Of a stretch of DNA of 64,000 bases, positions 1-64,000 are shown in pieces. Position numbers and translations under genes: made by a program. Numbering within the stretch: the stretch's first letter is position 1; every line of letters begins with the position of its first letter. Below the pieces are notes generated by a model. That model was not told the DNA's origin, did not search any database, and saw only the letters and a list, made by a program, of their open reading frames with translations. The DNA is from Pseudophaeomoniella oleicola (lineage: Eukaryota; Ascomycota; Eurotiomycetes; Phaeomoniellales; Phaeomoniellaceae), in contig QWDQ01000055.1 of the NCBI GenBank assembly GCA_003868215.1, positions 62,001-126,000 of the forward strand, written 5' to 3'.

Positions 1-928
1 TGATGCAAGAGAAACGAAGTCTGTCCGTCAATCAGTAAGACAACTATTGTGGACCAAGCTGTCTATGTGCGCAGGTACAGACTTAAAACAAAGGCAACGC
101 ACCAAAGTGAATAAATATCTCCTGAGGACACAGACGAGACGAGCGAGGAAATTATCCAATCATCACCACTACCACAAAAACACTTCACCAACAGTTTCTA
201 TCCAGTCTAAGCGCGGCACGTGCGTATTGCGTGTATACAAATCTACCAAATACCAATCATACAAGTCACATGAGTCGCGACAATGGATGGGATGGCAAGT
301 TACCTTTAGTCCCTATCTACTTCTCGTTCTTTCTCTACAGTATTACAGCCGCTGACTCGTTATCTACGCCTACCTAGGTACATACATACCCATGCATGCT
401 TCATTCTCTCATACTTCCTGAGTCTACCTTGCTTGCCTGGCTGTTTTCCTTGACAAATTAAGAGATACAAAGCTTTACATGAAGAACCTACTAAGTTACC
501 TACCTGCTACCACTACTACTACTATTCCTCTACTCTCTTTCTTTCATACAGTAAGACAGACAAACAGCGTCATATCCAGATATAGATCCGGACCATTGAG
601 CGTAGTCATAGAAAGTGCAAGGTAGAAAGGACTCTATATCCAGTTCTGCCTGACTGATACCTACTTTGAATGCCCAGCCAGATGGCACAGTATATTCAAC
701 TTTCCTTTTAATCTTCCCTGGTCCAGTTCAATTCGAAAATGATTGCCCACTATACGGGTAGGGTAGGGTAGGTAGATAGACTCGGTAAAGACTGTTGATT
801 CGTATTTTCTTCTTCTTCGTCCTACCTGATTTGTTTATAAATTCCCCCTGGTACCTCACGTCATCACCTCCTCAGCTCCTCATCTACCCTTCTCTATTCC
901 AATACACCCACTTTCCAATCCTCCACCC
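1..928. other. Intergenic, downstream of egt-1
   Basis: No gene is supported here. The stretch holds short pyrimidine and ACT/CTA microsatellite-like runs near 510-540, and one copy of the palindromic word TACCTAGGTA at 371-380 that recurs elsewhere in the window. The right end should include the 3' untranslated region of the minus-strand egt-1 gene. An open frame at 47-355 has no recognisable similarity or coding character. Confidence 0.6.
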
Positions 929-3900
929 CTAAACATCCCTAACGAGCCTCGCACCAGCCCACACAAACGGATAGTTTCGTTGATACCAATTGACGCTTTT
1001 TGACGCGTTAGTAAGTCGTAATCCTCCAGTTGAGCCGAGCCGAGGAAGCATGGGAAGAGGAAGGGGGAAAAAAAACTTACAAGGTCTTGCGGCCGGCGAT
1101 GCGTGGGTGGGTTGCCCATGAGCCGCCGAGCATGATGTTGTGTTTTGTGTCGAAGAAATCGGCTAGGAGTAACAAGAAGGATTAGTTACAGTACAGGTTT
1201 GGGTAGGTAGATAAGAGGGGGGGAGTAAAGACGAACCAGTATAGCCAGGGTAGAGATCCATCGGTTTGAATCCCTCGTACTTCTCCAATGTCGAGCTCGT
1301 CCATTCCCAGATTCCGCCGAAGTCGCTTTGACCGCATAGACTGTCACCGTGGTTGGCCACGGGTGTAGGATGCCAGTGCTTGAAACCGACATTGCAGTCA
1401 TGGAGGTCGATGAAGAGCGATTCGGGGAAGAGTGTGGTGGGATTGGGACGGTCGTCGTCGACATTGGAGAAAGTGGGGAGATCACGGGGTTGCGGGGGGG
1501 TCTCTTCCACGCCATCGTTGGAGAGGTGACTACGAGAAGGGAAGTTAGTGCATTGCACAGGATGGTAGAAGAGGCTGCAACGTACCCATTTACTGCGGGA
1601 ACCAAGCTGCTCGAGACCTTCTCTGGTGTTTCTTTCTTGTGCTCCTCGACATAGCTGTAGATGCTACGAGCTTCTTCCATGGTCGGAATGCGCCCATTCA
1701 TCCAAGTCGCATAATCAGAGAGCTCGTTATAAGAGGCCATGACGGGCCAATCCAAGGCGTACTTGAGGGGAATCTGACCGTATACTGTACGGATGGCTTT
1801 GTCTCTGAGGAAATGATCGGACACAGAAAAATGTGTGCCATTCGTGACGCCATTGGATGTACCATTTGTACCGTTGGAAGTGTTCGCAGCCTTAACGAGT
1901 ATCCAGGATGCAGGCAAAGTCTCGATGTTGTTTTTCTCAAGATATGTGGCATAATCCTCGTTGGTTATTGGTCGTGCCTGTGCCTCGAATTCGTGAACAG
2001 AGACCTTTCGCGACGGCCTCTCGTTGTCAAACCCAAAATATCTTTCTGGCCCGTCATTATTTTCAGGATCATCTAGGCCGATGGTAAGTTTAGTCGGTGG
2101 TATTGTGAACCATTTGTTAGGGACTGAGGTGTTTCGTGCCTCGGCAGCGAGCCTGGCGAAATCTGGTGCTTTGGAACCAGGTGGAGGCAGAATGCGTTCA
2201 CTTTGGAGAAGCATGTAGAGAAAGGTCTCCAGATGCATCACTTCATGCTCAAATGCTAGCCAGAGAGAGCGTCCCAATTTGCGGTCTTTGACAGATTGCC
2301 CGGAGGTGATCAGCTTTAAAGTTCGCATGCGAACTCGGTTCTGGAAGAGCAAGATCTCATCTAGTGGGGGCCATGTGTCTGGAATCTCGCTATGATCATG
2401 ACACTGCTCTGGGTCATCAACATCTGGGTCAATACCGCGTTCAAAGATTTGAGGATAGTATGGGGGATCTGTCGGGGCTTTGCCAGTAGCTTTCGCAATA
2501 TGAATGTCTGCTATAGTCAGCCGATATGTCCACCATCGGGCATCAATGAGCAACTCACCTGCAAAAGTTGGAATATGGCCGAGATAGAATATGAGATTAT
2601 TGCGCAATTGGATAGGCTTCTTCAGGAGTTCTTCGTTAGGGACCATGGCTCTTGTAACGGTGTCCCATGCATTCCAAAGCTCCTCCCAATCAGCGATCGT
2701 GGGCACCGGTTGAGAGGCGTATTTGGAAGGCTGATCGGGATAGGCGACTTTGCACGGCGTCAGTATGTGGATGTCTGTAGTGCATGTCAGCATATGAAAC
2801 ACTCGAATCCGGTCGAATGACTTACGCCAGTCATCACGCTCGTTTCCAAAGGAGATTCTTTTGATCAAGCCAGCATCACGCCATATCTTGTCGCTCTTGG
2901 ATGGAGGGAACTTGTGAGACTCTTCAAATTTCAGACGTTCACCTCTCTTGAATGAGAGATCCCCTGACGACACATCCTTCAGAGCAACATAATATGCTTC
3001 GTGATGGTGAGAGGTTCGATCGTACAACCCCTCCACAGCCCAGTCTTCCTGTTTGAAAACAGGCCTTCCAAGCAGACGATTGGCATGTTCCAACCCGTTC
3101 CGATAGAAACGTTCGGTGACATTCTCAGAATCATGATATGCCCGGTAGACCTTCTCGGGATCAACGCAAGCATCAAGACCGACGAGCACCATATCGCGGA
3201 CACCGAGAACCTTCGAAAATGTTTGCAGAAACTCTGCGGCGGCTGCAGGATCGAAGTTACCCAGAGAGGACCCCAACGTCATCACGCATGTCGCTCGAGT
3301 CCTGTTCTCCGGCTTCGACAGCCATGCCAGGCCATCATCGTAGGTTCCGTGGAGAGCGGCACAGGTCACATACTTATAGTTGTCTGTGGAGATCTGCGAG
3401 AATGTTCTCTCCAGCTCCGGTAAAGATAGGTCGAGGGCATAATACTGAACATGCTTCTTTGCCCTTTCGAATGCTTGTAGGAGGATATTCACCTTCCTTA
3501 GGTTACTTTGAGGGTTTCGGTCAGCTAGGGTAATTGGCAATAGGTGTCCCGTAGATAGTCCTGGACATACCCGCTGCCAAGTTCAACAAGTTGACTCCCT
3601 TCCACTATTTGCTCCGCGATTTCATCAGCACGAGCTGTGAGAACTTCAATTTCCGCGTTAGTAAGATAGTAGTCGTCAAGATATGTGATCTCCTCAAACA
3701 ACTTCAAACCCGCCTCTAAACTCTTGTTAGTTCGAATTCACAAGACAAGTGGACAAGCAACAGAACAACCATCGTAGAGGAGCAAGGTCGGCATAGAACG
3801 AGCCTGTCCATCATCTGGATCGAGGCTATCGAGGATCAGCTTGGACAGTGAGTCCTCAGATTGTTCACGGCGAATGTCGATGATGTCCACGTGACGTAGA

Positions 3901-3932
3901 GTCTTGGCAGGTACAGGTACAGCTTCGGCCAT
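929..3932 (-). CDS. egt1: Ergothioneine biosynthesis protein 1 (methyltransferase + sulfoxide synthase fusion)
   Basis: Fungal Egt1 joins an N-terminal SAM-dependent histidine N-trimethylase (EgtD-like) to a DinB/FGE-sulfatase-type iron sulfoxide synthase (EgtB-like), making hercynyl-cysteine sulfoxide on the way to the antioxidant ergothioneine. I place eight exons: 3932-3770, 3715-3571, 3505-2826, 2774-2559, 2510-1586, 1529-1237, 1162-1081 and 995-929, giving 856 residues, a normal length for the family. Visible marks are the methyltransferase segment LVELGSG joined across an intron to NLRKVN, the TLGSSLGNFDP motif, the iron-binding HEVMHLET (HxxxHxE), and the C-terminal FGE signature with GGIWEWTSS, LGGSWATHPRIAGRK and FVNWYQRNYPF. 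The start MAEAVPVP fits the frame. The two introns at 2511-2558 and 2775-2825 are multiples of three without stops. Identification is secure; the last, 85-nt intron has a weak acceptor context. Confidence 0.94.
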
Positions 3933-5667
3933 GTTAGAAGTCGAGCACTTACAGACGAGCAGTAAGAGACAATGAGATCTGCGTACAAGGAGAGCAGAGT
4001 TGAGTGATATATACTGTAAGCAAGCACAATATTACCAGTAGCAGAGAATACTAATTGTATATGCTTTCACGGGAAGTCAAAAAAGATCGAGTCTCTGCAT
4101 AGGATGTCATAGTTACCTATGCTTATAAAACCCCATTCTCGTACGGGTAACAAGCGGAGAACCAAAGAAGCGGCATCACCATGGCCGTTCTGCTGGGGAT
4201 GAACCCAGGAAGTCAACTATATCATAGTAAACAGCGAGTAGCAGCCGACGGTCGCCGTGGGCCGCCGTTGGTCGCCGGTTATTTTGCGTCGCTGCTTCTA
4301 TTGGTGGCAGATTCTGTTTTGGTGGCAATTCAGCAATATTTGAGCAATAAATAGGTGTAATGCATCCTCTCATTTGGCAAACCCCACACTTTCGTTGACG
4401 GCATATTTGGTAGCTCAGTCGGACGACTAGGAAGAGCGGATGGCCGACAGAGTGTGAAAACAAAGACGTTCACTGGTTAGTTCGACATCACGCCCTGTAG
4501 CAGGCATGCAGGACAAGGCGTCATCATTTCTTCGATCGAGGGACACTAAACGGGCCAGGAGCCGTTGAGATTGGACAGAGCGAGATATGATCCGAAACTA
4601 GATCGTCCTAGAACAAAGATAGTGCTGATGGTTCCCGGCAAAGGAATGTTTGTCATGTTTGTTCCGTTTCTCTTGCATTTCCATTCAAGCCCAGCAAACA
4701 TTTCAACGCTCATTTCCGAATCTCAGTGTTGATAATTACAGTAACGCCTTCTCTTAGTAACCAGAAGGTGAGTATTTGGAGTGGCTAGAGATGAGAAACT
4801 GGTCGGTGAGTCACTGATTCCTATTCATTCCCTGTGGTTCATGGTCCGTGCTGCAGCGCTGTGACTGGGATTACAAATGCTTGAGACCCGTGTCAAAGAG
4901 AGGACAATGACAATGAATGTATCGTATAGGTGCCAGAGCATTGCTTCTCTCAGGAATCGAGTAATCGCAGATAAAACACACCAAGGATCCTCCAGACAAA
5001 GAAAGAGAAGATGAAGCAGAATATCCGACTACCAAGTAAAACTATGAAAAACTTGAAGTGAGAGGAGAAGAGAGGGCGCGGTTCCTTCTGAGGTGAATCA
5101 CGTGGTCCCACCCGGAAACCAGAGGCAGAATGGATGTGTTCAATCAACTTCATCCTTCTCCTCTCTCGACCCTTTCTCTTTGTGTTCATTTTCCTATCAC
5201 ATCACGCTGTCGCGGCTGAGTTGCAAGGAATCGCAATGCTCAGGTATACAGTGCTGGTGTCCAAGCAGACAATGAACAGATCTGGCATCCCTCAGTATTG
5301 CCCACTCCTAGTGAAAGTACAAAGCGCCTTGTTTGCCATCGCATTCATATACTGTCGCGTAGCCGCAAGCATCTACAAAGAGATAACGCATCACCTGCGG
5401 TCTCTTCCAGGTGGCAATTATGCTACCTATTGAGTGCAACGATGAAATCTAAGCCATGGCCATGTGCCGGACTGGGAAAGACAAAGCTGGTGGTTATCTC
5501 AAAGAGTTGATGCCTGCTTAATCCTTCATGAGGTGTAGACACTTATGCGAACCTCACACAACCTCTGTTCTTGGAATGTAATCGATGTCTTGATATCGGA
5601 AAATATTGGCTGACTGGTTGTAGCACTTGCGCGTTCCTAACCCCATGCCTCACAGTGAGTGTAAAAC
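3933..5667. other. Intergenic, divergent promoters of egt1 and the 5668 gene
   Basis: This is the shared upstream region of egt1 (leftward) and the hypothetical protein at 5668 (rightward). I see no established gene. A 57-codon open frame starts at about 4181 in a very good start context (CACCATGG) about 60 nt after a TATAAAA element near 4124; it would encode a small protein with one hydrophobic stretch (ASLLLLVADSVLVAI). That ORF is reported as a finding only. Confidence 0.5.
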
Positions 5668-8124
5668 ATGAAAACAGGGATGTCGGACAGTTGTCAGACC
5701 AGGGTCGGCAGCCAAAATGAGGCAGTTGATGAATTTCATGATGCTCCAGAGCACATCTCAGATGGTCCAATTCCTGCGTTACATCCGAATGCCAATAGCG
5801 AGCCTACATATGGGAATTATCGGGAGGCTCGAGAAGGTCTGCGTCTTTTGATACGTCGACATCTTGTGGAAGAGTACACTGATCTTGTCCATGGTCAGTA
5901 TGCTGCAGACCCACGGCATCGACTCTCCATTCCTCAATGGCCACCTCCTTCCGAGATACGATCTTCTTTCAAGCCCGTACATGCTTTCAAAGAAGATGAA
6001 CTTAGGGCACAAATCGCTCAGCTGTCGGAGCCATATATACGATGGTACAGCCGAGAGCCGACTAAAGCGCTGGAGCCAGAATCGTGGGAAGAAGCACGAG
6101 AAGTGTTAAAACTTATCGAACAAGATCGACAGGAACGGGAGCTTGCTCAAGTAAAGATACAGACTGGCACCTTCTTGTATCCCAACACCCTTGATGCCAG
6201 CCGTGAACTGCAGGTCCAATGCTTGATCAATAGGGCTCACGTTGCTTGTCAACAGGAAAAGTTCACCAAGGCATTATCCCTTGGTGAAGAAGCTCTTGAG
6301 CTGGCACATACTCTCAACTACCGCCCTTTGTCAGCACGGTGCTGGTATTGGATAGCTATAGCTGAACAGGGCCTCGGTGTTTCTACGTTAGCAGCTGAAC
6401 ATATGGTAGAAGCTCTTCCATGTCTCGGACATTACATAGAAGGACAGAGCATGCCTAAGGCTGTCAACAGCCTGCGAAAAGAGATGATCACGTTCCTATC
6501 CCGGAAGTCTGATCAAGGATTCTGGTACTGGTCAGACTGGCTTGATAAGCAAGTTGGAGGCCGTTACAAACCGACACTGACAGATCATGGAAAAGCCCCC
6601 CAGTCAAGCCGCCAATCTGTGACCCAACCAATGAATACCACATCTGCTCGAGCTGTAGAACATGGGGACTCCAGGGATGTTAGCCATGCAAGCAGTCCCA
6701 GTCTCCGCTCATCACCCTCTGTCACGAGCAATCACGCCAGTCTTCCGCCACAGGTTGTCGAGACAATAGATCCGGGCTCTAGGACCCAACCTAAGACAAC
6801 CAAACATGTTCATTTCATTCCAGACACCGGAGCCAATGAAACTTTGAGGCTCGATAGAGCGGAAAAGAACCCAGGGAGAACTCCCTCCGAGCTAGAAAGT
6901 CCACGTTCAGCCCCGTCTGATGCTTACAGTTCGGTACCCACTCCATCAGTATCGCAGGAAGGGAGATCGAATCCTGGCCAAGAAACAACACCGAGAACAC
7001 CCAGGACCAACTATTCAGATAGGAAGCGAGATCTGGAGATGAAGAGAGAAGAACTCCGTCGCCAAATTGAGTCCAGAAAATTGAAGGACATACGCCGTAG
7101 TAGTGAGGGAAACATACTTGCTGGCATCGACCGGAAGCAGGAAAAGGGAGTGAAGCACGGTGCTTCACGGCAACCCCTGAGCCACTCTGATGGCAAACAG
7201 AATGCGCAGGTTGGATCTGCAACAGGTATAGATGCTGGTGGCGTGAAAGATCCAAATCGAGGGTCCCGTACTTATCAATCAACGGAGAATCCTATCATAG
7301 CCATGACGCCGTCAAGGTTACGATTCGAAGTGACTGCGTGCGACACAGAATCCCTGAGCTTTCAGACATCCAGTCCTACGTCAAAATTTTCACATTATAT
7401 TCCCCAGTCGCCAGCTATTAACAGCAAACAACCACGCCTTGTGGTTAATGTGCCAGCTAGACCAGCTCGACTAATCGGCACAGAAAAAGCTCCATTAAGT
7501 AATCTTGAGGAACCAAGCTCTGCGCCGCCTTTGAGATCGGCTTTTTTGAAACATTATACCCATCATCCACGACGTTCGCCAGCGCTGGACAGAGACCAAG
7601 GCTATCAATTGAGCTCGATTTCGTATGCTGCATCATCTCCTCATCTACCGAGTTCCGCAAGCCCCTACAATCTATCCAACAGAGATCATACCGCAGCACA
7701 ACATTCAGAGAGTCCAGCAATCCAGACTTTGCTTCCCGAAACTCCAATACAAGCTGTGGTTTGGCCTCTACCGCCTCTTGTGACGGCTCAATCCCTTGCA
7801 TCCAATAACACCACCATCAATGCCATAACCCCTGTACCTCCACCGTCTACTGTATCAACCCGCAGTAACAACCATATCGTTATATCTCCGATTCCTGAGT
7901 CCCAGAGCACGAGCACAGATTCACAAAGGAATCCATCGCCAATTTCCCCGACAACAGCCCCGGACGACGAACCCGATGTAGCCGGTACAGCATCGACTCA
8001 TCTATCACAACAACAGCCACCATCTCCCTCTAAAAATTCAGTTAGAGGCATCACTGATGATGGTCCGATGTCCAGACTGTATCCAATCTCTTACGATGAT
8101 GGAGAGGATATGTACAATGCTTGA
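5668..8124 (+). CDS. Hypothetical 818-residue protein with TPR-like segment and disordered tail
   Basis: This is a single uninterrupted frame of 818 residues that I do not recognise. The N-terminal third (about residues 50-270) is globular. It includes a helical repeat resembling tetratricopeptide units around residues 185-250, with RAHVACQQEKFTKALSLGEE followed by a second helix pair containing CWYWIAIAEQGLG. From about residue 300 onward it is rich in Ser, Pro, Thr and Gln and probably disordered, broken by one charged helix near residue 450 (RKRDLEMKREELRRQIESRK) that could be a short coiled coil. No signal peptide or membrane helix is seen. The second Met (MSDSCQT) is an alternative start. 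It looks like a conserved fungal adaptor or regulatory protein, but its function is unknown. Codon use and length support a real gene. Confidence 0.75.
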   Translation: MKTGMSDSCQTRVGSQNEAVDEFHDAPEHISDGPIPALHPNANSEPTYGNYREAREGLRLLIRRHLVEEYTDLVHGQYAADPRHRLSIPQWPPPSEIRSSFKPVHAFKEDELRAQIAQLSEPYIRWYSREPTKALEPESWEEAREVLKLIEQDRQERELAQVKIQTGTFLYPNTLDASRELQVQCLINRAHVACQQEKFTKALSLGEEALELAHTLNYRPLSARCWYWIAIAEQGLGVSTLAAEHMVEALPCLGHYIEGQSMPKAVNSLRKEMITFLSRKSDQGFWYWSDWLDKQVGGRYKPTLTDHGKAPQSSRQSVTQPMNTTSARAVEHGDSRDVSHASSPSLRSSPSVTSNHASLPPQVVETIDPGSRTQPKTTKHVHFIPDTGANETLRLDRAEKNPGRTPSELESPRSAPSDAYSSVPTPSVSQEGRSNPGQETTPRTPRTNYSDRKRDLEMKREELRRQIESRKLKDIRRSSEGNILAGIDRKQEKGVKHGASRQPLSHSDGKQNAQVGSATGIDAGGVKDPNRGSRTYQSTENPIIAMTPSRLRFEVTACDTESLSFQTSSPTSKFSHYIPQSPAINSKQPRLVVNVPARPARLIGTEKAPLSNLEEPSSAPPLRSAFLKHYTHHPRRSPALDRDQGYQLSSISYAASSPHLPSSASPYNLSNRDHTAAQHSESPAIQTLLPETPIQAVVWPLPPLVTAQSLASNNTTINAITPVPPPSTVSTRSNNHIVISPIPESQSTSTDSQRNPSPISPTTAPDDEPDVAGTASTHLSQQQPPSPSKNSVRGITDDGPMSRLYPISYDDGEDMYNA

Positions 8125-8859
8125 TGTTAGAGATTCCAAGTGTTTTGCAGAATGCTTCTGTATAGATATGTATATCCAGGCGCTTATGTTTATCAGATTT
8201 GTCTATGTGTTCAGCTCCCCCCCCCCCCTACCCCTTCTTTACCTTGCTAATATCCATTCATCCCATCCACCAATCCTTCAATCCTCCTCTATTTCCTAAT
8301 TCCCCCATATATACCATCTCCCCTAGCATCCATCCTCCTTCCACCCCTGTCCTCATCTACAGGAACGACGAAAGGAAAAAGAGAAAGAAGAGAGAGAATT
8401 TATTACATCTGGTCGTTCTCATTGTTTTCCTTTTTTTTTTTTTCCTCGGTGTTGGATGAGGTACATATCCCCTTAAGCCATTCTGGAAAATGGAGGAAGT
8501 AGGAGTAGGAGTAGGAGTAGGAGTATAGCGCTTTACTTCACCGTAGAGTCGAGGCGATGCAAGAATAAGTGCAAAATTTGTGGTTGTGGTTGTGTGCGTG
8601 TAAGGTAGGAAAAAAGGGGAGATGGGGGAATAAATGGGAAGATGATGAAAGGTAATTAATTAGGAAGAATTAGAGATGGGGTTTCATTTGTCATTTGTAT
8701 ATTGGAAACTTGTACGATAGAATAATATTGAGGGGTTGTCTTTATTCTTCGGTCATGGGGTATTATTTGATTAGAAAGAATTCGTTAGTACTCTAAGCAA
8801 GAGTACACGCACACTACAGTATTCCCTTTTTCTTTTTGATTTCTTCTCCCTCTCTCCCA
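8125..8859. other. Intergenic between convergent genes, with simple repeats
   Basis: This lies between the 3' end of the 5668 gene and the 3' end of the GMC oxidoreductase gene. It holds a C-run near 8217-8228, a CT-rich tract to about 8350, a T-run near 8431-8446, and a GTAGGA hexanucleotide repeat (next feature). No coding region is supported. Confidence 0.6.
8498..8525. repeat. GTAGGA hexanucleotide microsatellite
   Basis: About four and a half perfect tandem units of GTAGGA lie in the space between two convergent genes. It is a candidate length-polymorphic marker with no visible function. Confidence 0.85.
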
Positions 8860-10938
8860 TCATACCGCCGCCCCCTTAATCAAATCCGCCGCCTTCTCCG
8901 CGACCGCAAACACCGGCGCCATCAGATGCGCGCCCGGTACGATCGGCATAACGCTCGAATCGACGATGCGCAGGTTCTGCGTGCCGTGGACGAGCAGGTT
9001 ATGATCGACGACGCCGCCGAGCGAGAGCGGGAGCATGGCGCAGGAGCCGGCGTAGTGGAATTCGGTGGTGAGGGTGGATGTGATGTGGGATGTTAATTCG
9101 GGGATGGTGGTGGTGTTGGGTGAGAGGAGAGAGAGGGAAGGGGTGGAGAGGAGGCGGGTGTTGAATTGGAGGGCGGCGAGGAGGGTAGAGGTGTCGATGG
9201 GGTGGGTTAGATAGCGCGGGTCGATGAGGGGAGGGGTGAAGGGGTCGATTGTGGAGAGGGAGATGGTGCCGCGGGATAAGGGGTGCATGAGAGATGGGGT
9301 TAAACCACCTTGGTTGTTTTGGAGGAGTTCGTAGGCGGGGGTGGTGGCGAGAGGGAGCGTGAGGGCGAGTTGAGTGACTTGGGCTAGGTATCCGGTTATT
9401 AAAGACGGGTTATCGTTGTAGGTTGAGGGGAGGTACTGGAGGGTCGAATCCGGGTTCAAGAGAGAGGCGAGGAGTAGATTGGCAGAATCACGACCGATGA
9501 TTTGGGGTAGAGAAGGGAATGCGACAGCACTGGAGGCTTTCGCTGTAAAAGGACCAGTTTTGGTGGTAAGATATTGACTTCGATATTCTTCGTAAAGAGA
9601 GGCGTTTGATGCTATATCATCAACAATCAGATATGAGCGATTTTCGTACGGATACGTAGTAGGGACCATGCAGTGATCCTGAAGGTTCGATCCAACGCCT
9701 GGCAGGTCGATAAGCACCGGTATGGCGAAGTTTTTCAGCAGAGAGGATTGTCCGATTCCAGATAGTTGCAGGATTTGGGGTGAATGAAGAGCGCCTGCTG
9801 AGATGATGACCTCGCGATTGGCGTACACTGTTTGCAATGGGGCTCCAGGACCGGCTGCATATTCCACGGCGGTAGCCCTTAAAGAAGATGTTGGTGTCGG
9901 TGTCGGTGCCGTTTGTCGCTTCTTACGGTTGCTCCAGTGGTAGTGAAAAGCACTAGACATTCTGTTGCTCGCTCCCTGATCATCGAACAATACTCGTGTA
10001 ACGTGCTGGTTCGTCAGGACATGTAAATTTGGCCGAGAAGCATAAGGGTCATAATAGGCTCGACGAGCATCACATCGCGTCTGATTCTCTGGGTTGATGT
10101 TGTTGGGCAGGAAATACCCGCCAGCTGTTAGACCGGATTGAGGCTCGGAGCTTGTTGGAATGCTGAGGTTTCCGAGAGCTTGGAAGAAGTTTTCTGACCT
10201 TAAATGAGTAAAAGCGAACTCATTACCGCGGGTTAAGACTCACCAGCTTGCTGCCAGTAGTATCTCGGATAACTGACGTGGACCGGACCCTCATAGCCGT
10301 GGATAGCGGGGTCGAAGCTATCTTGATACTGCTGTGGTACACCTTCAAAATATTCCGGGGTATAGTTCTCAGACTGTCCCAATGATCGTGTCAATATGAG
10401 CACAAGCCCAGGAAAGTTGAATTCATACCTTCATGAAGTAAGGCAGCAGGTCATTCCATCCCCAACCAGGATTTCCCAGAGCCTCCCACGCATCATAATC
10501 GGATTGGCTGCCACGATTCCAGATCATACCATTGATCAAGCTCCCACCACCAACACCTCTTCCGGCATTGAGAGGTCGGACAGCACCGCCAAGCTGACTT
10601 TGGGGAACGCTTTGGAGGTTCCAGTCGTAAGTACTGGCGATACCATAGCCGATATCGAAAGGTATTTGGATCATATCCTCATAATGGTCCCTGACTCGTC
10701 AGTTGAGACACGCACGAAGGGGATGACGTCCTTACATATCACCGGCCTCGATGCAGAGCACAGTGGAATCGTCTTCAGTAAGACGCGCTGCAAGTGTCAA
10801 GCCAGCAATACCGCAGCCAGCCACGACATAGTCATAGCTATCTCTGAGATCTTCGACGCCGACATGAATACTTTGTGAAAGATTGAATATTGAAAAGACA
10901 AGGAAAAGGAGCAGATTGAACGATAATGAGCGTGGCAT
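8860..10938 (-). CDS. Secreted GMC-family FAD oxidoreductase
   Basis: Glucose-methanol-choline (GMC) oxidoreductases are FAD enzymes that oxidise sugars or alcohols; this one resembles the aryl-alcohol oxidase/choline dehydrogenase-like group. Four exons (10938-10736, 10690-10429, 10373-10244, 10193-8860) give 642 residues. A hydrophobic signal peptide (LLLFLVFSIFNLSQS) opens the protein. The FAD-binding GxGxxG follows as YVVAGCGIAG, with the GMC signature GRGVGGGSLINGM next. The second GMC signature is GALHSPQILQLSGIG. The catalytic His lies in FHYAGSCAM, and the partner His in VPGAHLMAPVFAVAEKAADL near the C terminus. An odd Pro/Thr-rich insertion follows KKRQ in the substrate domain. The substrate cannot be read from the sequence. 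It stands alone, with no pathway neighbours. Confidence 0.92.
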
Positions 10939-11799
10939 GATAGACGTCTAGAACTGTAACTTCAAGCGAGCGAATGTAGGAGATTGATAACTTCTTGAAA
11001 GAAAGGAGAAAGATTGGAAAAGAAAAGAAGGTCTGGACGAAATCGACAGGAAACGGTGAAGTGGTCTTTGCAGAAACAAAAGAACAATACAAGAAGATGT
11101 CATGGTGAAGGGGAGAGAAGATGGTGAAAAGTCCCAACTTGTCGCCATCATTGGATACGCGCCGAGGAACAGTCCATATCGAACGACAACCACCCAATTC
11201 ATTCTATACTCATCGTTGGACTACATTCACGTGGCCTAGCCGCGCTGTATTTCAGATTTTGAGTTTACTACATTTGTCTCCCGCCAGTTTGGCGCTTAGA
11301 TCTGCTCCAGGATGACGGACAAGGATGCATGCAGCATTCTCATTGGCGATGTGAGATCAACAGTGTATTACGCTCTTCATTTGTCATGTACACCTCTCAG
11401 GTGGTTCATGTAACGCCTTGAGCGTCATAAAGGCAATGATCGATCTGCCTTCAGAGAGTCCAGACTTGTTGAGACGATGCTGCTAACAGCACATCAGTGG
11501 CAACATTGCGATGATTCTGGGACACACTCAACTGTACTGTCCCCCATCGATTGCGACTTTCTTTCCTGGCCTCTTGAGCTGATCATCTTGAGCTGATACT
11601 ATCCTATCGTTGCATATTCAGAAATGATGAGGTTGCGCAAAGTACGAATTCTAAACTTTGCGACTCGGTCGGCCACCGGGTCTTGGCGAGAAATATGTTC
11701 TATTGAGCTTTACATTAAATCACATACAAAGGATCAATTTCTCCATCTACAGCTTGTCAATCCGATTGATCATCCACCTATAAGACTCATCCTGTTGCA
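10939..11799. other. Divergent promoter region, GMC oxidoreductase / queuosine salvage gene
   Basis: This is 0.86 kb of upstream DNA shared by two divergent genes. A purine-rich run at about 10970-11130, pyrimidine-rich on the minus strand, probably belongs to the GMC promoter and leader. I see no further gene. Confidence 0.5.
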
Positions 11800-13002
11800 A
11801 TGTCCGATGATGAAGCAGACCTAGATCTTCTTGACCTCTTGCGACAGTCCTTGGGATTGAACCTGAACTCGACACCACTTCCACCGGAGACCAGAGTGCT
11901 CGAGTCGGCAGAATTCATCTATGACAACGCCCTTGATGTCGCTATCAATGCGGACAGCACTCGGGCTGCTGCAAAGTCAATCTATGACATGATGCAGCAT
12001 AAGTCATATTCTACAGAGGCCTGGTCGCAACACGAGCTTCACCCAAAGGCGAAGGACGAGGCCACAGTCAACTTCATCTTCACGATGGATTTGCTAAACT
12101 TCAGCTTCTGGTCAGAGAGGTCTGAATCCGATCGTTTCTTGATACAGTACAGAGGGAAGAGATGGACAGGGTATTGGAGTCTCGTGGCTGCTCTTCAACG
12201 TGCTTTAGAAGAAGGTAGGGAGTCTGATTTCTTTTCTGATGCTATGCGCTTATGCAGTCTACTAGGAATCCCTATAACCTCTTCAGACTTTTGGCAGAAT
12301 GAGGATGAATGCTCGGATGAGATTTTGAGGCATGTTTTCCGCTCCGCTACGGATGAAGAGATCCCAATGTTTGCAGAAAGAGCAGACTGCCTTCGCCAAG
12401 CTGGTAGCATACTCTACGAGGTCAGTTTTCTCATGCACCTGTTTAGTGAGTGGAGCTGACATAACAAGAAATATCAATGCCACTTTGTGAATTGTATATC
12501 TGCTGCCAACGGTTCAGCAGCAACCCTCGTCAACCTCCTTGTCAATGAGTTCCCGTGCTTTCGAGACGAGGCTGTTCTGGAAGGCAAGACTGTGAGACTG
12601 TATAAGAGAGCTCAGATCTTAGTCGCTGATATATGGGCTTGCTTCAATGGTACTGGCTATGGTGTATTCCATGACATTGATAAAATCACCATATTTGCAG
12701 ACTATCGTATCCCGCAGATGTTAAACGCATTGAATTGCCTGTGGTATAGTCCAAGGTTAGAATCGCGGATTCGTTCGCGACAAGAGATTCGGAGCGGAGA
12801 GACCTGCGAAGTCGAACTGCGAGGCTGTAGCATCTGGTGCGTTGAGTTGATCAGAAGACAAATACTGAGAGAGCACCCTGATGCTGAGGTTAACGCCATC
12901 TTGATAGATTTCTTCCTGTACGACACCGTGAAAGAGCGGGAAGCCACTGGAACAATGGGCGATATGATACCCCATCATAGAACTAGATCAATATGGTATT
13001 GA
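11800..13002 (+). CDS. Queuosine salvage protein (queuosine 5'-phosphate N-glycosylase family, DUF2419)
   Basis: The DUF2419/Qng1 family (human C9orf64) releases queuine from queuosine 5'-monophosphate, letting eukaryotes recycle the base for tRNA wobble modification. Two exons, 11800-12420 and 12469-13002, separated by a 48-nt intron (donor GTCAGT), give 384 residues. Family hallmarks are the WSQHELHPKAKDEATVNFIF block, then DLLNFSFW, the YRGKRWTGYWSLVAALQRAL block, and after the intron FVNCISAANGSAATLVNLL, LYKRAQILVADIWACF and ITIFADYRIPQML. The carboxylates in the DLLNFSFW and IFADYRIPQ regions are expected to line the ribosyl pocket. It is followed 245 bp later by ORC6 on the same strand, with no functional link. 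Identification is confident from the combined motifs. Confidence 0.93.
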
Positions 13003-13247
13003 CAGTCATCCCATATTCTACCATGTAGTACTTCTTGCACGTAGTATTTCTTTCCGCGAGATTCTCTTCTCTCAGGAGTAAATCGTCCAAATCAGGAAAT
13101 AAGCTTGACGCGTTTTCATTTCGTTTCGTTCGGAGAATCGCGCGGCAGGAATTACAGTATATATTCTGAAGACATGGTAAGCGTGCAAGAGAAGGCCTCT
13201 ATCGCGAACCTCAGAGATTCACTACTTCTTACGTTACTGTACTCATA

Positions 13248-14536
13248 ATGAGCAACCTAGAACACTCCCTGAACGTCATATTACCGACCTACAACAACGA
13301 GTTTCCATCAGAGTTACTGAACCTCTCCGCCGGCCTCCTTGCCCAATCTCACTCTCGAGCCCCTGCGCTCAAAAAGGAAGAGGAAATCGCAAGGCCATAT
13401 GCATGTGCTGAGATAGCCTGTAAAAGGTCTGTGAACACTGCCGGGTTTCCTTTAGACTAAATACGTCGAACTCATGTTGCTGACGCATTACTCGGCGCAT
13501 CAGACTTAAGGCGAAATTGCGGTTACCAGCGCTTCAGTCTCGGCCTCCCTGTCCGCCTCGAGTGTACAAGAAGCTATGTACGTACCTGGAGCAGACGTTG
13601 CCGACGAAGTTGCCTCCGAAACGAGCAGCTGCCACAGCATTGGAACAAGATGCGCCAGGTACATCGAGTAATCCAGCTGGTGCGACACCAAAGAAAGCTC
13701 GATTAGCCGACTCGAGAACAACCACACCGACGAAGGGGAAAGCTACGCCTGCCACGACACCTAAAAGAGCATTATTTGCTGGAAGGATAGCTGAGAAAGA
13801 CGATGGTTTAGAGACAGCCAACGGCGATGCGCCTTCACATATAATGCCCTTGATCCGTCGTCTCTGCGCCGCGTTCTCAACATCATTACCTGCGCCACAC
13901 GTCTACACGGGCGCCTGCATCGTCCTTCCCCTCAGCGACCTACATCCGTCCAAACCTCCCTCCAGCAAGCAAGCCTATCTACGAAACACCACCGCCCTCA
14001 CAATTGCCCTCTTCTTCATGGTCCTAGCAAAAATGCAGCGCGGCTCCATCGATTCCGAAACCCACCTGAAAAGGACCGACCTCGCGATCGAAACCGCAAA
14101 CCTCGGGCCTGACTCGCTAAGCAGCATAGATATCGACGGGTGGCTGACGAAGATCGCCGAACAGGGATGGGCAAAGGGCATGGAGTGGTGGGACAATGTA
14201 CCCGACGACGTGATCGCAGAAGACGAAATCAACATCGATGCCGCCGTCATCATCGATGGCGTTGCCGATACCGACGATGATATCCCCATCGCCACCACAA
14301 CCACTTTAAAAGCGCGAGGAGGAAGGTTACTAAAAGCCCTCGACGACGAAGACGAAAACGAAGACGCCGAAACCGTCCTCTTACCTGGTCTAGGCACGAT
14401 GATGCAGGACCGAGTAGACTGGTTGAGCGAGGAGAGACGCGCTGATTTTCTGGATTGGAAGCAAGAGATGATGAGCAAGATACGGAGCTTGGAGGTGTCA
14501 GGGAGGAACTGGAGGAGGAGTCTCGTCCCGACATGA
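13248..14536 (+). CDS. orc6: Origin recognition complex subunit 6
   Basis: Orc6 is the smallest subunit of the complex that marks replication origins and loads MCM helicases. It acts in the nucleus and has TFIIB-like cyclin folds. Two exons (13248-13426, 13504-14536) give 403 residues. The N-terminal fold shows the typical IARPYACAEIACKRLKAKLR junction, made by joining across the intron, then LQSRPPCPPRVYKKLCTYLE. A basic Pro/Thr-rich linker carrying several TPxK sites (TPTKGK, TTPKRAL) follows and could hold CDK sites. The second fold has MPLIRRLCAAFSTSLPAPHV and ALTIALFFMVLAKMQRG. The C-terminal part is acidic, then ends in the DFLDWKQEMMSKI helix. The start gives a family-like N terminus (MSNLEHSLNVILPTY). 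Identification rests on the IARPYACA and CPPRVYKKL blocks. Confidence 0.9.
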
Positions 14537-14827
14537 CGAAGAGGGAACAGGGAGATGTATGGGTTATGATTACGACGTTATTCATGATTTGCACGCCTTG
14601 GTCAATTGAACTCAATGAACAATATTGATTCTGTACATTTTGGAAACGCCTCGTTCTGTATCGTTGAAACATGTCTATCGAGCCATCAGGCCCAAGGGTA
14701 TCTATCATAACTCCGCCAAACTTTTTGATTCCATGGAACGAAAACACATCTCGCAATGCACCCGCTAACGCCCGGCCGGTCCTGTTTTATGCTGGCATAC
14801 TTCGCTCCGATCCTTAAGATTCAGAGT

Positions 14828-16243
14828 TCATTCCTTCACTGCTTCCGCGGCATCTTGCTCATAACCCTCCGTCTTCATGTCGTTCAATCCGAGATGCTCA
14901 TTCTCATCAAATGTTCTCTCATACTCCTCAATCTGGATTTGTGGGTCGATGGTCTCGTCGGTCAAACTTTGGACGTAGCTGTTGGCGAGAGGGTCTTCGA
15001 GGATGACCGTGAACGGCTTTTCCACTTTGAGGGCACCGTCGAGTTTGTTGAAGAATGACGACCACTGCTGCTTTGTTTCCGAAGACATCGAATCACCCCC
15101 AGCGACGCCTTCCGTTTCGCCTTCGATGTCGTACACTTGGCCGTGTAGTTGGTCGCGAACCTGGCTGAGCAAGCCTTCGACAGTCGTGAAGCGACCTCCG
15201 AGAGTGCCTGGCTCTACATGCAGATCAATCTCTGGACATCGAAGAGCACAGGTCTCGGATTTGAGAAGATCGCGTGACAAATCCTCCACGTTTTTGACCT
15301 CAAGTATGATCTTCTTTCCCTTTTCTGGTATTTCTCCCCCTGTCTTGACCTCGCTAGTTCTATACCCACAACTGCTGCAGTTCGTCGCGATGACATAAAC
15401 CTCCTTGAAATGTGGGATTTGTACCCGCTGCATGTTGACAACACAGGGTTTTGAGCAAGCGGGACAAGTCTCGTGAAGGGTATATACCACCCCGTTGACG
15501 ATTTCGCTGTCTTGTAAGCCCTCGGGAGTCTCTTCGGGTTGCTCCTCTTCGTCTCCACTGCCAATACCCAACTCCTCATTTTGTTCTGGTGTGCGCACAT
15601 AGTCGGCGCGAACGTACTTATGATCTTTGTCATCAGGATATGGTTCGATGAAGGAGTTTCCTGACGGATCGTTGATTGATATTGTGAATGGCAGACTAGA
15701 GGTATCCATCATCTTCTTCAATTTCTCAATGATGTGCTGAAGTGCTTGGTACAGTTCGGGTTGTGATTCCTTGCGCCCAGGTTGGCCGACCTCAAATTCG
15801 GTGACCACCTTGAGCAATATTCCCTCAATATTTGTCAACTGGCTTTCTCCTTTGGGCATTTCCAGATCAAGATCTTCAATGCGCACAATGGCCGTGTCAT
15901 TGCGCACAACTTGGCGCTCGAGATCCTTTTTCTCCTCTACTCGAACAGTGTATTTGGAACCTTTGGGCTGAATTTTGCCAGCAGGTCGCACTGAGTTGTC
16001 TTGATGACCGCAATGTTCGCATGAGAATGAACTCAAGAGGACTTCTCGGAAATATGGAATGTGGAAAAGAAGGAGCCTCGTCATGCCCTAGTCTTGGATT
16101 AGCTTGGTTCTCACGTTGAGATTTGCAACACTGACATTCTCATGGCATCTCATACACAGACTCTCAACCTCAGTGACCGAGGGCGTATCGTCTACATTCG
16201 GCTCGGTAACCGCAGATTCGAGCTTAGACTGAATGTCGGTCAT
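14828..16243 (-). CDS. zpr1: Zinc finger protein ZPR1
   Basis: ZPR1 is an essential eukaryotic zinc protein that binds eEF1A and assists its folding, shuttling to the nucleus on growth signals. Exons 16243-16136 and 16087-14828, with a 48-nt intron between HEN and GMTRLLLF, give 455 residues. Two repeats of zinc finger plus A/B domain are visible: CMRCHEN...FSCEHCGHQDNSV in the first and CPACSKPCVVNMQRVQIPHF...ATNCSSCGYRTSEV in the second. Each is followed by the conserved KGKKIILEV / GSKYTVRVEEKKDLERQV type strand and by EPGTLGGRFTTVEGLL in repeat two. I chose MTDIQSKLES as the start; an in-frame Met lies 24 codons upstream at 16315. It is convergent with orc6 (291 bp between stops). Confidence 0.94.
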
Positions 16244-16473
16244 AGTTGGATTTGGGCGTTGCACCAGTTGCTGGGATCGAGTTGCAGTAAGAAGATTATT
16301 GCTGCTTGTTCCCAAGTGGCTAGGAGAGATCCGCTGCTTCAGACGAGCACGTATGGTTAGCGACTTATGGAATGACGCTGGAAATTTTTGGTGATGAAAT
16401 GTGAAGTTTTGCGGGGCATGGAGGGGTCTAGAAAGACAGCTTAGTCATCACCCATACATGGCATCTCGACATT

Positions 16474-17040
16474 TCATGTTGGCTTCATAAAATCGAGAAA
16501 GTCGAGACCGGTGCCTTTGGGTTGTTGCGCCTTCTTGCTCTTTTCTAATAAAGCTTGAAGGGTGTTTTGTCTCCTAGCTTTGGCTCTTTTGTGACTGCTT
16601 GACGGTACATTGGAACTTTCAGACGCCGCGGTTGTAATGGGATTAGCTGATGTCGCCTCGGTTGATACTGATGCGCCTGGTGGCTTCTGATTGTTGTCCT
16701 CTGTTCGAGATACATGTTTCGTCTCTGGCTGTGGAATATAAGTGATACGGTGACATCTTTGACAGGTGTAGCTCCGTGTCAGACGCTCGTTCAATGGTGA
16801 TGTCGTAGTACTATCTCCCATCGCGCCAGAGGCGGTAGAAAAAGATTGCAAACATCCACATGCTAGACAATGTCCCCCTTTCTCAAGGTCTGATATTGAG
16901 GTTTGCTGCTCCAAAGACACAGAGAATCTCTCAGCAGAAAGAAATGCAGAAGTGGACGGGGCTAAGTCCATCAACTGCAAGGCTGATCTTCGTAGAAACT
17001 CATTGCGTGGATCTCTACGTGCTTTCCTAATACCTGACAT
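16474..17040 (-). CDS. RNase P/MRP Rpr2-Rpp21-SNM1 family protein
   Basis: This is a single exon of 188 residues. The Rpr2/Rpp21/SNM1 family contributes a zinc-binding protein to RNase P or RNase MRP, which process tRNA and rRNA precursors in the nucleus. The visible pattern is an N-terminal helix (RDPRNEFLRRSALQLMDLA), a first zinc knuckle CLACG, and a second knuckle CQRCHRITYIP, the four Cys expected for the family. A Ser/Thr-rich linker, a basic patch (SHKRAKARR) and a helix (NTLQALLEKSKKAQ) complete it. The long insertion between the knuckles and the C-terminal tail suggest the SNM1-like (RNase MRP) branch rather than Rpp21, but this is inference. It faces DBR1 divergently; both act in RNA processing, and this is probably coincidence. 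Confidence 0.82.
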   Translation of the reverse strand: MSGIRKARRDPRNEFLRRSALQLMDLAPSTSAFLSAERFSVSLEQQTSISDLEKGGHCLACGCLQSFSTASGAMGDSTTTSPLNERLTRSYTCQRCHRITYIPQPETKHVSRTEDNNQKPPGASVSTEATSANPITTAASESSNVPSSSHKRAKARRQNTLQALLEKSKKAQQPKGTGLDFLDFMKPT

Positions 17041-17654
17041 GAATACAGCACTGCCACGATGAGCTCTCGTAAGATTACGATCTTCTTCGGTCTCTCAATG
17101 TGCAGCTACTTATTCGTCTTTCATGCTGGAGGACGATAACGGACAAAGGAGGCATGTGGCAGCTGGAATCTAAAACGACAATAATGAAAATCCGGGGAAG
17201 CTTGGCTAATCGTCAACCACCAATAATTATAATTTACGATAAGGCGTCGAGGATTTACTTTCACAAAGGAACATGCCTGGACAACACCCAAGGAATTCAT
17301 GACAATTTGACTACTTTTTGATAAGAGTTCTAAGTTTCTTTTCCCCTGGTGTTGGGATCATTACAGTTGTTGCACCATAGCACGACCTTTTCTACCGCGG
17401 TCTGCAATACTTGTACATCTCCTAGGCAAATCCACTATCCGCGCTTTCTGCAGTAACGTTGTCACAAAGCCGCTCTGGCCGCATTCAAGAACTGGACGAG
17501 ACCTTCAACATTGCGGAGTCCATATTTAGTAAGATGGAGCTACACTGAGTGGCTGCTTGAAAGTTCTAAGTGATTCATCACGGACCAGCTGGTGTGCACC
17601 TCACATACCTGAGCCACATTTTACTGCTGTATTCTGAGACACGCATGAAGCACG
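17041..17654. other. Divergent promoter region, RNase P/MRP protein / DBR1
   Basis: This 0.6 kb lies upstream of both genes. An A/T-rich patch occurs near 17217-17245. No open frame here looks coding, although DBR1 transcript leaders should start inside it. Confidence 0.5.
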
Positions 17655-20011
17655 ATGGCCGAGCAGTTGATAGACCTACCGGCGATGCGGGTAGCTGTTG
17701 AAGGCTGCGTATGTGACCCTGGCCTTGTTGAAATCTTCCACCTGCTGACTTCTGCGTGAATAGGGCCACGGAACTCTCCACGCCATCTATGCGTCAGTGG
17801 GAGAAGCATGCAAAACCAAAGGCTGGGATAACGTTGATGTGCTCATAATTGGGGGAGACTTCCAGGTAGACCAAGGTTCTTACTCATTCAGGAACAAGAC
17901 TGACGGTTGGTTCCCAGGCAGTTCGTAATAAACTCGATCTCAATGTGACAGCAATGCCAGCCAAGTTTCGGAAGATGGCCGACTTTCATGAATATTACAG
18001 CGGCGCCCGAACTGCTCCATGTCTAACGATCTTCGTCGGCGGTAACCATGAGGCTAGTAACTACCTGTTCGAGCTGTACTACGGTGGCTGGGTCGCACCG
18101 AATATCTATTATATGGGTGCTGCAAATATTGTCCGCATTGGTCCTCTGAGAATTGCTGGTTTGTCTGGAATATGGAAAGGTTATGATTACAACAAACCTC
18201 ACTTTGAACGATTACCCTACAACCGAGACGATGTCCAAAGCATCTATCATGTTCGAGAACTCGACGTCCGAAAACTACTGGCGGTCCGCACACAGGTTGA
18301 TGTCGGAATGTCACATGATTGGCCTCAAGGAATTGAATGGGCAGGTGACCATAAGTGGCTTTTTCGGAAGAAAGACCTCTTTGAAGCCGATGCTATCAGT
18401 GGTAAGCTCGGGAGTGTGGCCGCGAAACAGTGCTTGGAACGCCTACGTCCTCGCCATTGGTTTTCTGCCCATTTACACATCAAGTATCGCGCCACACTAG
18501 AACATGGTGAGTACAGACCAGTCAGACCTGCCACTCAGAGGTTCACACAGACTGGTCAGCGTCGCCTTGATCCCGCCTCGGATTTCGCAAACCCTGAACC
18601 CAAACGGACTCTGAGAGACAGAGCAGATATCTCGGATAATACCAAAGTTTCTGAAATATCTGCTTGGCAGAATTTTCATGTTCATGCTGCCGAACAACAA
18701 GCAGTAGAAAGCGAGCGCCTGCGAAGAGAGCATGATCTAGAAGAACGAGAGGGGAAGCAGAATGGTAACACGACAACTGAGGCATATCGGGTGGCAGAGA
18801 CATGGAGAAAAGTCGAGCTTGGCGAAGATATGCAACGTGAAGTCAAATCTGTCACCAAGAACGAACCCATGAACTATGATGGATGTAATGAGTCAAAGGA
18901 GGCTCCGGATGAAGATGACCGACAGCCAATCGTCCATCCAACGAACGACTATGGATCCATTTCTGAAAGTATGTCATTCGAGCCCACAGTCAACGCCGCA
19001 AAGCCGATTGATTCAGAAATGGTGCGCAACGAGGACGAAATAGACATTGACATGGACGATTCATCCAATGATGAAGTGGAGCATCCCAGTCAATCAATCA
19101 TCCAGTCAGGTGGTCACACCATTAAAGGTTCGAGCACCACTTCTGGAGAGGAAGGAGGAGTGAAGCTACACTCTTCAACTAGTGATGGTGATGCCAGTCT
19201 AAAACCTCAGAGTGAAGTAGCAACAACGCAAAAGCTTTCGGATGGGCAAATCGAAGAAAAGGAACACGCGACTGGCAAGGAACACGCAGCTGTATCATCA
19301 GGAGACCCAGAAATCCCTAATGAACTTAGGGAAGAACTTGCTGCGTTATCTTCGAATTTCGAACCTGCGGTCAACATCGAAGTGACACCATCGTTGCCAT
19401 TGCCAGACACAATCTCAAACAAAGTGACAGATTTTCTAGCACTTGATAAGTGCGAGCCTAATCGTGACTTTTTGCAGGTGTTGGAAGTCGCTCCAATTTC
19501 AACTGTATCGCAACAATACTCTCGGCCGTTCCAGCTAGAGTATGATCCCGAGTGGCTTGCAATTCAGCGGGTCTTCGCCAACGATCTTGAATTGAGCGTT
19601 GACCCTCAGCACCCGATCCCTAAGCATCGCGGGGATACATACTATCGAGACAGAATCATTGAAGAAGAGAAATGGGTTGATGACAATATTGTATCTCCTG
19701 GTAAACTGATCGTTCCACAGAACTTCATTCAAACAGCTCCAAGCTTCGATCCGAACATAAACTACAATGATCACCAGATGCCATATGAATACCCCAATCC
19801 ACAAACTGCAGCTTATTGTGAGCTAATCGGAATTGAGAACAAATTCGACATAACGGAGGCAGAAAGAAACGACAGGATGGCTTCAGGGCCAAGGAGAGAG
19901 AGGCAGAATTTCAATAGAGGTCGTGGTCGTGGTGGCCATAATCGAGGAGGATTTGCAGGTAGAGGAGGACGAGGACGAGGTCGCGGTAATGGCCGTGGAG
20001 GTCGCCGATAG
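17655..20011 (+). CDS. dbr1: RNA lariat debranching enzyme
   Basis: Dbr1 is a metallophosphoesterase that cuts the 2'-5' bond of excised intron lariats in the nucleus. Three exons (17655-17708, 17764-17865, 17918-20011) give 749 residues. Metal-binding motifs appear in order: VEGC|GHGTL (split by intron 1), GGDFQ|AVRN (split by intron 2), FVGGNHEAS, MSHDWPQGIEW and WFSAHLHIKY. The family-specific region with YNKPHFERLPY lies between. The C-terminal Dbr1 domain (YDPEWLAIQRVFAND...YCELIGIENKF) is kept but sits after a roughly 300-residue acidic, Ser/Glu-rich insertion. The protein ends in an RGG/RGRG tail of about 30 residues, a typical RNA-binding and arginine-methylation element. The GHG in place of the usual CHG or NHG follows a rule-conforming splice. 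Confidence 0.93.
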
Positions 20012-20872
20012 GGCTCACGAGGAGAGCTGGAGGTTAGCGACGAGCTGTATGATATTGTACCATACTGCTCATACCCAGGCAGGCGATATGTCCCGAATAT
20101 AGTTCATGCCTGGGGTCTACTTAGTGTAGAAGAAAAGCACATCTCTGCTTGTGCTTCACACCCTGGCAACAAGTCCTGTACTATGTCTACCCGTATTCAT
20201 TATCTCCAGTATCAATCAATCAATCAATCCTTTTTCTCTCGTTCCCATACGCTAATGGTATGATGTACCTATTCTTGATCATGTCCTTCATTGCGAAGGG
20301 TCCTCATTCATAGTATTGCTGGTATAGTATGGGAAGTAACGGAGTCGCTTTCGAGGCTTCCGGGAGGACAATCCCGCTCCCCATTCCGATAACAATACTA
20401 GGTACCTTAGGTACGTAAGAACCGCCGGTGAAGTAGCGTCTTGCTAAGTAGAGGGACACTGGAATGCTGCTCTAATCGACATGGGTGCAACCGATGTCTA
20501 TTGAAATAGTAAGAAATCGAAATTGCGAACGCCAAAGAGCATAATGAGACAATTGACTGCTATGCATAGATATGGGCTGTGATATGTTGCACCGCTTAAT
20601 GTTCCTAGTTGACTTCACACCCTTCGCTTGTGTCATGGCAGGATACATTTCATGTGCAAGAAATAATACGAAGCGTCCAAGTACTGTGAGAGCCCAATAT
20701 TGCGGTGTTGGGCAACATTGATGTCAGACATTGATAAATACTATTATTTCAAATGCTGACATTCGAGATGTGGGGAAGCTTCAGATCAGCGCAGGTCTTC
20801 TAGTACTGGGACATAAGCACCAGACAAATGAGATAATTCTAGCATTTGCATTGTCTGGTATTGTCGGCCAAA
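20012..20872. other. Intergenic, dbr1 to DUF92 gene
   Basis: This is tandem-orientation spacer DNA. A TCAA tetranucleotide run lies at about 20212-20228, and the palindrome-like CTAGGTACCTTAGGTACGTA is at 20398-20417. Promoter elements for the next gene are not evident and no coding sequence is supported. Confidence 0.5.
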
Positions 20873-21979
20873 ATGAAACCAGTCATAGCGATACCAGCTA
20901 TCGCCGCGCTGGTGTACAGGGCATGGTCACGTAAGTCCTTGACTCCGCTAGGCATCGTTGTAGCGTTCATCACAGCTGTCGTGCACGCCTTACATCCTTG
21001 GTCTGCGCCTTTCGCTCTGTTGGTGGTCTTTTTTCTGGGAGGTACAGCCACTACGAAGGTAGGCAGCCATGTATGACTCTCACCGTGGAACATGGCTAAA
21101 CGTCCACAGGTCAAGCATAACATCAAGGCGAGCCTTACACTTTCCTCGACCGGATCAGCCGGAGGTGAGGGTGCACGAACTGAGGTCCAGGTGCTCGCAA
21201 ACTCCGTCGTTGCCTCTACATTGATCCTCTTACAAGTCTTCTCACGCAATACCGACCTCAAATGCCTCCCACTTGGTGGTACCAGCCTCGTCTTGACAGC
21301 AGGTATTGTAGCCCAGTATGCAGCTGTCGCAGCAGATACGTACAGCTCCGAACTCGGCATTCTGTCCAAGTCCAAGCCTAGGTTGATCACGAACCTTAGG
21401 ACAGTACCTCCCGGAACAAATGGTGGAGTTACAGCTGCTGGACTGCTTGCAGGGGCTTTCGGCGCATTCACAATCGCCGTGACGAGCGCCTTGCTCATTC
21501 CCTTCTGTCCCGGCAGTCCCGGCCCAGTGGGCAGAGTCCTGATGACGAACGAGTCTAGAGGATGGGGCCTTACTGACAAGTTGCTATGGGTAGTCGTAGT
21601 CACAATCTGGGGAACAGTGGGCTCCGTCCTCGACAGTCTCCTCGGCGCCCTGTTGCAGGCAAGTGTGGTGGACAAAAGAACCGGAAAGGTAGTCGAAGGC
21701 GCCGGCGGAACAAAGGTCAGATCCTAGCGAAATTTAATTCTCTGTTTTCTGACCGTTGAACAGGTAATGACACATCCAACGAACCCAGAAGCTCAAACAG
21801 ATCCGAGCTTGAAAAGACGAACGCCTGAAAAGGTCTCGGCCTCCACTTCTGACGAAAACCGCGAGAGCCGCACCATCGTCAGCGGTCACGACTGGCTTGA
21901 CAACAATCAGATCAACTTGTTAATGGCGTCGACCATGAGCGTTTGGGCCATGGTTCTCGTAGAACTCTTTGTTACATGA
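20873..21979 (+). CDS. DUF92/TMEM19-family integral membrane protein
   Basis: Three exons (20873-21058, 21110-21715, 21764-21979) give 335 residues with about six hydrophobic segments. DUF92 proteins include TMEM19 and the plant phytyl-phosphate kinase VTE6, so a polyprenyl-phosphate or CTP-dependent kinase role is possible but not shown for fungal members. Family features seen are the first helix pair with SLTPLGIVVAFITA, FLGGTATTKV followed by KHNIKA, the conserved GGEGARTEVQVLANS block, YAAVAADTYSSELGILSKSKPRLI, and VPPGTNGGVTAAGL. A further helix has WGTVGSVLDSLLGALLQ, and the protein ends in a lone transmembrane helix (NLLMASTMSVWAMVLVEL). A Met nine codons upstream (20846) is an alternative start. 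Confidence 0.88.
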
Positions 21980-22497
21980 TCAAGAGAGAGAAGATCAAAG
22001 AACGTTGTTTCCCACTACTTCATATGTAACCCTTTATAAGAAAGCAATGGCGGCTACTTATTCACGTACCGATGTTATCAAGCCACGTGCGATCCTGCGG
22101 CTCCCCATACAACTCCGTTCTTATCTCAAGAATCACCACGACAAACAAGCACTGTCCCGATAAACTTATCTGACTGCTCCTCATCTTCTCATTTTCATAA
22201 CCCGCTAGTTACCTAGCTACATGGCTAGTGAACGATACTCGAGTAGGGAAACGACCTGGTGCCGAGTACGGATTTTTCAGGAGAGGGTATGATTTTTGAT
22301 ACAGTGTTATGATGCAAGATACATGTGAATGGTTATTGGAATGGTCACTATGGTGAGAGAAGAGAGATCCGGATAACTTTTTTGATTCTTACCTAGCCAC
22401 TTAACTTATTCTCCATGGCCCTTGAATGACCGCTTTGCTTATCTATCACGACACATGCACTCACCATACCAGCACATCTTCTGCTGCAAGTCGTCAT
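21980..22497. other. Intergenic
   Basis: Half a kilobase between the DUF92 gene and the small Cys-rich ORF on the opposite strand, so 3' regions of both. I see nothing else in it. Confidence 0.5.
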
Positions 22498-22716
22498 TTA
22501 CTGCTTTGGCATCTGCTTCGGCGCTCCAGATGCAGCCATGAAGCGTTGGAAATCTTCGTGCTCGAGACATTCATCGCACTTTGCGCGTACGGTGTGTTTC
22601 ACTTGTTTTTCAGTGCACGGGCGGCGGGGGATTTCGCAGTAGCTTGGACAGACATCGCGGATGTTATGTTCGAGGCAGCCACAGAAAGTGTAGAGCGTGG
22701 TGATGAGTTTGCACAT
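22498..22716 (-). CDS. Small cysteine-rich protein (72 aa), hypothetical
   Basis: This is a 72-codon intronless frame opening with MCKLITTLYTFCGC. It has eight Cys, in the spacing C-x9-CGC-x8-C-x3-C-x6-C-x14-CDEC. Many ascomycete genomes carry very short proteins that begin Met-Cys and hold a CGC/CGH motif followed by paired Cys, so this may be one of that poorly described group; I infer this from the pattern only. It has no signal peptide, so a cytoplasmic metal-binding role is more likely than a secreted effector. The DNA on the other strand is also open, which lowers confidence. Confidence 0.5.
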   Translation of the reverse strand: MCKLITTLYTFCGCLEHNIRDVCPSYCEIPRRPCTEKQVKHTVRAKCDECLEHEDFQRFMAASGAPKQMPKQ

Positions 22717-23367
22717 GATTTGCAGTTCGATACGATGGAAATCCTTAGATAGGTATTGCAGAGGTGTAGGGTGTGAGTCTAGAGATGTAAGTTTGGGCAG
22801 AGGATCCGCTGATGAGAAGCTGATTTATATATCGCACCAGAAGACAGTGTGAAAGTACAAGCCAAAGGCGATAAAGGAACGCGCACAAAGACCTGACATA
22901 GCAGAAGTCAAGAGATCTTCTACGCCCCTTGTTCGCTTGATCTGAGAACTTAGATATGGATAATCTTGACAAGGAAATTGTGAAACCCCAGAGTGATAAC
23001 TCTCTTCTCCCAAAACGCGATACAAAGAACCTCTTTATGAGGATCTCCCCTGGGCCGTGCCCGTGAAAGCAATTCAGAAATGCTATGAAACAATCAAGGA
23101 AACAAGATATCAAGAAAGAGTAGCCAAGAAACGTCTCCCTAGATACAACGTGTAGGCGGTCCATAGGTAGTCTCCAGGCTACATTGATAGTTGTGACTCG
23201 GGTTGTTTATGAGGTTCTCGCGATTGGCGAATACTTCCCCGCTGAGATCATCGCCGTGATAGGGTCTCAAGATAAGAACGACAATAAATTATTCTTAATA
23301 ATTATCTAGAATGTTCAATGAATACCTACAACTCGAGGTGATATGATAGTAATGGCACATCACGAAA
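22717..23367. other. Divergent spacer between Cys-rich ORF and radical SAM gene
   Basis: A 0.65-kb upstream region for both flanking genes. Around 23280-23310 it is A/T-rich (AATAAATTATTCTTAATAAT). No gene seen. Confidence 0.5.
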
Positions 23368-24525
23368 ATGAACGGGTTTCGAAGTTTTGTCGGCCTCCAG
23401 ATGGCTAAGAGATCACTACCAGTTTTCCGCACATCGTTGCAACGCCGATACCTTCATTTGGCACCCCCATTTTTACTTGACGATTATATACCGAGATATC
23501 ACCTCTTAACTTCGACCGATGCCTCAAAGAAACGAAGTCTAGCATATGCACACCTTCGGAATTGTAATCTATGTCCACGACTATGTAGTGTCAACCGTTT
23601 CGAGACTACAGGACACTGCTTGATTGGGGCCGAGACGGTCAAGGTAAATGTGATCGCGCCTCATTTTGGTGAGGAGCCATGTATACAAGGGCACACTGGC
23701 TCAGGAAGCGTGTTCTTCAGTGGTTGTAATCTAAGATGTGTCTTCTGCCAGAACCACGTAGGAGTCGGCATCTCGTATACGCAGCACAGGGCTAACTGAA
23801 TGCAGGATATCGCGCATCAACGAAATGGCTTCGATCTCACACCCGAGCAGCTGGCGGAGTGGATGATGAAGTTACAGCAGGTTGGAAATGTACACAATAT
23901 CAATTTTATTACTCCAGAACATGTGGTTCCTCAAGTCGCATTGGCTATCCTCGCAGCCCGTGAGATGGGCTTGCGTGTACCGATCATCTACAATACCTCT
24001 GCCTTCGATTCATTGGATTCGCTAAAGCTTATGGATGGCCTTGTCGACATATACCTCCCAGATTTCAAAGTCTGGAATGAGCAAACATCGAAGCGACTGT
24101 TGAAAGCTGATAATTATAGAGATGTTGCAATGGAGAGCATAAAGGAGATGCATCGACAGGTCGGAGATCTTTGCTTCACTCCGGACGGTATTGCCAAGAA
24201 AGGAGTTCTGGTGCGCCACTTGGTGATGCCGGGCAAAGAAGAAGAAGGCCAAGAGATTGTCAAATGGCTCGCGGAGAATGTGTCTCGGGATATCTTTGTC
24301 AATATAATGGAACAATACCATCCTGATGCGCACGTTGGCAAGCCTAGAAGGACAAAGATTACTGTCCCAAATCAAACAATGGAAGAATCTAAAGGTACCG
24401 TACGTTATGCAGACATTAACAGAGCCGTCAATCAAGATGAAATTGGAGCTGTTCAGAAGACTGCTCGAGAAGCAGGAATATGGCGATTTGCAGAGGCTGC
24501 AAAACATGGCGGGTTCAACATCTGA
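23368..24525 (+). CDS. Radical SAM protein, PflX/pyruvate formate-lyase-activase-like
   Basis: Two exons (23368-23757, 23806-24525) give 369 residues. The radical SAM cluster motif is GCNLRCVFCQN (CxxxCxxC), preceded by an extra Cys set LRNCNLCPRLCSVNR and by EEPCIQGHTGSGSVFFSGC, the layout of the COG1313 (PflX) activase-like group. Downstream are the barrel segments NINFITPEHVVPQV, VPIIYNTSAFDS and VDIYLPDFKVW, then VRHLVMPGKEEE and a typical IMEQYHPDA. Such enzymes reductively cleave S-adenosylmethionine; the glycyl-radical partner known in bacteria is not visible here. The N terminus (MNGFRSFVGLQMAKRSLPVFRTSLQRR) is basic and free of acids, like a mitochondrial presequence, which would suit an Fe-S enzyme. 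The 48-nt intron splits the motif right after CQNH. The function is unknown. Confidence 0.9.
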
Positions 24526-24882
24526 AGCCGCTTGGATTACCACTGAGGATTAATGCCAGGATATGATCTGTGCGCCTCATTCTTCATCCAAAGGATCCCT
24601 TGTGAGCAATATTTCATTGTTCAGGGCAACGTATACGTCATCCTGCAGCCAAGGTGTTCTGTTGCGGCCATGCCTTTTGTTGGCTCGTCCTTTGTGCACA
24701 GAGGGCAAATCGATCAGCGGACAATCATTGACGGAGCTCGGCACGTTGGACGTGATACCTCTGATAAATTATCGATGCTCATATCTCGTACAAGCTTGTG
24801 GCAAGGCTCTGGTCACGAACCAATCGTCAGGAATGTCAGCAAGATCATACATCAATATTGTCCTTAATTATTTGCTATTGAG
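24526..24882. other. Short intergenic stretch, no clear gene
   Basis: Several overlapping frames on both strands are open for 60-170 codons here, none with recognisable similarity. It may hold the leader or an upstream exon of the gene that starts at 24883. Confidence 0.4.
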
Positions 24883-25749
24883 ATGTGGCCTGTGTCCGTT
24901 CCTGGGGTTATCCCAGTGGCAGGTGTCGATGGACAGTCCCTTCTGCATCAGGAGAGGATGTATCTTCTATCGTCGTTGGCTGCAGATGAGGCGCGAGGTG
25001 AGCGCTACAAAGCGTCTCTTCAGACAACCAAGAAAAAACTGCAAGAATTACAGGACGCCGGAGAACCTTCAAATGATGATGTCCAGCACTTGAAGAAGGC
25101 TGTCAATAGTCTGAACAGGAAGCTTAGAAATTGTGAAAGGAGCCAGCGAGTCATGGTCAACAGTCTCAGTGTTGTGAATGAGCGCATCTCATTCAGTGAG
25201 CAGCATCGCTGGCGTCGGCTATACTCGGAGTTCCAACAGGCCCAAATGATACCTCAATCCATGCCAGCGATGCAGTTATTCCATATGTTCCCGCAGCCCG
25301 CATACGCATCACTAGATCCATACTTAGAGCAAGCGTATGACTCGACGCTTTCCATTATCCCAGGACCAAAGCATCCACCAATAGCACCACAAAGGCTTAT
25401 TATTCCCCATGATCATCCCTGGGGATCGCCTCTCTATACGCCAGTCTATGAACAATCCTCACCACAATTCGCACCGTCAGATGTAGGCCTAGAGGAAGAG
25501 CTTATAAGAGAACACGATTCAGGGGCTCAGGTAGAGTCAGCTTGGTTACAGGTCGATGGCGCCGTTAGTATTGATCCGTTCGTCCCTGCGCAGAAAACTC
25601 GGGCTCGGAGTCTGCCTGACCGTTGGAGGACACAGGCCGAAGATAAGTCAAAGCGGTCTTCAAGTTTGTTAGACGCAATGAGTTGCAAGGAAGAGAAATA
25701 TGAAAACGTTGGACGGAGTCACAATCCCCCGTGCCGTCATTTGGGATAA
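24883..25749 (+). CDS. Hypothetical protein with coiled coil (288 aa)
   Basis: I do not recognise this protein. It opens with MWPVSVPGVIPVAG, then has a strongly charged helical stretch of about residues 25-110 with heptad-like spacing (YLLSSLAADEARGERYKASL, KKLQELQDAGE, VQHLKKAVNSLNRKL), probably a coiled coil. After residue 120 it becomes Pro/Gln/Tyr-rich and disordered, with repeated aromatic-Pro spots (MFPQPAYAS, PQFAPSDV). The C-terminal part is basic and ends in NPPCRHLG. The final exon may be mis-set, because a further intron near 25690 would change the end. It sits alone between the radical SAM gene and a repeat-rich, gene-poor stretch. Confidence 0.55.
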   Translation: MWPVSVPGVIPVAGVDGQSLLHQERMYLLSSLAADEARGERYKASLQTTKKKLQELQDAGEPSNDDVQHLKKAVNSLNRKLRNCERSQRVMVNSLSVVNERISFSEQHRWRRLYSEFQQAQMIPQSMPAMQLFHMFPQPAYASLDPYLEQAYDSTLSIIPGPKHPPIAPQRLIIPHDHPWGSPLYTPVYEQSSPQFAPSDVGLEEELIREHDSGAQVESAWLQVDGAVSIDPFVPAQKTRARSLPDRWRTQAEDKSKRSSSLLDAMSCKEEKYENVGRSHNPPCRHLG

Positions 25750-26930
25750 GCAGTGTTGTGACTTGGGGCAGCGAGCTTTTAGACTCTGATTGGACCTCGA
25801 TCATAGATGGCACTGGTGCGTCATGGGTCTCGGCTTGATGCCTGGGAAGCACTTCTTTCGTCTTTTCTTCTCGCATCGTTGTCCTCGGCGCTGGTAAGGT
25901 CCTTCTGGTGACGCTTTGGATCAACTCCTCGGCGTACACGAAGATCGTCAGTTAAATCAGGAGCAGTGCCTTGACCTGAAGGTGCGCTTCGCCAGCCATT
26001 TGGAAAGATGTCGATCTTGATGTCGATGATCCATAGGTTGAGACGGAAAAGCATAGTCTGCTTGAGTTAGACAGGGACGATTGATGTGAGATTGGACGGG
26101 AAAACTAACGGCAATCTGGGCCAAGAGCCACTATTTTATATGAGTCAAATTGCTATGTCAAGAGCTACCGACAGTATATCGTCTCCTAGCGGCTCAAGTA
26201 AACGCTTCGATAACTGAGAGCGTTTCAGTTTATTTGGCAGTAGTATCAATAGTAGTCGAATACTGACAATGCTGGAGTCAACGACCTCGGCGCTTAGGGG
26301 CTATTGTCGGCTTCGACAAGTTCATGAGCAGATCTATACCTTGGGTTGGCCGGAATATCAAAGATATGAGGAAATTGGAACAGCAGGGGAAATACAAACA
26401 GATATGCAAATGCCTCTTTAGATAATCCCAGTCCTTCTTGGATAAGAAACGTTTCAAATCAGAAACGTCGGGGCGCAGCAACTTAGGCGCGCTCGAAGGT
26501 ACATGGGGGTGCCTCTACAGATTTAGTAATTGACCAGCAAGCAGCGCGGGTATGGGAGATCCAGTGGTGTCTCTCTTAACAAGTAGTAACACATGTGCAA
26601 GGCTGTGCCTTTATTGGATACATGATATTCCATTAGTTTCCTGGCACATACGCTGCGGTTGGTTGGGTTCCCCCCGGACTGTGTCTCAGGCAGGTGAGGG
26701 AATAATAATCTGCGCTTGGCGAAAAGAAAAGACGTGAAGAGCGTGAGATGTTGGTTCCGGCCGGACTCACCCCTCAAGAAGGTCCCAGCTGGGCTTTGAT
26801 GTGTGATCTTATCTAAGCTATTTCCACATCATCGTCTCCTTTTAAATTCTTCTTCAGCAACCACTATTTTGATGATGATGAGCATCTAGGTCTATATGAA
26901 TAACACCTGCTGACTTTTCTCCCGTATAAA

Positions 26931-26973
<43 letters not shown>

Positions 26974-27325
26974 CGAGGTTATTGAATATAAGTCATGTTA
27001 ATTATAAGCAACCTACATACGCGAGGCCTCCTTATTCTATTTCAAAGATCTAATAACATCAAGCACAGAGTACGTGAGCTTGTGTAGGTATGATTCAAAA
27101 GAGCGTGAACGAGGAAGGAACTCACGAGGCCGCTGTTCACCTCAAACCAAGGTCTTTCCCTGGGTGAGAGAACATCTAGAAAGATGGAAGGCACAATAGA
27201 CAAGGACGCTGTACTATTTGTTTTCTTTCTGAAGCGATGCATTTCCAATTTCTTTCTGGTCTTTTTTCCCCTTCACCTTCGCGGACGCTGGGTCTCACGT
27301 TTGAATTCTTTTCTCTTTTCTCAGG
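25750..27325. other. Gene-poor stretch with GAAA microsatellite
   Basis: No gene is supported. Overlapping minus-strand frames at 25565-26054 are open for 77-124 codons but have no start, splice or similarity that convinces. A GAAA repeat lies at 26931-26973. Confidence 0.45.
26931..26973. repeat. (GAAA)n tetranucleotide microsatellite running into (GA)n
   Basis: About eight tandem GAAA units pass into a short GA run (GAGAGAGAG). This is simple sequence repeat DNA in an otherwise unannotated stretch. Confidence 0.9.
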
Positions 27326-27670
27326 ATGTTTACGAGGGCGACATTGGTGCTTTTGGTGTGTGGGGCTGTGCCGGTGCTATGTGCCGTGGTCGGCCAGCTG
27401 TTTAGATATTTGCACTGGTGGGAGGAGGAGAGGAGGGGGAGGAGGAATCTGAGGGAGATGGAGTGGGAGTGGTGGGAGTGGGCGAGGGAGTTGGAGGGGA
27501 GGTTGGCCGAGATGCAGAGGGAGCTGGCTGATTTGATGGAGTGGTGGGAGGATGAGGAGGAGAAGGAGGAGAAGGAGGAGGAGAAGGAGGAGGAGGAGGA
27601 GGAGGAGGAGGAGGAGGAGGAGGAGGAGGAGGAGGAGGAGGAGGAGGAGGGGGTAAGGCCTGGCGCCTAG
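27326..27670 (+). CDS. Possible small membrane-anchored acidic protein (114 aa)
   Basis: An intronless frame opens with a hydrophobic segment (LVLLVCGAVPVLCAVVGQLF), then a Trp/Glu/Arg-rich helix (EMEWEWWEWARELEGRLAEM) and ends in an almost pure Glu/Lys run encoded by a GAG/GGA repeat. The design, one N-terminal membrane helix with a charged cytosolic or luminal helix, is plausible, yet half of it is microsatellite-derived and the other strand of the repeat is also open (poly-Pro). I keep it as a weak candidate. Confidence 0.3.
   Translation: MFTRATLVLLVCGAVPVLCAVVGQLFRYLHWWEEERRGRRNLREMEWEWWEWARELEGRLAEMQRELADLMEWWEDEEEKEEKEEEKEEEEEEEEEEEEEEEEEEEEEGVRPGA
27554..27650. repeat. GAG/GGA trinucleotide repeat tract
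   Basis: A purine-only tract of about 97 nt, largely (GGA)n with AAG interruptions at its left end. It codes poly-Glu in one frame of the plus strand and poly-Pro on the other. Such purine mirror tracts can form triplex DNA and are prone to length change. Confidence 0.9.
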
Positions 27671-27929
27671 TGTGACAGGTGAGTTCTGTGCGGCAAAGCA
27701 GCCTCCGCCCAGCCATTGCTCAGCCTCAGACACGCCGAAGCCGGCGCTTCCATTGCATCGACAAGTTGAAAAGGGGGAAATTATGCAGACAGAAGACAAC
27801 AAAGCCTCTGTTCCACTCACAAAGAACAATTCGCTGTTCGTCCCTCGAATTCCTCTTCATTCTCAATGGAAAAGCCTGATCTCTGCCTGGTCAATCTGGA
27901 TGATACGAACTTGAGCGAGACAGCATCTC

Positions 27930-28685
27930 ATGCAAAGAGTCCCACCAGCAAAAGAACCAAAGCCGAAGGCAAAGGTAAAGCGTCTGTCAACAGGCCAGAA
28001 AGCTGATGCGCACCAAGACCGCCACACTACCTCTACCAAGCAATCTCCGACCACGATGATTACGTACTACATGGCGGTACAATGTTCCTCGTTGGCTTCC
28101 AGAAGTGGCAGCATGGGCGCCATTATCGCCACAGTAGATATAAAAGTCGAACAGTATTATATAGAAACTAGGTACGAGGTAGGCTCCCTAGATGGACTCA
28201 AGCCTTATGAAAGTTCCATCAATTGGCCGATCTCTGATTGGTTCGCTTTACCACTTTATCGAATGCCCCAAAGCTTCTTTGATAATCAACCAACTCGTTC
28301 ACATTATCAATTATCCTGTAAACTCAACGTCGTGCTAAAGCCTCACCAGAAGCATCACCTCACAAGTGTGAACTCTTGCAATGGCTTGTCAAAGACTTGG
28401 GGAGCTCGAAAGGCTCTTTCCCGCGATCAGGCAGAGATCTTGTATCAACGTGGTTCTCCTAGCCGTCCGGAGTATTTCACTGCAATACCTGTAGAAGCTT
28501 TGCTATCTCTTTACCTCCATCAAGATTGCCTACATATGTATCAGCAGGTAAACTTTCAATGGACTGTAGCCAACACAACTCTACCGTTTAGAGTTGGAAA
28601 CAGCCTTCGCACATCCGTCTTCTTGATATCTGTATGCTTTTCATTACTTACCGTGGGGACTCTTCTTCATGGCTTGAGGTCATAG
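27930..28685 (+). CDS. Unrecognised 251-codon open frame
   Basis: An uninterrupted frame from an ATG to a stop 63 nt before the next gene's start. The N terminus is basic and Lys/Pro-rich (AKEPKPKAKVKRLSTGQ); the middle has no recognisable domain; near the C terminus there is one hydrophobic stretch (VFLISVCFSLLTVGTLLHGL). Amino-acid make-up is only weakly protein-like and other frames here are also partly open, so it may be non-coding leader DNA of the following gene, or one exon of a spliced gene. Confidence 0.25.
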   Translation: MQRVPPAKEPKPKAKVKRLSTGQKADAHQDRHTTSTKQSPTTMITYYMAVQCSSLASRSGSMGAIIATVDIKVEQYYIETRYEVGSLDGLKPYESSINWPISDWFALPLYRMPQSFFDNQPTRSHYQLSCKLNVVLKPHQKHHLTSVNSCNGLSKTWGARKALSRDQAEILYQRGSPSRPEYFTAIPVEALLSLYLHQDCLHMYQQVNFQWTVANTTLPFRVGNSLRTSVFLISVCFSLLTVGTLLHGLRS

Positions 28686-28748
28686 CCATATACCGAGAAA
28701 GGTGTCCGGGATCTGCGACAACCAAGAGCTATCTCATCTTCTCACGAC

Positions 28749-29850
28749 ATGGCTACCAGTCTGAGCTTTATGACAGCATTGCTGGCAGCATTACTGGCAA
28801 CAATCTGGCTATCCGTCCGAACACCGACAACCATCCGTGACTGGTATAGGCGGAAACGATCACAGTCCTCCGCACCATCTCACTACTACAGGAATTTCCA
28901 TTCGAGTTCAATTTTGAGAGCACAATTGCTTTCCGACAACATCCCAGAGGTCAAACTATCCACTTATGACCCCTTCAACAGATTGGAAGACGAGGAGGAG
29001 GAGGACCGTTACCATCAATTACAACCGTTCCGATTCCTCGACCTGCCTAGGGAGATCCGGGACATGGTATACGAGGTGGTGTTCGACCACACACTATTCG
29101 TATATGAAAGAACCAAAATTCTGGCCTCTCCTCGTATCTCACATGGCTTGCTTCTTACGAATCGACAAATTTCCAAAGAAGCCAGAACGTCTCTGATCTC
29201 CTTGAGCGTATGGGACATCGAGCCCTCAGACAACCACTTTTCCGACATCGTAACATCGTTAGGGAGAGCTCAATTTTCTCTAATCCGGGAGGTGACCTTG
29301 CGGTTGCTTCCAAGTACGAATATACGTACCTTAAAATATGATCGCAAAGATCCCTGCCACGAAGCCCAAAGAGCCATCAAGCTGATGCCTCAACTACGAG
29401 CTGTTCGGCTTATAGGTGGCGATTTCTCCGTCAAAACCACAGCCCCAATATGGCTTTCCAAGCGTGCCCCATTCCTCATTGAGGAAACGAGAGTTTTTGT
29501 ACAATTCTGGACGGAAAGCCTATTACTCTGCGCGATCAACATCATCGAAGCAAATCACGCTGATCTGCATAAGGTTGTCTATGCTCCCAGCACCAGCGAA
29601 TCTCTGGTGGAAATCATGTTGCTAGCATCGCGTCTGCGTGTCCTTCCCGAATACCGGGTTAGTATTTCGTTCCAGTTCATCTTTTTAGAGGCTGACAGCA
29701 TGTGTGTACTAGGAGAAGCTCATTGAGGACCCAAGAAAGACCTTGCAGAGAATCAAAGCGAATGGCCTGGGCACTATGCAGCGATTCGAGGAATATCGCG
29801 CCTGGAATCCGGAATGGTCCAGTTACACTTACGTCTGGGATGGAATCTAG
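28749..29850 (+). CDS. F-box-like / 2EXR-type fungal protein with N-terminal membrane helix
   Basis: Exons 28749-29657 and 29713-29850, split by a 55-nt intron (GTTAGT...CTAG), give 348 residues. Residues 1-25 form a hydrophobic helix (FMTALLAALLATIWLSV). At about residue 95 comes FRFLDLPREIRDMVYEVVF, the opening of the large fungal F-box-like/2EXR family, followed by ISHGLLLTNRQISKEARTSL, the usual second block. The C-terminal half is an unclassified alpha/beta region. The final exon ends EYRAWNPEWSSYTYVWDGI. Family members are very numerous in Pezizomycotina and mostly uncharacterised; an SCF adaptor role is possible but the membrane helix is unusual for that. Confidence 0.78.
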
Positions 29851-30575
29851 GGGATTCTTGAGAAGCAGGAAAGGCAACAATGAACACGACCGCGCCACGC
29901 AGAGAGGAACGGAACCACATCCATGTCACGACGGTTCATATCTGTCTCGGAATCGGTAGATTCACTAAGGTGCGGGTATCGCGTATAAGGAAAGTCCGAA
30001 AAAAAAAAAACCGGCGGAAGATCGATCGACATTGCTCGTTCATGACCTTCATATTTCAATAGAGAGATAAATGTCTGTGAAGCCATGGTCATTCTCTCTG
30101 TGATCCCCTCAGCCTGATCCATTACCATACGTTGAGGGCCCGGCGCCCAATCAGCAATGAGCAAACCTGAAATCTTCATTGGACTACCCTCTAAGAGAAC
30201 AACACGGCCACTCTAACCTACCTGCAAACCATACGCTCTGTACCGATAACTAAACGCCCTCGTCGATATCGAAACTTACCTGCTGGAAAGTGCCCATGAT
30301 CTTATGTGCGGACCAAGATAGAGATACACTTTACATTGTAGATCATCTATCAGCCAAGTTTTTTTCTCATAGCCTAGCATTTGGACTGCCATTGTGATAC
30401 CTGCTCCCATAAACTCCAGATTTTTTATATTGCATGCTGTAGAAACAGAAGAAAAAGTAATCCATATGAAAGACTGTGCATGAAACTTTTGACAGGTGGG
30501 TGGTATGTAGCCCTCGACTGTCCCTTCGGGCTACTGCTCCACTACTCAGATTTATTGACCAGCTCTTACCCTTTC
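29851..30575. other. Intergenic
   Basis: Convergent 3' regions. An A-run lies at 29999-30010. A minus-strand frame at 29847-30179 is open for 110 codons without similarity, and I do not count it as a gene. Confidence 0.45.
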
Positions 30576-30863
30576 TCACGCATCATTGCTGACAAATTCC
30601 GGTGTTCGCGCTGAACCTGGCGAAGGAGGCGCGGTCTTGCGTTGGTTGCGGCTATCGTCACGTTTGTCAGGACCGCTGGGTGCAGAGGCTTGCCAGCTGT
30701 TTTGGTTGGACTTAGGGCTGTTCTCTCGGTTGTCGGATGAATCGGCGGATGAGGTGGAACTCGAATGATCAGAAGTATTCGTAGAGGGAGTATATGATGA
30801 AAGTCCGACAGCGTCCGCGGCGGACTTCATCGCGGCAAGGGTCTCGGAGGCGAAGTCAGACAT
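30576..30863 (-). CDS. Small Ser-rich disordered protein (95 aa)
   Basis: An intronless frame opening MSDFASETLAAMKSAADAVG, a helix that could be amphipathic, followed by a Ser/Asn/Asp/Pro-rich and probably disordered tail (SSSTSSADSSDNRENS, RKTAPPSPGSARTPEFV). There is no signal peptide. No family is recognised; the make-up recalls small fungal stress or chromatin-associated proteins, which is only an impression. The start context (GAACCATGTCTG) is acceptable. Confidence 0.5.
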   Translation of the reverse strand: MSDFASETLAAMKSAADAVGLSSYTPSTNTSDHSSSTSSADSSDNRENSPKSNQNSWQASAPSGPDKRDDSRNQRKTAPPSPGSARTPEFVSNDA

Positions 30864-32321
30864 GGTTCAGGTACCTTAGTCAGGAAAGGAAGATATGTGT
30901 TGGACGGATATGGTTGGCTGTTGGTGAGGCGTTTGCGATGTAGTATAAAGGACAGTTGTGGTGGCTTCAACAAAGGCGAATAATGATGTCAAAACAAGAT
31001 GGTCAGTGCTGCTGCTGCTGCTGCTATGTAGGAGCTAATAGTTGCAAGAGAAGTACTCCGTAGTACAAGTCGTCGGAATCGCTCTCCTTTTGTTCGTTGT
31101 CTCTTTGGAATTGCCAACTCATCAGACTTGTCATGAGCACTTTCAGTCGTCGGCGGATTTCAGTGATGGATAGGAACGGCCAACGGTCCAAGTCTCACAA
31201 AAGCAGCGTCATAAACAGGGGAGCTGAGATGATATGTTATCACAACGAGATACAGTAAGAACTATGAATTATCAAGATACTGTGGTCCATACGGAGTACT
31301 ACGTACTACGTACTACGTACGACAATGCGGAGAAATCGAGAAATCGAGAAATCGAGGTGCAACTGGTTCGGTTCCTTGAGATGCCGATGACGCCAAGTCT
31401 CGGATAGATTTCATCATTCTTTCTCACTTTCATTCTTATTCTTCTCACTGGAATCGGGAATATAATTTGTTCATATGGCCGATAGTATAACTTGTATACG
31501 ACTCGACGAACGCATGAATCACCTCGGGACACATTCAACAGCCTCGCTACTGCTATCTAGATGTATGCAGGGGGGTTCTGCTTCCAACCAGGGTAGCCAC
31601 CATTCATTCAACCAATACGAGAGACTCTGCACATTGAACGCTAGGAACATCCAATATTTTGGATACATTGACCATGTCAATTACCCCTGATCATGAACCT
31701 GACCTCTGCACGCCCATCGTTTGCATGGTTGAGAAATTAGCAGGCTATTCTACAGACCAAAGAGCTGACTTACCCATATTCTCGCTCGGCTAAATAAAGG
31801 TACCTAGGTATCTACCTAGGTTAGGTACCTTAGGTAGCTTCCATTCCTTCATGGGTAATGTCACGGGACGATCTCAACGGCCAGAAGGTGACATCGTCTT
31901 CATCTTACTACGATCCATGGGACTCCTTGACGAAGCCGAGCTATAGATCCGGACTATTATGTGATATAGACATTAGCGACTTCGCATCCCACTAATCGCC
32001 CTGTTGGCCATAACCACGGAAAAACTACCTCACCTGTCCGTATCCTAGAGGCCAATACCCCCGCACAAGTATCCCTGTTATCCGACGTCGTACCTGCATT
32101 TATCAATTGTTTCTACCCTCTCTCTCCACCTCAAGGATCACCGTCGGTGCAATGTTCCAATGCGACCTTGGAGCTGTACCAATGATACAGGCATGTCGCA
32201 ACCCTGCCGGCAAGTCTGCAAATATATACCGATCACCAGCTATTGAATCTGCTGGCTGCTATATTGTGTTGAAGAGCCACAACCGTATACTCTCTTTTCG
32301 TGCTTCACCTACCAAGTCCCC
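30864..32321. other. Long intergenic, rich in short palindromic words
   Basis: 1.46 kb upstream of the beta-galactosidase gene and of the small Ser-rich gene. It holds a CTG trinucleotide run near 31008-31024, a TACTCCGTAGTA-type element at 31053-31066, a tandem ACTACGT run at 31291-31321, and overlapping TACCTAGGTA/TTAGGTACC words at 31800-31838. No gene is seen. Confidence 0.55.
31291..31321. repeat. Tandem TACTACG repeat
   Basis: Three near-perfect tandem units of TACTACG follow ACGGAG. Each ACGTA is self-complementary over its core. The same word recurs at other intergenic places in this window. Confidence 0.8.
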
Positions 32322-35300
32322 ATGGCCTCTCTTTCGCATTCGTTGCGTACTGTCATTTCCTTCCTCCTTGTCTTTTGTACCTTGGATACTTTTGCTCGAA
32401 GCATTATTACAGGTAAACCCAATGCAGTCATCAAGCCCTACAAGCGAGAGCTCCTACAGGATATTGTATGGTCCGATTCCACGAACAATCATGACAGCTA
32501 ACTCTCATAGGTGACTTGGGACGAACACTCTCTATTTGTCCATGGTGAACGGATCTTCTTCTACTCCGGTGAATTTCATCCGTTCAGATTACCAGTGACG
32601 GACTTGTGGCTTGATGTCTTTCAGAAGATCAAAGCTCTTGGCTACAATGGTGTCTCCTTCTATACAGATTGGGCACTGTTGGAAGGAACACCAGGAAACT
32701 TTACCGCTGAGGGCATATTTGCTTTGGAGCCTTTCTTCGAGGCGGCAACTCAGGCCGGTATCTACCTCCTCGCTCGTCCGGGCCCCTACATCAATGCAGA
32801 AGTAGCCGGCGGCGGGTTCCCAGGCTGGCTGCAGCGTGATCCAGCAATCCTGCGAACCAATGAAACCATGTACGAGACGGCGACTGATAATTATGTTGCC
32901 CACATCGGCTCTATTATAGCGGCAGCGCAGATAACAAATGGCGGACCCGTCATCCTTTTACAACCCGAAAACGAGTATACGAGTGCGGCAACTTGGGTCA
33001 CATTTCCTGACTATGATTACATGGCATACGTTGAGCAACAGTATCGTAACGCAGGAATTGTTGTCCCGTTCATCAGCAACGACGCGTCCCCCAGAGGCAT
33101 CTTTGCTCCTGGGCAACCCACTTCTGTGGACATCTACGGACATGATGGATACCCCCTTCGGTTTGACTGTAAGTTCAGTTCACTCCACACCCATCGGAGG
33201 GTTGCTGACCCAATAGGCGCCAATCCCTATACTTGGCCCATCGGTAATCTGCCCACGACTTGGCGTGCTTTGCATTTAGAACAGAGTCCCAGCACGCCTT
33301 ACTCGTTGGTCGAATTCCAAGGTGGTTCTTTTGATCCCTGGTCAGTAGCTGCCTATCTCTCATGGCATCATTGTATTCACGTCCATATAGGGGAGGTCTT
33401 GGTTTTGCGCAATGTGCCGAGCTCTTGAACCATGAGTTCGAAAGAGTCTTTTACAAGAACGACTTCAGCTTCGGTGTTACGATTTTCAACGTTTATATGG
33501 TATGAATTCTTACGACCATAGTAGGCAATGCTGATAAACTACAGACGTATGGTGGAACTAACTGGGGAAACTTGGGTCACCCTGGTGGCTATACATCCTA
33601 CGACTATGGTGCCGTCATTGCAGAAGACCGCACAATAACACGTGAGAAATATAGTGAGGCCAAACTGGAAGCGCAATTCCTGCAAGCGTCTCCTGCTTAT
33701 CTGACGGCCACTCCGGGAAATCTGACCAATGGAACCTACGCCACCAGCGAACTTTCTGTGACTCCCCTCTTTGGTAATACGACAAACTTCTATGTAGTCC
33801 GCCATGCCAACTATGCGTCGCTTGACTCGACTTCTTACTACCTCACTGTTCCCACAAGTGCAGGGATGGTCACCATTCCCCAGCTTGGCGGGTCCTTGAC
33901 CTTAAGCGGTCGTGACTCGAAGATCCATGTAACAGACTACGATGTTGGTGGTATCAATCTTATCTATACGTCTGCAGAGATCTACACCTGGAAGACGTCT
34001 GGTGCCAAGAACGTCCTGCTGGTGTATGGCGGCGCTGATGAGACCCATGAGATGGCATTCCCTACGTCTTTGGGCAGGCCGACCGTTGATGGCAGTGGAG
34101 TTTTACTGTCGACGAATGGTTCTACGACGATTGTCAATTGGAATGTTAGCCCGACTCGGCGAGTACTGCATTTCGGGGATAGGCTGGATGTCTATCTACT
34201 CTGGCGTAATGATGTGTACAACTATTGGGTATTGGAACTTCCAGCTGCTGCTCCCATTGGCAATTTCACGTCCCCTTCGAAGTCCTCTATCATCGCAAAA
34301 GCTGGCTATCTCCTTCGTACTGCTTCCATAACTGGCAGTACACTCTACCTTACTGGCGATCTAAATGCTACGGCCTCGTTGGAGGTGGTGGCGGGGGCTC
34401 CAAATGTCACATCTGTTTACTTCAATGGGAATAGACTCTCCGTCTCACGTACAAATAGCAGTACTCTCACGGCGTCGCTCACGTATAGTCCTCCCAGCAT
34501 TGAGATCCCAGCTCTTTCCAACCAAGTCTGGAAGTATCTTGATTCTCTGCCGGAAATCCAGGCCTCATACGACGATTCCTTATGGCCTGTCGCTAATCAC
34601 CCTACTACTAACAATACTGTTCAAAATCTGACAACACCAACGTCCTTATTTGCTGATGATTATGGATATCATACTGGCTCTTTGATATATCGCGGCCACT
34701 TCACCTCAACTGGCAACGAATCGACATTCTATCTGTCTGCCCAAGGTGGCAGTGCATTTGGTTACTCAGTCTGGCTCAATTCTACCTTCATTGCATCTTG
34801 GAACGGCTACGATGCAGCATCCTCCGGAAACGATACGTATCCTCTGCCAACGTTGACAAGTGGCAATACCTATGTCTTGACCGTAGTGATGGACCATATG
34901 GGACTCGATGAAAGCTACACCCCCGGTTACGACGGGATGAAAGATCCGCGGGGTATTCTCGACTATGCATTATCGGGCCATCCTCAAGCTGACATTGTTT
35001 GGAAGCTCACGGGAAATCTCGGAGGCGAGCAATACCAGGATCATGTCCGTGGACCGCTCAACGAAGGAGGCTTTTACATCGAACGTCAAGGATATCATCA
35101 GCCTGAACCGCCTTCGACCAATTGGACCACAGCCTCTCCATTCACTGGCCTGTCTTCCGCCGGCATTGGCTTCTACACGACAGCATTCGATCTTGATATT
35201 CCTTCAGGCTACGACGTTCCAATGAGTTTTTCATTCACCAACACCACCAGCGGGTCTAACGGAACAACGCCGCATTATCGTGTGCAGCTATTCGTGAACG

Positions 35301-35593
35301 GTTATCAATTCGGAAAATACGGTAAGTAATAACCCCAAGAGAGTAATACCATCTCGCTAACATCCATCTTCTCAGTCAACAACGTAGGCCCTCAAACCTC
35401 CTTTCCGGTCCCGGAGGGTATTCTCAACTACAATGGTAGAAACCACATCGGCCTAACGCTGTGGTCTCTCGATCCCAATGGCGCCAGATTGGGAGCTCTG
35501 GATCTGAACGTTGACATGGTTATTCAGTCGGCGTACCTGAAGCCGGCCCTGTCGCCGCAACCTGCATGGACGGCCAGGTCAGGTGCTTACTAA
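32322..35593 (+). CDS. Secreted beta-galactosidase, GH35 (LacA type)
   Basis: Family GH35 enzymes hydrolyse terminal beta-galactose from plant cell-wall glycans. Six exons (32322-32465, 32511-33168, 33217-33340, 33391-33499, 33545-35321, 35376-35593) give 1009 residues, matching the about 1000-residue fungal LacA enzymes. A signal peptide ([16 protein letters not shown]) opens it. The TIM barrel has [11 protein letters not shown]-like [12 protein letters not shown], the acid/base Glu in [10 protein letters not shown] (about residue 203) and the nucleophile in [13 protein letters not shown] (about residue 300), then [20 protein letters not shown]. Beta-sandwich domains follow, rich in N-glycosylation sites, including IYRGHFTST and [18 protein letters not shown]. 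Every splice junction keeps frame. An expected role is feeding on plant pectin or galactan side chains. Confidence 0.95.
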
Positions 35594-36114
35594 ATTAGGA
35601 AGCTGTACTCAGACCTGTGGTTCGTACACGGGTGAGAACAATCATCGTTTTCCTGGATCGAGGTAGCATACGAATACGAGAATGATTAAGGTTATATACC
35701 TAGTAAAGTAGGGAAAATGGAGCTTTACGAGCTTGTATTGATCCATAAAAGCTCGATACCAGCTATACCACTGCATTAACAGCTTATTTCGTAAGCTAGG
35801 TTGGGTAGATAGGGAGTTCAATACCATCCCATAAAAAAAGGACCTATCATTCACATGAATAGAAAGTAGATAAGAAGTGTCGGTCAGTCTGTCTGTCTGT
35901 CTGATACAAACAGCCAAACCCCTCCCCCCCTCTCTTTCAACAAGAATAATTATATCACCAAAAGCGTATCTCTCTCTCCCTCCCTCTCTTTAAGAATCGA
36001 AGTGATGTTTTTTTCCAAGGAAAGAAACGTGTGTCTGTTCATGTCGTCCCAGATAGTCAAATGCCATACTAGCTGCCTGCCTGACTACCTGACTGCCTGA
36101 CTGGTTGACTGTGT
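35594..36114. other. Intergenic with CTGT, CT and CCTGA simple repeats
   Basis: Convergent 3' regions of the beta-galactosidase and the small peptide gene. Simple runs include CTGT at 35884-35903, a C/T-rich tract at about 35922-35990, and CCTGACTG-like units at 36071-36106. No gene is seen. Confidence 0.55.
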
Positions 36115-36285
36115 TTACATGACGGTACATGAATAGAAGGGTTGAGATTCGGTTTCGGAATTCATGACGGTGCATGAATAGAATGGTTGAGATTCGGTTT
36201 CGGATTTCATGACCGTACAGCTATAAAAAGGCTGGGATTCGGAGTTCATGACGGTGCATGAATAGAAGGGGTGTTGGGCGACCAT
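36115..36285 (-). CDS. Candidate multi-copy CaaX (lipopeptide) pheromone precursor, 56 aa
   Basis: A 56-residue frame starting in a good context (ACAAGATGG) with no signal peptide. After MVAQH it repeats the octapeptide PFYSCTVM four times, at residues 6-13, 19-26, 34-41 and 49-56. The spacers are NSESQ, KSETESQ and NSETESQ, and the stop follows the last CTVM directly. CTVM at a C terminus is a CaaX box, with Met favouring farnesylation, as in ascomycete a-factor-like pheromones, which also lack signal peptides and leave through an ABC exporter. Copies 2 and 3 differ at seven of 24 bases of the octapeptide, all synonymous and including AGC versus TCA serine, which indicates selection on the peptide. 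No dibasic Kex2 site is present, so release of the internal copies is unexplained. Related h-type precursors with repeated CTVM/CSVM are known from Trichoderma. A TATA-like TTCATAAATA lies about 165 nt upstream. Confidence 0.72.
   Translation of the reverse strand: MVAQHPFYSCTVMNSESQPFYSCTVMKSETESQPFYSCTVMNSETESQPFYSCTVM
36118..36270. repeat. Imperfect tandem repeat encoding the CTVM peptide copies
   Basis: Four direct repeats of 39-45 nt, each containing CATGAC(G/C)GT(A/G)CA on the plus strand. Copies 3 and 4 are nearly identical; copy 2 has drifted at silent sites only within its octapeptide. The repeat is the coding part of the gene on the minus strand, not an independent satellite. Confidence 0.85.
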
Positions 36286-37343
36286 CTTGTCTTTCGTCTT
36301 AGAACTTTTTTTGAGATTCGATTTATTGGGGATTGTGTGTGTGTGTGTGCGTGTATGTGTGTACAAAGTGGGATTTGCTTGTGATATATGAAGAGAGACA
36401 AGAGAGGAAATAGGCAGAGATGGGAAGGGCGGGAAGGAGGTATTTATGAAGGAAGAAAAAAAAGAATCAAAGCTTCCACGGTGCCACAGGGGATATAGAC
36501 AAGAAAGGGACTTCGAGGCTTTGAAGAAACAACGAAAGATTGCCACGGGTATACTTCGAAACACCGGAAGTGTGATCGATCACGAGGTTCGATTGAGGGC
36601 CTTCTGCGATGGGAGGGCAAGCAAAACATCGTACTCCGTGGTTGAAGGATTCTTGATATTGTTCATGTTAAGCTTAGTATTGTTGTGCTCCCTCCTGGAC
36701 AAACAAAGAAGAGTGAGTACGCAAGGTCGGGGTCTGGAAATGAGCATGATATCATGTTGTGATGAAAGGGAACAGCGCGTGAGATGGGGAGTAACGCGAA
36801 GTAATATGACGATATGGATGGCCATGCGATGGAGGTGTAGAAACGGGAGTTGAACTGGCACTCATTGGTTTTGTCGCAGCAGAAGAGGGTAGGATTTTTG
36901 TAACACTTTGCGGCAAACTTATACAGAGCTCCGAGGACAGAGTAGGCGGTACTTGGATCTCCGGCTGGCCATCAGAATAACAACAGACATGTGACAGACC
37001 AATCTTGCAGATAGCAGATAGCTTGAGCTACGTGAAGTGAAGTCCGAGCCTGGGCAGGTATACTCATGTCAATGTTGAGATATACCTACCAACACTTACA
37101 TGTCAACGGTGAAGAGGGCAATGACAGTTCCACGAAGCTGTCGTCGGCAACGATGCTTGGCGATCCGATTCGGGTAACTGAATAGGAGAACAATAGTAAA
37201 GGGCATTCTTTGTCAAAGTACCATGTACCTCGTATTGTTCATGTGTACAGGAATTCTCGTTGGTCAATTATACTCAATCTAGAATCTAGTGAAAGGGAGC
37301 CTGCATATACGTCAGTTTCAGCTCTAACACACACTTGAGTATC
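36286..37343. other. Leader/promoter of the peptide gene and 3' region of cyanase
   Basis: On the minus strand this runs from the cyanase stop to the peptide-gene start. A GT/GTGC dinucleotide repeat at about 36335-36362 would sit in the untranslated leader. A TATA-like TTCATAAATA (minus strand) is at 36441-36450. No further gene is supported. Confidence 0.5.
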
Positions 37344-37968
37344 TTACCATTTTCCTCTCAAAGTGATAACAGCCCAGTTGTTACCATCCTTGTCAACTTC
37401 CTTCTCTACCTTGGTCGAGAAAGAAATGGCGCTCATGATGCCATCACCGAATTTCTCGTTCAAGACGGCCTTGTAGGCATATCCATAGTTCTGGACGATC
37501 TCGTACAGACGGTAGATCAAGGGTTCCTTTGGTGGCATCTCAATGGACTTTCCACGGTCTGGGAAACCGCTCAATTGTGCTTCCAAGGTGGCTTTATCTA
37601 CCTCGAGAAAGGTGGAAAGCTTGTCGATATCCTCTGGCGATGCGCGGGCCTGACCATAGAACATCGCAGCAATAGCTACCTCATTGCGACCCAATTCTTG
37701 GGCGATTGTCTCGAAGGATACTTGTTTCTTGGCCTTTGCGGCGAACAGGGTTTCTGAGGAGCCGGGCAGCTTAGGGTGTTGCGATACCTGGTGTTGTCAG
37801 CAATGCTACTCGAGGTCATGAGTGTTCTGGGAAGCTCACGTCAAGCGTGGTGAGCGACATGTTGGACTTGTAGCGACGAGCGATAGGCTGGACAGCAGCG
37901 AAGGGTGTCGTGGGGTGCAATTTGGAGGCGTGTGTAGCTACACGAAGAGATGAACGGAAGAGAGACAT
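37344..37968 (-). CDS. Cyanate hydratase (cyanase) with N-terminal extension
   Basis: Cyanase converts cyanate and bicarbonate to CO2 and ammonia (via carbamate), detoxifying cyanate and releasing nitrogen. Exons 37968-37840 and 37787-37344 give 190 residues. The helical N-terminal domain ([34 protein letters not shown]) and the dimer C-terminal domain ([20 protein letters not shown]) are complete. By alignment to the bacterial enzyme the catalytic triad is Arg136, Glu139 and Ser162, with the 3- and 23-residue spacings preserved. Bacterial cyanase is about 156 residues; the extra 36 here are basic, Ser-rich and acid-free ([16 protein letters not shown]...ARRYKSN), like a mitochondrial presequence. 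An internal Met (MSLTTLD) would give the usual cytosolic length, so dual localisation by two starts is possible. Confidence 0.95.
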
Positions 37969-39040
37969 GGTGAGATAGAGCTTGCCTATGAAGGAAAGCT
38001 GAAAAGAGGAAGTCAATTAGAAGAATTGGACTCGCGTGTCAAGGTCAAGAGCGCAATTGGTCGAAACCCTTTCTTTCTGTCCGATGTTCGCAGTGAAATG
38101 GACATGGATATACTTCGGCAGTCTTTCTATCATGACGATCAGTGATGGGATGCGGGGAAGGCTGAGATGTCCTTATGTCATAACTCTGAGCTTTACCTGA
38201 GTGAGATATCTTGCCAAGGAGTATTCTTAACTGTCATTTGATTCTAAGGTCGATCCTTTAACCATCCCAAGCAGATCTAGACAGCGCCTTTTCCTACCTA
38301 GGGAGGTGAGCATCCCTATCGTCTTCAAGTGCCGCCGTAGATCTTTTGATAAGCATGCAGAAGATCTGTCTAGTAGTACTACGTAGTAGATACAGAGTAG
38401 CTGGAGAGTACTGTAGCAATCAGTGGTTTCTTGGTAATACTTTAGCACAGGTTACGTGATAGGCGAACTCTCGGTAATTCTCTAGGGCTTCCTCAGCTTC
38501 ATGGTACTACGATACACCGAGACAGCCACTTCCTCCCAATCTGTTCTAGTTATATCACGTCCCCCACCTCAGACTTTATGGGTTAAGTAATTACATGGAA
38601 ATAGTTACCGTACCACAACTCTTGAATGGATCAGCTTGGGATTATTTACCATCAGACAAAATACGCACAGATGCTATATAGGAAGTTGCAACAAGCCAAT
38701 TGACTAGGAAATCCCCAGATTCATGATTGAAGGAATCATGACGGCCGAACACGATATTGGGCATCCAAACCACGGCTGATGTGTTTCAGCCCTGTACAAG
38801 TAATAGCTGAGCTCTCCACCAATGATGCATGCCAATGTCTGCCCCTCGTCGTAACCTGCTTTCGCCGAGCTGACTGCTCTTTCCAAGACGGCAATGTGAC
38901 TCTCTAGCATTTGGTTTCGCGAACGTTATTCCTGCAACATATTGGAAGCTTCCTGTGACATCTGGCTTATTCTTCGTTTCCTCCTTTTTCATCTCTCCTG
39001 TCGACGTGCTTCCAGAATCTAATCAGTAACACCCCGCAGT
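37969..39040. other. Divergent promoter region, cyanase / phospholipase D
   Basis: 1.07 kb with a copy of the TAGTACTACGTAGTA palindrome at 38373-38388. No gene is seen; several short open frames have no coding character. Confidence 0.5.
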
Positions 39041-42000
39041 ATGTCAAACGGAGATGAGGGGTTGGCTTATGGCGACTACCATGGAGATCATGACGATGTG
39101 AGAGACCTCTCCTCCATCGATAGAGCTGATGAATGACATGTCTTGGTCCAGAAGCAGGAATCGGGATCATTCTTTGGACACTTGACCAGTGGAATACGGC
39201 ATCTCAAGTCAGAGCTTGGAGGCAAAGTCGAGGAAGAGAAGAAGACACACGTAGCCGGCGCGGCAGGGTTGTCGGGACACAGATATGGAAGCTTTGTTTC
39301 TCCCAAAGATGGAAATGACGTGAAGTGGTATGTTGATGGTTGTGGGTATATGTACGCCGTCTCCCGAGCCTTGGAGGCTGCTACAGAATCCATCTGGATT
39401 TTAGACTGTGAGTCTGTCGGTATATACTCTCATGCATCAACTCACTTGCACCAGGGTGGCTATCGCCGGAACTGTATCTACGACGCCCTCCTTCCAAAAA
39501 TGAGCAGTATCGACTGGATCGGATGCTCAAAGCAGCTGCTGAGCGCGGTGTGAAAGTTAGCATCATAGTGTACAAAGAGGTAAGGACTCCAGTCTCTGTG
39601 ACAGCACCCCTTTCATGACTGGATCAAGGCTAAAGCGAGTTCATTCATCTAGGTAACGCAAGCTTTGACCCGTAAGTACCTCAACCCTACTCTTCCAGAC
39701 TATCTGCATTCATTCCTGCCGTCGTCTACCGACGAGTTTACTTCTCTCCTTGTCCGCCTTGGTCTCATGGCAACCACCACTGCCATACAATACATGGAGG
39801 AAGGAAATCCACTGATAGCACCACCAATTACAGTATCTTCAAGTCATACCAAACACGCCTTGGAAGATCTGCATCCCAACATTGCAGTCTTCCGTCATCC
39901 TGACCATCTCCCGGACAAGCAAACCCTTGCTTCTTCGATCATGTCTTCGTTCCAGAATCTAAAGCTCGGGGCGTCATCGATAAGCAAAATGTCCAGTGAT
40001 ACTCTCCAGGGCCTGTATGGCATCACAGATGATGTCATTCTGTATTGGGCTCATCACGAGAAGCTGTGTCTGGTAGACGGACAGGTCGCGTTCATGGGAG
40101 GTCTTGATCTTTGTTTTGGTCGATGGGATACGAATCAACATTCTATCGCGGATGCTCATCCCAGTGACCTCAATGCCATTGTCTATCCTGGGCAAGATTA
40201 CAACAACGCACGCATCGCAGACTTTGACAGTGTTTCCCACTGGGATCAGAACAAGGTTGACAGAAAGCAGTATTCCAGGATGGGTTGGTCTGACGTAGCC
40301 ATGAGTTTGCATGGACCTTGTGTGCAAGACCTTCGAAAGCACTTCGTTGACCGGTGGAATTTCGTTTACGAAGAGAAGTACAACGTTCGAGAGGATAAGA
40401 GGTACTACAAATTGTCCCTCGATGGTCACATATACAATCAAGCAATCATTGCGGAGAATGACAAGCCGCCGGTACATCATCACTTCCGCGATAAATTCCT
40501 CCATGATTTCAAGGAACCTTTCGAGGGACACGCCTACGATATGCGGCAGCGCTTTGGCAACCATTTTGGTCAACACCGAGGCGGCATACCATGCCAGCTC
40601 GTCCGAAGCTGTACCACGTGGAGCAATGGCACGCCGACGGAGCACTCAATCCAGAATGCATATATCGACGTAATCGAGAACAGTCAGCATTTCGTTTACA
40701 TTGAAAATCAGTTCTTCATAACAGCGACGGATAAAGATCAGAGACCTGTGGAAAACAGGATAGGAGAGGCAATAGTCAACAGGATTCTCAGAGCTGCATC
40801 CGCAGGGGATAAGTTCAAGGTCATTGTCCTCATTCCTAGCGTTCCCGGGTTTGCAGGTGATTTGAAAGATGATGCTGCTCTCGGCACCCGCGCCATTATG
40901 GAGTTTCAGTATCATTCAATTAATCGGGGCCATGGTCATTCAATCATGGAAAAGATCGCGAAAGCAGGGTATGATCCGAAAGACTATATTCGCTTCTACA
41001 ATCTCAGGAACTATGATCGCATCAATGCTAGCAGTACCATGAGTCAGATCGAGAAGCAGAGCGGTGTAGGCTATGAGGAAGCCCGCATGCAACATGATGA
41101 ACAAGTTGGTGCTGGCTATGCAGGTCAAGGTGAGGACGTTACGAAGAAAGATTCTCTCTTCGATCGTTATCAACGTGCCGCTGGTGACAGCAATGCTAAC
41201 GCTCGGTGGGACTCGGTGGCTGAATGTTACATGTTGAATGGCCCAGATATCCGGGATGTGCCATGGGATGGACCCGGTGATCTATCTGAAATTGATGCCT
41301 TTGTCAGTGAAGAGCTTTACATTCATTCCAAGGTACGGAGCAGGACTCGGTCGTTCTAACTTATCATACTAACGTAAGACAGATTCTTGTTGCCGATGAT
41401 CGCATTGTTATCTGCGGATCTGCCAACCTGAATGACCGATCTCAACTCGGAACGCACGATTCCGAAATCGCCTTGGTCATCGAAGATCCCACTCCTGTCG
41501 ACTCTGTCATGAATGGCCAGCCATGGCAAGCGTCCCGCTTTGCTTCATCATTGCGCAGGCAGTTGTTCCGCAAGCACATTGGTCTGCTACCGGCCCAAGA
41601 TATGGAAAAACCGGATGCGAATTTTGAGCCTGTGGGAGTTGCTAATCAATACGATTGGGGCTCCGAGGAGGATCACCTCGTCGAAGATCCGCTGTCTCCT
41701 CAATTTGACGCTTTGTGGACTGGTCGTGCTCGGGTCAACACCGAAGTTTTCAGGCAGATCTTCCATCCTGTACCAGATGATACCATTCGTACTTGGAAGG
41801 ACTACGAGAAATTCTATGAGTACTATTTCGAGAAGGCTGACAAGGAAGCTGATGACAAGGAAGGCAAAAGCAAGCCGGCCCGCTATGAATGGGGACATGT
41901 CATTCGTGAAAACTTCGCTCCTGGAGACGAGGGTCTTCGACAGGTGAAGGATCTGTTGAGTCAAGTCCGGGGTACATTGGTGGAAATGCCGTTGCTTTTC

Positions 42001-42069
42001 CTGGACAAGGAAGACATTGCTAAAACAGGAGCAAGCCTAAATGCCCTGACAGAGCCTATCTATACATGA
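39041..42069 (+). CDS. Phospholipase D (fungal PldA-type)
   Basis: Phospholipase D hydrolyses phosphatidylcholine to phosphatidic acid. Six exons (39041-39097, 39152-39407, 39455-39579, 39653-39671, 39834-41332, 41383-42069) give 880 residues. Exon 4 is only 19 nt (VTQALT). The first HKD motif is HHEKLCLVDGQVAFMGGLDL; the second is created by splicing at IHSK|ILVADDRIVICGSANLND. Between them are the family's GWSDVAMSLHGPCVQDL, VYIENQFFITAT, and IRFYNLRNYDRIN. No PX or PH domain precedes the catalytic core, so this is the short fungal class rather than the SPO14 type. The intron after exon 4 is 162 nt, a multiple of three and without stops, so its retention would add 54 residues; the GTAAGT donor and the family alignment support splicing. 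Confidence 0.94.
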
Positions 42070-42708
42070 TGAAGGGCACGTGGTGACCACAGGCCATCAA
42101 AGCTCGGGTGGCTTATGTAGAAGCAGCATAAGGCAATGGAAGATTTGGTTTCTACGGTGAACGGGATCTCAGCTCCTTAGATGCGTAGACCTTTTATCAT
42201 GACGCTGTGTTGATGATCACGAATAACATGTAGATATACCATGGAATGAGTGCTGCGCCCTTTGAACACTGTTTCATTCCCATCTGAGAGCTCAGACCAC
42301 GACGCTCATTAACAAACATACAAATCATGTGCTCTTCAAGTTAAACGAGCCCTGGAAGATGCTTCGCGTTTGGTACCGCGTCATTGCCTTTAGGACGGTC
42401 CCTTGACTTTCCTCTCACTGCTCATCACATTCAGAATTCTCTCCGCGGATGATCTTGACTCTCAACATCCACTGATCAAGTGAATGTACCACTACAGCAC
42501 TGGCTCATGCCGGTGAATCTACTCCGGTTGCATCTTTTCCATTACCGGACCTCATTTTCGCTCCTACCACGTTCAATCAACAAATTCATTTGAGTCGGTG
42601 GCCTTGACATACATCAGACGCTCACAAAATATTTCTTGAGGCTGTGTAACTCCTTCCCATAGTTTACCTGGAGATCATGCACGACGGTTTCTAACCCAAC
42701 AGAACACC
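42070..42708. other. Intergenic, phospholipase D to zinc finger gene
   Basis: 0.64 kb of tandem spacer. Nothing recognisable beyond ordinary untranslated and promoter DNA. Confidence 0.5.
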
Positions 42709-44094
42709 ATGATGAAATGCACTTATCCTCGCTGCAACAAGCAGTTCGACACCGTCAATGAGATGAGACGGCACAAGCAACTTGCGCCCGAACACCACTA
42801 TTGCAACAAGTGCGACGTTGACTGCGAAGATGACTCGGAACTTCATATCCACAAATTGATCAGTTCCAGGCACAGTCAGTAGGCTCCAAGATCTAGGGTC
42901 AAATGCTAACTCGAGCCATAGTTGCTTGTCCAATTTGCGCTTTGGATTTCAAGAGTGAAGCCGGACGTGCAACGCATGTCAGACAGGTAAACAGATATTT
43001 TCCCGTGAACTACCAGTGCCCAATCTAACTGATGAGCAGAGCCATCCAACGAACCAGAGACTTCCATGTCCTGGTTGCCACCAGGTCTTTCCGCGAGCGC
43101 ATCTCCTAGTGAGGCATATGGAGAAGAATGAATGCAATGTCATCAGTGTGGAAGAGTTCGAGGAACGACGTGCAAAGAAGCAAGTCCTGAAAACACATTT
43201 CGAGAATGGTATCAGTTCAGATGCTTACACTCTTCACCGTTCGATGAAATACTCATTGTCTTCAAGCGAGGCACATGGAGTTCCATTGAGCAACTCCACA
43301 CAAAATCTCAGTGACGACAACGTTGGAATGAACGACAATGCCACGCGTGAACATATTGCTCGTTTCCAAGAGCGTTTCAGCCAGATGAAACTCCCGAAAC
43401 TGGCAGAACAAGGGATCACTGAAGAGAAACAGCCCTCTCTACCAAAGGGAGAAAGTCGAAATGCTGAGCAATCCATTGTCAGCCATCAGGGTGGACCCGA
43501 GGATCTGATTGACATCGCGAATTTGCACATCACTAGCAGGAAGAAGGAACACGAGGCTGCCAGAACCTTAGCTGATAAGATGTTTCCCAATGTTGCTTCT
43601 TCAGAGGTAGAAAGACGCTCTGTAAAGGACTCAAGTACATCTGTTTGGGAGGAAGAAGAAGTCGACGGCAGCAACGTCGATTCCAGTCACGTGGATATCA
43701 CCGCATATGATGCCAGCAAATTCTTCAACCCTTTCGAGGCTAAGTACGTCTGTCCTGCTGAACATTGCAATCAGACTTTTGAGACTGCGAGAGGATTTGA
43801 CGCGCATCTGATCTCGAGGTACCATATAGGAGGAACGACACGGTATGTTGAGTATACTCTCTTGCATCGAAAGACATTAACACAAGGTCTAGTTGCCCTG
43901 GTTGCCTCCGCATGTTCCGAAACACTGCTGCTCTGATTGCCCATTGCGAATCTTCGACCAAGCGCTGCACCATTAGTCAATCCACAAACTACAACCAAAT
44001 GATGAGAGAGCTTAGCGGAGGTCTTATCGGAACTGAAGGACACCATGTCGATGGTTCTATCAAATACGTCGCTCCAAAGAAAGGACTGTGGTAG
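42709..44094 (+). CDS. C2H2-type zinc finger protein (411 aa)
   Basis: Four exons (42709-42874, 42922-42986, 43040-43842, 43893-44094) give 411 residues. Zinc fingers cluster at both ends: CTYPRCNKQFDTVNEMRRH, CNKCDVDCEDDSELHIH, CPICALDFKSEAGRATHVRQSH and CPGCHQVFPRAHLLVRH in the first 120 residues, and CPAEHCNQTFETARGFDAH then CPGCLRMFRNTAALIAHC near the C terminus. The second C-terminal finger is completed by the last splice. The middle is Ser/Glu-rich and has no recognised domain. The paired fingers with short CxxC loops resemble fungal C2H2 proteins of unknown target; a DNA- or RNA-binding role is likely. A second in-frame ATG follows the first directly. Confidence 0.87.
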
Positions 44095-44641
44095 ACAAAA
44101 CCGACATGACTCTGAACTGAGAAAGGGGAGCTGGAAATATCGAGCCCAAAGAACCGTGCTAAGGGCACCACAAAAAGTCATTGCTTCAAAAGTTAGCTGT
44201 CCACTGCTGACCATGTGTGTATCACCGACGAGCAAGAAAGCCTTGCTGGCTGCCATGTTGCTTCACCGAGATAGTCTGCAATAGCTTAGGTAGACGAGAA
44301 GAGCAGATATCCATTTGCATCCGTGCTACATTCCCACGATCTGATCGGCCCCGTAGTTGCTGGGACGGCAGCAGAGATCCTTGACAGGAAAATAGCTTAA
44401 TTTGAAGCGTTTGCCCTGAGATTCCCGTGTATGTAGAATGGCTCACGATCCCAGAATCCCTGAGATATCCGTGCCGGATCCAGTACCGAGATGACTCTTT
44501 GAAAAGACATAGCCTCCACATCCGCACTAATTACCTACTCTCTCCACCAGCTTCCCCTCAGAGTCAATGGGGTAAAAAGAGAGAGATAAATAGGGGCCCC
44601 CGAACTGAGACCCAACCCAAAAAATAGAAAATAAAAAATTT
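44095..44641. other. Intergenic, zinc finger gene to tRNA
   Basis: 0.55 kb with no gene. The A/T-rich run just before 44640 (AAAATAGAAAATAAAAAATT), read on the minus strand, gives a T-rich stretch after the tRNA end and probably acts as the RNA polymerase III terminator. Confidence 0.55.
44622..44641 (-). terminator. RNA polymerase III T-run after tRNA-Ser
   Basis: Immediately downstream of the tRNA on the minus strand the sequence reads AATTTTTTATTTTC, a T5-6 run that matches Pol III termination. Confidence 0.6.
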
Positions 44642-44755
44642 CGACACGAACAGGATTTGAACCTGTGCGGGCGAACCCAACAGATGTTTCGATTCGTATT
44701 CATTTACTTGAGAGAGGATTCGAGTCTGTCGCCTTAACCACTCGGCCATCGTGTC
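44642..44755 (-). tRNA. tRNA-Ser(CGA) with 33-nt intron
   Basis: The acceptor stem GACACGA pairs with TCGTGTC and leaves discriminator G. The D arm is GCCGAGTGGTTAAGGC; the anticodon stem ACAGA/TCTGT flanks loop CTCGAAA, giving anticodon CGA. A long variable arm (GGGTTCGCCC) marks a class II serine tRNA, and the T arm reads ACAGGTTCAAATCCTGT. The 33-nt intron at 44686-44718 follows position 37 and contains TCGA near its 3' side, able to pair with the anticodon as is usual in pre-tRNA. Spliced length is 81 nt, without encoded CCA. Confidence 0.95.
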
Positions 44756-45168
44756 ACAAGTGTAACTTAATTTAGACAATTTTTGGGTTTTGCAAGAATA
44801 TATAACAGTCAAATATTATGATGATGTTTAATTAATAGATCGAATTGAGTGAGGTTTCTGGAAGGTTTTCTTGAGAATTGTTGTATTAGATGACATGTTA
44901 ATCATTGGACGACGACGACGACGACGACAACAACAACGACAGCCAGAACAAGGAATTTGACCGAGGACCCGGACGATTGTAATATATCGATATTCAGGAT
45001 TTCCAATTCCTTATTCAAAGGCAGAACAACGACGAGGAGGCGCAATAGCCTGAAGTCTCAACATCACAGCTTCCGGTCATCCACCGCTTTCTACCTGTCG
45101 TCGAAAGGCTTCACGACCACCACCACCACCATCACCAAATTGCGTCTCTTGCGCTCCCTACATCAACC
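44756..45168. other. Divergent spacer, tRNA-Ser / 45169 gene
   Basis: Holds a GAC/AAC trinucleotide run at about 44908-44938 and a CAC/ACC run at about 45116-45132 just before the next gene. An A/T-rich stretch next to the tRNA start is typical of tRNA upstream DNA. No coding region. Confidence 0.5.
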
Positions 45169-45966
45169 ATGTCTGCATCTTCAGTAGTTCCGCCTCCTTC
45201 ATCCTCCTCCTCCTCTTCTTCCCAACCTTCGAATCTACAACAACAGTCACTCCCATCTCCACCTCCACCACCAGTATTCAACACCCCCGAAGAACAAACT
45301 CAGTATGAACTACACCAACGCAAAATGCGCGATTACGCGAAATTCAAACACTACGCCGCCGTCACCGGCATCGTCCTCGCCCCGACCCTCGCGATCATGC
45401 CACCCCGCAAATTCGATCTGTACACCGTCGCCCTCGTCGCCGGCTTCGTCGCATCGACGTCCCAACTGAGCAAAGAGCGATACGGCATGGGTCTGATCGA
45501 TCTAGCCGGCGCCCAGCTCGTGCAGTACAGAGAGCGACAGATCGCTGAAGGAAAAGCCTCGACGACGACGCTCGAGAAATCCTCCAAGCAAGAATCCTCT
45601 TCCTGGACGACATTCGCCTCGAGTCTCCCCACGGAAAAAGCCCAACAGTATCACCAGGCGCAACTCCAAGCATCCCGCCAACAACAACAACAACAGGATC
45701 AACCCACCAACAACCCCAATGACAAACCCGAAAAACGCTCCCTCCTCCAACGCCTCTGGCTCGGCAACGAAAGCGCAAACTGGCGTGAAGAGCGCGCGCG
45801 CGAACACGCCGAAGCACTCGAACGAGGCGAGACCATCGGCGATCTGATCCGGGCGCAGGTCGATGAGGTGTGGAATTGGGGCAGCGGTGGCGGTAGTAAG
45901 GAGAAGGAGAAAGGGAAAGGCGAGAATGATGGTGAGTCAAGTAGCGGTAAACAGGAAAAGAAATGA
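45169..45966 (+). CDS. Conserved fungal membrane protein (265 aa)
   Basis: A single exon of 265 residues. The N-terminal 45 residues are Ser/Pro/Gln low-complexity; then comes a conserved block FNTPEEQTQYELHQRKMRDY, two hydrophobic segments (YAAVTGIVLAPTLAIM and DLYTVALVAGFVASTSQL) and an acidic/basic C-terminal helix region with RLWLGNESANWREERAREH and GDLIRAQVDEVWNWG. Similar ascomycete proteins are, from memory, often labelled 'rhomboid family membrane protein', but I see no rhomboid Ser-His catalytic motif, so that label should not be taken as function. Two membrane spans with both ends on the same side are likely; the compartment is unknown. Confidence 0.78.
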   Translation: MSASSVVPPPSSSSSSSSQPSNLQQQSLPSPPPPPVFNTPEEQTQYELHQRKMRDYAKFKHYAAVTGIVLAPTLAIMPPRKFDLYTVALVAGFVASTSQLSKERYGMGLIDLAGAQLVQYRERQIAEGKASTTTLEKSSKQESSSWTTFASSLPTEKAQQYHQAQLQASRQQQQQQDQPTNNPNDKPEKRSLLQRLWLGNESANWREERAREHAEALERGETIGDLIRAQVDEVWNWGSGGGSKEKEKGKGENDGESSSGKQEKK

Positions 45967-46210
45967 AAAGAAGATAAAAGGAGTCAAGTATCGAGTTGGG
46001 TCAAGGAATCTATGTGTTCTTGTATTTATATCATATCTACTTACTGTACGAGTACTTTTTCTTCTCTTGGACTACTAGCTAGTCGTCCCTGTCTTATACC
46101 ACCCTAAGTACTCCGGTTTCAACGCCCTCATATCAATGTACCAATGAATGAGTTCAACCGATACCATGACCAACCAAAACCCCCAGGGGACGAACGTCGA
46201 CGACAGAAAA

Positions 46211-47257
46211 TCAGAGAAACCCGTCATGCCCTTTCCGTCTCTTTCTCTTCCTATCATTCTCTGTCTCCTCGTCTATGTCACGACTCGACATATACTCAGC
46301 ATTGCCATCATTATCGCTGTCCCTCCTTTTCCTAGCCACTTTGTGCCTGTTCTGACCTTGACGGGACCATACCAGGCCTTCGGAAAGCAGGGTGGATGCT
46401 TGTCCCAAAACATCTTGTTCAACAAGGTCCATGTCTGATCTATGCTTCTTCCTCTTGGGTTTATCGGAGCTCCTTGTTTGAGCAGAATAATGTTGTTGGT
46501 GATGATGATGATGAAGATGTGTATCGATAGGATTGCTCGGCGATACATCGCCCATTCGTATAGACGAATCGCCGGAAGACCGTTTCCGTTTCCGTCCCAG
46601 CCGTGTCTTGTTCCGTCTCTCTTCTTTTGCGCGAAGGCGGGCCTCAACTTCGGCGGAGATATCGTCTTCTTCAACGACAGGCGTGCTAGCACTTGTATCT
46701 TCGGCAGGTGAAGGAGAGGTTTTCGCTCTCTTCGCAGGTCGCGTTTCACCGGATGACCTACGTCGGTTCTTTTTCTTCAATGTGTTTGTGTCCTCCATAT
46801 CCGTGTTTGCAGGCAATGGTGCAGAATCCGAGATGCGTCTCTGCTCTTGCGATCGAGTATAGGTACCTTGTATCCCTCCCATCGGTTCAACAAGATGCAC
46901 TCCGCCATCTGCCAACTGCGCCTGCTTCGTAGTCACATCACTGAAGTCCCGTAACATTTCCTGCGTCCGACTCAGGCATGCCTCGACTGTGCGGTGCGCA
47001 GCTGACCCCGGAACGGTATGCGCCTGCACCAGATCTATAATCTTGAGGTGAGCAGTCAAAACACTTTCATGCTGACTGAGCAACTGATACACAGGACGGT
47101 GTCAGTGTGTAGCAATGTGTCACAGAAGTATACCTTTGCTGTGTTCAGGGTCCAAGAAATGGAGAGTGGTTCCTTCATACCTCAGACCATGAAAGCTGTT
47201 TAGAATGTCGACGATGGACTCTCCTCGGACCGTCCCGTGCGACGGCAGTTCGATCAT
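46211..47257 (-). CDS. Basic nuclear-type hypothetical protein (332 aa)
   Basis: Exons 47257-47124 and 47075-46211, with a 48-nt intron, give 332 residues starting MIELPSHGTVRGESIVDILN. The joined frame reads LDPEHSKGILL then QHESVLTAHLKIIDL. The N-terminal 110 residues look helical and ordered; from about residue 120 the protein is full of Lys/Arg clusters (KKKNRRRSSG, RPAKRAK, RLGRKRKRSSG, KPKRKKHRS, RKRKRRKG) that would act as nuclear signals, plus a short His run. I recognise no domain. An upstream exon is possible, since the frame stays open to 47341 without an ATG. Nuclear localisation is a safe inference; the role is unknown. Confidence 0.62.
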
Positions 47258-47932
47258 CCACACTCTGCTCCTGCGCCATCCTTTCCTTTCTTGCGAGATC
47301 AGGATACTTGATACATTGAGCCACTGTGTTTCAAGGTGCACGGTCAGGGATGCAATTGTCGCAGGTTCCCGGCGATAATACTAATTATAATCTGTATCAG
47401 AATAGAGATTACCGAACATTCCAGGATGGCGATAAGATAAAGAGCGCGCAGTCGTCGTCTCTATCAAGATCAAATGCTCTCAATGGCATTACAGACGCTG
47501 CACACCATAACATGGGAGTAATGGATTCAATGTATACATGTCCTGAATTATGATTATGATCGTTTCTTATTCTATTACGCTATTACCGCTAATTTGCATC
47601 ATTTGCTCCGTTACGACTACTTTCAACTTGCTCCTTCTTCTTCTCATTGACGTTCCTTCCTCTCCAACGATAACCACGACGGGTTTGGATTGTCTGATCA
47701 TTATTTGAATCGACCTCTTGCAAGATACCGTTGCACAAAGTCATTGTTCATGAGCCATGTGCGCTTGTAGTGCGGCCTGGATTTGTTGTGGCGAAATTCG
47801 CTCAAAGCTTTCTGATCAGTGCATTGCTACCGGTGTAGCTTTGCTAATGTCGATTCAGATGCGGCATGAGAGTGCCGTTCGCGAGGTTGTGATTTAATAG
47901 TATCCATTGTGATTTGACAACAGTTCACTGCC
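47258..47932. other. Intergenic, 3' of PKC
   Basis: 0.68 kb between the 3' end of PKC and the start of the basic protein, both on the minus strand. Nothing else is seen. Confidence 0.5.
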
Positions 47933-50900
47933 TTAGTCCGCAAAATCTGCGCAGTAGGAGAATCCACGGAACTCTTCTTGCATAGCTTGGGAAAGCACTG
48001 GTAGCCGTTAGTAGGAGGCCTAGCAACAATCAGATTAACGATGAACATACCTGACTGTACTGGTGTGAGAACAGGTGTTACGCTTGTAAATTCCTGGTCG
48101 AAGTTGCTCGTATCGGTGGCCGACTTAATCTGAGGCTTAAACGGTGGTTCCACTCGCTTATTGTAGATGTCCTCCCAGTTGATGTTACGGAAGAAGGCGT
48201 GACTCATGATCTCCTGTGCGTCCGTGGGACCAGATCCCAATCGAAGCTCCGGTTCTCGAGTCAGGAGCTTTTGAAGAATCGAGACTGAATCTCTAGGCAT
48301 GTGAATCGGATATAGTGGCTCATCAGCCAGAATAGCGTCGTAGATTTCGTCTTCATCCTCTCCACGGAAGGGGGATTGCTGTAGGAGCATTTGATAGATC
48401 AGAACACCGAATGCCCACCAGTCAACAGCACGACCATATTTTTTGTCCAGGAGAATCTAGAAGATGGTCAGCAGGGGCCCAGAATACAATGCGATGACAC
48501 GTACCTCAGGAGCCATGAATTCAGGCGTTCCACAAAAAGTGCTTGTAGTAGATCCATACCACATATCTTCCTTGCAGAGACCATAATCAGCAACCTTGAC
48601 ATGGCCGTCCAGGCTCAGCATTATGTTATCCAATTTCAAGTCTCGGTAGATGACTCCGTTCTCATGGAAATATTTCAACGCCAAGCAGACCTCAGCTGCG
48701 TAGAATTGCGCTCGCTTGAGCCCAAACTGCCCACGTTGAATATGAAGCATGAGATCACCACCACTGATGTACTCCATAACAAAGTAGACGCGAGTTTCGG
48801 TCTGGAAACAAGCATGTAGGTTGAGAAGAAAAGGATGTCGCTCTTTGTTGGCAATCAAGAAAACACGCTTCTCTGACTTGGTGCTCTCGACTTCATCATT
48901 CTCGATAATGAATTCCTTCTTCAAAACCTTAATGGCATACAGCTGCTTGGAGTGTTTTGTTTCAGCAAGCATAACTTTACCGAAGTTACCCTTACCCAAG
49001 ACTGCAAGGAAATTGAAGTGGTCAAGCCCGATCCGTCTTCCTGAACCTTGGGCATGAGCCGCCGGGGCCTTCGGCTGGGCATGCTGCAGCGGTTGAGGTG
49101 GTGGCTGGGTCTGAACGGGAGATTGCGGAGGCTGCGGGTATGATTGTTGCTGTTGAATCTGTTGTGGAGGTGGCTTTTGTTGATATTGGTTGACATTAGC
49201 ATACGCCCTTGGGTCGTATGAAGCATGTTGTGGGGGTTGTGCTTCTGATGGTGGTCGGTCGTATCGGTTCTGAGGAGACTTAGGGCTATAATCGGTTGAA
49301 GAGCGTTGATACTGTTGAGAGGGAGGGCGCGCACCAGTGGCGGCTGCAGCCGCTGCCGCAGCAATCGTTGAAGACGTCCGCGGTGCTGATGGACGAGGTG
49401 CTTGAGATGGAGTCGAGTATGAGGAGCTTGCGGCAGAAACAGCATCCATGGACGTTGGTTTATGCGGCGGAATGTATTGCTCTTCGTAAGAAGGCTTCTG
49501 CGCATGAGCCGGTTGGGGAGTATATTCCGGAGTCGACCCTAGACTTTGGATGGACGAGGAAGATTGGTGGGTCTTGCCGGAAGATGGTCGGAGCGTCCGG
49601 CCACTCATGCCAGATCCCATAGACGATGTCTTGTTATGTTGCTTGGTAGCCTGGATGGTCTGTAATATCTCATTGGCGACAATCATAGACATCCCACAGA
49701 AATCGGGTACGAGATGCTGGCAGTGGGCGTGACAAGTCAACCCACATTCTGAACACTTTTTGGCATTCTTCCTTCCGAGCGGCAGTAACAAACCGCAATG
49801 GCAACACCAGTTGGCGCTGATATTGGAGAACCCTTCAAAACGGTGGGGTATACGATGATTGATCTTCTCTTCATCGGGGTCGGTCTCATAGTTGGCCTTG
49901 CTAATACATTTGGTGACGACTTTTGGATAGCACTTCTGGTGACACGTATACTTGCAGTCGGCGCATTGCATCCCGGCTGAATATTTGAGAAAATCGCCGC
50001 ACAGAGCACAACGCATGACGTTGTAGAATTGCTGTTTGACAAACTTGTGTCCCTGCTTTTCGTGCACCTCCTCCTTCTTCTGGCGAAGAGCACCTTGTCG
50101 ATTGAGACCGAGGTCGAAGGGTCGTCTTTGACCCATCTGCTTTTGAAAGCTCATGGCAAGGTGAATTCGGCCCGCAGGCTCTAGTGAGAACCAAGAGTCA
50201 ATTTCGACTGGAGCCTGTTGCATGCCGGCTGACGGCAGACTCGTCGTGGCACCGCCGCCGTCTGGTGCCTGATACCGACCTTGGCTTTGCGGGGGAGGTT
50301 GGAATTGAGGAACTTGCTTCCCAGGACTACCACCATCCGCCATCTTATCCGCTGAAACCCAACCGCTTTGTTGGAACTCCGTTTCAATCCTCTTACGCCG
50401 CATCTCCTCGGCGATGTCAGATATGCGGATCCATAAGAAACCAATCGGTATTGGTCGATCACCAGACTTGTCGTAAACGGTCAATTCGATCTCATTCGCT
50501 TTATCGATATCCACGTTGAATGTCTCTTCCGTCCATCGATCCGTTCTTGTCGCTCGAGTCTTTGCCCGGATGTTATCTTCCACTTTCAAGATAACAAAGG
50601 TTTCCGGTCCTCTCGAAAAGCGGGAGGAGGTCGCGTGGTCGACATCCTTAACCGCATGAATGCGCATCGAAAGATGGCCGGTAAGCGGCTTTCGGATGTT
50701 CGGTGCGTTGAGACTATCATCGTCACCTGCGCTCGCGTCGTCAATGTCCACATGTAGATGTTCGTAACGCTTCAGCGCTTGGCTGAGCAGTTGTATCTTT
50801 TGGTTGCTTTCTATTCTTCTCCCCTCTGCATCCGCTCTACTTTTGCGATCACCGTCATCTTGGTACAGTCGGACCATTTTCTCAATCCCAGCCTTATACT

Positions 50901-51505
50901 GCTTTTCCACGCTAAGCTTGAACTCGAGTTGCGAAAGCATCAATTGAATTTTGGGTCCCAGATATGGTGTGTCGTATTTGATCAGATCTAGCAACATCAG
51001 CACCGGTCGAGGAGAAGAGAATGACATACTCACCTAGTTTACTAAAATTTGGCCGCGCTTTTGGTATTCCTGAATACGGTCGCGGGTCACCGTAAGGGGC
51101 GCGTGGCGGCATCATGCCTGTACCGCCAGCACTGTAACCTCCTGGCCCAGGATCGCCGTAGTCCCCCCTATCACCAGTGAAATACTGATTCATCCCATCT
51201 TTTGGTGGCGGCGTAGGTCCTGCGCCGCCTGGCATATTCCGTTGTTGGGCCATCAAATAGCCACCATGACTTGGTGGAGGGGGAGCACTGCTATCCGAAG
51301 AGCCACCCATCCGTCTGATCTGTAATTCACGCATCTTCTCCTCCAGATAGGCAATATTTTTCCGACTGTCGCGGATGTTGGAATCGACGCGTGCTTGAAC
51401 GGTGGCATTGCTGGTCGACTGTCTCATATTACTAGCCGCGTGGATAAGAGCCCTCTCCCTCTCAATCTTGCGGTATACATCCGCGATCTTCTCGTCGTCC
51501 GCCAT
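47933..51505 (-). CDS. pkc1: Protein kinase C (fungal Pkc1/PkcA)
   Basis: Pkc1 links Rho1 to the cell-wall-integrity MAP kinase cascade. Exons 51505-51034, 50987-48505, 48456-48051 and 47997-47933 give 1141 residues. Domains in order: HR1 ([20 protein letters not shown]), a Pro/Gly-rich linker, second HR1 ([19 protein letters not shown]), C2 ([19 protein letters not shown]), two C1 zinc domains ([20 protein letters not shown]...; [18 protein letters not shown]...), a long Gln/Pro linker and the kinase. The kinase shows [39 protein letters not shown] (DYG in place of DFG), the activation loop [12 protein letters not shown], then the AGC tail with the turn motif LTPVQS and hydrophobic motif [12 protein letters not shown] at the end. 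The start [10 protein letters not shown] matches the family; an in-frame Met lies seven codons upstream. Confidence 0.97.
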
Positions 51506-52587
51506 GATGGCAACCCGACCGCTCAAGGGAAGTATGGTGATGTTTTCGTGGGCGGTTGAGAAGGAGGATGATTCGATTCTAGATTGATAGCGGTGCGGGT
51601 CGATCTAGCGGGGTACAGTATCAGCCAAGTGAAGTGGGCGACAAAGCTGTAAAGACAATGGCGACAATCTGTCAAGGTCGGCAGAGAGGCAAGGGAAAGG
51701 GAAACAAAGTGTCAGGCATAGATGGCCGTGACTGCGCGATGAAAATAGGATAACAATTTTGGGCGAACCCTTTTCCTTTTTCCGTTTCTTTGCACTGTGG
51801 TGTGACGGGTGAATCTGGATTAGGGAATAAGGAATAGGGAAGAATAACAAAGCAGATGCACTGCCACTGCACTGCTCGCCACGGTTCACTTTTCCTCTTT
51901 TAGGGGAATCCGGGGAGAGGCGGCACGCTTAAGAGAAAGTAAACCCCTCTCGACTGCGCCCGCCCAACTCTTCTTCCCTTCCTCTCTTCGTCTCCTTCAG
52001 CTTTCCCCTCTCCTTCTCTTCGTCTTTGCGTCTTTTTTCAGCTTTCCTCTCCTTTAATGATGCAGAGAATCGACAAAGTCAATCAAGGAAGTTGAGAGAT
52101 GGGAAATGAACTACACTCAAGACGTGAAGAGATGTTGACTGGTCACCTCCCCTACCAGTCAACATCCATACAAACAGCCATTGGAGCTTATATCATAATA
52201 CGTTCTACATCCTATATTCAAACTCAACCCGACACAGGATCGATAAATATAACAACGATCAAAACATAGTCTTCCATGGACACGAGCACACATGCGTATT
52301 CCTTCATTTTCGTCACATTTCCAAAAACTGATGGTGCAGGTTACTAACACTTTGAACACTGTGTATACACTATAGCTGGGATATCTCTGTAGTATTCGCT
52401 CCAGCGTCTTGATGAAAACACATATGACCCAGACACTGAGCTTAATTCCTCTCAGCAACACGTCAGGTGTGTTTTCCATCTTCACAGCAAGATAGGCCAA
52501 CCCTTTCCTAACAGACTTCCACTTTTGGCTGCTCACAATCCGCCTGCCTCTCTTTGCTCTCCAGAAGAAGCGAAACTCTGTGGCCCG
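51506..52587. other. Upstream region of PKC
   Basis: 1.08 kb containing the PKC leader and promoter. Purine-rich tracts on the minus strand lie at about 51950-52050, seen on the plus strand as CT-rich DNA. No other gene is supported; a minus-strand frame at 52159-52536 has no ATG start or similarity. Confidence 0.5.
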
Positions 52588-53741
52588 TCAGTGAACTTCC
52601 AAAGGCCAACGATGAGATTGTCTTACTACTCTGATAGCCTGGATCACATTAGGATGATTGGTAAATGTAACGACGATTGTGCGTCCGCTGTGATCATATT
52701 GGGTATGGATCGCAGGGCTGTAGATGCAGCCACCCTCTTGCAATGGTACTCCTTGGTATATCAGAGTTGCCGGTGACCATGGCCCTGTCGGCGAAGGTGA
52801 TGTCACCGCCTGCACCTGACTGTTCCAGAAATTATCTGTTGTGTATCAGTCACTAGCCGAGGCGCGTTCAAGACCTAGCGGCACTTCACGAACCTATGTA
52901 GAGAAAGAGGAAGCTCTGGTGGTAGGCAGACCAGATCATCTGGCCTTGTTGTATTTGCCAGAATATACTCTCCTTCTCACCAACGTTCCGTAATCGCTCA
53001 GTCTGCCATCCACTACCATTCCAATACTCATAGTTACTAAGTTTCGTCGCATCTTTGTAGTGCACTCGGGCAACGTAGACGTAGGGTTGATCTTTTGCAT
53101 GGCCATAGGCATAGATGTAATCATCCTTGCGGAGTGCCGTAACATCTCCATACCATGGTTCTGTATCCCCATCCCACCAATACTCCCCAAGTCTTCGTGC
53201 TGTGGGTAGAGAGACCTGTCCATATTGAGTGTGTCTGGGAACCATCACTGTAGCTATCCCTGCTCCAACAATATGATTTATTCCGCCTGGACGGTGATTC
53301 TTGAGAAAGAACAGGACCCCTGCATGTATCTCAGTACGACCTACACGGGTCACGGGAAGACGGACCTTCTCCTGGGTAGGTCTCAACAATGCTTGTTATA
53401 CCCATGGCATCAGTAGCAGGGCTTTCACCGTACTGGTCCAATAGTGGACAGAATTGCTGAGGGTAGCCATTCGACTGCAGGTCAACGTCTTCAACCGCTA
53501 GAGGATCAAAAGTTGCAACGGCCAGAGAATCACTTGTCATTCCTCGGAAGACGTCGTCATAGGAATCATTGGTCCACAGTGTATCACCGTAACTTAGATA
53601 GACAGTATTACCTATCCTTCCGGAGAATCCCAGGTCTCTTTTAACGTGTGTAGAAGTACTTTTCACCGTACCGAGGAACTCGACTGAAGTGACACGTAAG
53701 GGAAGATTCCTAGGCCTGACATCTTGAGACGTGTGCTGAGC
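52588..53741 (-). CDS. DUF4185-type (beta-propeller-like) protein, 5' end unresolved
   Basis: Three exons are clear: 53741-53366, 53319-52894 and 52835-52588, joined in frame. The protein shows SGRIGNTVYLSYGDTLWTND, SNGYPQQFCPLLDQYGES, GEGVLFFLKNHRPGG, GAGIATVMVP, EYWWDGDTEPWYGDVTALR, DDYIYAYGHAKD and PYVYVARVHYKD, then WQIQQGQMIWSAY, and it ends near FTNHPNVIQAIRVV. This matches my recollection of the DUF4185 family, a five-bladed propeller related to glycosidases and lectins, found in fungi as secreted or cytosolic proteins of unknown activity. No convincing ATG or signal peptide can be joined to the first exon, so the gene needs one more 5' exon within about 53750-54100, or has lost its start. 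The last exon may alternatively end by a further splice. Confidence 0.68.
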
Positions 53742-54785
53742 CTGTATGGTAATTAGTAGGCGCTCAGGTTCTAATGAACGAAATTTGAGAGCGACAATAT
53801 GCTCTAATTGACAGCAAACGGTCAAAATTCAACGTCTGCGTCAAGTACTGCAATATCCGGAACCAACGGTGCCGTAAGTAAGAGAGGATGAAACGCCTTG
53901 CAGATGGTTTCCCAGGTTGTAGTAAATTGATACCGACAAAGCCAACAAGAGCCCAATGTAGTTTTCACGACTCCAGCACCAGAACCCCAAGACAAGATCC
54001 ACGACATACGGATAGAAGCCATGAATGGCTAAGGGGAATCTCTCGAAATCGAAGGAGTCCAGGAACTCATCTGCGTTTACATACCTTCTCCACTGGGACA
54101 CTCTGATTAGTCCCAGGTGCTATAAGAGGTGCATTGTCTGTCGAGTGGTGCAGAGCATCCTTCCACTTCTTCAACGATGAGAGTGGCATCCTCTCGTACG
54201 TGTTATGTGTAGCAGGACACGGCTTTTCTGTTGGGTTGTCGAAAAGAAGAAAGCGTCATCCCAAGACGGCGTGGCATGAGCCTGTCACGCAAGTTCAGGG
54301 AATGAATAGGCTCCTATAGTCGAATCCGTCGAATGGCAGAAAGCACGATGACTCAAAGTCGTCTAAGATCCGACCGTTAGACACGGGGTGTCGAAAAGGT
54401 CGACGTTCCAGCAACCTCAGACGTGAGGCTGAGCGCTGGGGTCACGAAGGTAACAAGCTAGCACCCTGACAAAACGCAGGCTCTCCTCATACAATTTTAC
54501 GCTGCCCGGGCACATGAAGAGATGGGGTACATGAAGAGATTGCTGTTTCCGTGGATTCTAGGTAGGCAGCGTTACCGAGGTAGACAAGGTAGATACCTGG
54601 TAGTTGATATCTTGTAGAGAAAAGGAGGGGGTGGAATATATTCGGCCTACGTTGATCCACACGATGGCCCATACCACACCAAATCAGAAGATAATCACTA
54701 CTCTTTCTTCTCATAGCTATACCAAAGCAGGAATATCCGGTTCTAATAGAAATTTCTATTTCGCTCTATTGCATGTCGATAGAAT
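53742..54785. other. Intergenic / 5' part of DUF4185 gene
   Basis: The right part is the 3' region of the MFS gene. The left part (53742-54100) must contain the missing start of the DUF4185 gene if it is intact; a candidate exon begins at the ATG on the minus strand at 54022, but I could not find splice sites that join it in frame. Confidence 0.4.
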
Positions 54786-56261
54786 CTATTCTGACCGCTT
54801 CTGCGTTCTCGGCAGACAGAGCCATGCAAGCTCCATGACTCCGAACAATCCAATAGCGATAGGATGCAGGACAAAGGTTCCAAACTTTTGTGATAACAGG
54901 CCGGTCATGAATGGTGCTACAGCGCCACCACTGCTGCCCATCGCACTGATCGCGCCGAGAGCGTTCATCTGTCTCTCCGGGACCAATAATCGGCTAAAAG
55001 TGACCATAGCGCATGGATATACCGGTCCAAGCAACAATCCGACAACTGACACAGCTACAGCATCTCCAATAACATGGGGGAGTAGCCACACCATTAACTG
55101 GAAAAGGATGGCACCTGCTGTAAGGATAATGACGGACAGCTTTTCGCCAACCCTATGCGCCATTGGCGAAAGTACGAACCGTCCCAGTGTAATCCCAGCC
55201 CAAAAGCCAAAGGTAACAAAGCCAACCCTGGAAGGGTCACCACCACGATATTTGATAAGGAACGTGATAATCCATCCAGAGATAGAGACCTCGGCGCCTT
55301 GGTAAGAAAATATAAAAAGAGAACCTAAGAGAGTGACTTTGTCCTTCAGAGTTTCTTTGAGTAGGGTACTCTTTTTCGCTCTTCCCGTTATTGCAGTCTG
55401 AGACCCTTGCGATTCTTCGTTCAGAAGAGGTTTGGTCGAGTCTTGTTCATACTGCCTGAACGCAAGAGCTGACGAAACCAAACATATAATCTGGACGACC
55501 AAAGGAATCAAGAAGTAGAACGACCATCGCACGCCATGTGAAGCCATACCAGTGGCCATCAACGGAGCAACGGCTGCGCCGACACCGTAGCAGCCATGAA
55601 GAATACCAAGAAGAGTTGTGTTGCCGACCAAGTTTGCGCACCATACATTGTTCAGAGCGAGATTTAATGCAATTCCAAAGCCGTTGAAGAAGTACATGGC
55701 AACGACAGCTGACCAGGGTGGCTGACATATCACGACAATGTAACAAATTATGTTGGAGCCGGCAGCTACCATGTAGCTTGAGGATCGCCCCAATCTCTCG
55801 TCCAATGGATGTATCAAGGGAGCAGCGAGGAGGAACCCAGCGGCCTGAGTGATGAAGATCAGCGACACGATAGCATAGTTGATCTTGTAGTGTTGCTCCA
55901 TGTATGGGATCAGAGCACCAGCAGCTCCATCATTCAACCCATTGGCAAAGCTGAAGGCACAGGCTGCGGTAAATCTCCATTTATTGATGACTGGGCGGTC
56001 CCACGCTTGTGCAATATCAATGCTGGGTTGGCGCTCGGTGGCTGTCGAGGGAGAAATTCGAGCCGGTGTAGCAGGCTGCACCGAGTCACCGCTGCCCTCT
56101 GGTCCTGTAAGCCTTGCTCCCCACTCGAAGCGGCTGAGTTCATATTCGATTGAGCCTTTAGTGTTGCGAGGATCCTTTGCTACCACTGCCGGAAGAGGCC
56201 GTATCGAGGAGTTGCTTGGATCTTCGATATCGAGAAGAGCACCCAAAGCAGCAACTGCCAT
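54786..56261 (-). CDS. Major facilitator superfamily transporter (Bsc6/FHS-like)
   Basis: One exon encodes 491 residues with about eleven to twelve hydrophobic helices. After a hydrophilic N-terminal tail of about 95 residues comes the first helix with FSFANGLNDGAAGALIPYME, which is the usual opening of the fucose/glucose-type MFS subgroup related to yeast Bsc6. The loop 2-3 signature is PLDERLGRSS, a variant of GxLaDrxGrr. Later helices hold AGITLGRFVLSPMAHRVGEK and GPVYPCAMVTFSRLLVPER. The central loop (residues about 275-310) is short and polar. The substrate is unknown; the family includes sugar carriers. It is divergent from EIF1AD. Confidence 0.9.
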   Translation of the reverse strand: MAVAALGALLDIEDPSNSSIRPLPAVVAKDPRNTKGSIEYELSRFEWGARLTGPEGSGDSVQPATPARISPSTATERQPSIDIAQAWDRPVINKWRFTAACAFSFANGLNDGAAGALIPYMEQHYKINYAIVSLIFITQAAGFLLAAPLIHPLDERLGRSSSYMVAAGSNIICYIVVICQPPWSAVVAMYFFNGFGIALNLALNNVWCANLVGNTTLLGILHGCYGVGAAVAPLMATGMASHGVRWSFYFLIPLVVQIICLVSSALAFRQYEQDSTKPLLNEESQGSQTAITGRAKKSTLLKETLKDKVTLLGSLFIFSYQGAEVSISGWIITFLIKYRGGDPSRVGFVTFGFWAGITLGRFVLSPMAHRVGEKLSVIILTAGAILFQLMVWLLPHVIGDAVAVSVVGLLLGPVYPCAMVTFSRLLVPERQMNALGAISAMGSSGGAVAPFMTGLLSQKFGTFVLHPIAIGLFGVMELAWLCLPRTQKRSE

Positions 56262-56865
56262 TGTGTATCGTCGTTAAAATTTCCTTACCGATTCGAAGAC
56301 AATGACAAAGGCAATAAAGGGGGCCCGGGACAGGGGATATACGAAAGGGAAGGCGTCCAAGGACAATCCAGGATGGTTAAGTACGGCAAGAGGATTGATT
56401 CACTGAATTGACGACTGACAGATGTGCAAGATTTTGCAAGATTCAATTTGTGATAGCTTGACCACAGGGGAAGAAGAGCGGAGCAGATCATTTACCCGAT
56501 AGTCATCGATAAAAACCGTCATGCTGTAAGAACATGGTAGTTGGAACATTTGTAATATCTAGTAGGTACCTTATAGGAATGAGGTAGATTCATGTACTAC
56601 GTAGTATGATAGGTAAGGTCAGGCAAGGAGGACGACATGACTAACGATGTCCCACCTGCGGGACGGATATGATACCGAGATGGGAATCGATGGATTTTCG
56701 TTCTCGGTTCCTGGAAACTCTCTTGACCTTCAATTAATTACCTACTCGATGCTTTGTTGTTCTGGGGCAATTCTCGTATCAGAGATCCAATCCTCTGCAA
56801 TTTTAAGGCACTCTATACTGTGGCAATCAACACCACAGCGGCGTAGTCCTATCATCATTGCCTCG

Positions 56866-56897
<32 letters not shown>

Positions 56898-56969
56898 GGC
56901 AGCCGACAGACAGAGACGGTTACATTTCTTGATTGGGATTTCTGCCGCTTCCATTTCCAATTACAGCAA
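56262..56969. promoter_or_regulatory. Divergent promoter region, MFS transporter / EIF1AD
   Basis: 0.7 kb of upstream DNA for both genes. It contains TACTACGTAGTA at 56596-56607, GGTACC at 56565-56570 and the GCCTGA hexanucleotide repeat. No gene is supported. Confidence 0.5.
56866..56897. repeat. GCCTGA hexanucleotide microsatellite
   Basis: Five full tandem GCCTGA units about 75 nt before the EIF1AD start codon, so likely in the untranslated leader or core promoter. Confidence 0.9.
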
Positions 56970-57386
56970 ATGGCCCCTCCACGGCGAAAAGTCCTTGCTA
57001 CTGCAGAAGAAACAGTGAATCCGCCTGATGAATTGACACAGACCCAGAGTGTTGCCCAGGTGGTGAAAGCGGCGGGAAACAACCTATACAATGTCACTTT
57101 ACCAATGGGGAAGGACGTGTTAGTGGAGATGCCAGCCAAATTCCGATCGACCTTTTGGCTCAAGCGAGGTGGCTTCGTTCTGGTAGAGGCCAAACCTGTA
57201 TCTGGACGCGATAACAAGATTCAAGGCGAGATCATCAACATTGTGGGAGATGAAAAAATCTGGCGGAAGCAGCCCTACTGGCCGAAAGAATTTGCGAAGA
57301 GGCGGGCCGTCGTCTCTGACGATGACAGTGATGATGAGGACCAATCTAATGTTGGTATGATGCCCCCATCTGATGATGAGGATTGA
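56970..57386 (+). CDS. EIF1AD-like S1/IF1-type RNA-binding protein
   Basis: A single exon of 138 residues with the eIF1A-like S1 fold: TQTQSVAQVVKAAGNNLYNV, then MPAKFRSTFWLKRGGFVLVE and IINIVGDEKIWRKQPYWPKEF. The C-terminal tail is acidic (DDDSDDEDQSN...PSDDED). EIF1AD (Obelix) family proteins bind RNA and act in late small-subunit ribosome maturation in human cells. Length and layout match. The stop lies only 38 bp from the ALG3 stop on the opposite strand, so their 3' untranslated regions must overlap. Confidence 0.93.
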   Translation: MAPPRRKVLATAEETVNPPDELTQTQSVAQVVKAAGNNLYNVTLPMGKDVLVEMPAKFRSTFWLKRGGFVLVEAKPVSGRDNKIQGEIINIVGDEKIWRKQPYWPKEFAKRRAVVSDDDSDDEDQSNVGMMPPSDDED

Positions 57387-57424
57387 AACGTGAGATAAAC
57401 CACGGCTATTGTAATTACGGGCTA

Positions 57425-58823
57425 TCATTCGGTATGTGGCTTGTCTGAGGTCTTGTCGATCTCGCTTGCTTCCTTTTCTTCAACACCCACGACCTCTGAC
57501 GGCGGCACCTTACTCCCAAACCAGAGACCTAGCGCTTGAATGGCCAGAGAGCCAACGACCATATTCGAGCTCTTCGCAGTACTTGGATATGTCAACCATG
57601 CCATTTCTTGTATGACCCAGACGAAGAAAATCATTCCCGGCCTCAGTCCGGTCCTCCACAGCACAAATGGACTGGCCCAGCCCAGGTAGACGAAAAATTG
57701 ATAATGCAAACTCCTAGCACACATCAACCCGATGACCATGCTTCCTAGCACCGCCTCCATCACAAACATCGGAGTGACTTTCTTCGAGATTTGCATTTGG
57801 CGAGCCTTGGGCAGAGCGTTCCGGTACTGTCGAAGGAAGTCGAGAATACTGGTGCTTGAAGGTTTCAACCAACGGTCGTTGATGAACAAGGCCAGAACTA
57901 GAACATGGTATGCGAGGAGGAAGCGAGAGAATTTGCGAGATAAGAAAAGTTCTTCCGTCATCATTTTCCAATTGACCGTCCATTTGTACAAGAATTGGCG
58001 ATCTAATTGAAAGGCTCTCGTTAAGTATGATTTCGCGTTGCCGTTGACCATGAAGGGTAGTCCAATTGCAAGCTTCTCTGGAATTAGCCACGTCTGAAAA
58101 ACATGCTGCTTGACACGTTACCTGAAGTTGTGTTGCGACGGCCCCTATGATTAAACCCTCTCGTTGGCCTGCTCCTTGAAGGATTATAGCTCCAACGGCC
58201 GGTAGCGTGAGCAAGACAGTCATCTTGACCCCTACGGCAGCTGCCCACGTCAACCCTCCTAACATCCATCTCTTCCTTTGTAGAAACCATACAGATAGCC
58301 AAAAGAAGAGCACAGCCCATGCATCGTTGAATAGTCTCAACAAGAAGATCGAATGGATCCGCTTGCTGAGAACCAAGGGAATCAAAAGATAGGGAGGGGC
58401 GCCGACTTTTCGATAGCAGCTGAAAACGATTGATAAAGTGACAAGATAGAGACAGGCAAAGATGACCTGCGCCTTGAAGATCGACGTGCCGTTTTCCGTG
58501 AGGTAGTAGAGGACAGAATAGATGTAGACGTGGAGGCCAGGATATACCAGCGGACCGGTGTCGCCTTCGATCTTCGCATAATCACGTTCGTCCTTGAGGT
58601 ACAATTGGATATGTTGCATATAGGTCGACCAGTCTATCTCTGTATCTAAGCATCGAGACTGTTATTAGCTTAATGGGAGCTCGACAGGTTAAGAGAACGT
58701 ACACGGTACGTGGAGGATGATAAGCGCACAGAGCGCTGCCTCCGCGGCAAGGATGAGAGGGGCTATCCATCTTATATGTCTTGGTTTCGTCAATATATCG
58801 AAAGCGAGGTCAAATATCCCCAT
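57425..58823 (-). CDS. alg3: ALG3 alpha-1,3-mannosyltransferase (dolichyl-P-Man dependent)
   Basis: Alg3 adds the first lumenal alpha-1,3 mannose to Man5GlcNAc2-PP-dolichol in the ER during N-glycan assembly. Three exons (58823-58703, 58645-58122, 58072-57425) give 430 residues. Family marks are VPYTEIDWSTYMQ (joined across intron 1), KIEGDTGPLVYPGLHVYIYS, LRLFNDAWAVLFFWLSV, and AAAVGVKMTVLL. Next come LQLAIGLPFM across intron 2, FQLDRQFLYKWTVNWKMM, and ARSLHYQFFVYL near the end. About ten hydrophobic helices are seen. The C-terminal tail is charged and lacks a clear KKxx signal. Confidence 0.96.
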
Positions 58824-59177
58824 GATTCCTCAGCCTGCCGACACTTGTTGACAGTTGTTTGGAACGACTTTTATCGGGGAGCATTGAGAGTTTCGGGATG
58901 ATGAACAATTGGTGGGATGTTCTCTGTCTAGGTTAGGTAGGTGCCTAAGAATCTTATCTAAGGTATGATGGGATTTGGCTACGGTTAGCGGCGGGTAATC
59001 AAACCATCCCTTATCTGACCAACAATCATAAGGCATCTAAGACTGTGGCATCACCCAGAACAAAATATCTTGTCCGATCGCTTATGCGAACTTAGGAAAT
59101 TGACCTCTTGCCTTTACTTCAATTGTAGGACTGCGAGATCACCTTTAGGCCCCTGCATGCCCAGGCCATAAGACCTC
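58824..59177. other. Intergenic, alg3 promoter
   Basis: 0.35 kb, upstream of alg3 and downstream of the Ybp1-like gene, both on the minus strand. A TTAGGTAGGTGCCTAAG imperfect palindrome sits at about 58932-58948. Confidence 0.5.
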
Positions 59178-61221
59178 TCATGATGCGGACCGAATCGAGG
59201 CTATACACACCTCGATAACCATCACATCTCGTTGAACTCCCTCTCTGACGTCCTCATCTAGATCCTGGACCCGTTTCAAAAGTTCCTCTACATCACGAAC
59301 AAATTTGGCTGCCGCTTGCGTAGGTTCAGACGTGTCACCTTCAAGCTTGCTCGATAGATGAAATGTCTTGCGCAACAATGGTGATGAAGCTAGGAAATAA
59401 TAGAAGTTCAATATGCTGGCAATGGCAGACAGAGTGGGGGCGATGACCATCGACAGGATCTCAGCATCGGTGTTGGAGAATGCCGAGATATCCCAGAAGA
59501 TCTCATCGGACAGCCCAGTGATAAGATTTGGGTCGGCGAAGAGTCTTGCTTCTGTAGCAGCTTCACCTTCTCCCAATGATTGAGCTCTTAGTATTTCGTT
59601 TTTGAGCCAGCTAATTGAGCTTCCCTTCAAGAGCAGACGTGGGCCCGATTCTGTTATCTTGAGAAATGACCTTATCATCTCCAATCTGACTTTCTCATCT
59701 GGGTGGCTGGTCAACGCGGTTTGAACGAGAACATGACTAGTGTAGCGCCACTGAGGGTCGGGACTGTCTGCGGACAAGTTGATGAATGGCTTGGCGTAGC
59801 TCAAAAATTGATCAAAGGATGGGGACGCCGTAAGGAGGTCTTCTCCAGCCACAGCTCGAAGATTGATAGCAAGAAGAGCATCAATAACAGACTGGCTGTT
59901 CCCCATAAAAGAATCACCCAAAAGGAACCGCCCGTTGAGTTCTGAAAGGACCGACAACCCATCAAATGTTACAGGGGCAGCCTGGACTGCGGGATGGCAT
60001 ATGGGAGATGTCTTGTATGCTGCAAGGAAAGCCAAGGATCCCGTAGCTGAGAATGGTATGTCTTTGGGACTTGTAGGATATTCGCTTGGCGACCCAGGAT
60101 CTTCTGCGGATTCATGGGGTAGGTCATCCGAACTCGAAGGGATCAGATCGTTGATCACAGCGTTTGGATGTAGCCCTAAAAGCAAGCAAGTCTCCTAGTG
60201 CAGTGTTAGTGAGTGTGCAGTATCATCTGTGATCGCAACCGACCAAGATCTTTTCCATTGTAGAGTTTCTCTGTTGGAGAGCCACTTCCCTCCGAAATCG
60301 TTCTGTGCATGTAGTAGAGCCTGGTACAAGCTTGTCTGGAAAGGTAGATTCTCGCACCCTTGTGGACCAAGCGAGTCCTTCATACTCTCCAGTCAGACTG
60401 TCAACGTAGTCTTCGCATATTTCCAGTACAACTGCTTGAAACAGTCTGTGAATGAGTGCTTTCTCGTCTGCAGACAATGGTTCAGACAGCAAATCACCCT
60501 CTGGATCTGGTAACGATACTTGTTGTACTTGTACTTGGGCTGTGGAAGTCTCGCTGGCTCCACGGGGAGGTAGAACTGGTTTCTTGCGACCGGAAAGTGT
60601 CTTTATGAAGTCGAGAAAGAGCAATGTTGTTTCGGTGGTAATATTGCGGCGATAAGCGGCCAGCGCCGGGGGTAGCGACGTCGCTAGGAACCGACTCGGG
60701 AACTTGGTCTTGATACGTGGGTGTAATATGGCAAGCATTGAAAGCAGCGTAGTGAATGCAATGCTGTTATTACGATCTTCATTGCTCTGACTTTCCTCAA
60801 CGACCTCTGCGCCAGTAGAGACCTCTGGCTGCGGCATACCATCTAGAACCATATCTCCTAGGTGAATTCTCTCAGCCTCACCTTGAAAGGTTGGAAGACC
60901 GCCATCGTTGGAGGACTGGTCTTGCACCTCGGCGTCCTTAACAAGTGTGTCTAGATATTCAGTCACTCTGATGATGACTTCTCGCGGATTGCCTTTCCTT
61001 GCAATTAAGTCAAGGCATTCTTTCGAAGCGGGCAACATAGGTACGAGAAGGTGAACAAGATCCCAACCGATGTTTTCAGTCAAGGTGTCATCTTGCAAGA
61101 CCTTCAATAGTGAAGGCAGCCTTTCGACCGTCAATTGGTACTCCAGAATGGTCAAATAAGTGATATAATCCGTCTCCGGGGGTACCGCTTTGAGCACTGG
61201 ATTGTCTTCCTCAGCAGGCAT
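59178..61221 (-). CDS. YAP-binding / Alf4 / glomulin family protein (Ybp1-like)
   Basis: Exons 61221-60244 and 60194-59178 give 664 residues, mostly helical and repeat-like. The PF08568-type family includes yeast Ybp1 (helps Hsp?-independent oxidation of Yap1) and Ybp2 (kinetochore), plant ALF4 and animal glomulin. Seen blocks are VHLLVPMLPASKECLDLIAR, LHPRIKTKFPSRFLATSLP, ILxxCLLLGLHPNAVINDL after the splice, and the long C-terminal helical part with DPQWRYTSHVLVQTALTSHP. No enzymatic motif appears. In yeast, Ybp1 promotes Yap1 activation by peroxide, so an oxidative-stress role is possible but glomulin-like Cullin binding cannot be excluded. The start MPAEEDNPVLK is 24 codons inside an earlier in-frame Met. 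Confidence 0.84.
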
Positions 61222-64000
61222 CGTTGCACGAGAGCAATGTGCAGCACTTGGTCGGAGATGGGTTTTTGTTATCGAGGCTTGCGTCAAGGCCACAACGACT
61301 TTGATGAAGCAGGATTATTGATAATTGTTGTCAATCGTTGCAACATATTACATTGTAGTTGCTACCTTACTCATGTCTTGGCGGTGAACTTCTATTAGGA
61401 TCTTACAATGCCTGCCTGCCAATACTTCACGGCAGAAAACATGTTCTATATCTTATGTATATTCATTACTACTGACTCACTGTGACATTCCGTCTGGTAT
61501 CATGACCCCGGAAACCACTATTAACTTCTGCTCTGTCTTTAGGGCAAGTTCATGAGCATGAGCATATTGGTTCTGACGTGGACAGTATCTCCAGCAACCA
61601 GCGATACTGATAAAGAAGGAGATCTGCAGCTTTATATGACCCCACGATGGCTTAAGTTATCGGCAGCTTTACAGGAACCAGAATTGCTGATCGTGTCGGT
61701 CTGAGTGCATGGAGGTCGACTACTCGAGTGCAGTCGGTATAGGATCACATTCAAAGCGAAGGCGCTGGCTTTTAGGCATCAAACATTAAGACTGCTGGGC
61801 CACATAGCTTCACAACACCTTCTTGTAAGCGAGCGCGCGGTTCAGCGGGATATTCTCAATAATCCGCGCGTCGAGCAAGGTCCGAACGTGGTTCGCTTCC
61901 GTGTTGGGTCCCATAAATTAATCTCCGGTGGCTAGAAGCTCAGAGACGCATCATTCCGCCAGCAGAGAGAAGGAAAACGTGGCGATGACAGCCATGTTGT
62001 TCTTCGTTGTCGCATATTCGATCGGTTCGATCTTAAGCGAGACGCAGGAACGCCTCTCAGTCTACAAGGCAAAGTACGGGTCATCAACTAGGCCACAGGG
62101 TAGGGGACCCTGATTCAATTCAGAGGGCCATCGTAAGCATAGGAAGACTCATCGTGCATTCCCCGGACAAGACGCAATGACTACGACTACGACGATTGAG
62201 GCAGATTACCGTCGGCCGTGGTTGAAGGTGTTAGAGTTAGATCTGTTGAATGCACGTCGAGGCACGACTTTCCTTCAGGTCTGTACCAGAAGAAATATAC
62301 CTTGGGTCCCCGACTGAAAGTCAAAGTTCCACAAGCCATGCGATGAGCAATATCCCAAAAGAGCGGGAATTTTCTATGTCCGGCATCCGCCTTGGGCCCG
62401 ATCATACTGCAACGTATATGGTCCGTAAGCTATGTCAGAACTACGGGTCCCAGGAAGCGGTTAAGCGGCCGATTTTCTCGTGTCGTCTGCTCTGGCTGGC
62501 CCTGCCGCCTGGAGCTGCCTGCGCTGATTCACAACGTGAAAGCTTCACAGGGTGCCAATTACGGGATGCAAGGCCTAGTGTATAAACCGTTCAAGAAGTC
62601 CTCATAGTGGGCGACGGAAGATTCCCTGTTCGCGTGAAACCTCGGCCTCGGGAACCAACTCTGAGTCCTTACTCGCCAGCTCCCGAGCATCAGTGGGCCC
62701 AAAGCCCAGCTGCACTTGTTATGTTACTACGTAGTACTACGTGAGCAATGTGGATTAACGAACATCGACGGCGTGACGGCACGGCGGCTTCAGGATTTTC
62801 GAGCTTCCCCCATATCCACGTCTCCTTACTTCATCGTCTTTCATGATCAACAGTCACTCGGCATGAGAACAGGGAATGAGTCCCAGGAATTGCTTAGCTA
62901 ACGCGTTGCAGATACTGGGATTCCCGCAATTCACAAAGCTCTAAGATGTCAACTGTCCGTATTCGTATAATACTGTGCTGAACAGATGTCGTCTCCGTTC
63001 TGCACTAGGGAAGGTTACACCAGGGGTCACCATCTGCCAGTGAGCTAAGAAATGCTCCGAAATACAACTTAAGGTCATCTTGTCCAGGGTACTGTACTGT
63101 TTTGCGATACTAAGAATAGGTTACTGAACATACTGATCTCGCTTATTTACGAATCGAAGATGTTTACTCGGCAGTTTGCATTCATCAGACCACAATAGGA
63201 CTGGATCTGGGTTAGCACGACAAGATCTCCGGCAGTACTACGTATTGGAGCGTTGAAAGGAGCGTATTCCCTGAAGCAGCAGAGCTTAAGTGTGAGTTTG
63301 CCGGGGGTCATGGACCAGGGGATTATGTCGTACTGCTCGACTGTTGTAAATATGGTACCTATGGTACCTATGCATGGATGACAGACTCGTGCAAGGTCTA
63401 TTCGGGGGTTCTATTATTGGCCTTTGAAAGAGGGTAGTTCGCTTAGCCATCAGCCTCCCAAGCGAAGGAACATGAAGCTGCTGGTAACTCGCGGGATATT
63501 TTGACGGACGTGACCATCGGGAGCTGTGCAAGTGAAGGCTGATGCTTGGTTCTGGCGAGCTGGTTCTGTTAGGGATTGATACACTTCGATCGCTCTTTCG
63601 ATGGATCATCGTGTTATTGCCCTGGACCATATATCACTAGGTAGTATGGACCTAAGTCGCCCTGGGCTACAAGAACTATTCAATAGACCACGACGATCAA
63701 GTTGGCTAATACGATTCAATCCTTTCCCAGAGGAGGTTTATTGACATCCGAATCAAGAAGCGATGAAGATCTCAATCGACATGTTCCCTGTTTATTCGAT
63801 GCTTTTCTGAACATAGTTACTTTGGTACATCGTTCCCTTTTGGCCTCGAAGCTTCTTTTTGCCTTGAATCCCAAATGTAATTCCCATCTTTTTCCCTTTT
63901 TTTGTGGTTTTTTTTTTCCTTCTTCTTTCCTTCTTTCCGGATGAGAAGTTTCGTGTCCACAAGGACTGGGGATCCTCTCTTGACGCTTTTCCATAATCTG
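61222..64000. other. Gene-poor right end
   Basis: 2.8 kb in which I can support no gene, RNA or mobile element. It holds TTACTACGTAGTACTACGT at 62724-62742, TACTACGTA at 63236-63244, a doubled TATGGTACC at 63352-63369 and T-rich/C-rich runs at 63880-63940. Short frames such as 62250-62585 have no recognisable similarity. Confidence 0.5.

Follow-up and report, generated by a model that had tools for sequence, protein, structure and literature searches.

Genes for a-type pheromones escape annotation because they are very short and variable, and the locus described here raises the question of whether one of them has been overlooked. In the 64,000-nucleotide stretch of DNA that we analysed (hereafter the window), a small open reading frame (ORF) encodes the same octapeptide four times and ends directly behind the last copy. 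If the product is a pheromone precursor, it also poses a question of processing, as it carries four CaaX motifs, of which just one is at a free C terminus, and lacks a Kex2 site.

Results

Structure of the reading frame

Translation of the minus strand from 36285 to 36115 yields the 56-residue product MVAQHPFYSCTVMNSESQPFYSCTVMKSETESQPFYSCTVMNSETESQPFYSCTVM, which starts with MVAQHPFYSC, contains PFYSCTVM as four exact copies at residues 6, 19, 34 and 49, and has its stop directly behind the fourth (CTVM-TAA); read on the plus strand from 36115, the same DNA contains three stops. A preliminary description of this locus had given the correct coordinates and left the strand unstated, and its account of a 56-codon gene with four PFYSCTVM units, Ser/Glu-rich linkers and an end at the last CTVM agrees with our translation. 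Within the 154-codon open frame, no in-frame ATG lies upstream of the ORF start. Inspection by eye revealed no hydrophobic leader at the N terminus and no KK, KR, RK or RR pair in the 56 residues, in keeping with the earlier statement that a dibasic Kex2 site is missing. Every unit has one Cys, and the residues right after the three internal CTVM motifs are Asn, Lys and Asn, each followed by Ser-Glu, with no Kex2 pair. A Ser/Thr-rich N-terminal part is a common, non-defining trait of a-factors; here the N terminus MVAQH is not rich in these residues, and the Ser/Thr/Glu-rich portions are the linkers. Positions of the units and of the neighbouring genes are collected in Table 1.

Table 1. Features of the candidate precursor and of its surroundings, in window coordinates.
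Feature	Position	Strand	Remarks
Candidate multi-copy a-type pheromone precursor, 56-codon leaderless ORF	36115..36285	-	ATG 36285-36283, TAA 36117-36115
Unit 1, PFYSCTVM	36247..36270	-	MVAQH in front
Linker NSESQ	36232..36246	-	
Unit 2, PFYSCTVM	36208..36231	-	Silently diverged copy
Linker KSETESQ	36187..36207	-	
Unit 3, PFYSCTVM	36163..36186	-	
Linker NSETESQ	36142..36162	-	
Unit 4, PFYSCTVM	36118..36141	-	Sole unit with a free C-terminal CaaX (CTVM-stop)
Cyanase (cyanate lyase) gene	37279..37968 (approximate)	-	PF02560, E 7.1e-31; upstream, same strand as ORF
GH35 beta-galactosidase frames	32511..35329	+	Convergent with ORF
Phospholipase D-like frames	39653..42069	+	Beyond cyanase

Evidence for coding and constraint

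Across the four DNA copies of the unit there are seven variable sites, all of them silent. Copies 1, 3 and 4 differ mutually by 1-2 bases, whereas copy 2 differs from copy 3 by seven bases in five codons, including a TCA/AGC serine switch (AGC in copy 2), and the protein is unchanged, which bears out the claim of seven silent positions made in the preliminary description. With seven substitutions relative to copy 3 there are 756,929,448 possible sequences, of which 423 retain the peptide, a fraction of 5.6e-7 when all substitutions are taken as equally likely. With seven diverged bases and zero residue changes, copy 2 appears to have escaped recent conversion and yet to be under constraint at the protein level. 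This silent-only divergence argues that the internal units matter, although it does not prove that they are released. The repeats are spaced by 45, 45 and 39 bases, all multiples of three, so the reading frame is kept.

Among the 740 small frames of the window (first ATG to stop, 15-100 aa), seven have a broad CaaX end and one, the ORF itself, has a strict one; an 8-mer is present three times in two of these frames, namely the ORF and a poly-Arg frame. In 20 first-order Markov sequences, strict CaaX frames arose by chance (mean 0.65, maximum 3) and repeat frames did not (0), so that a CaaX end carries little weight by itself; strong evidence comes from the repeats, from the silent base changes and from where the ORF lies. 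A small frame at 27552 of the window, on the plus strand, is an arginine run and a simple-repeat artefact.

Codon choice was also examined. The synonymous-codon score of the ORF is 3.1, compared to a mean of -0.8 (sd 1.3) for a base-composition null that reached this value in 3 of 2000 draws; draws from a coding model built on ten long frames of the window (5978 codons) average 0.7, and as 97.85% of them are at or below the score of the ORF, the latter is extreme there too. Synonymous codon choice in the ORF resembles that of neighbouring frames more than base composition would predict, but because the test treats the repeated units as independent, which they are not, we regard this as supporting evidence only. 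RNA structure is ordinary (z 0.63), with a fold as good or better in 141 of 200 shuffled sequences.

The cyanase locus

The cyanase gene upstream of the ORF is the one match in the whole assembly. From its stop to the ATG of the ORF there are 993 bases if the gene is read as spliced (stop at 37279) and 1058 if unspliced (frame end at 37344). Its approximate span in Table 1 runs from the first ATG of the frame to the stop at 37279 through one last intron, read by eye; the in-frame TAA in the match is, as we read it, the start of this last intron.

According to Schmoll et al. (2010, PMC3068285), a-factor genes have cyanate lyase as their neighbour in N. crassa, M. grisea and F. graminearum/G. 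zeae, and they follow it on the downstream side in C. globosum and P. anserina. In Nectria haematococca (Fusarium solani), the same paper describes a CaaX ORF with repeated motifs that is flanked by cyanate lyase and EBP2, and it reports that gene order at this locus is not strictly kept and that the arrangement was lost in Trichoderma. In the genome studied here EBP2 is on another contig than the ORF, which means that the locus shares only the cyanase half of the Sordariomycete linkage. Even so, the interpretation of the ORF as a pheromone precursor put forward in the preliminary description is supported, and it is strengthened by the same-strand cyanase, a piece of evidence which that account did not contain.

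Cyanase and the phospholipase D-like gene (37279-42069) are divergent neighbours. Among the best 120 of 3385 proteins related to the latter, identity is 74-75% at the top and 58-62% for Chaenotheca, Circinaria, Agyrium and Elasticomyces; the Chaenotheca protein, phospholipase-like throughout, is recorded as "Cyanate hydratase", perhaps because cyanase is its neighbour in that genome as well. Farther along, a tRNA match at 44642-44755 on the minus strand covers 114 bases against a model of 71 positions and thus probably contains an intron.

In the 1055 bases upstream of the ORF, TGAAACA is absent from both strands. TGTTTC occurs at -278 and -246, CTTTGT at -423 and -83, and ACAAAG at -928. CAAAG elements have been reported for hpp1; we do not draw on the elements seen here in the argument.

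Mating genes of the host genome

The host is an ascomycete that we take, on thin evidence, for a member of the Pezizomycotina, perhaps belonging to neither Sordariomycetes nor Leotiomycetes; a search with an exact 18-base 5.8S word, intended to place it by rDNA, matched nowhere. The assembly (26.1 Mb, 112 contigs) contains matches to both receptor genes: STE3, on contig C48 (E 3.3e-51), and STE2 (E 3.1e-28), whose one in-frame TGA is taken as an intron. On contig C30, SLA2 (ANTH and I/LWEQ domains), an HMG-box gene and an APN2-like endonuclease follow each other in this order. This HMG-box gene, which was chosen by eye among nine HMG-box matches, looks MAT1-2-1-like and the locus would be of the MAT1-2 type; the names MAT1-2-1, APN2, COX13 and APC5 were likewise assigned by eye. 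An HMG pair on contig C74, considered as a MAT candidate, is an ordinary HMG protein judging by eye from its residues. A search of the assembly for MAT-alpha, performed with no positive control, returned nothing. Between SLA2 and the HMG-box gene there is a 241-codon open frame (L076, 7765-8487 on the minus strand of C30), possibly specific to the MAT1-2 idiomorph.

Motif patterns for alpha-factor genes gave 4, 7 and 36 single matches, compared to 0, 5 and 22 in the respective backward controls. Since repeated units were seen in none of the matches inspected (4/4, 4/7 and 20/36), an alpha-factor gene was not identified by this approach.

Search for relatives and for other CaaX candidates

A search limited to proteins of 31-98 aa that have three 5-residue words in common with the ORF product returned no homologue, and the ORF was the one match in its own genome, with no precursor paralogue. 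DNA patterns for the octapeptide hit 36 bacterial or archaeal stretches and, in viral contigs, 12 stretches, each with a single match, which we take as chance; a longer pattern gave 0 matches in viral contigs.

A pattern for CTVM followed by TRR matched at five places of the host genome, versus four in the backward control. Besides the ORF, these are two places where the codon is TGG and not a stop (L007, L008), one at the end of a 173-residue stop-to-stop frame (L005), and one in the frame of a 47-residue mini-protein with a Ser/Thr-rich start and the tail CFGCDCCDTECDCCIIPCTVM (L006, at C73:16433). Two relatives of L006 were found: that of Aspergillus spectabilis aligns with 66% of the query at 68% identity and ends in CTIM, and that of Penicillium olsonii, which is labelled metallothionein, aligns with 98% at 65% and ends in CTVM. 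L006 thus apparently belongs to a conserved family of Cys-rich CaaX proteins that should be told apart from a-factor candidates: its tail follows the pattern CFGCDC.D.ECDCC, whereas the four-copy ORF has no such tail and one Cys per unit. Its conservation looks unlike that of a pheromone, which would make it a poorer a-pheromone candidate than the four-copy ORF.

Discussion

Based on these results, the four-copy ORF is very probably an a-type pheromone precursor. It is no longer than 100 aa, leaderless and has a CaaX motif before its stop, with STE3 in the genome and cyanate lyase nearby, even though this position is a trait reported in several Sordariomycetes and does not strictly define a-type precursors. 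Our interpretation relies on the exact repeats with a CaaX stop, the silent divergence, the spacing, the codons, the location next to cyanase, and a genome that has STE3, STE2 and a putative MAT1-2-type locus. It is also in line with the three-copy HPP1 of Trichoderma reesei, which is reported to be essential for male fertility. It is weakened by the lack of a homologue in our searches, of a GY motif and of an identified alpha-factor gene, by a cyanase link that is not universal, by EBP2 being elsewhere, and by a second small CTVM protein.

The multi-copy architecture is already known from the h-type precursors of Trichoderma and Fusarium, from Huntiella and from Rhodosporidium. The ORF is hence less new than the preliminary description implied, given that multi-copy a-type precursors have been published for the first three of these. 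What it has in common with the h-type precursors (HPP1 of Trichoderma reesei and its Fusarium relatives; PMC3068285) is a short leaderless chain with a repeated C[TS]VM unit whose last copy closes the C terminus, though the copies number four as opposed to three; the h-type-like ORF of Nectria haematococca resembles it also in being located at the cyanate lyase locus (PMC3068285). CTVM matches the h-type consensus, (LI)GC(TS)VM, but the Cys is preceded by Y-S instead of [LI]-G, which is why we class the candidate with the a-type precursors and call only its architecture h-like. T. reesei HPP1 is reported to have two Kex2 sites, while the ORF has none, although a site found only in T. reesei HPP1 does not define the class; likewise, hpp1 of T. 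reesei lies outside the cyanase locus, unlike the ORF, about 1 kb downstream of cyanase.

The single-copy a-factors of Sordariomycetes (N. crassa mfa-1, M. grisea, C. globosum, F. graminearum ppg2) share with the ORF a short CaaX precursor and the cyanate lyase neighbour, but the two sequences printed in PMC3068285 have one unit rather than four, and that of M. grisea ends in HYCVIM instead of FYSCTVM. In Huntiella and other Ceratocystidaceae, a-factors have near-identical repeated units ending in CpaX/CaaX and no signal peptide, as does the ORF, and a hydrophobic N terminus (PMC10182648, PMC13037118). The Huntiella units, however, are 12 residues long with Arg first, several gene copies exist, and the neighbours named in the available text of these two papers are tubulin, a nucleolar protein and laccase, with no mention of cyanase. 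Putative a-factors of Leotiomycetes are close to the ORF in size (45-64 aa) and end most often in CTVM (PMC10569646); in the a-factor section of that survey a GY motif near the C terminus is usual among 87 a-factors (common, not strictly defining), in place of which the ORF has FYSC, and repeated units are not mentioned. Precursors of rhodotorucine A in the basidiomycete Rhodosporidium toruloides (Akada 1989, via PMC3068285) combine tandem units, CaaX-like spacers and several mature peptides; the peptide is different and the likeness is one of architecture, with no homology claimed.

The evidence that the ORF lies outside the fungal classes with described a-type precursors is thin. The 2023 survey called the Leotiomycete a-factor the first outside Sordariomycetes (PMC10569646), and ppgB, an a-factor-like pheromone of Aspergillus fumigatus, which belongs to neither class, has since been reported (Krappmann et al. 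2025, Curr Biol). For Aureobasidium, the genome paper (PMC4227064) reports receptors and, in its available text, no a-factor gene. Among the titles and abstracts that our literature searches listed, none dealt with an a-pheromone precursor from a lichen-forming class, which is no proof of absence.

Other explanations must be weighed. That the ORF is a non-coding minisatellite which happens to be open in one frame is highly improbable: a tandem repeat it certainly is, and strict CaaX frames are expected by chance at about 0.65 per 64 kb, but such an origin is at odds with divergence that is exclusively silent, with spacing in multiples of three, codon choice, a CaaX motif placed at the stop and the adjacency to cyanase. 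It is improbable, if less so, that the gene encodes a small prenylated peptide with a role other than mate recognition, such as an autocrine growth signal or a membrane-anchored peptide. Autocrine pheromone signalling has been described in Fusarium oxysporum, and the Cys-rich CTVM protein of this same genome implies that CaaX mini-proteins need not all be pheromones; the cyanase-linked position, the presence of STE3 and a repeat architecture like that of known a-type precursors nonetheless speak for mate recognition.

A third explanation overlaps with the pheromone interpretation and, albeit unlikely, deserves more weight than the previous two. Farnesyltransferase requires a free C-terminal CaaX, and it could be that only the terminal unit is farnesylated and secreted, as in a single-unit a-factor, the internal copies being by-products of tandem duplication that conversion, or a role as spacer, keeps alike. 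The 1-2 bases that separate copies 1, 3 and 4 are what recent duplication or conversion would leave, but the seven bases by which copy 2 has diverged with no residue change suggest constraint. Fruiting persisted in Trichoderma when one or both Kex2 sites of HPP1 were changed, so that release of internal units by Kex2 is not essential there, and a rhodotorucine-like route with unknown enzymes was proposed as one possibility (Schmoll et al., PMC3068285).

For the four-copy ORF as a multi-unit pheromone precursor, we lean towards the internal units being released as well. In such a scheme, MAT1-2 cells would make the leaderless precursor in the cytosol, where the terminal CTVM would be farnesylated, TVM removed and the cysteine carboxymethylated. 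Cuts in the Asn/Lys-Ser-Glu linkers might then expose the internal CTVM ends one by one, and each precursor could give as many as four PFYSC-farnesyl peptides, to be exported by a Ste6-like transporter and sensed by the STE3 receptor of a MAT1-1 partner. More tentatively still, and with somewhat more doubt than conviction, we propose that the linkage of cyanase and a-pheromone gene, perhaps together with the multi-copy form, is older than the divergence of several classes of Pezizomycotina; the internal units would in that case be cut next to Met-Asn/Lys without Kex2.

The main value of the ORF lies in the cyanase landmark and in its clean four-unit architecture. A clear repeat-bearing case beside cyanase, maybe in another lineage, offers a cheap positional test for many fungal classes, and such a test could yield ligands for STE3 receptors that currently have none. 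If the ancient linkage is true, cyanase would serve as a landmark for tracking down a-pheromone genes still missing from lichen-forming and other classes that have been little studied, even where the peptide itself is beyond recognition by sequence.
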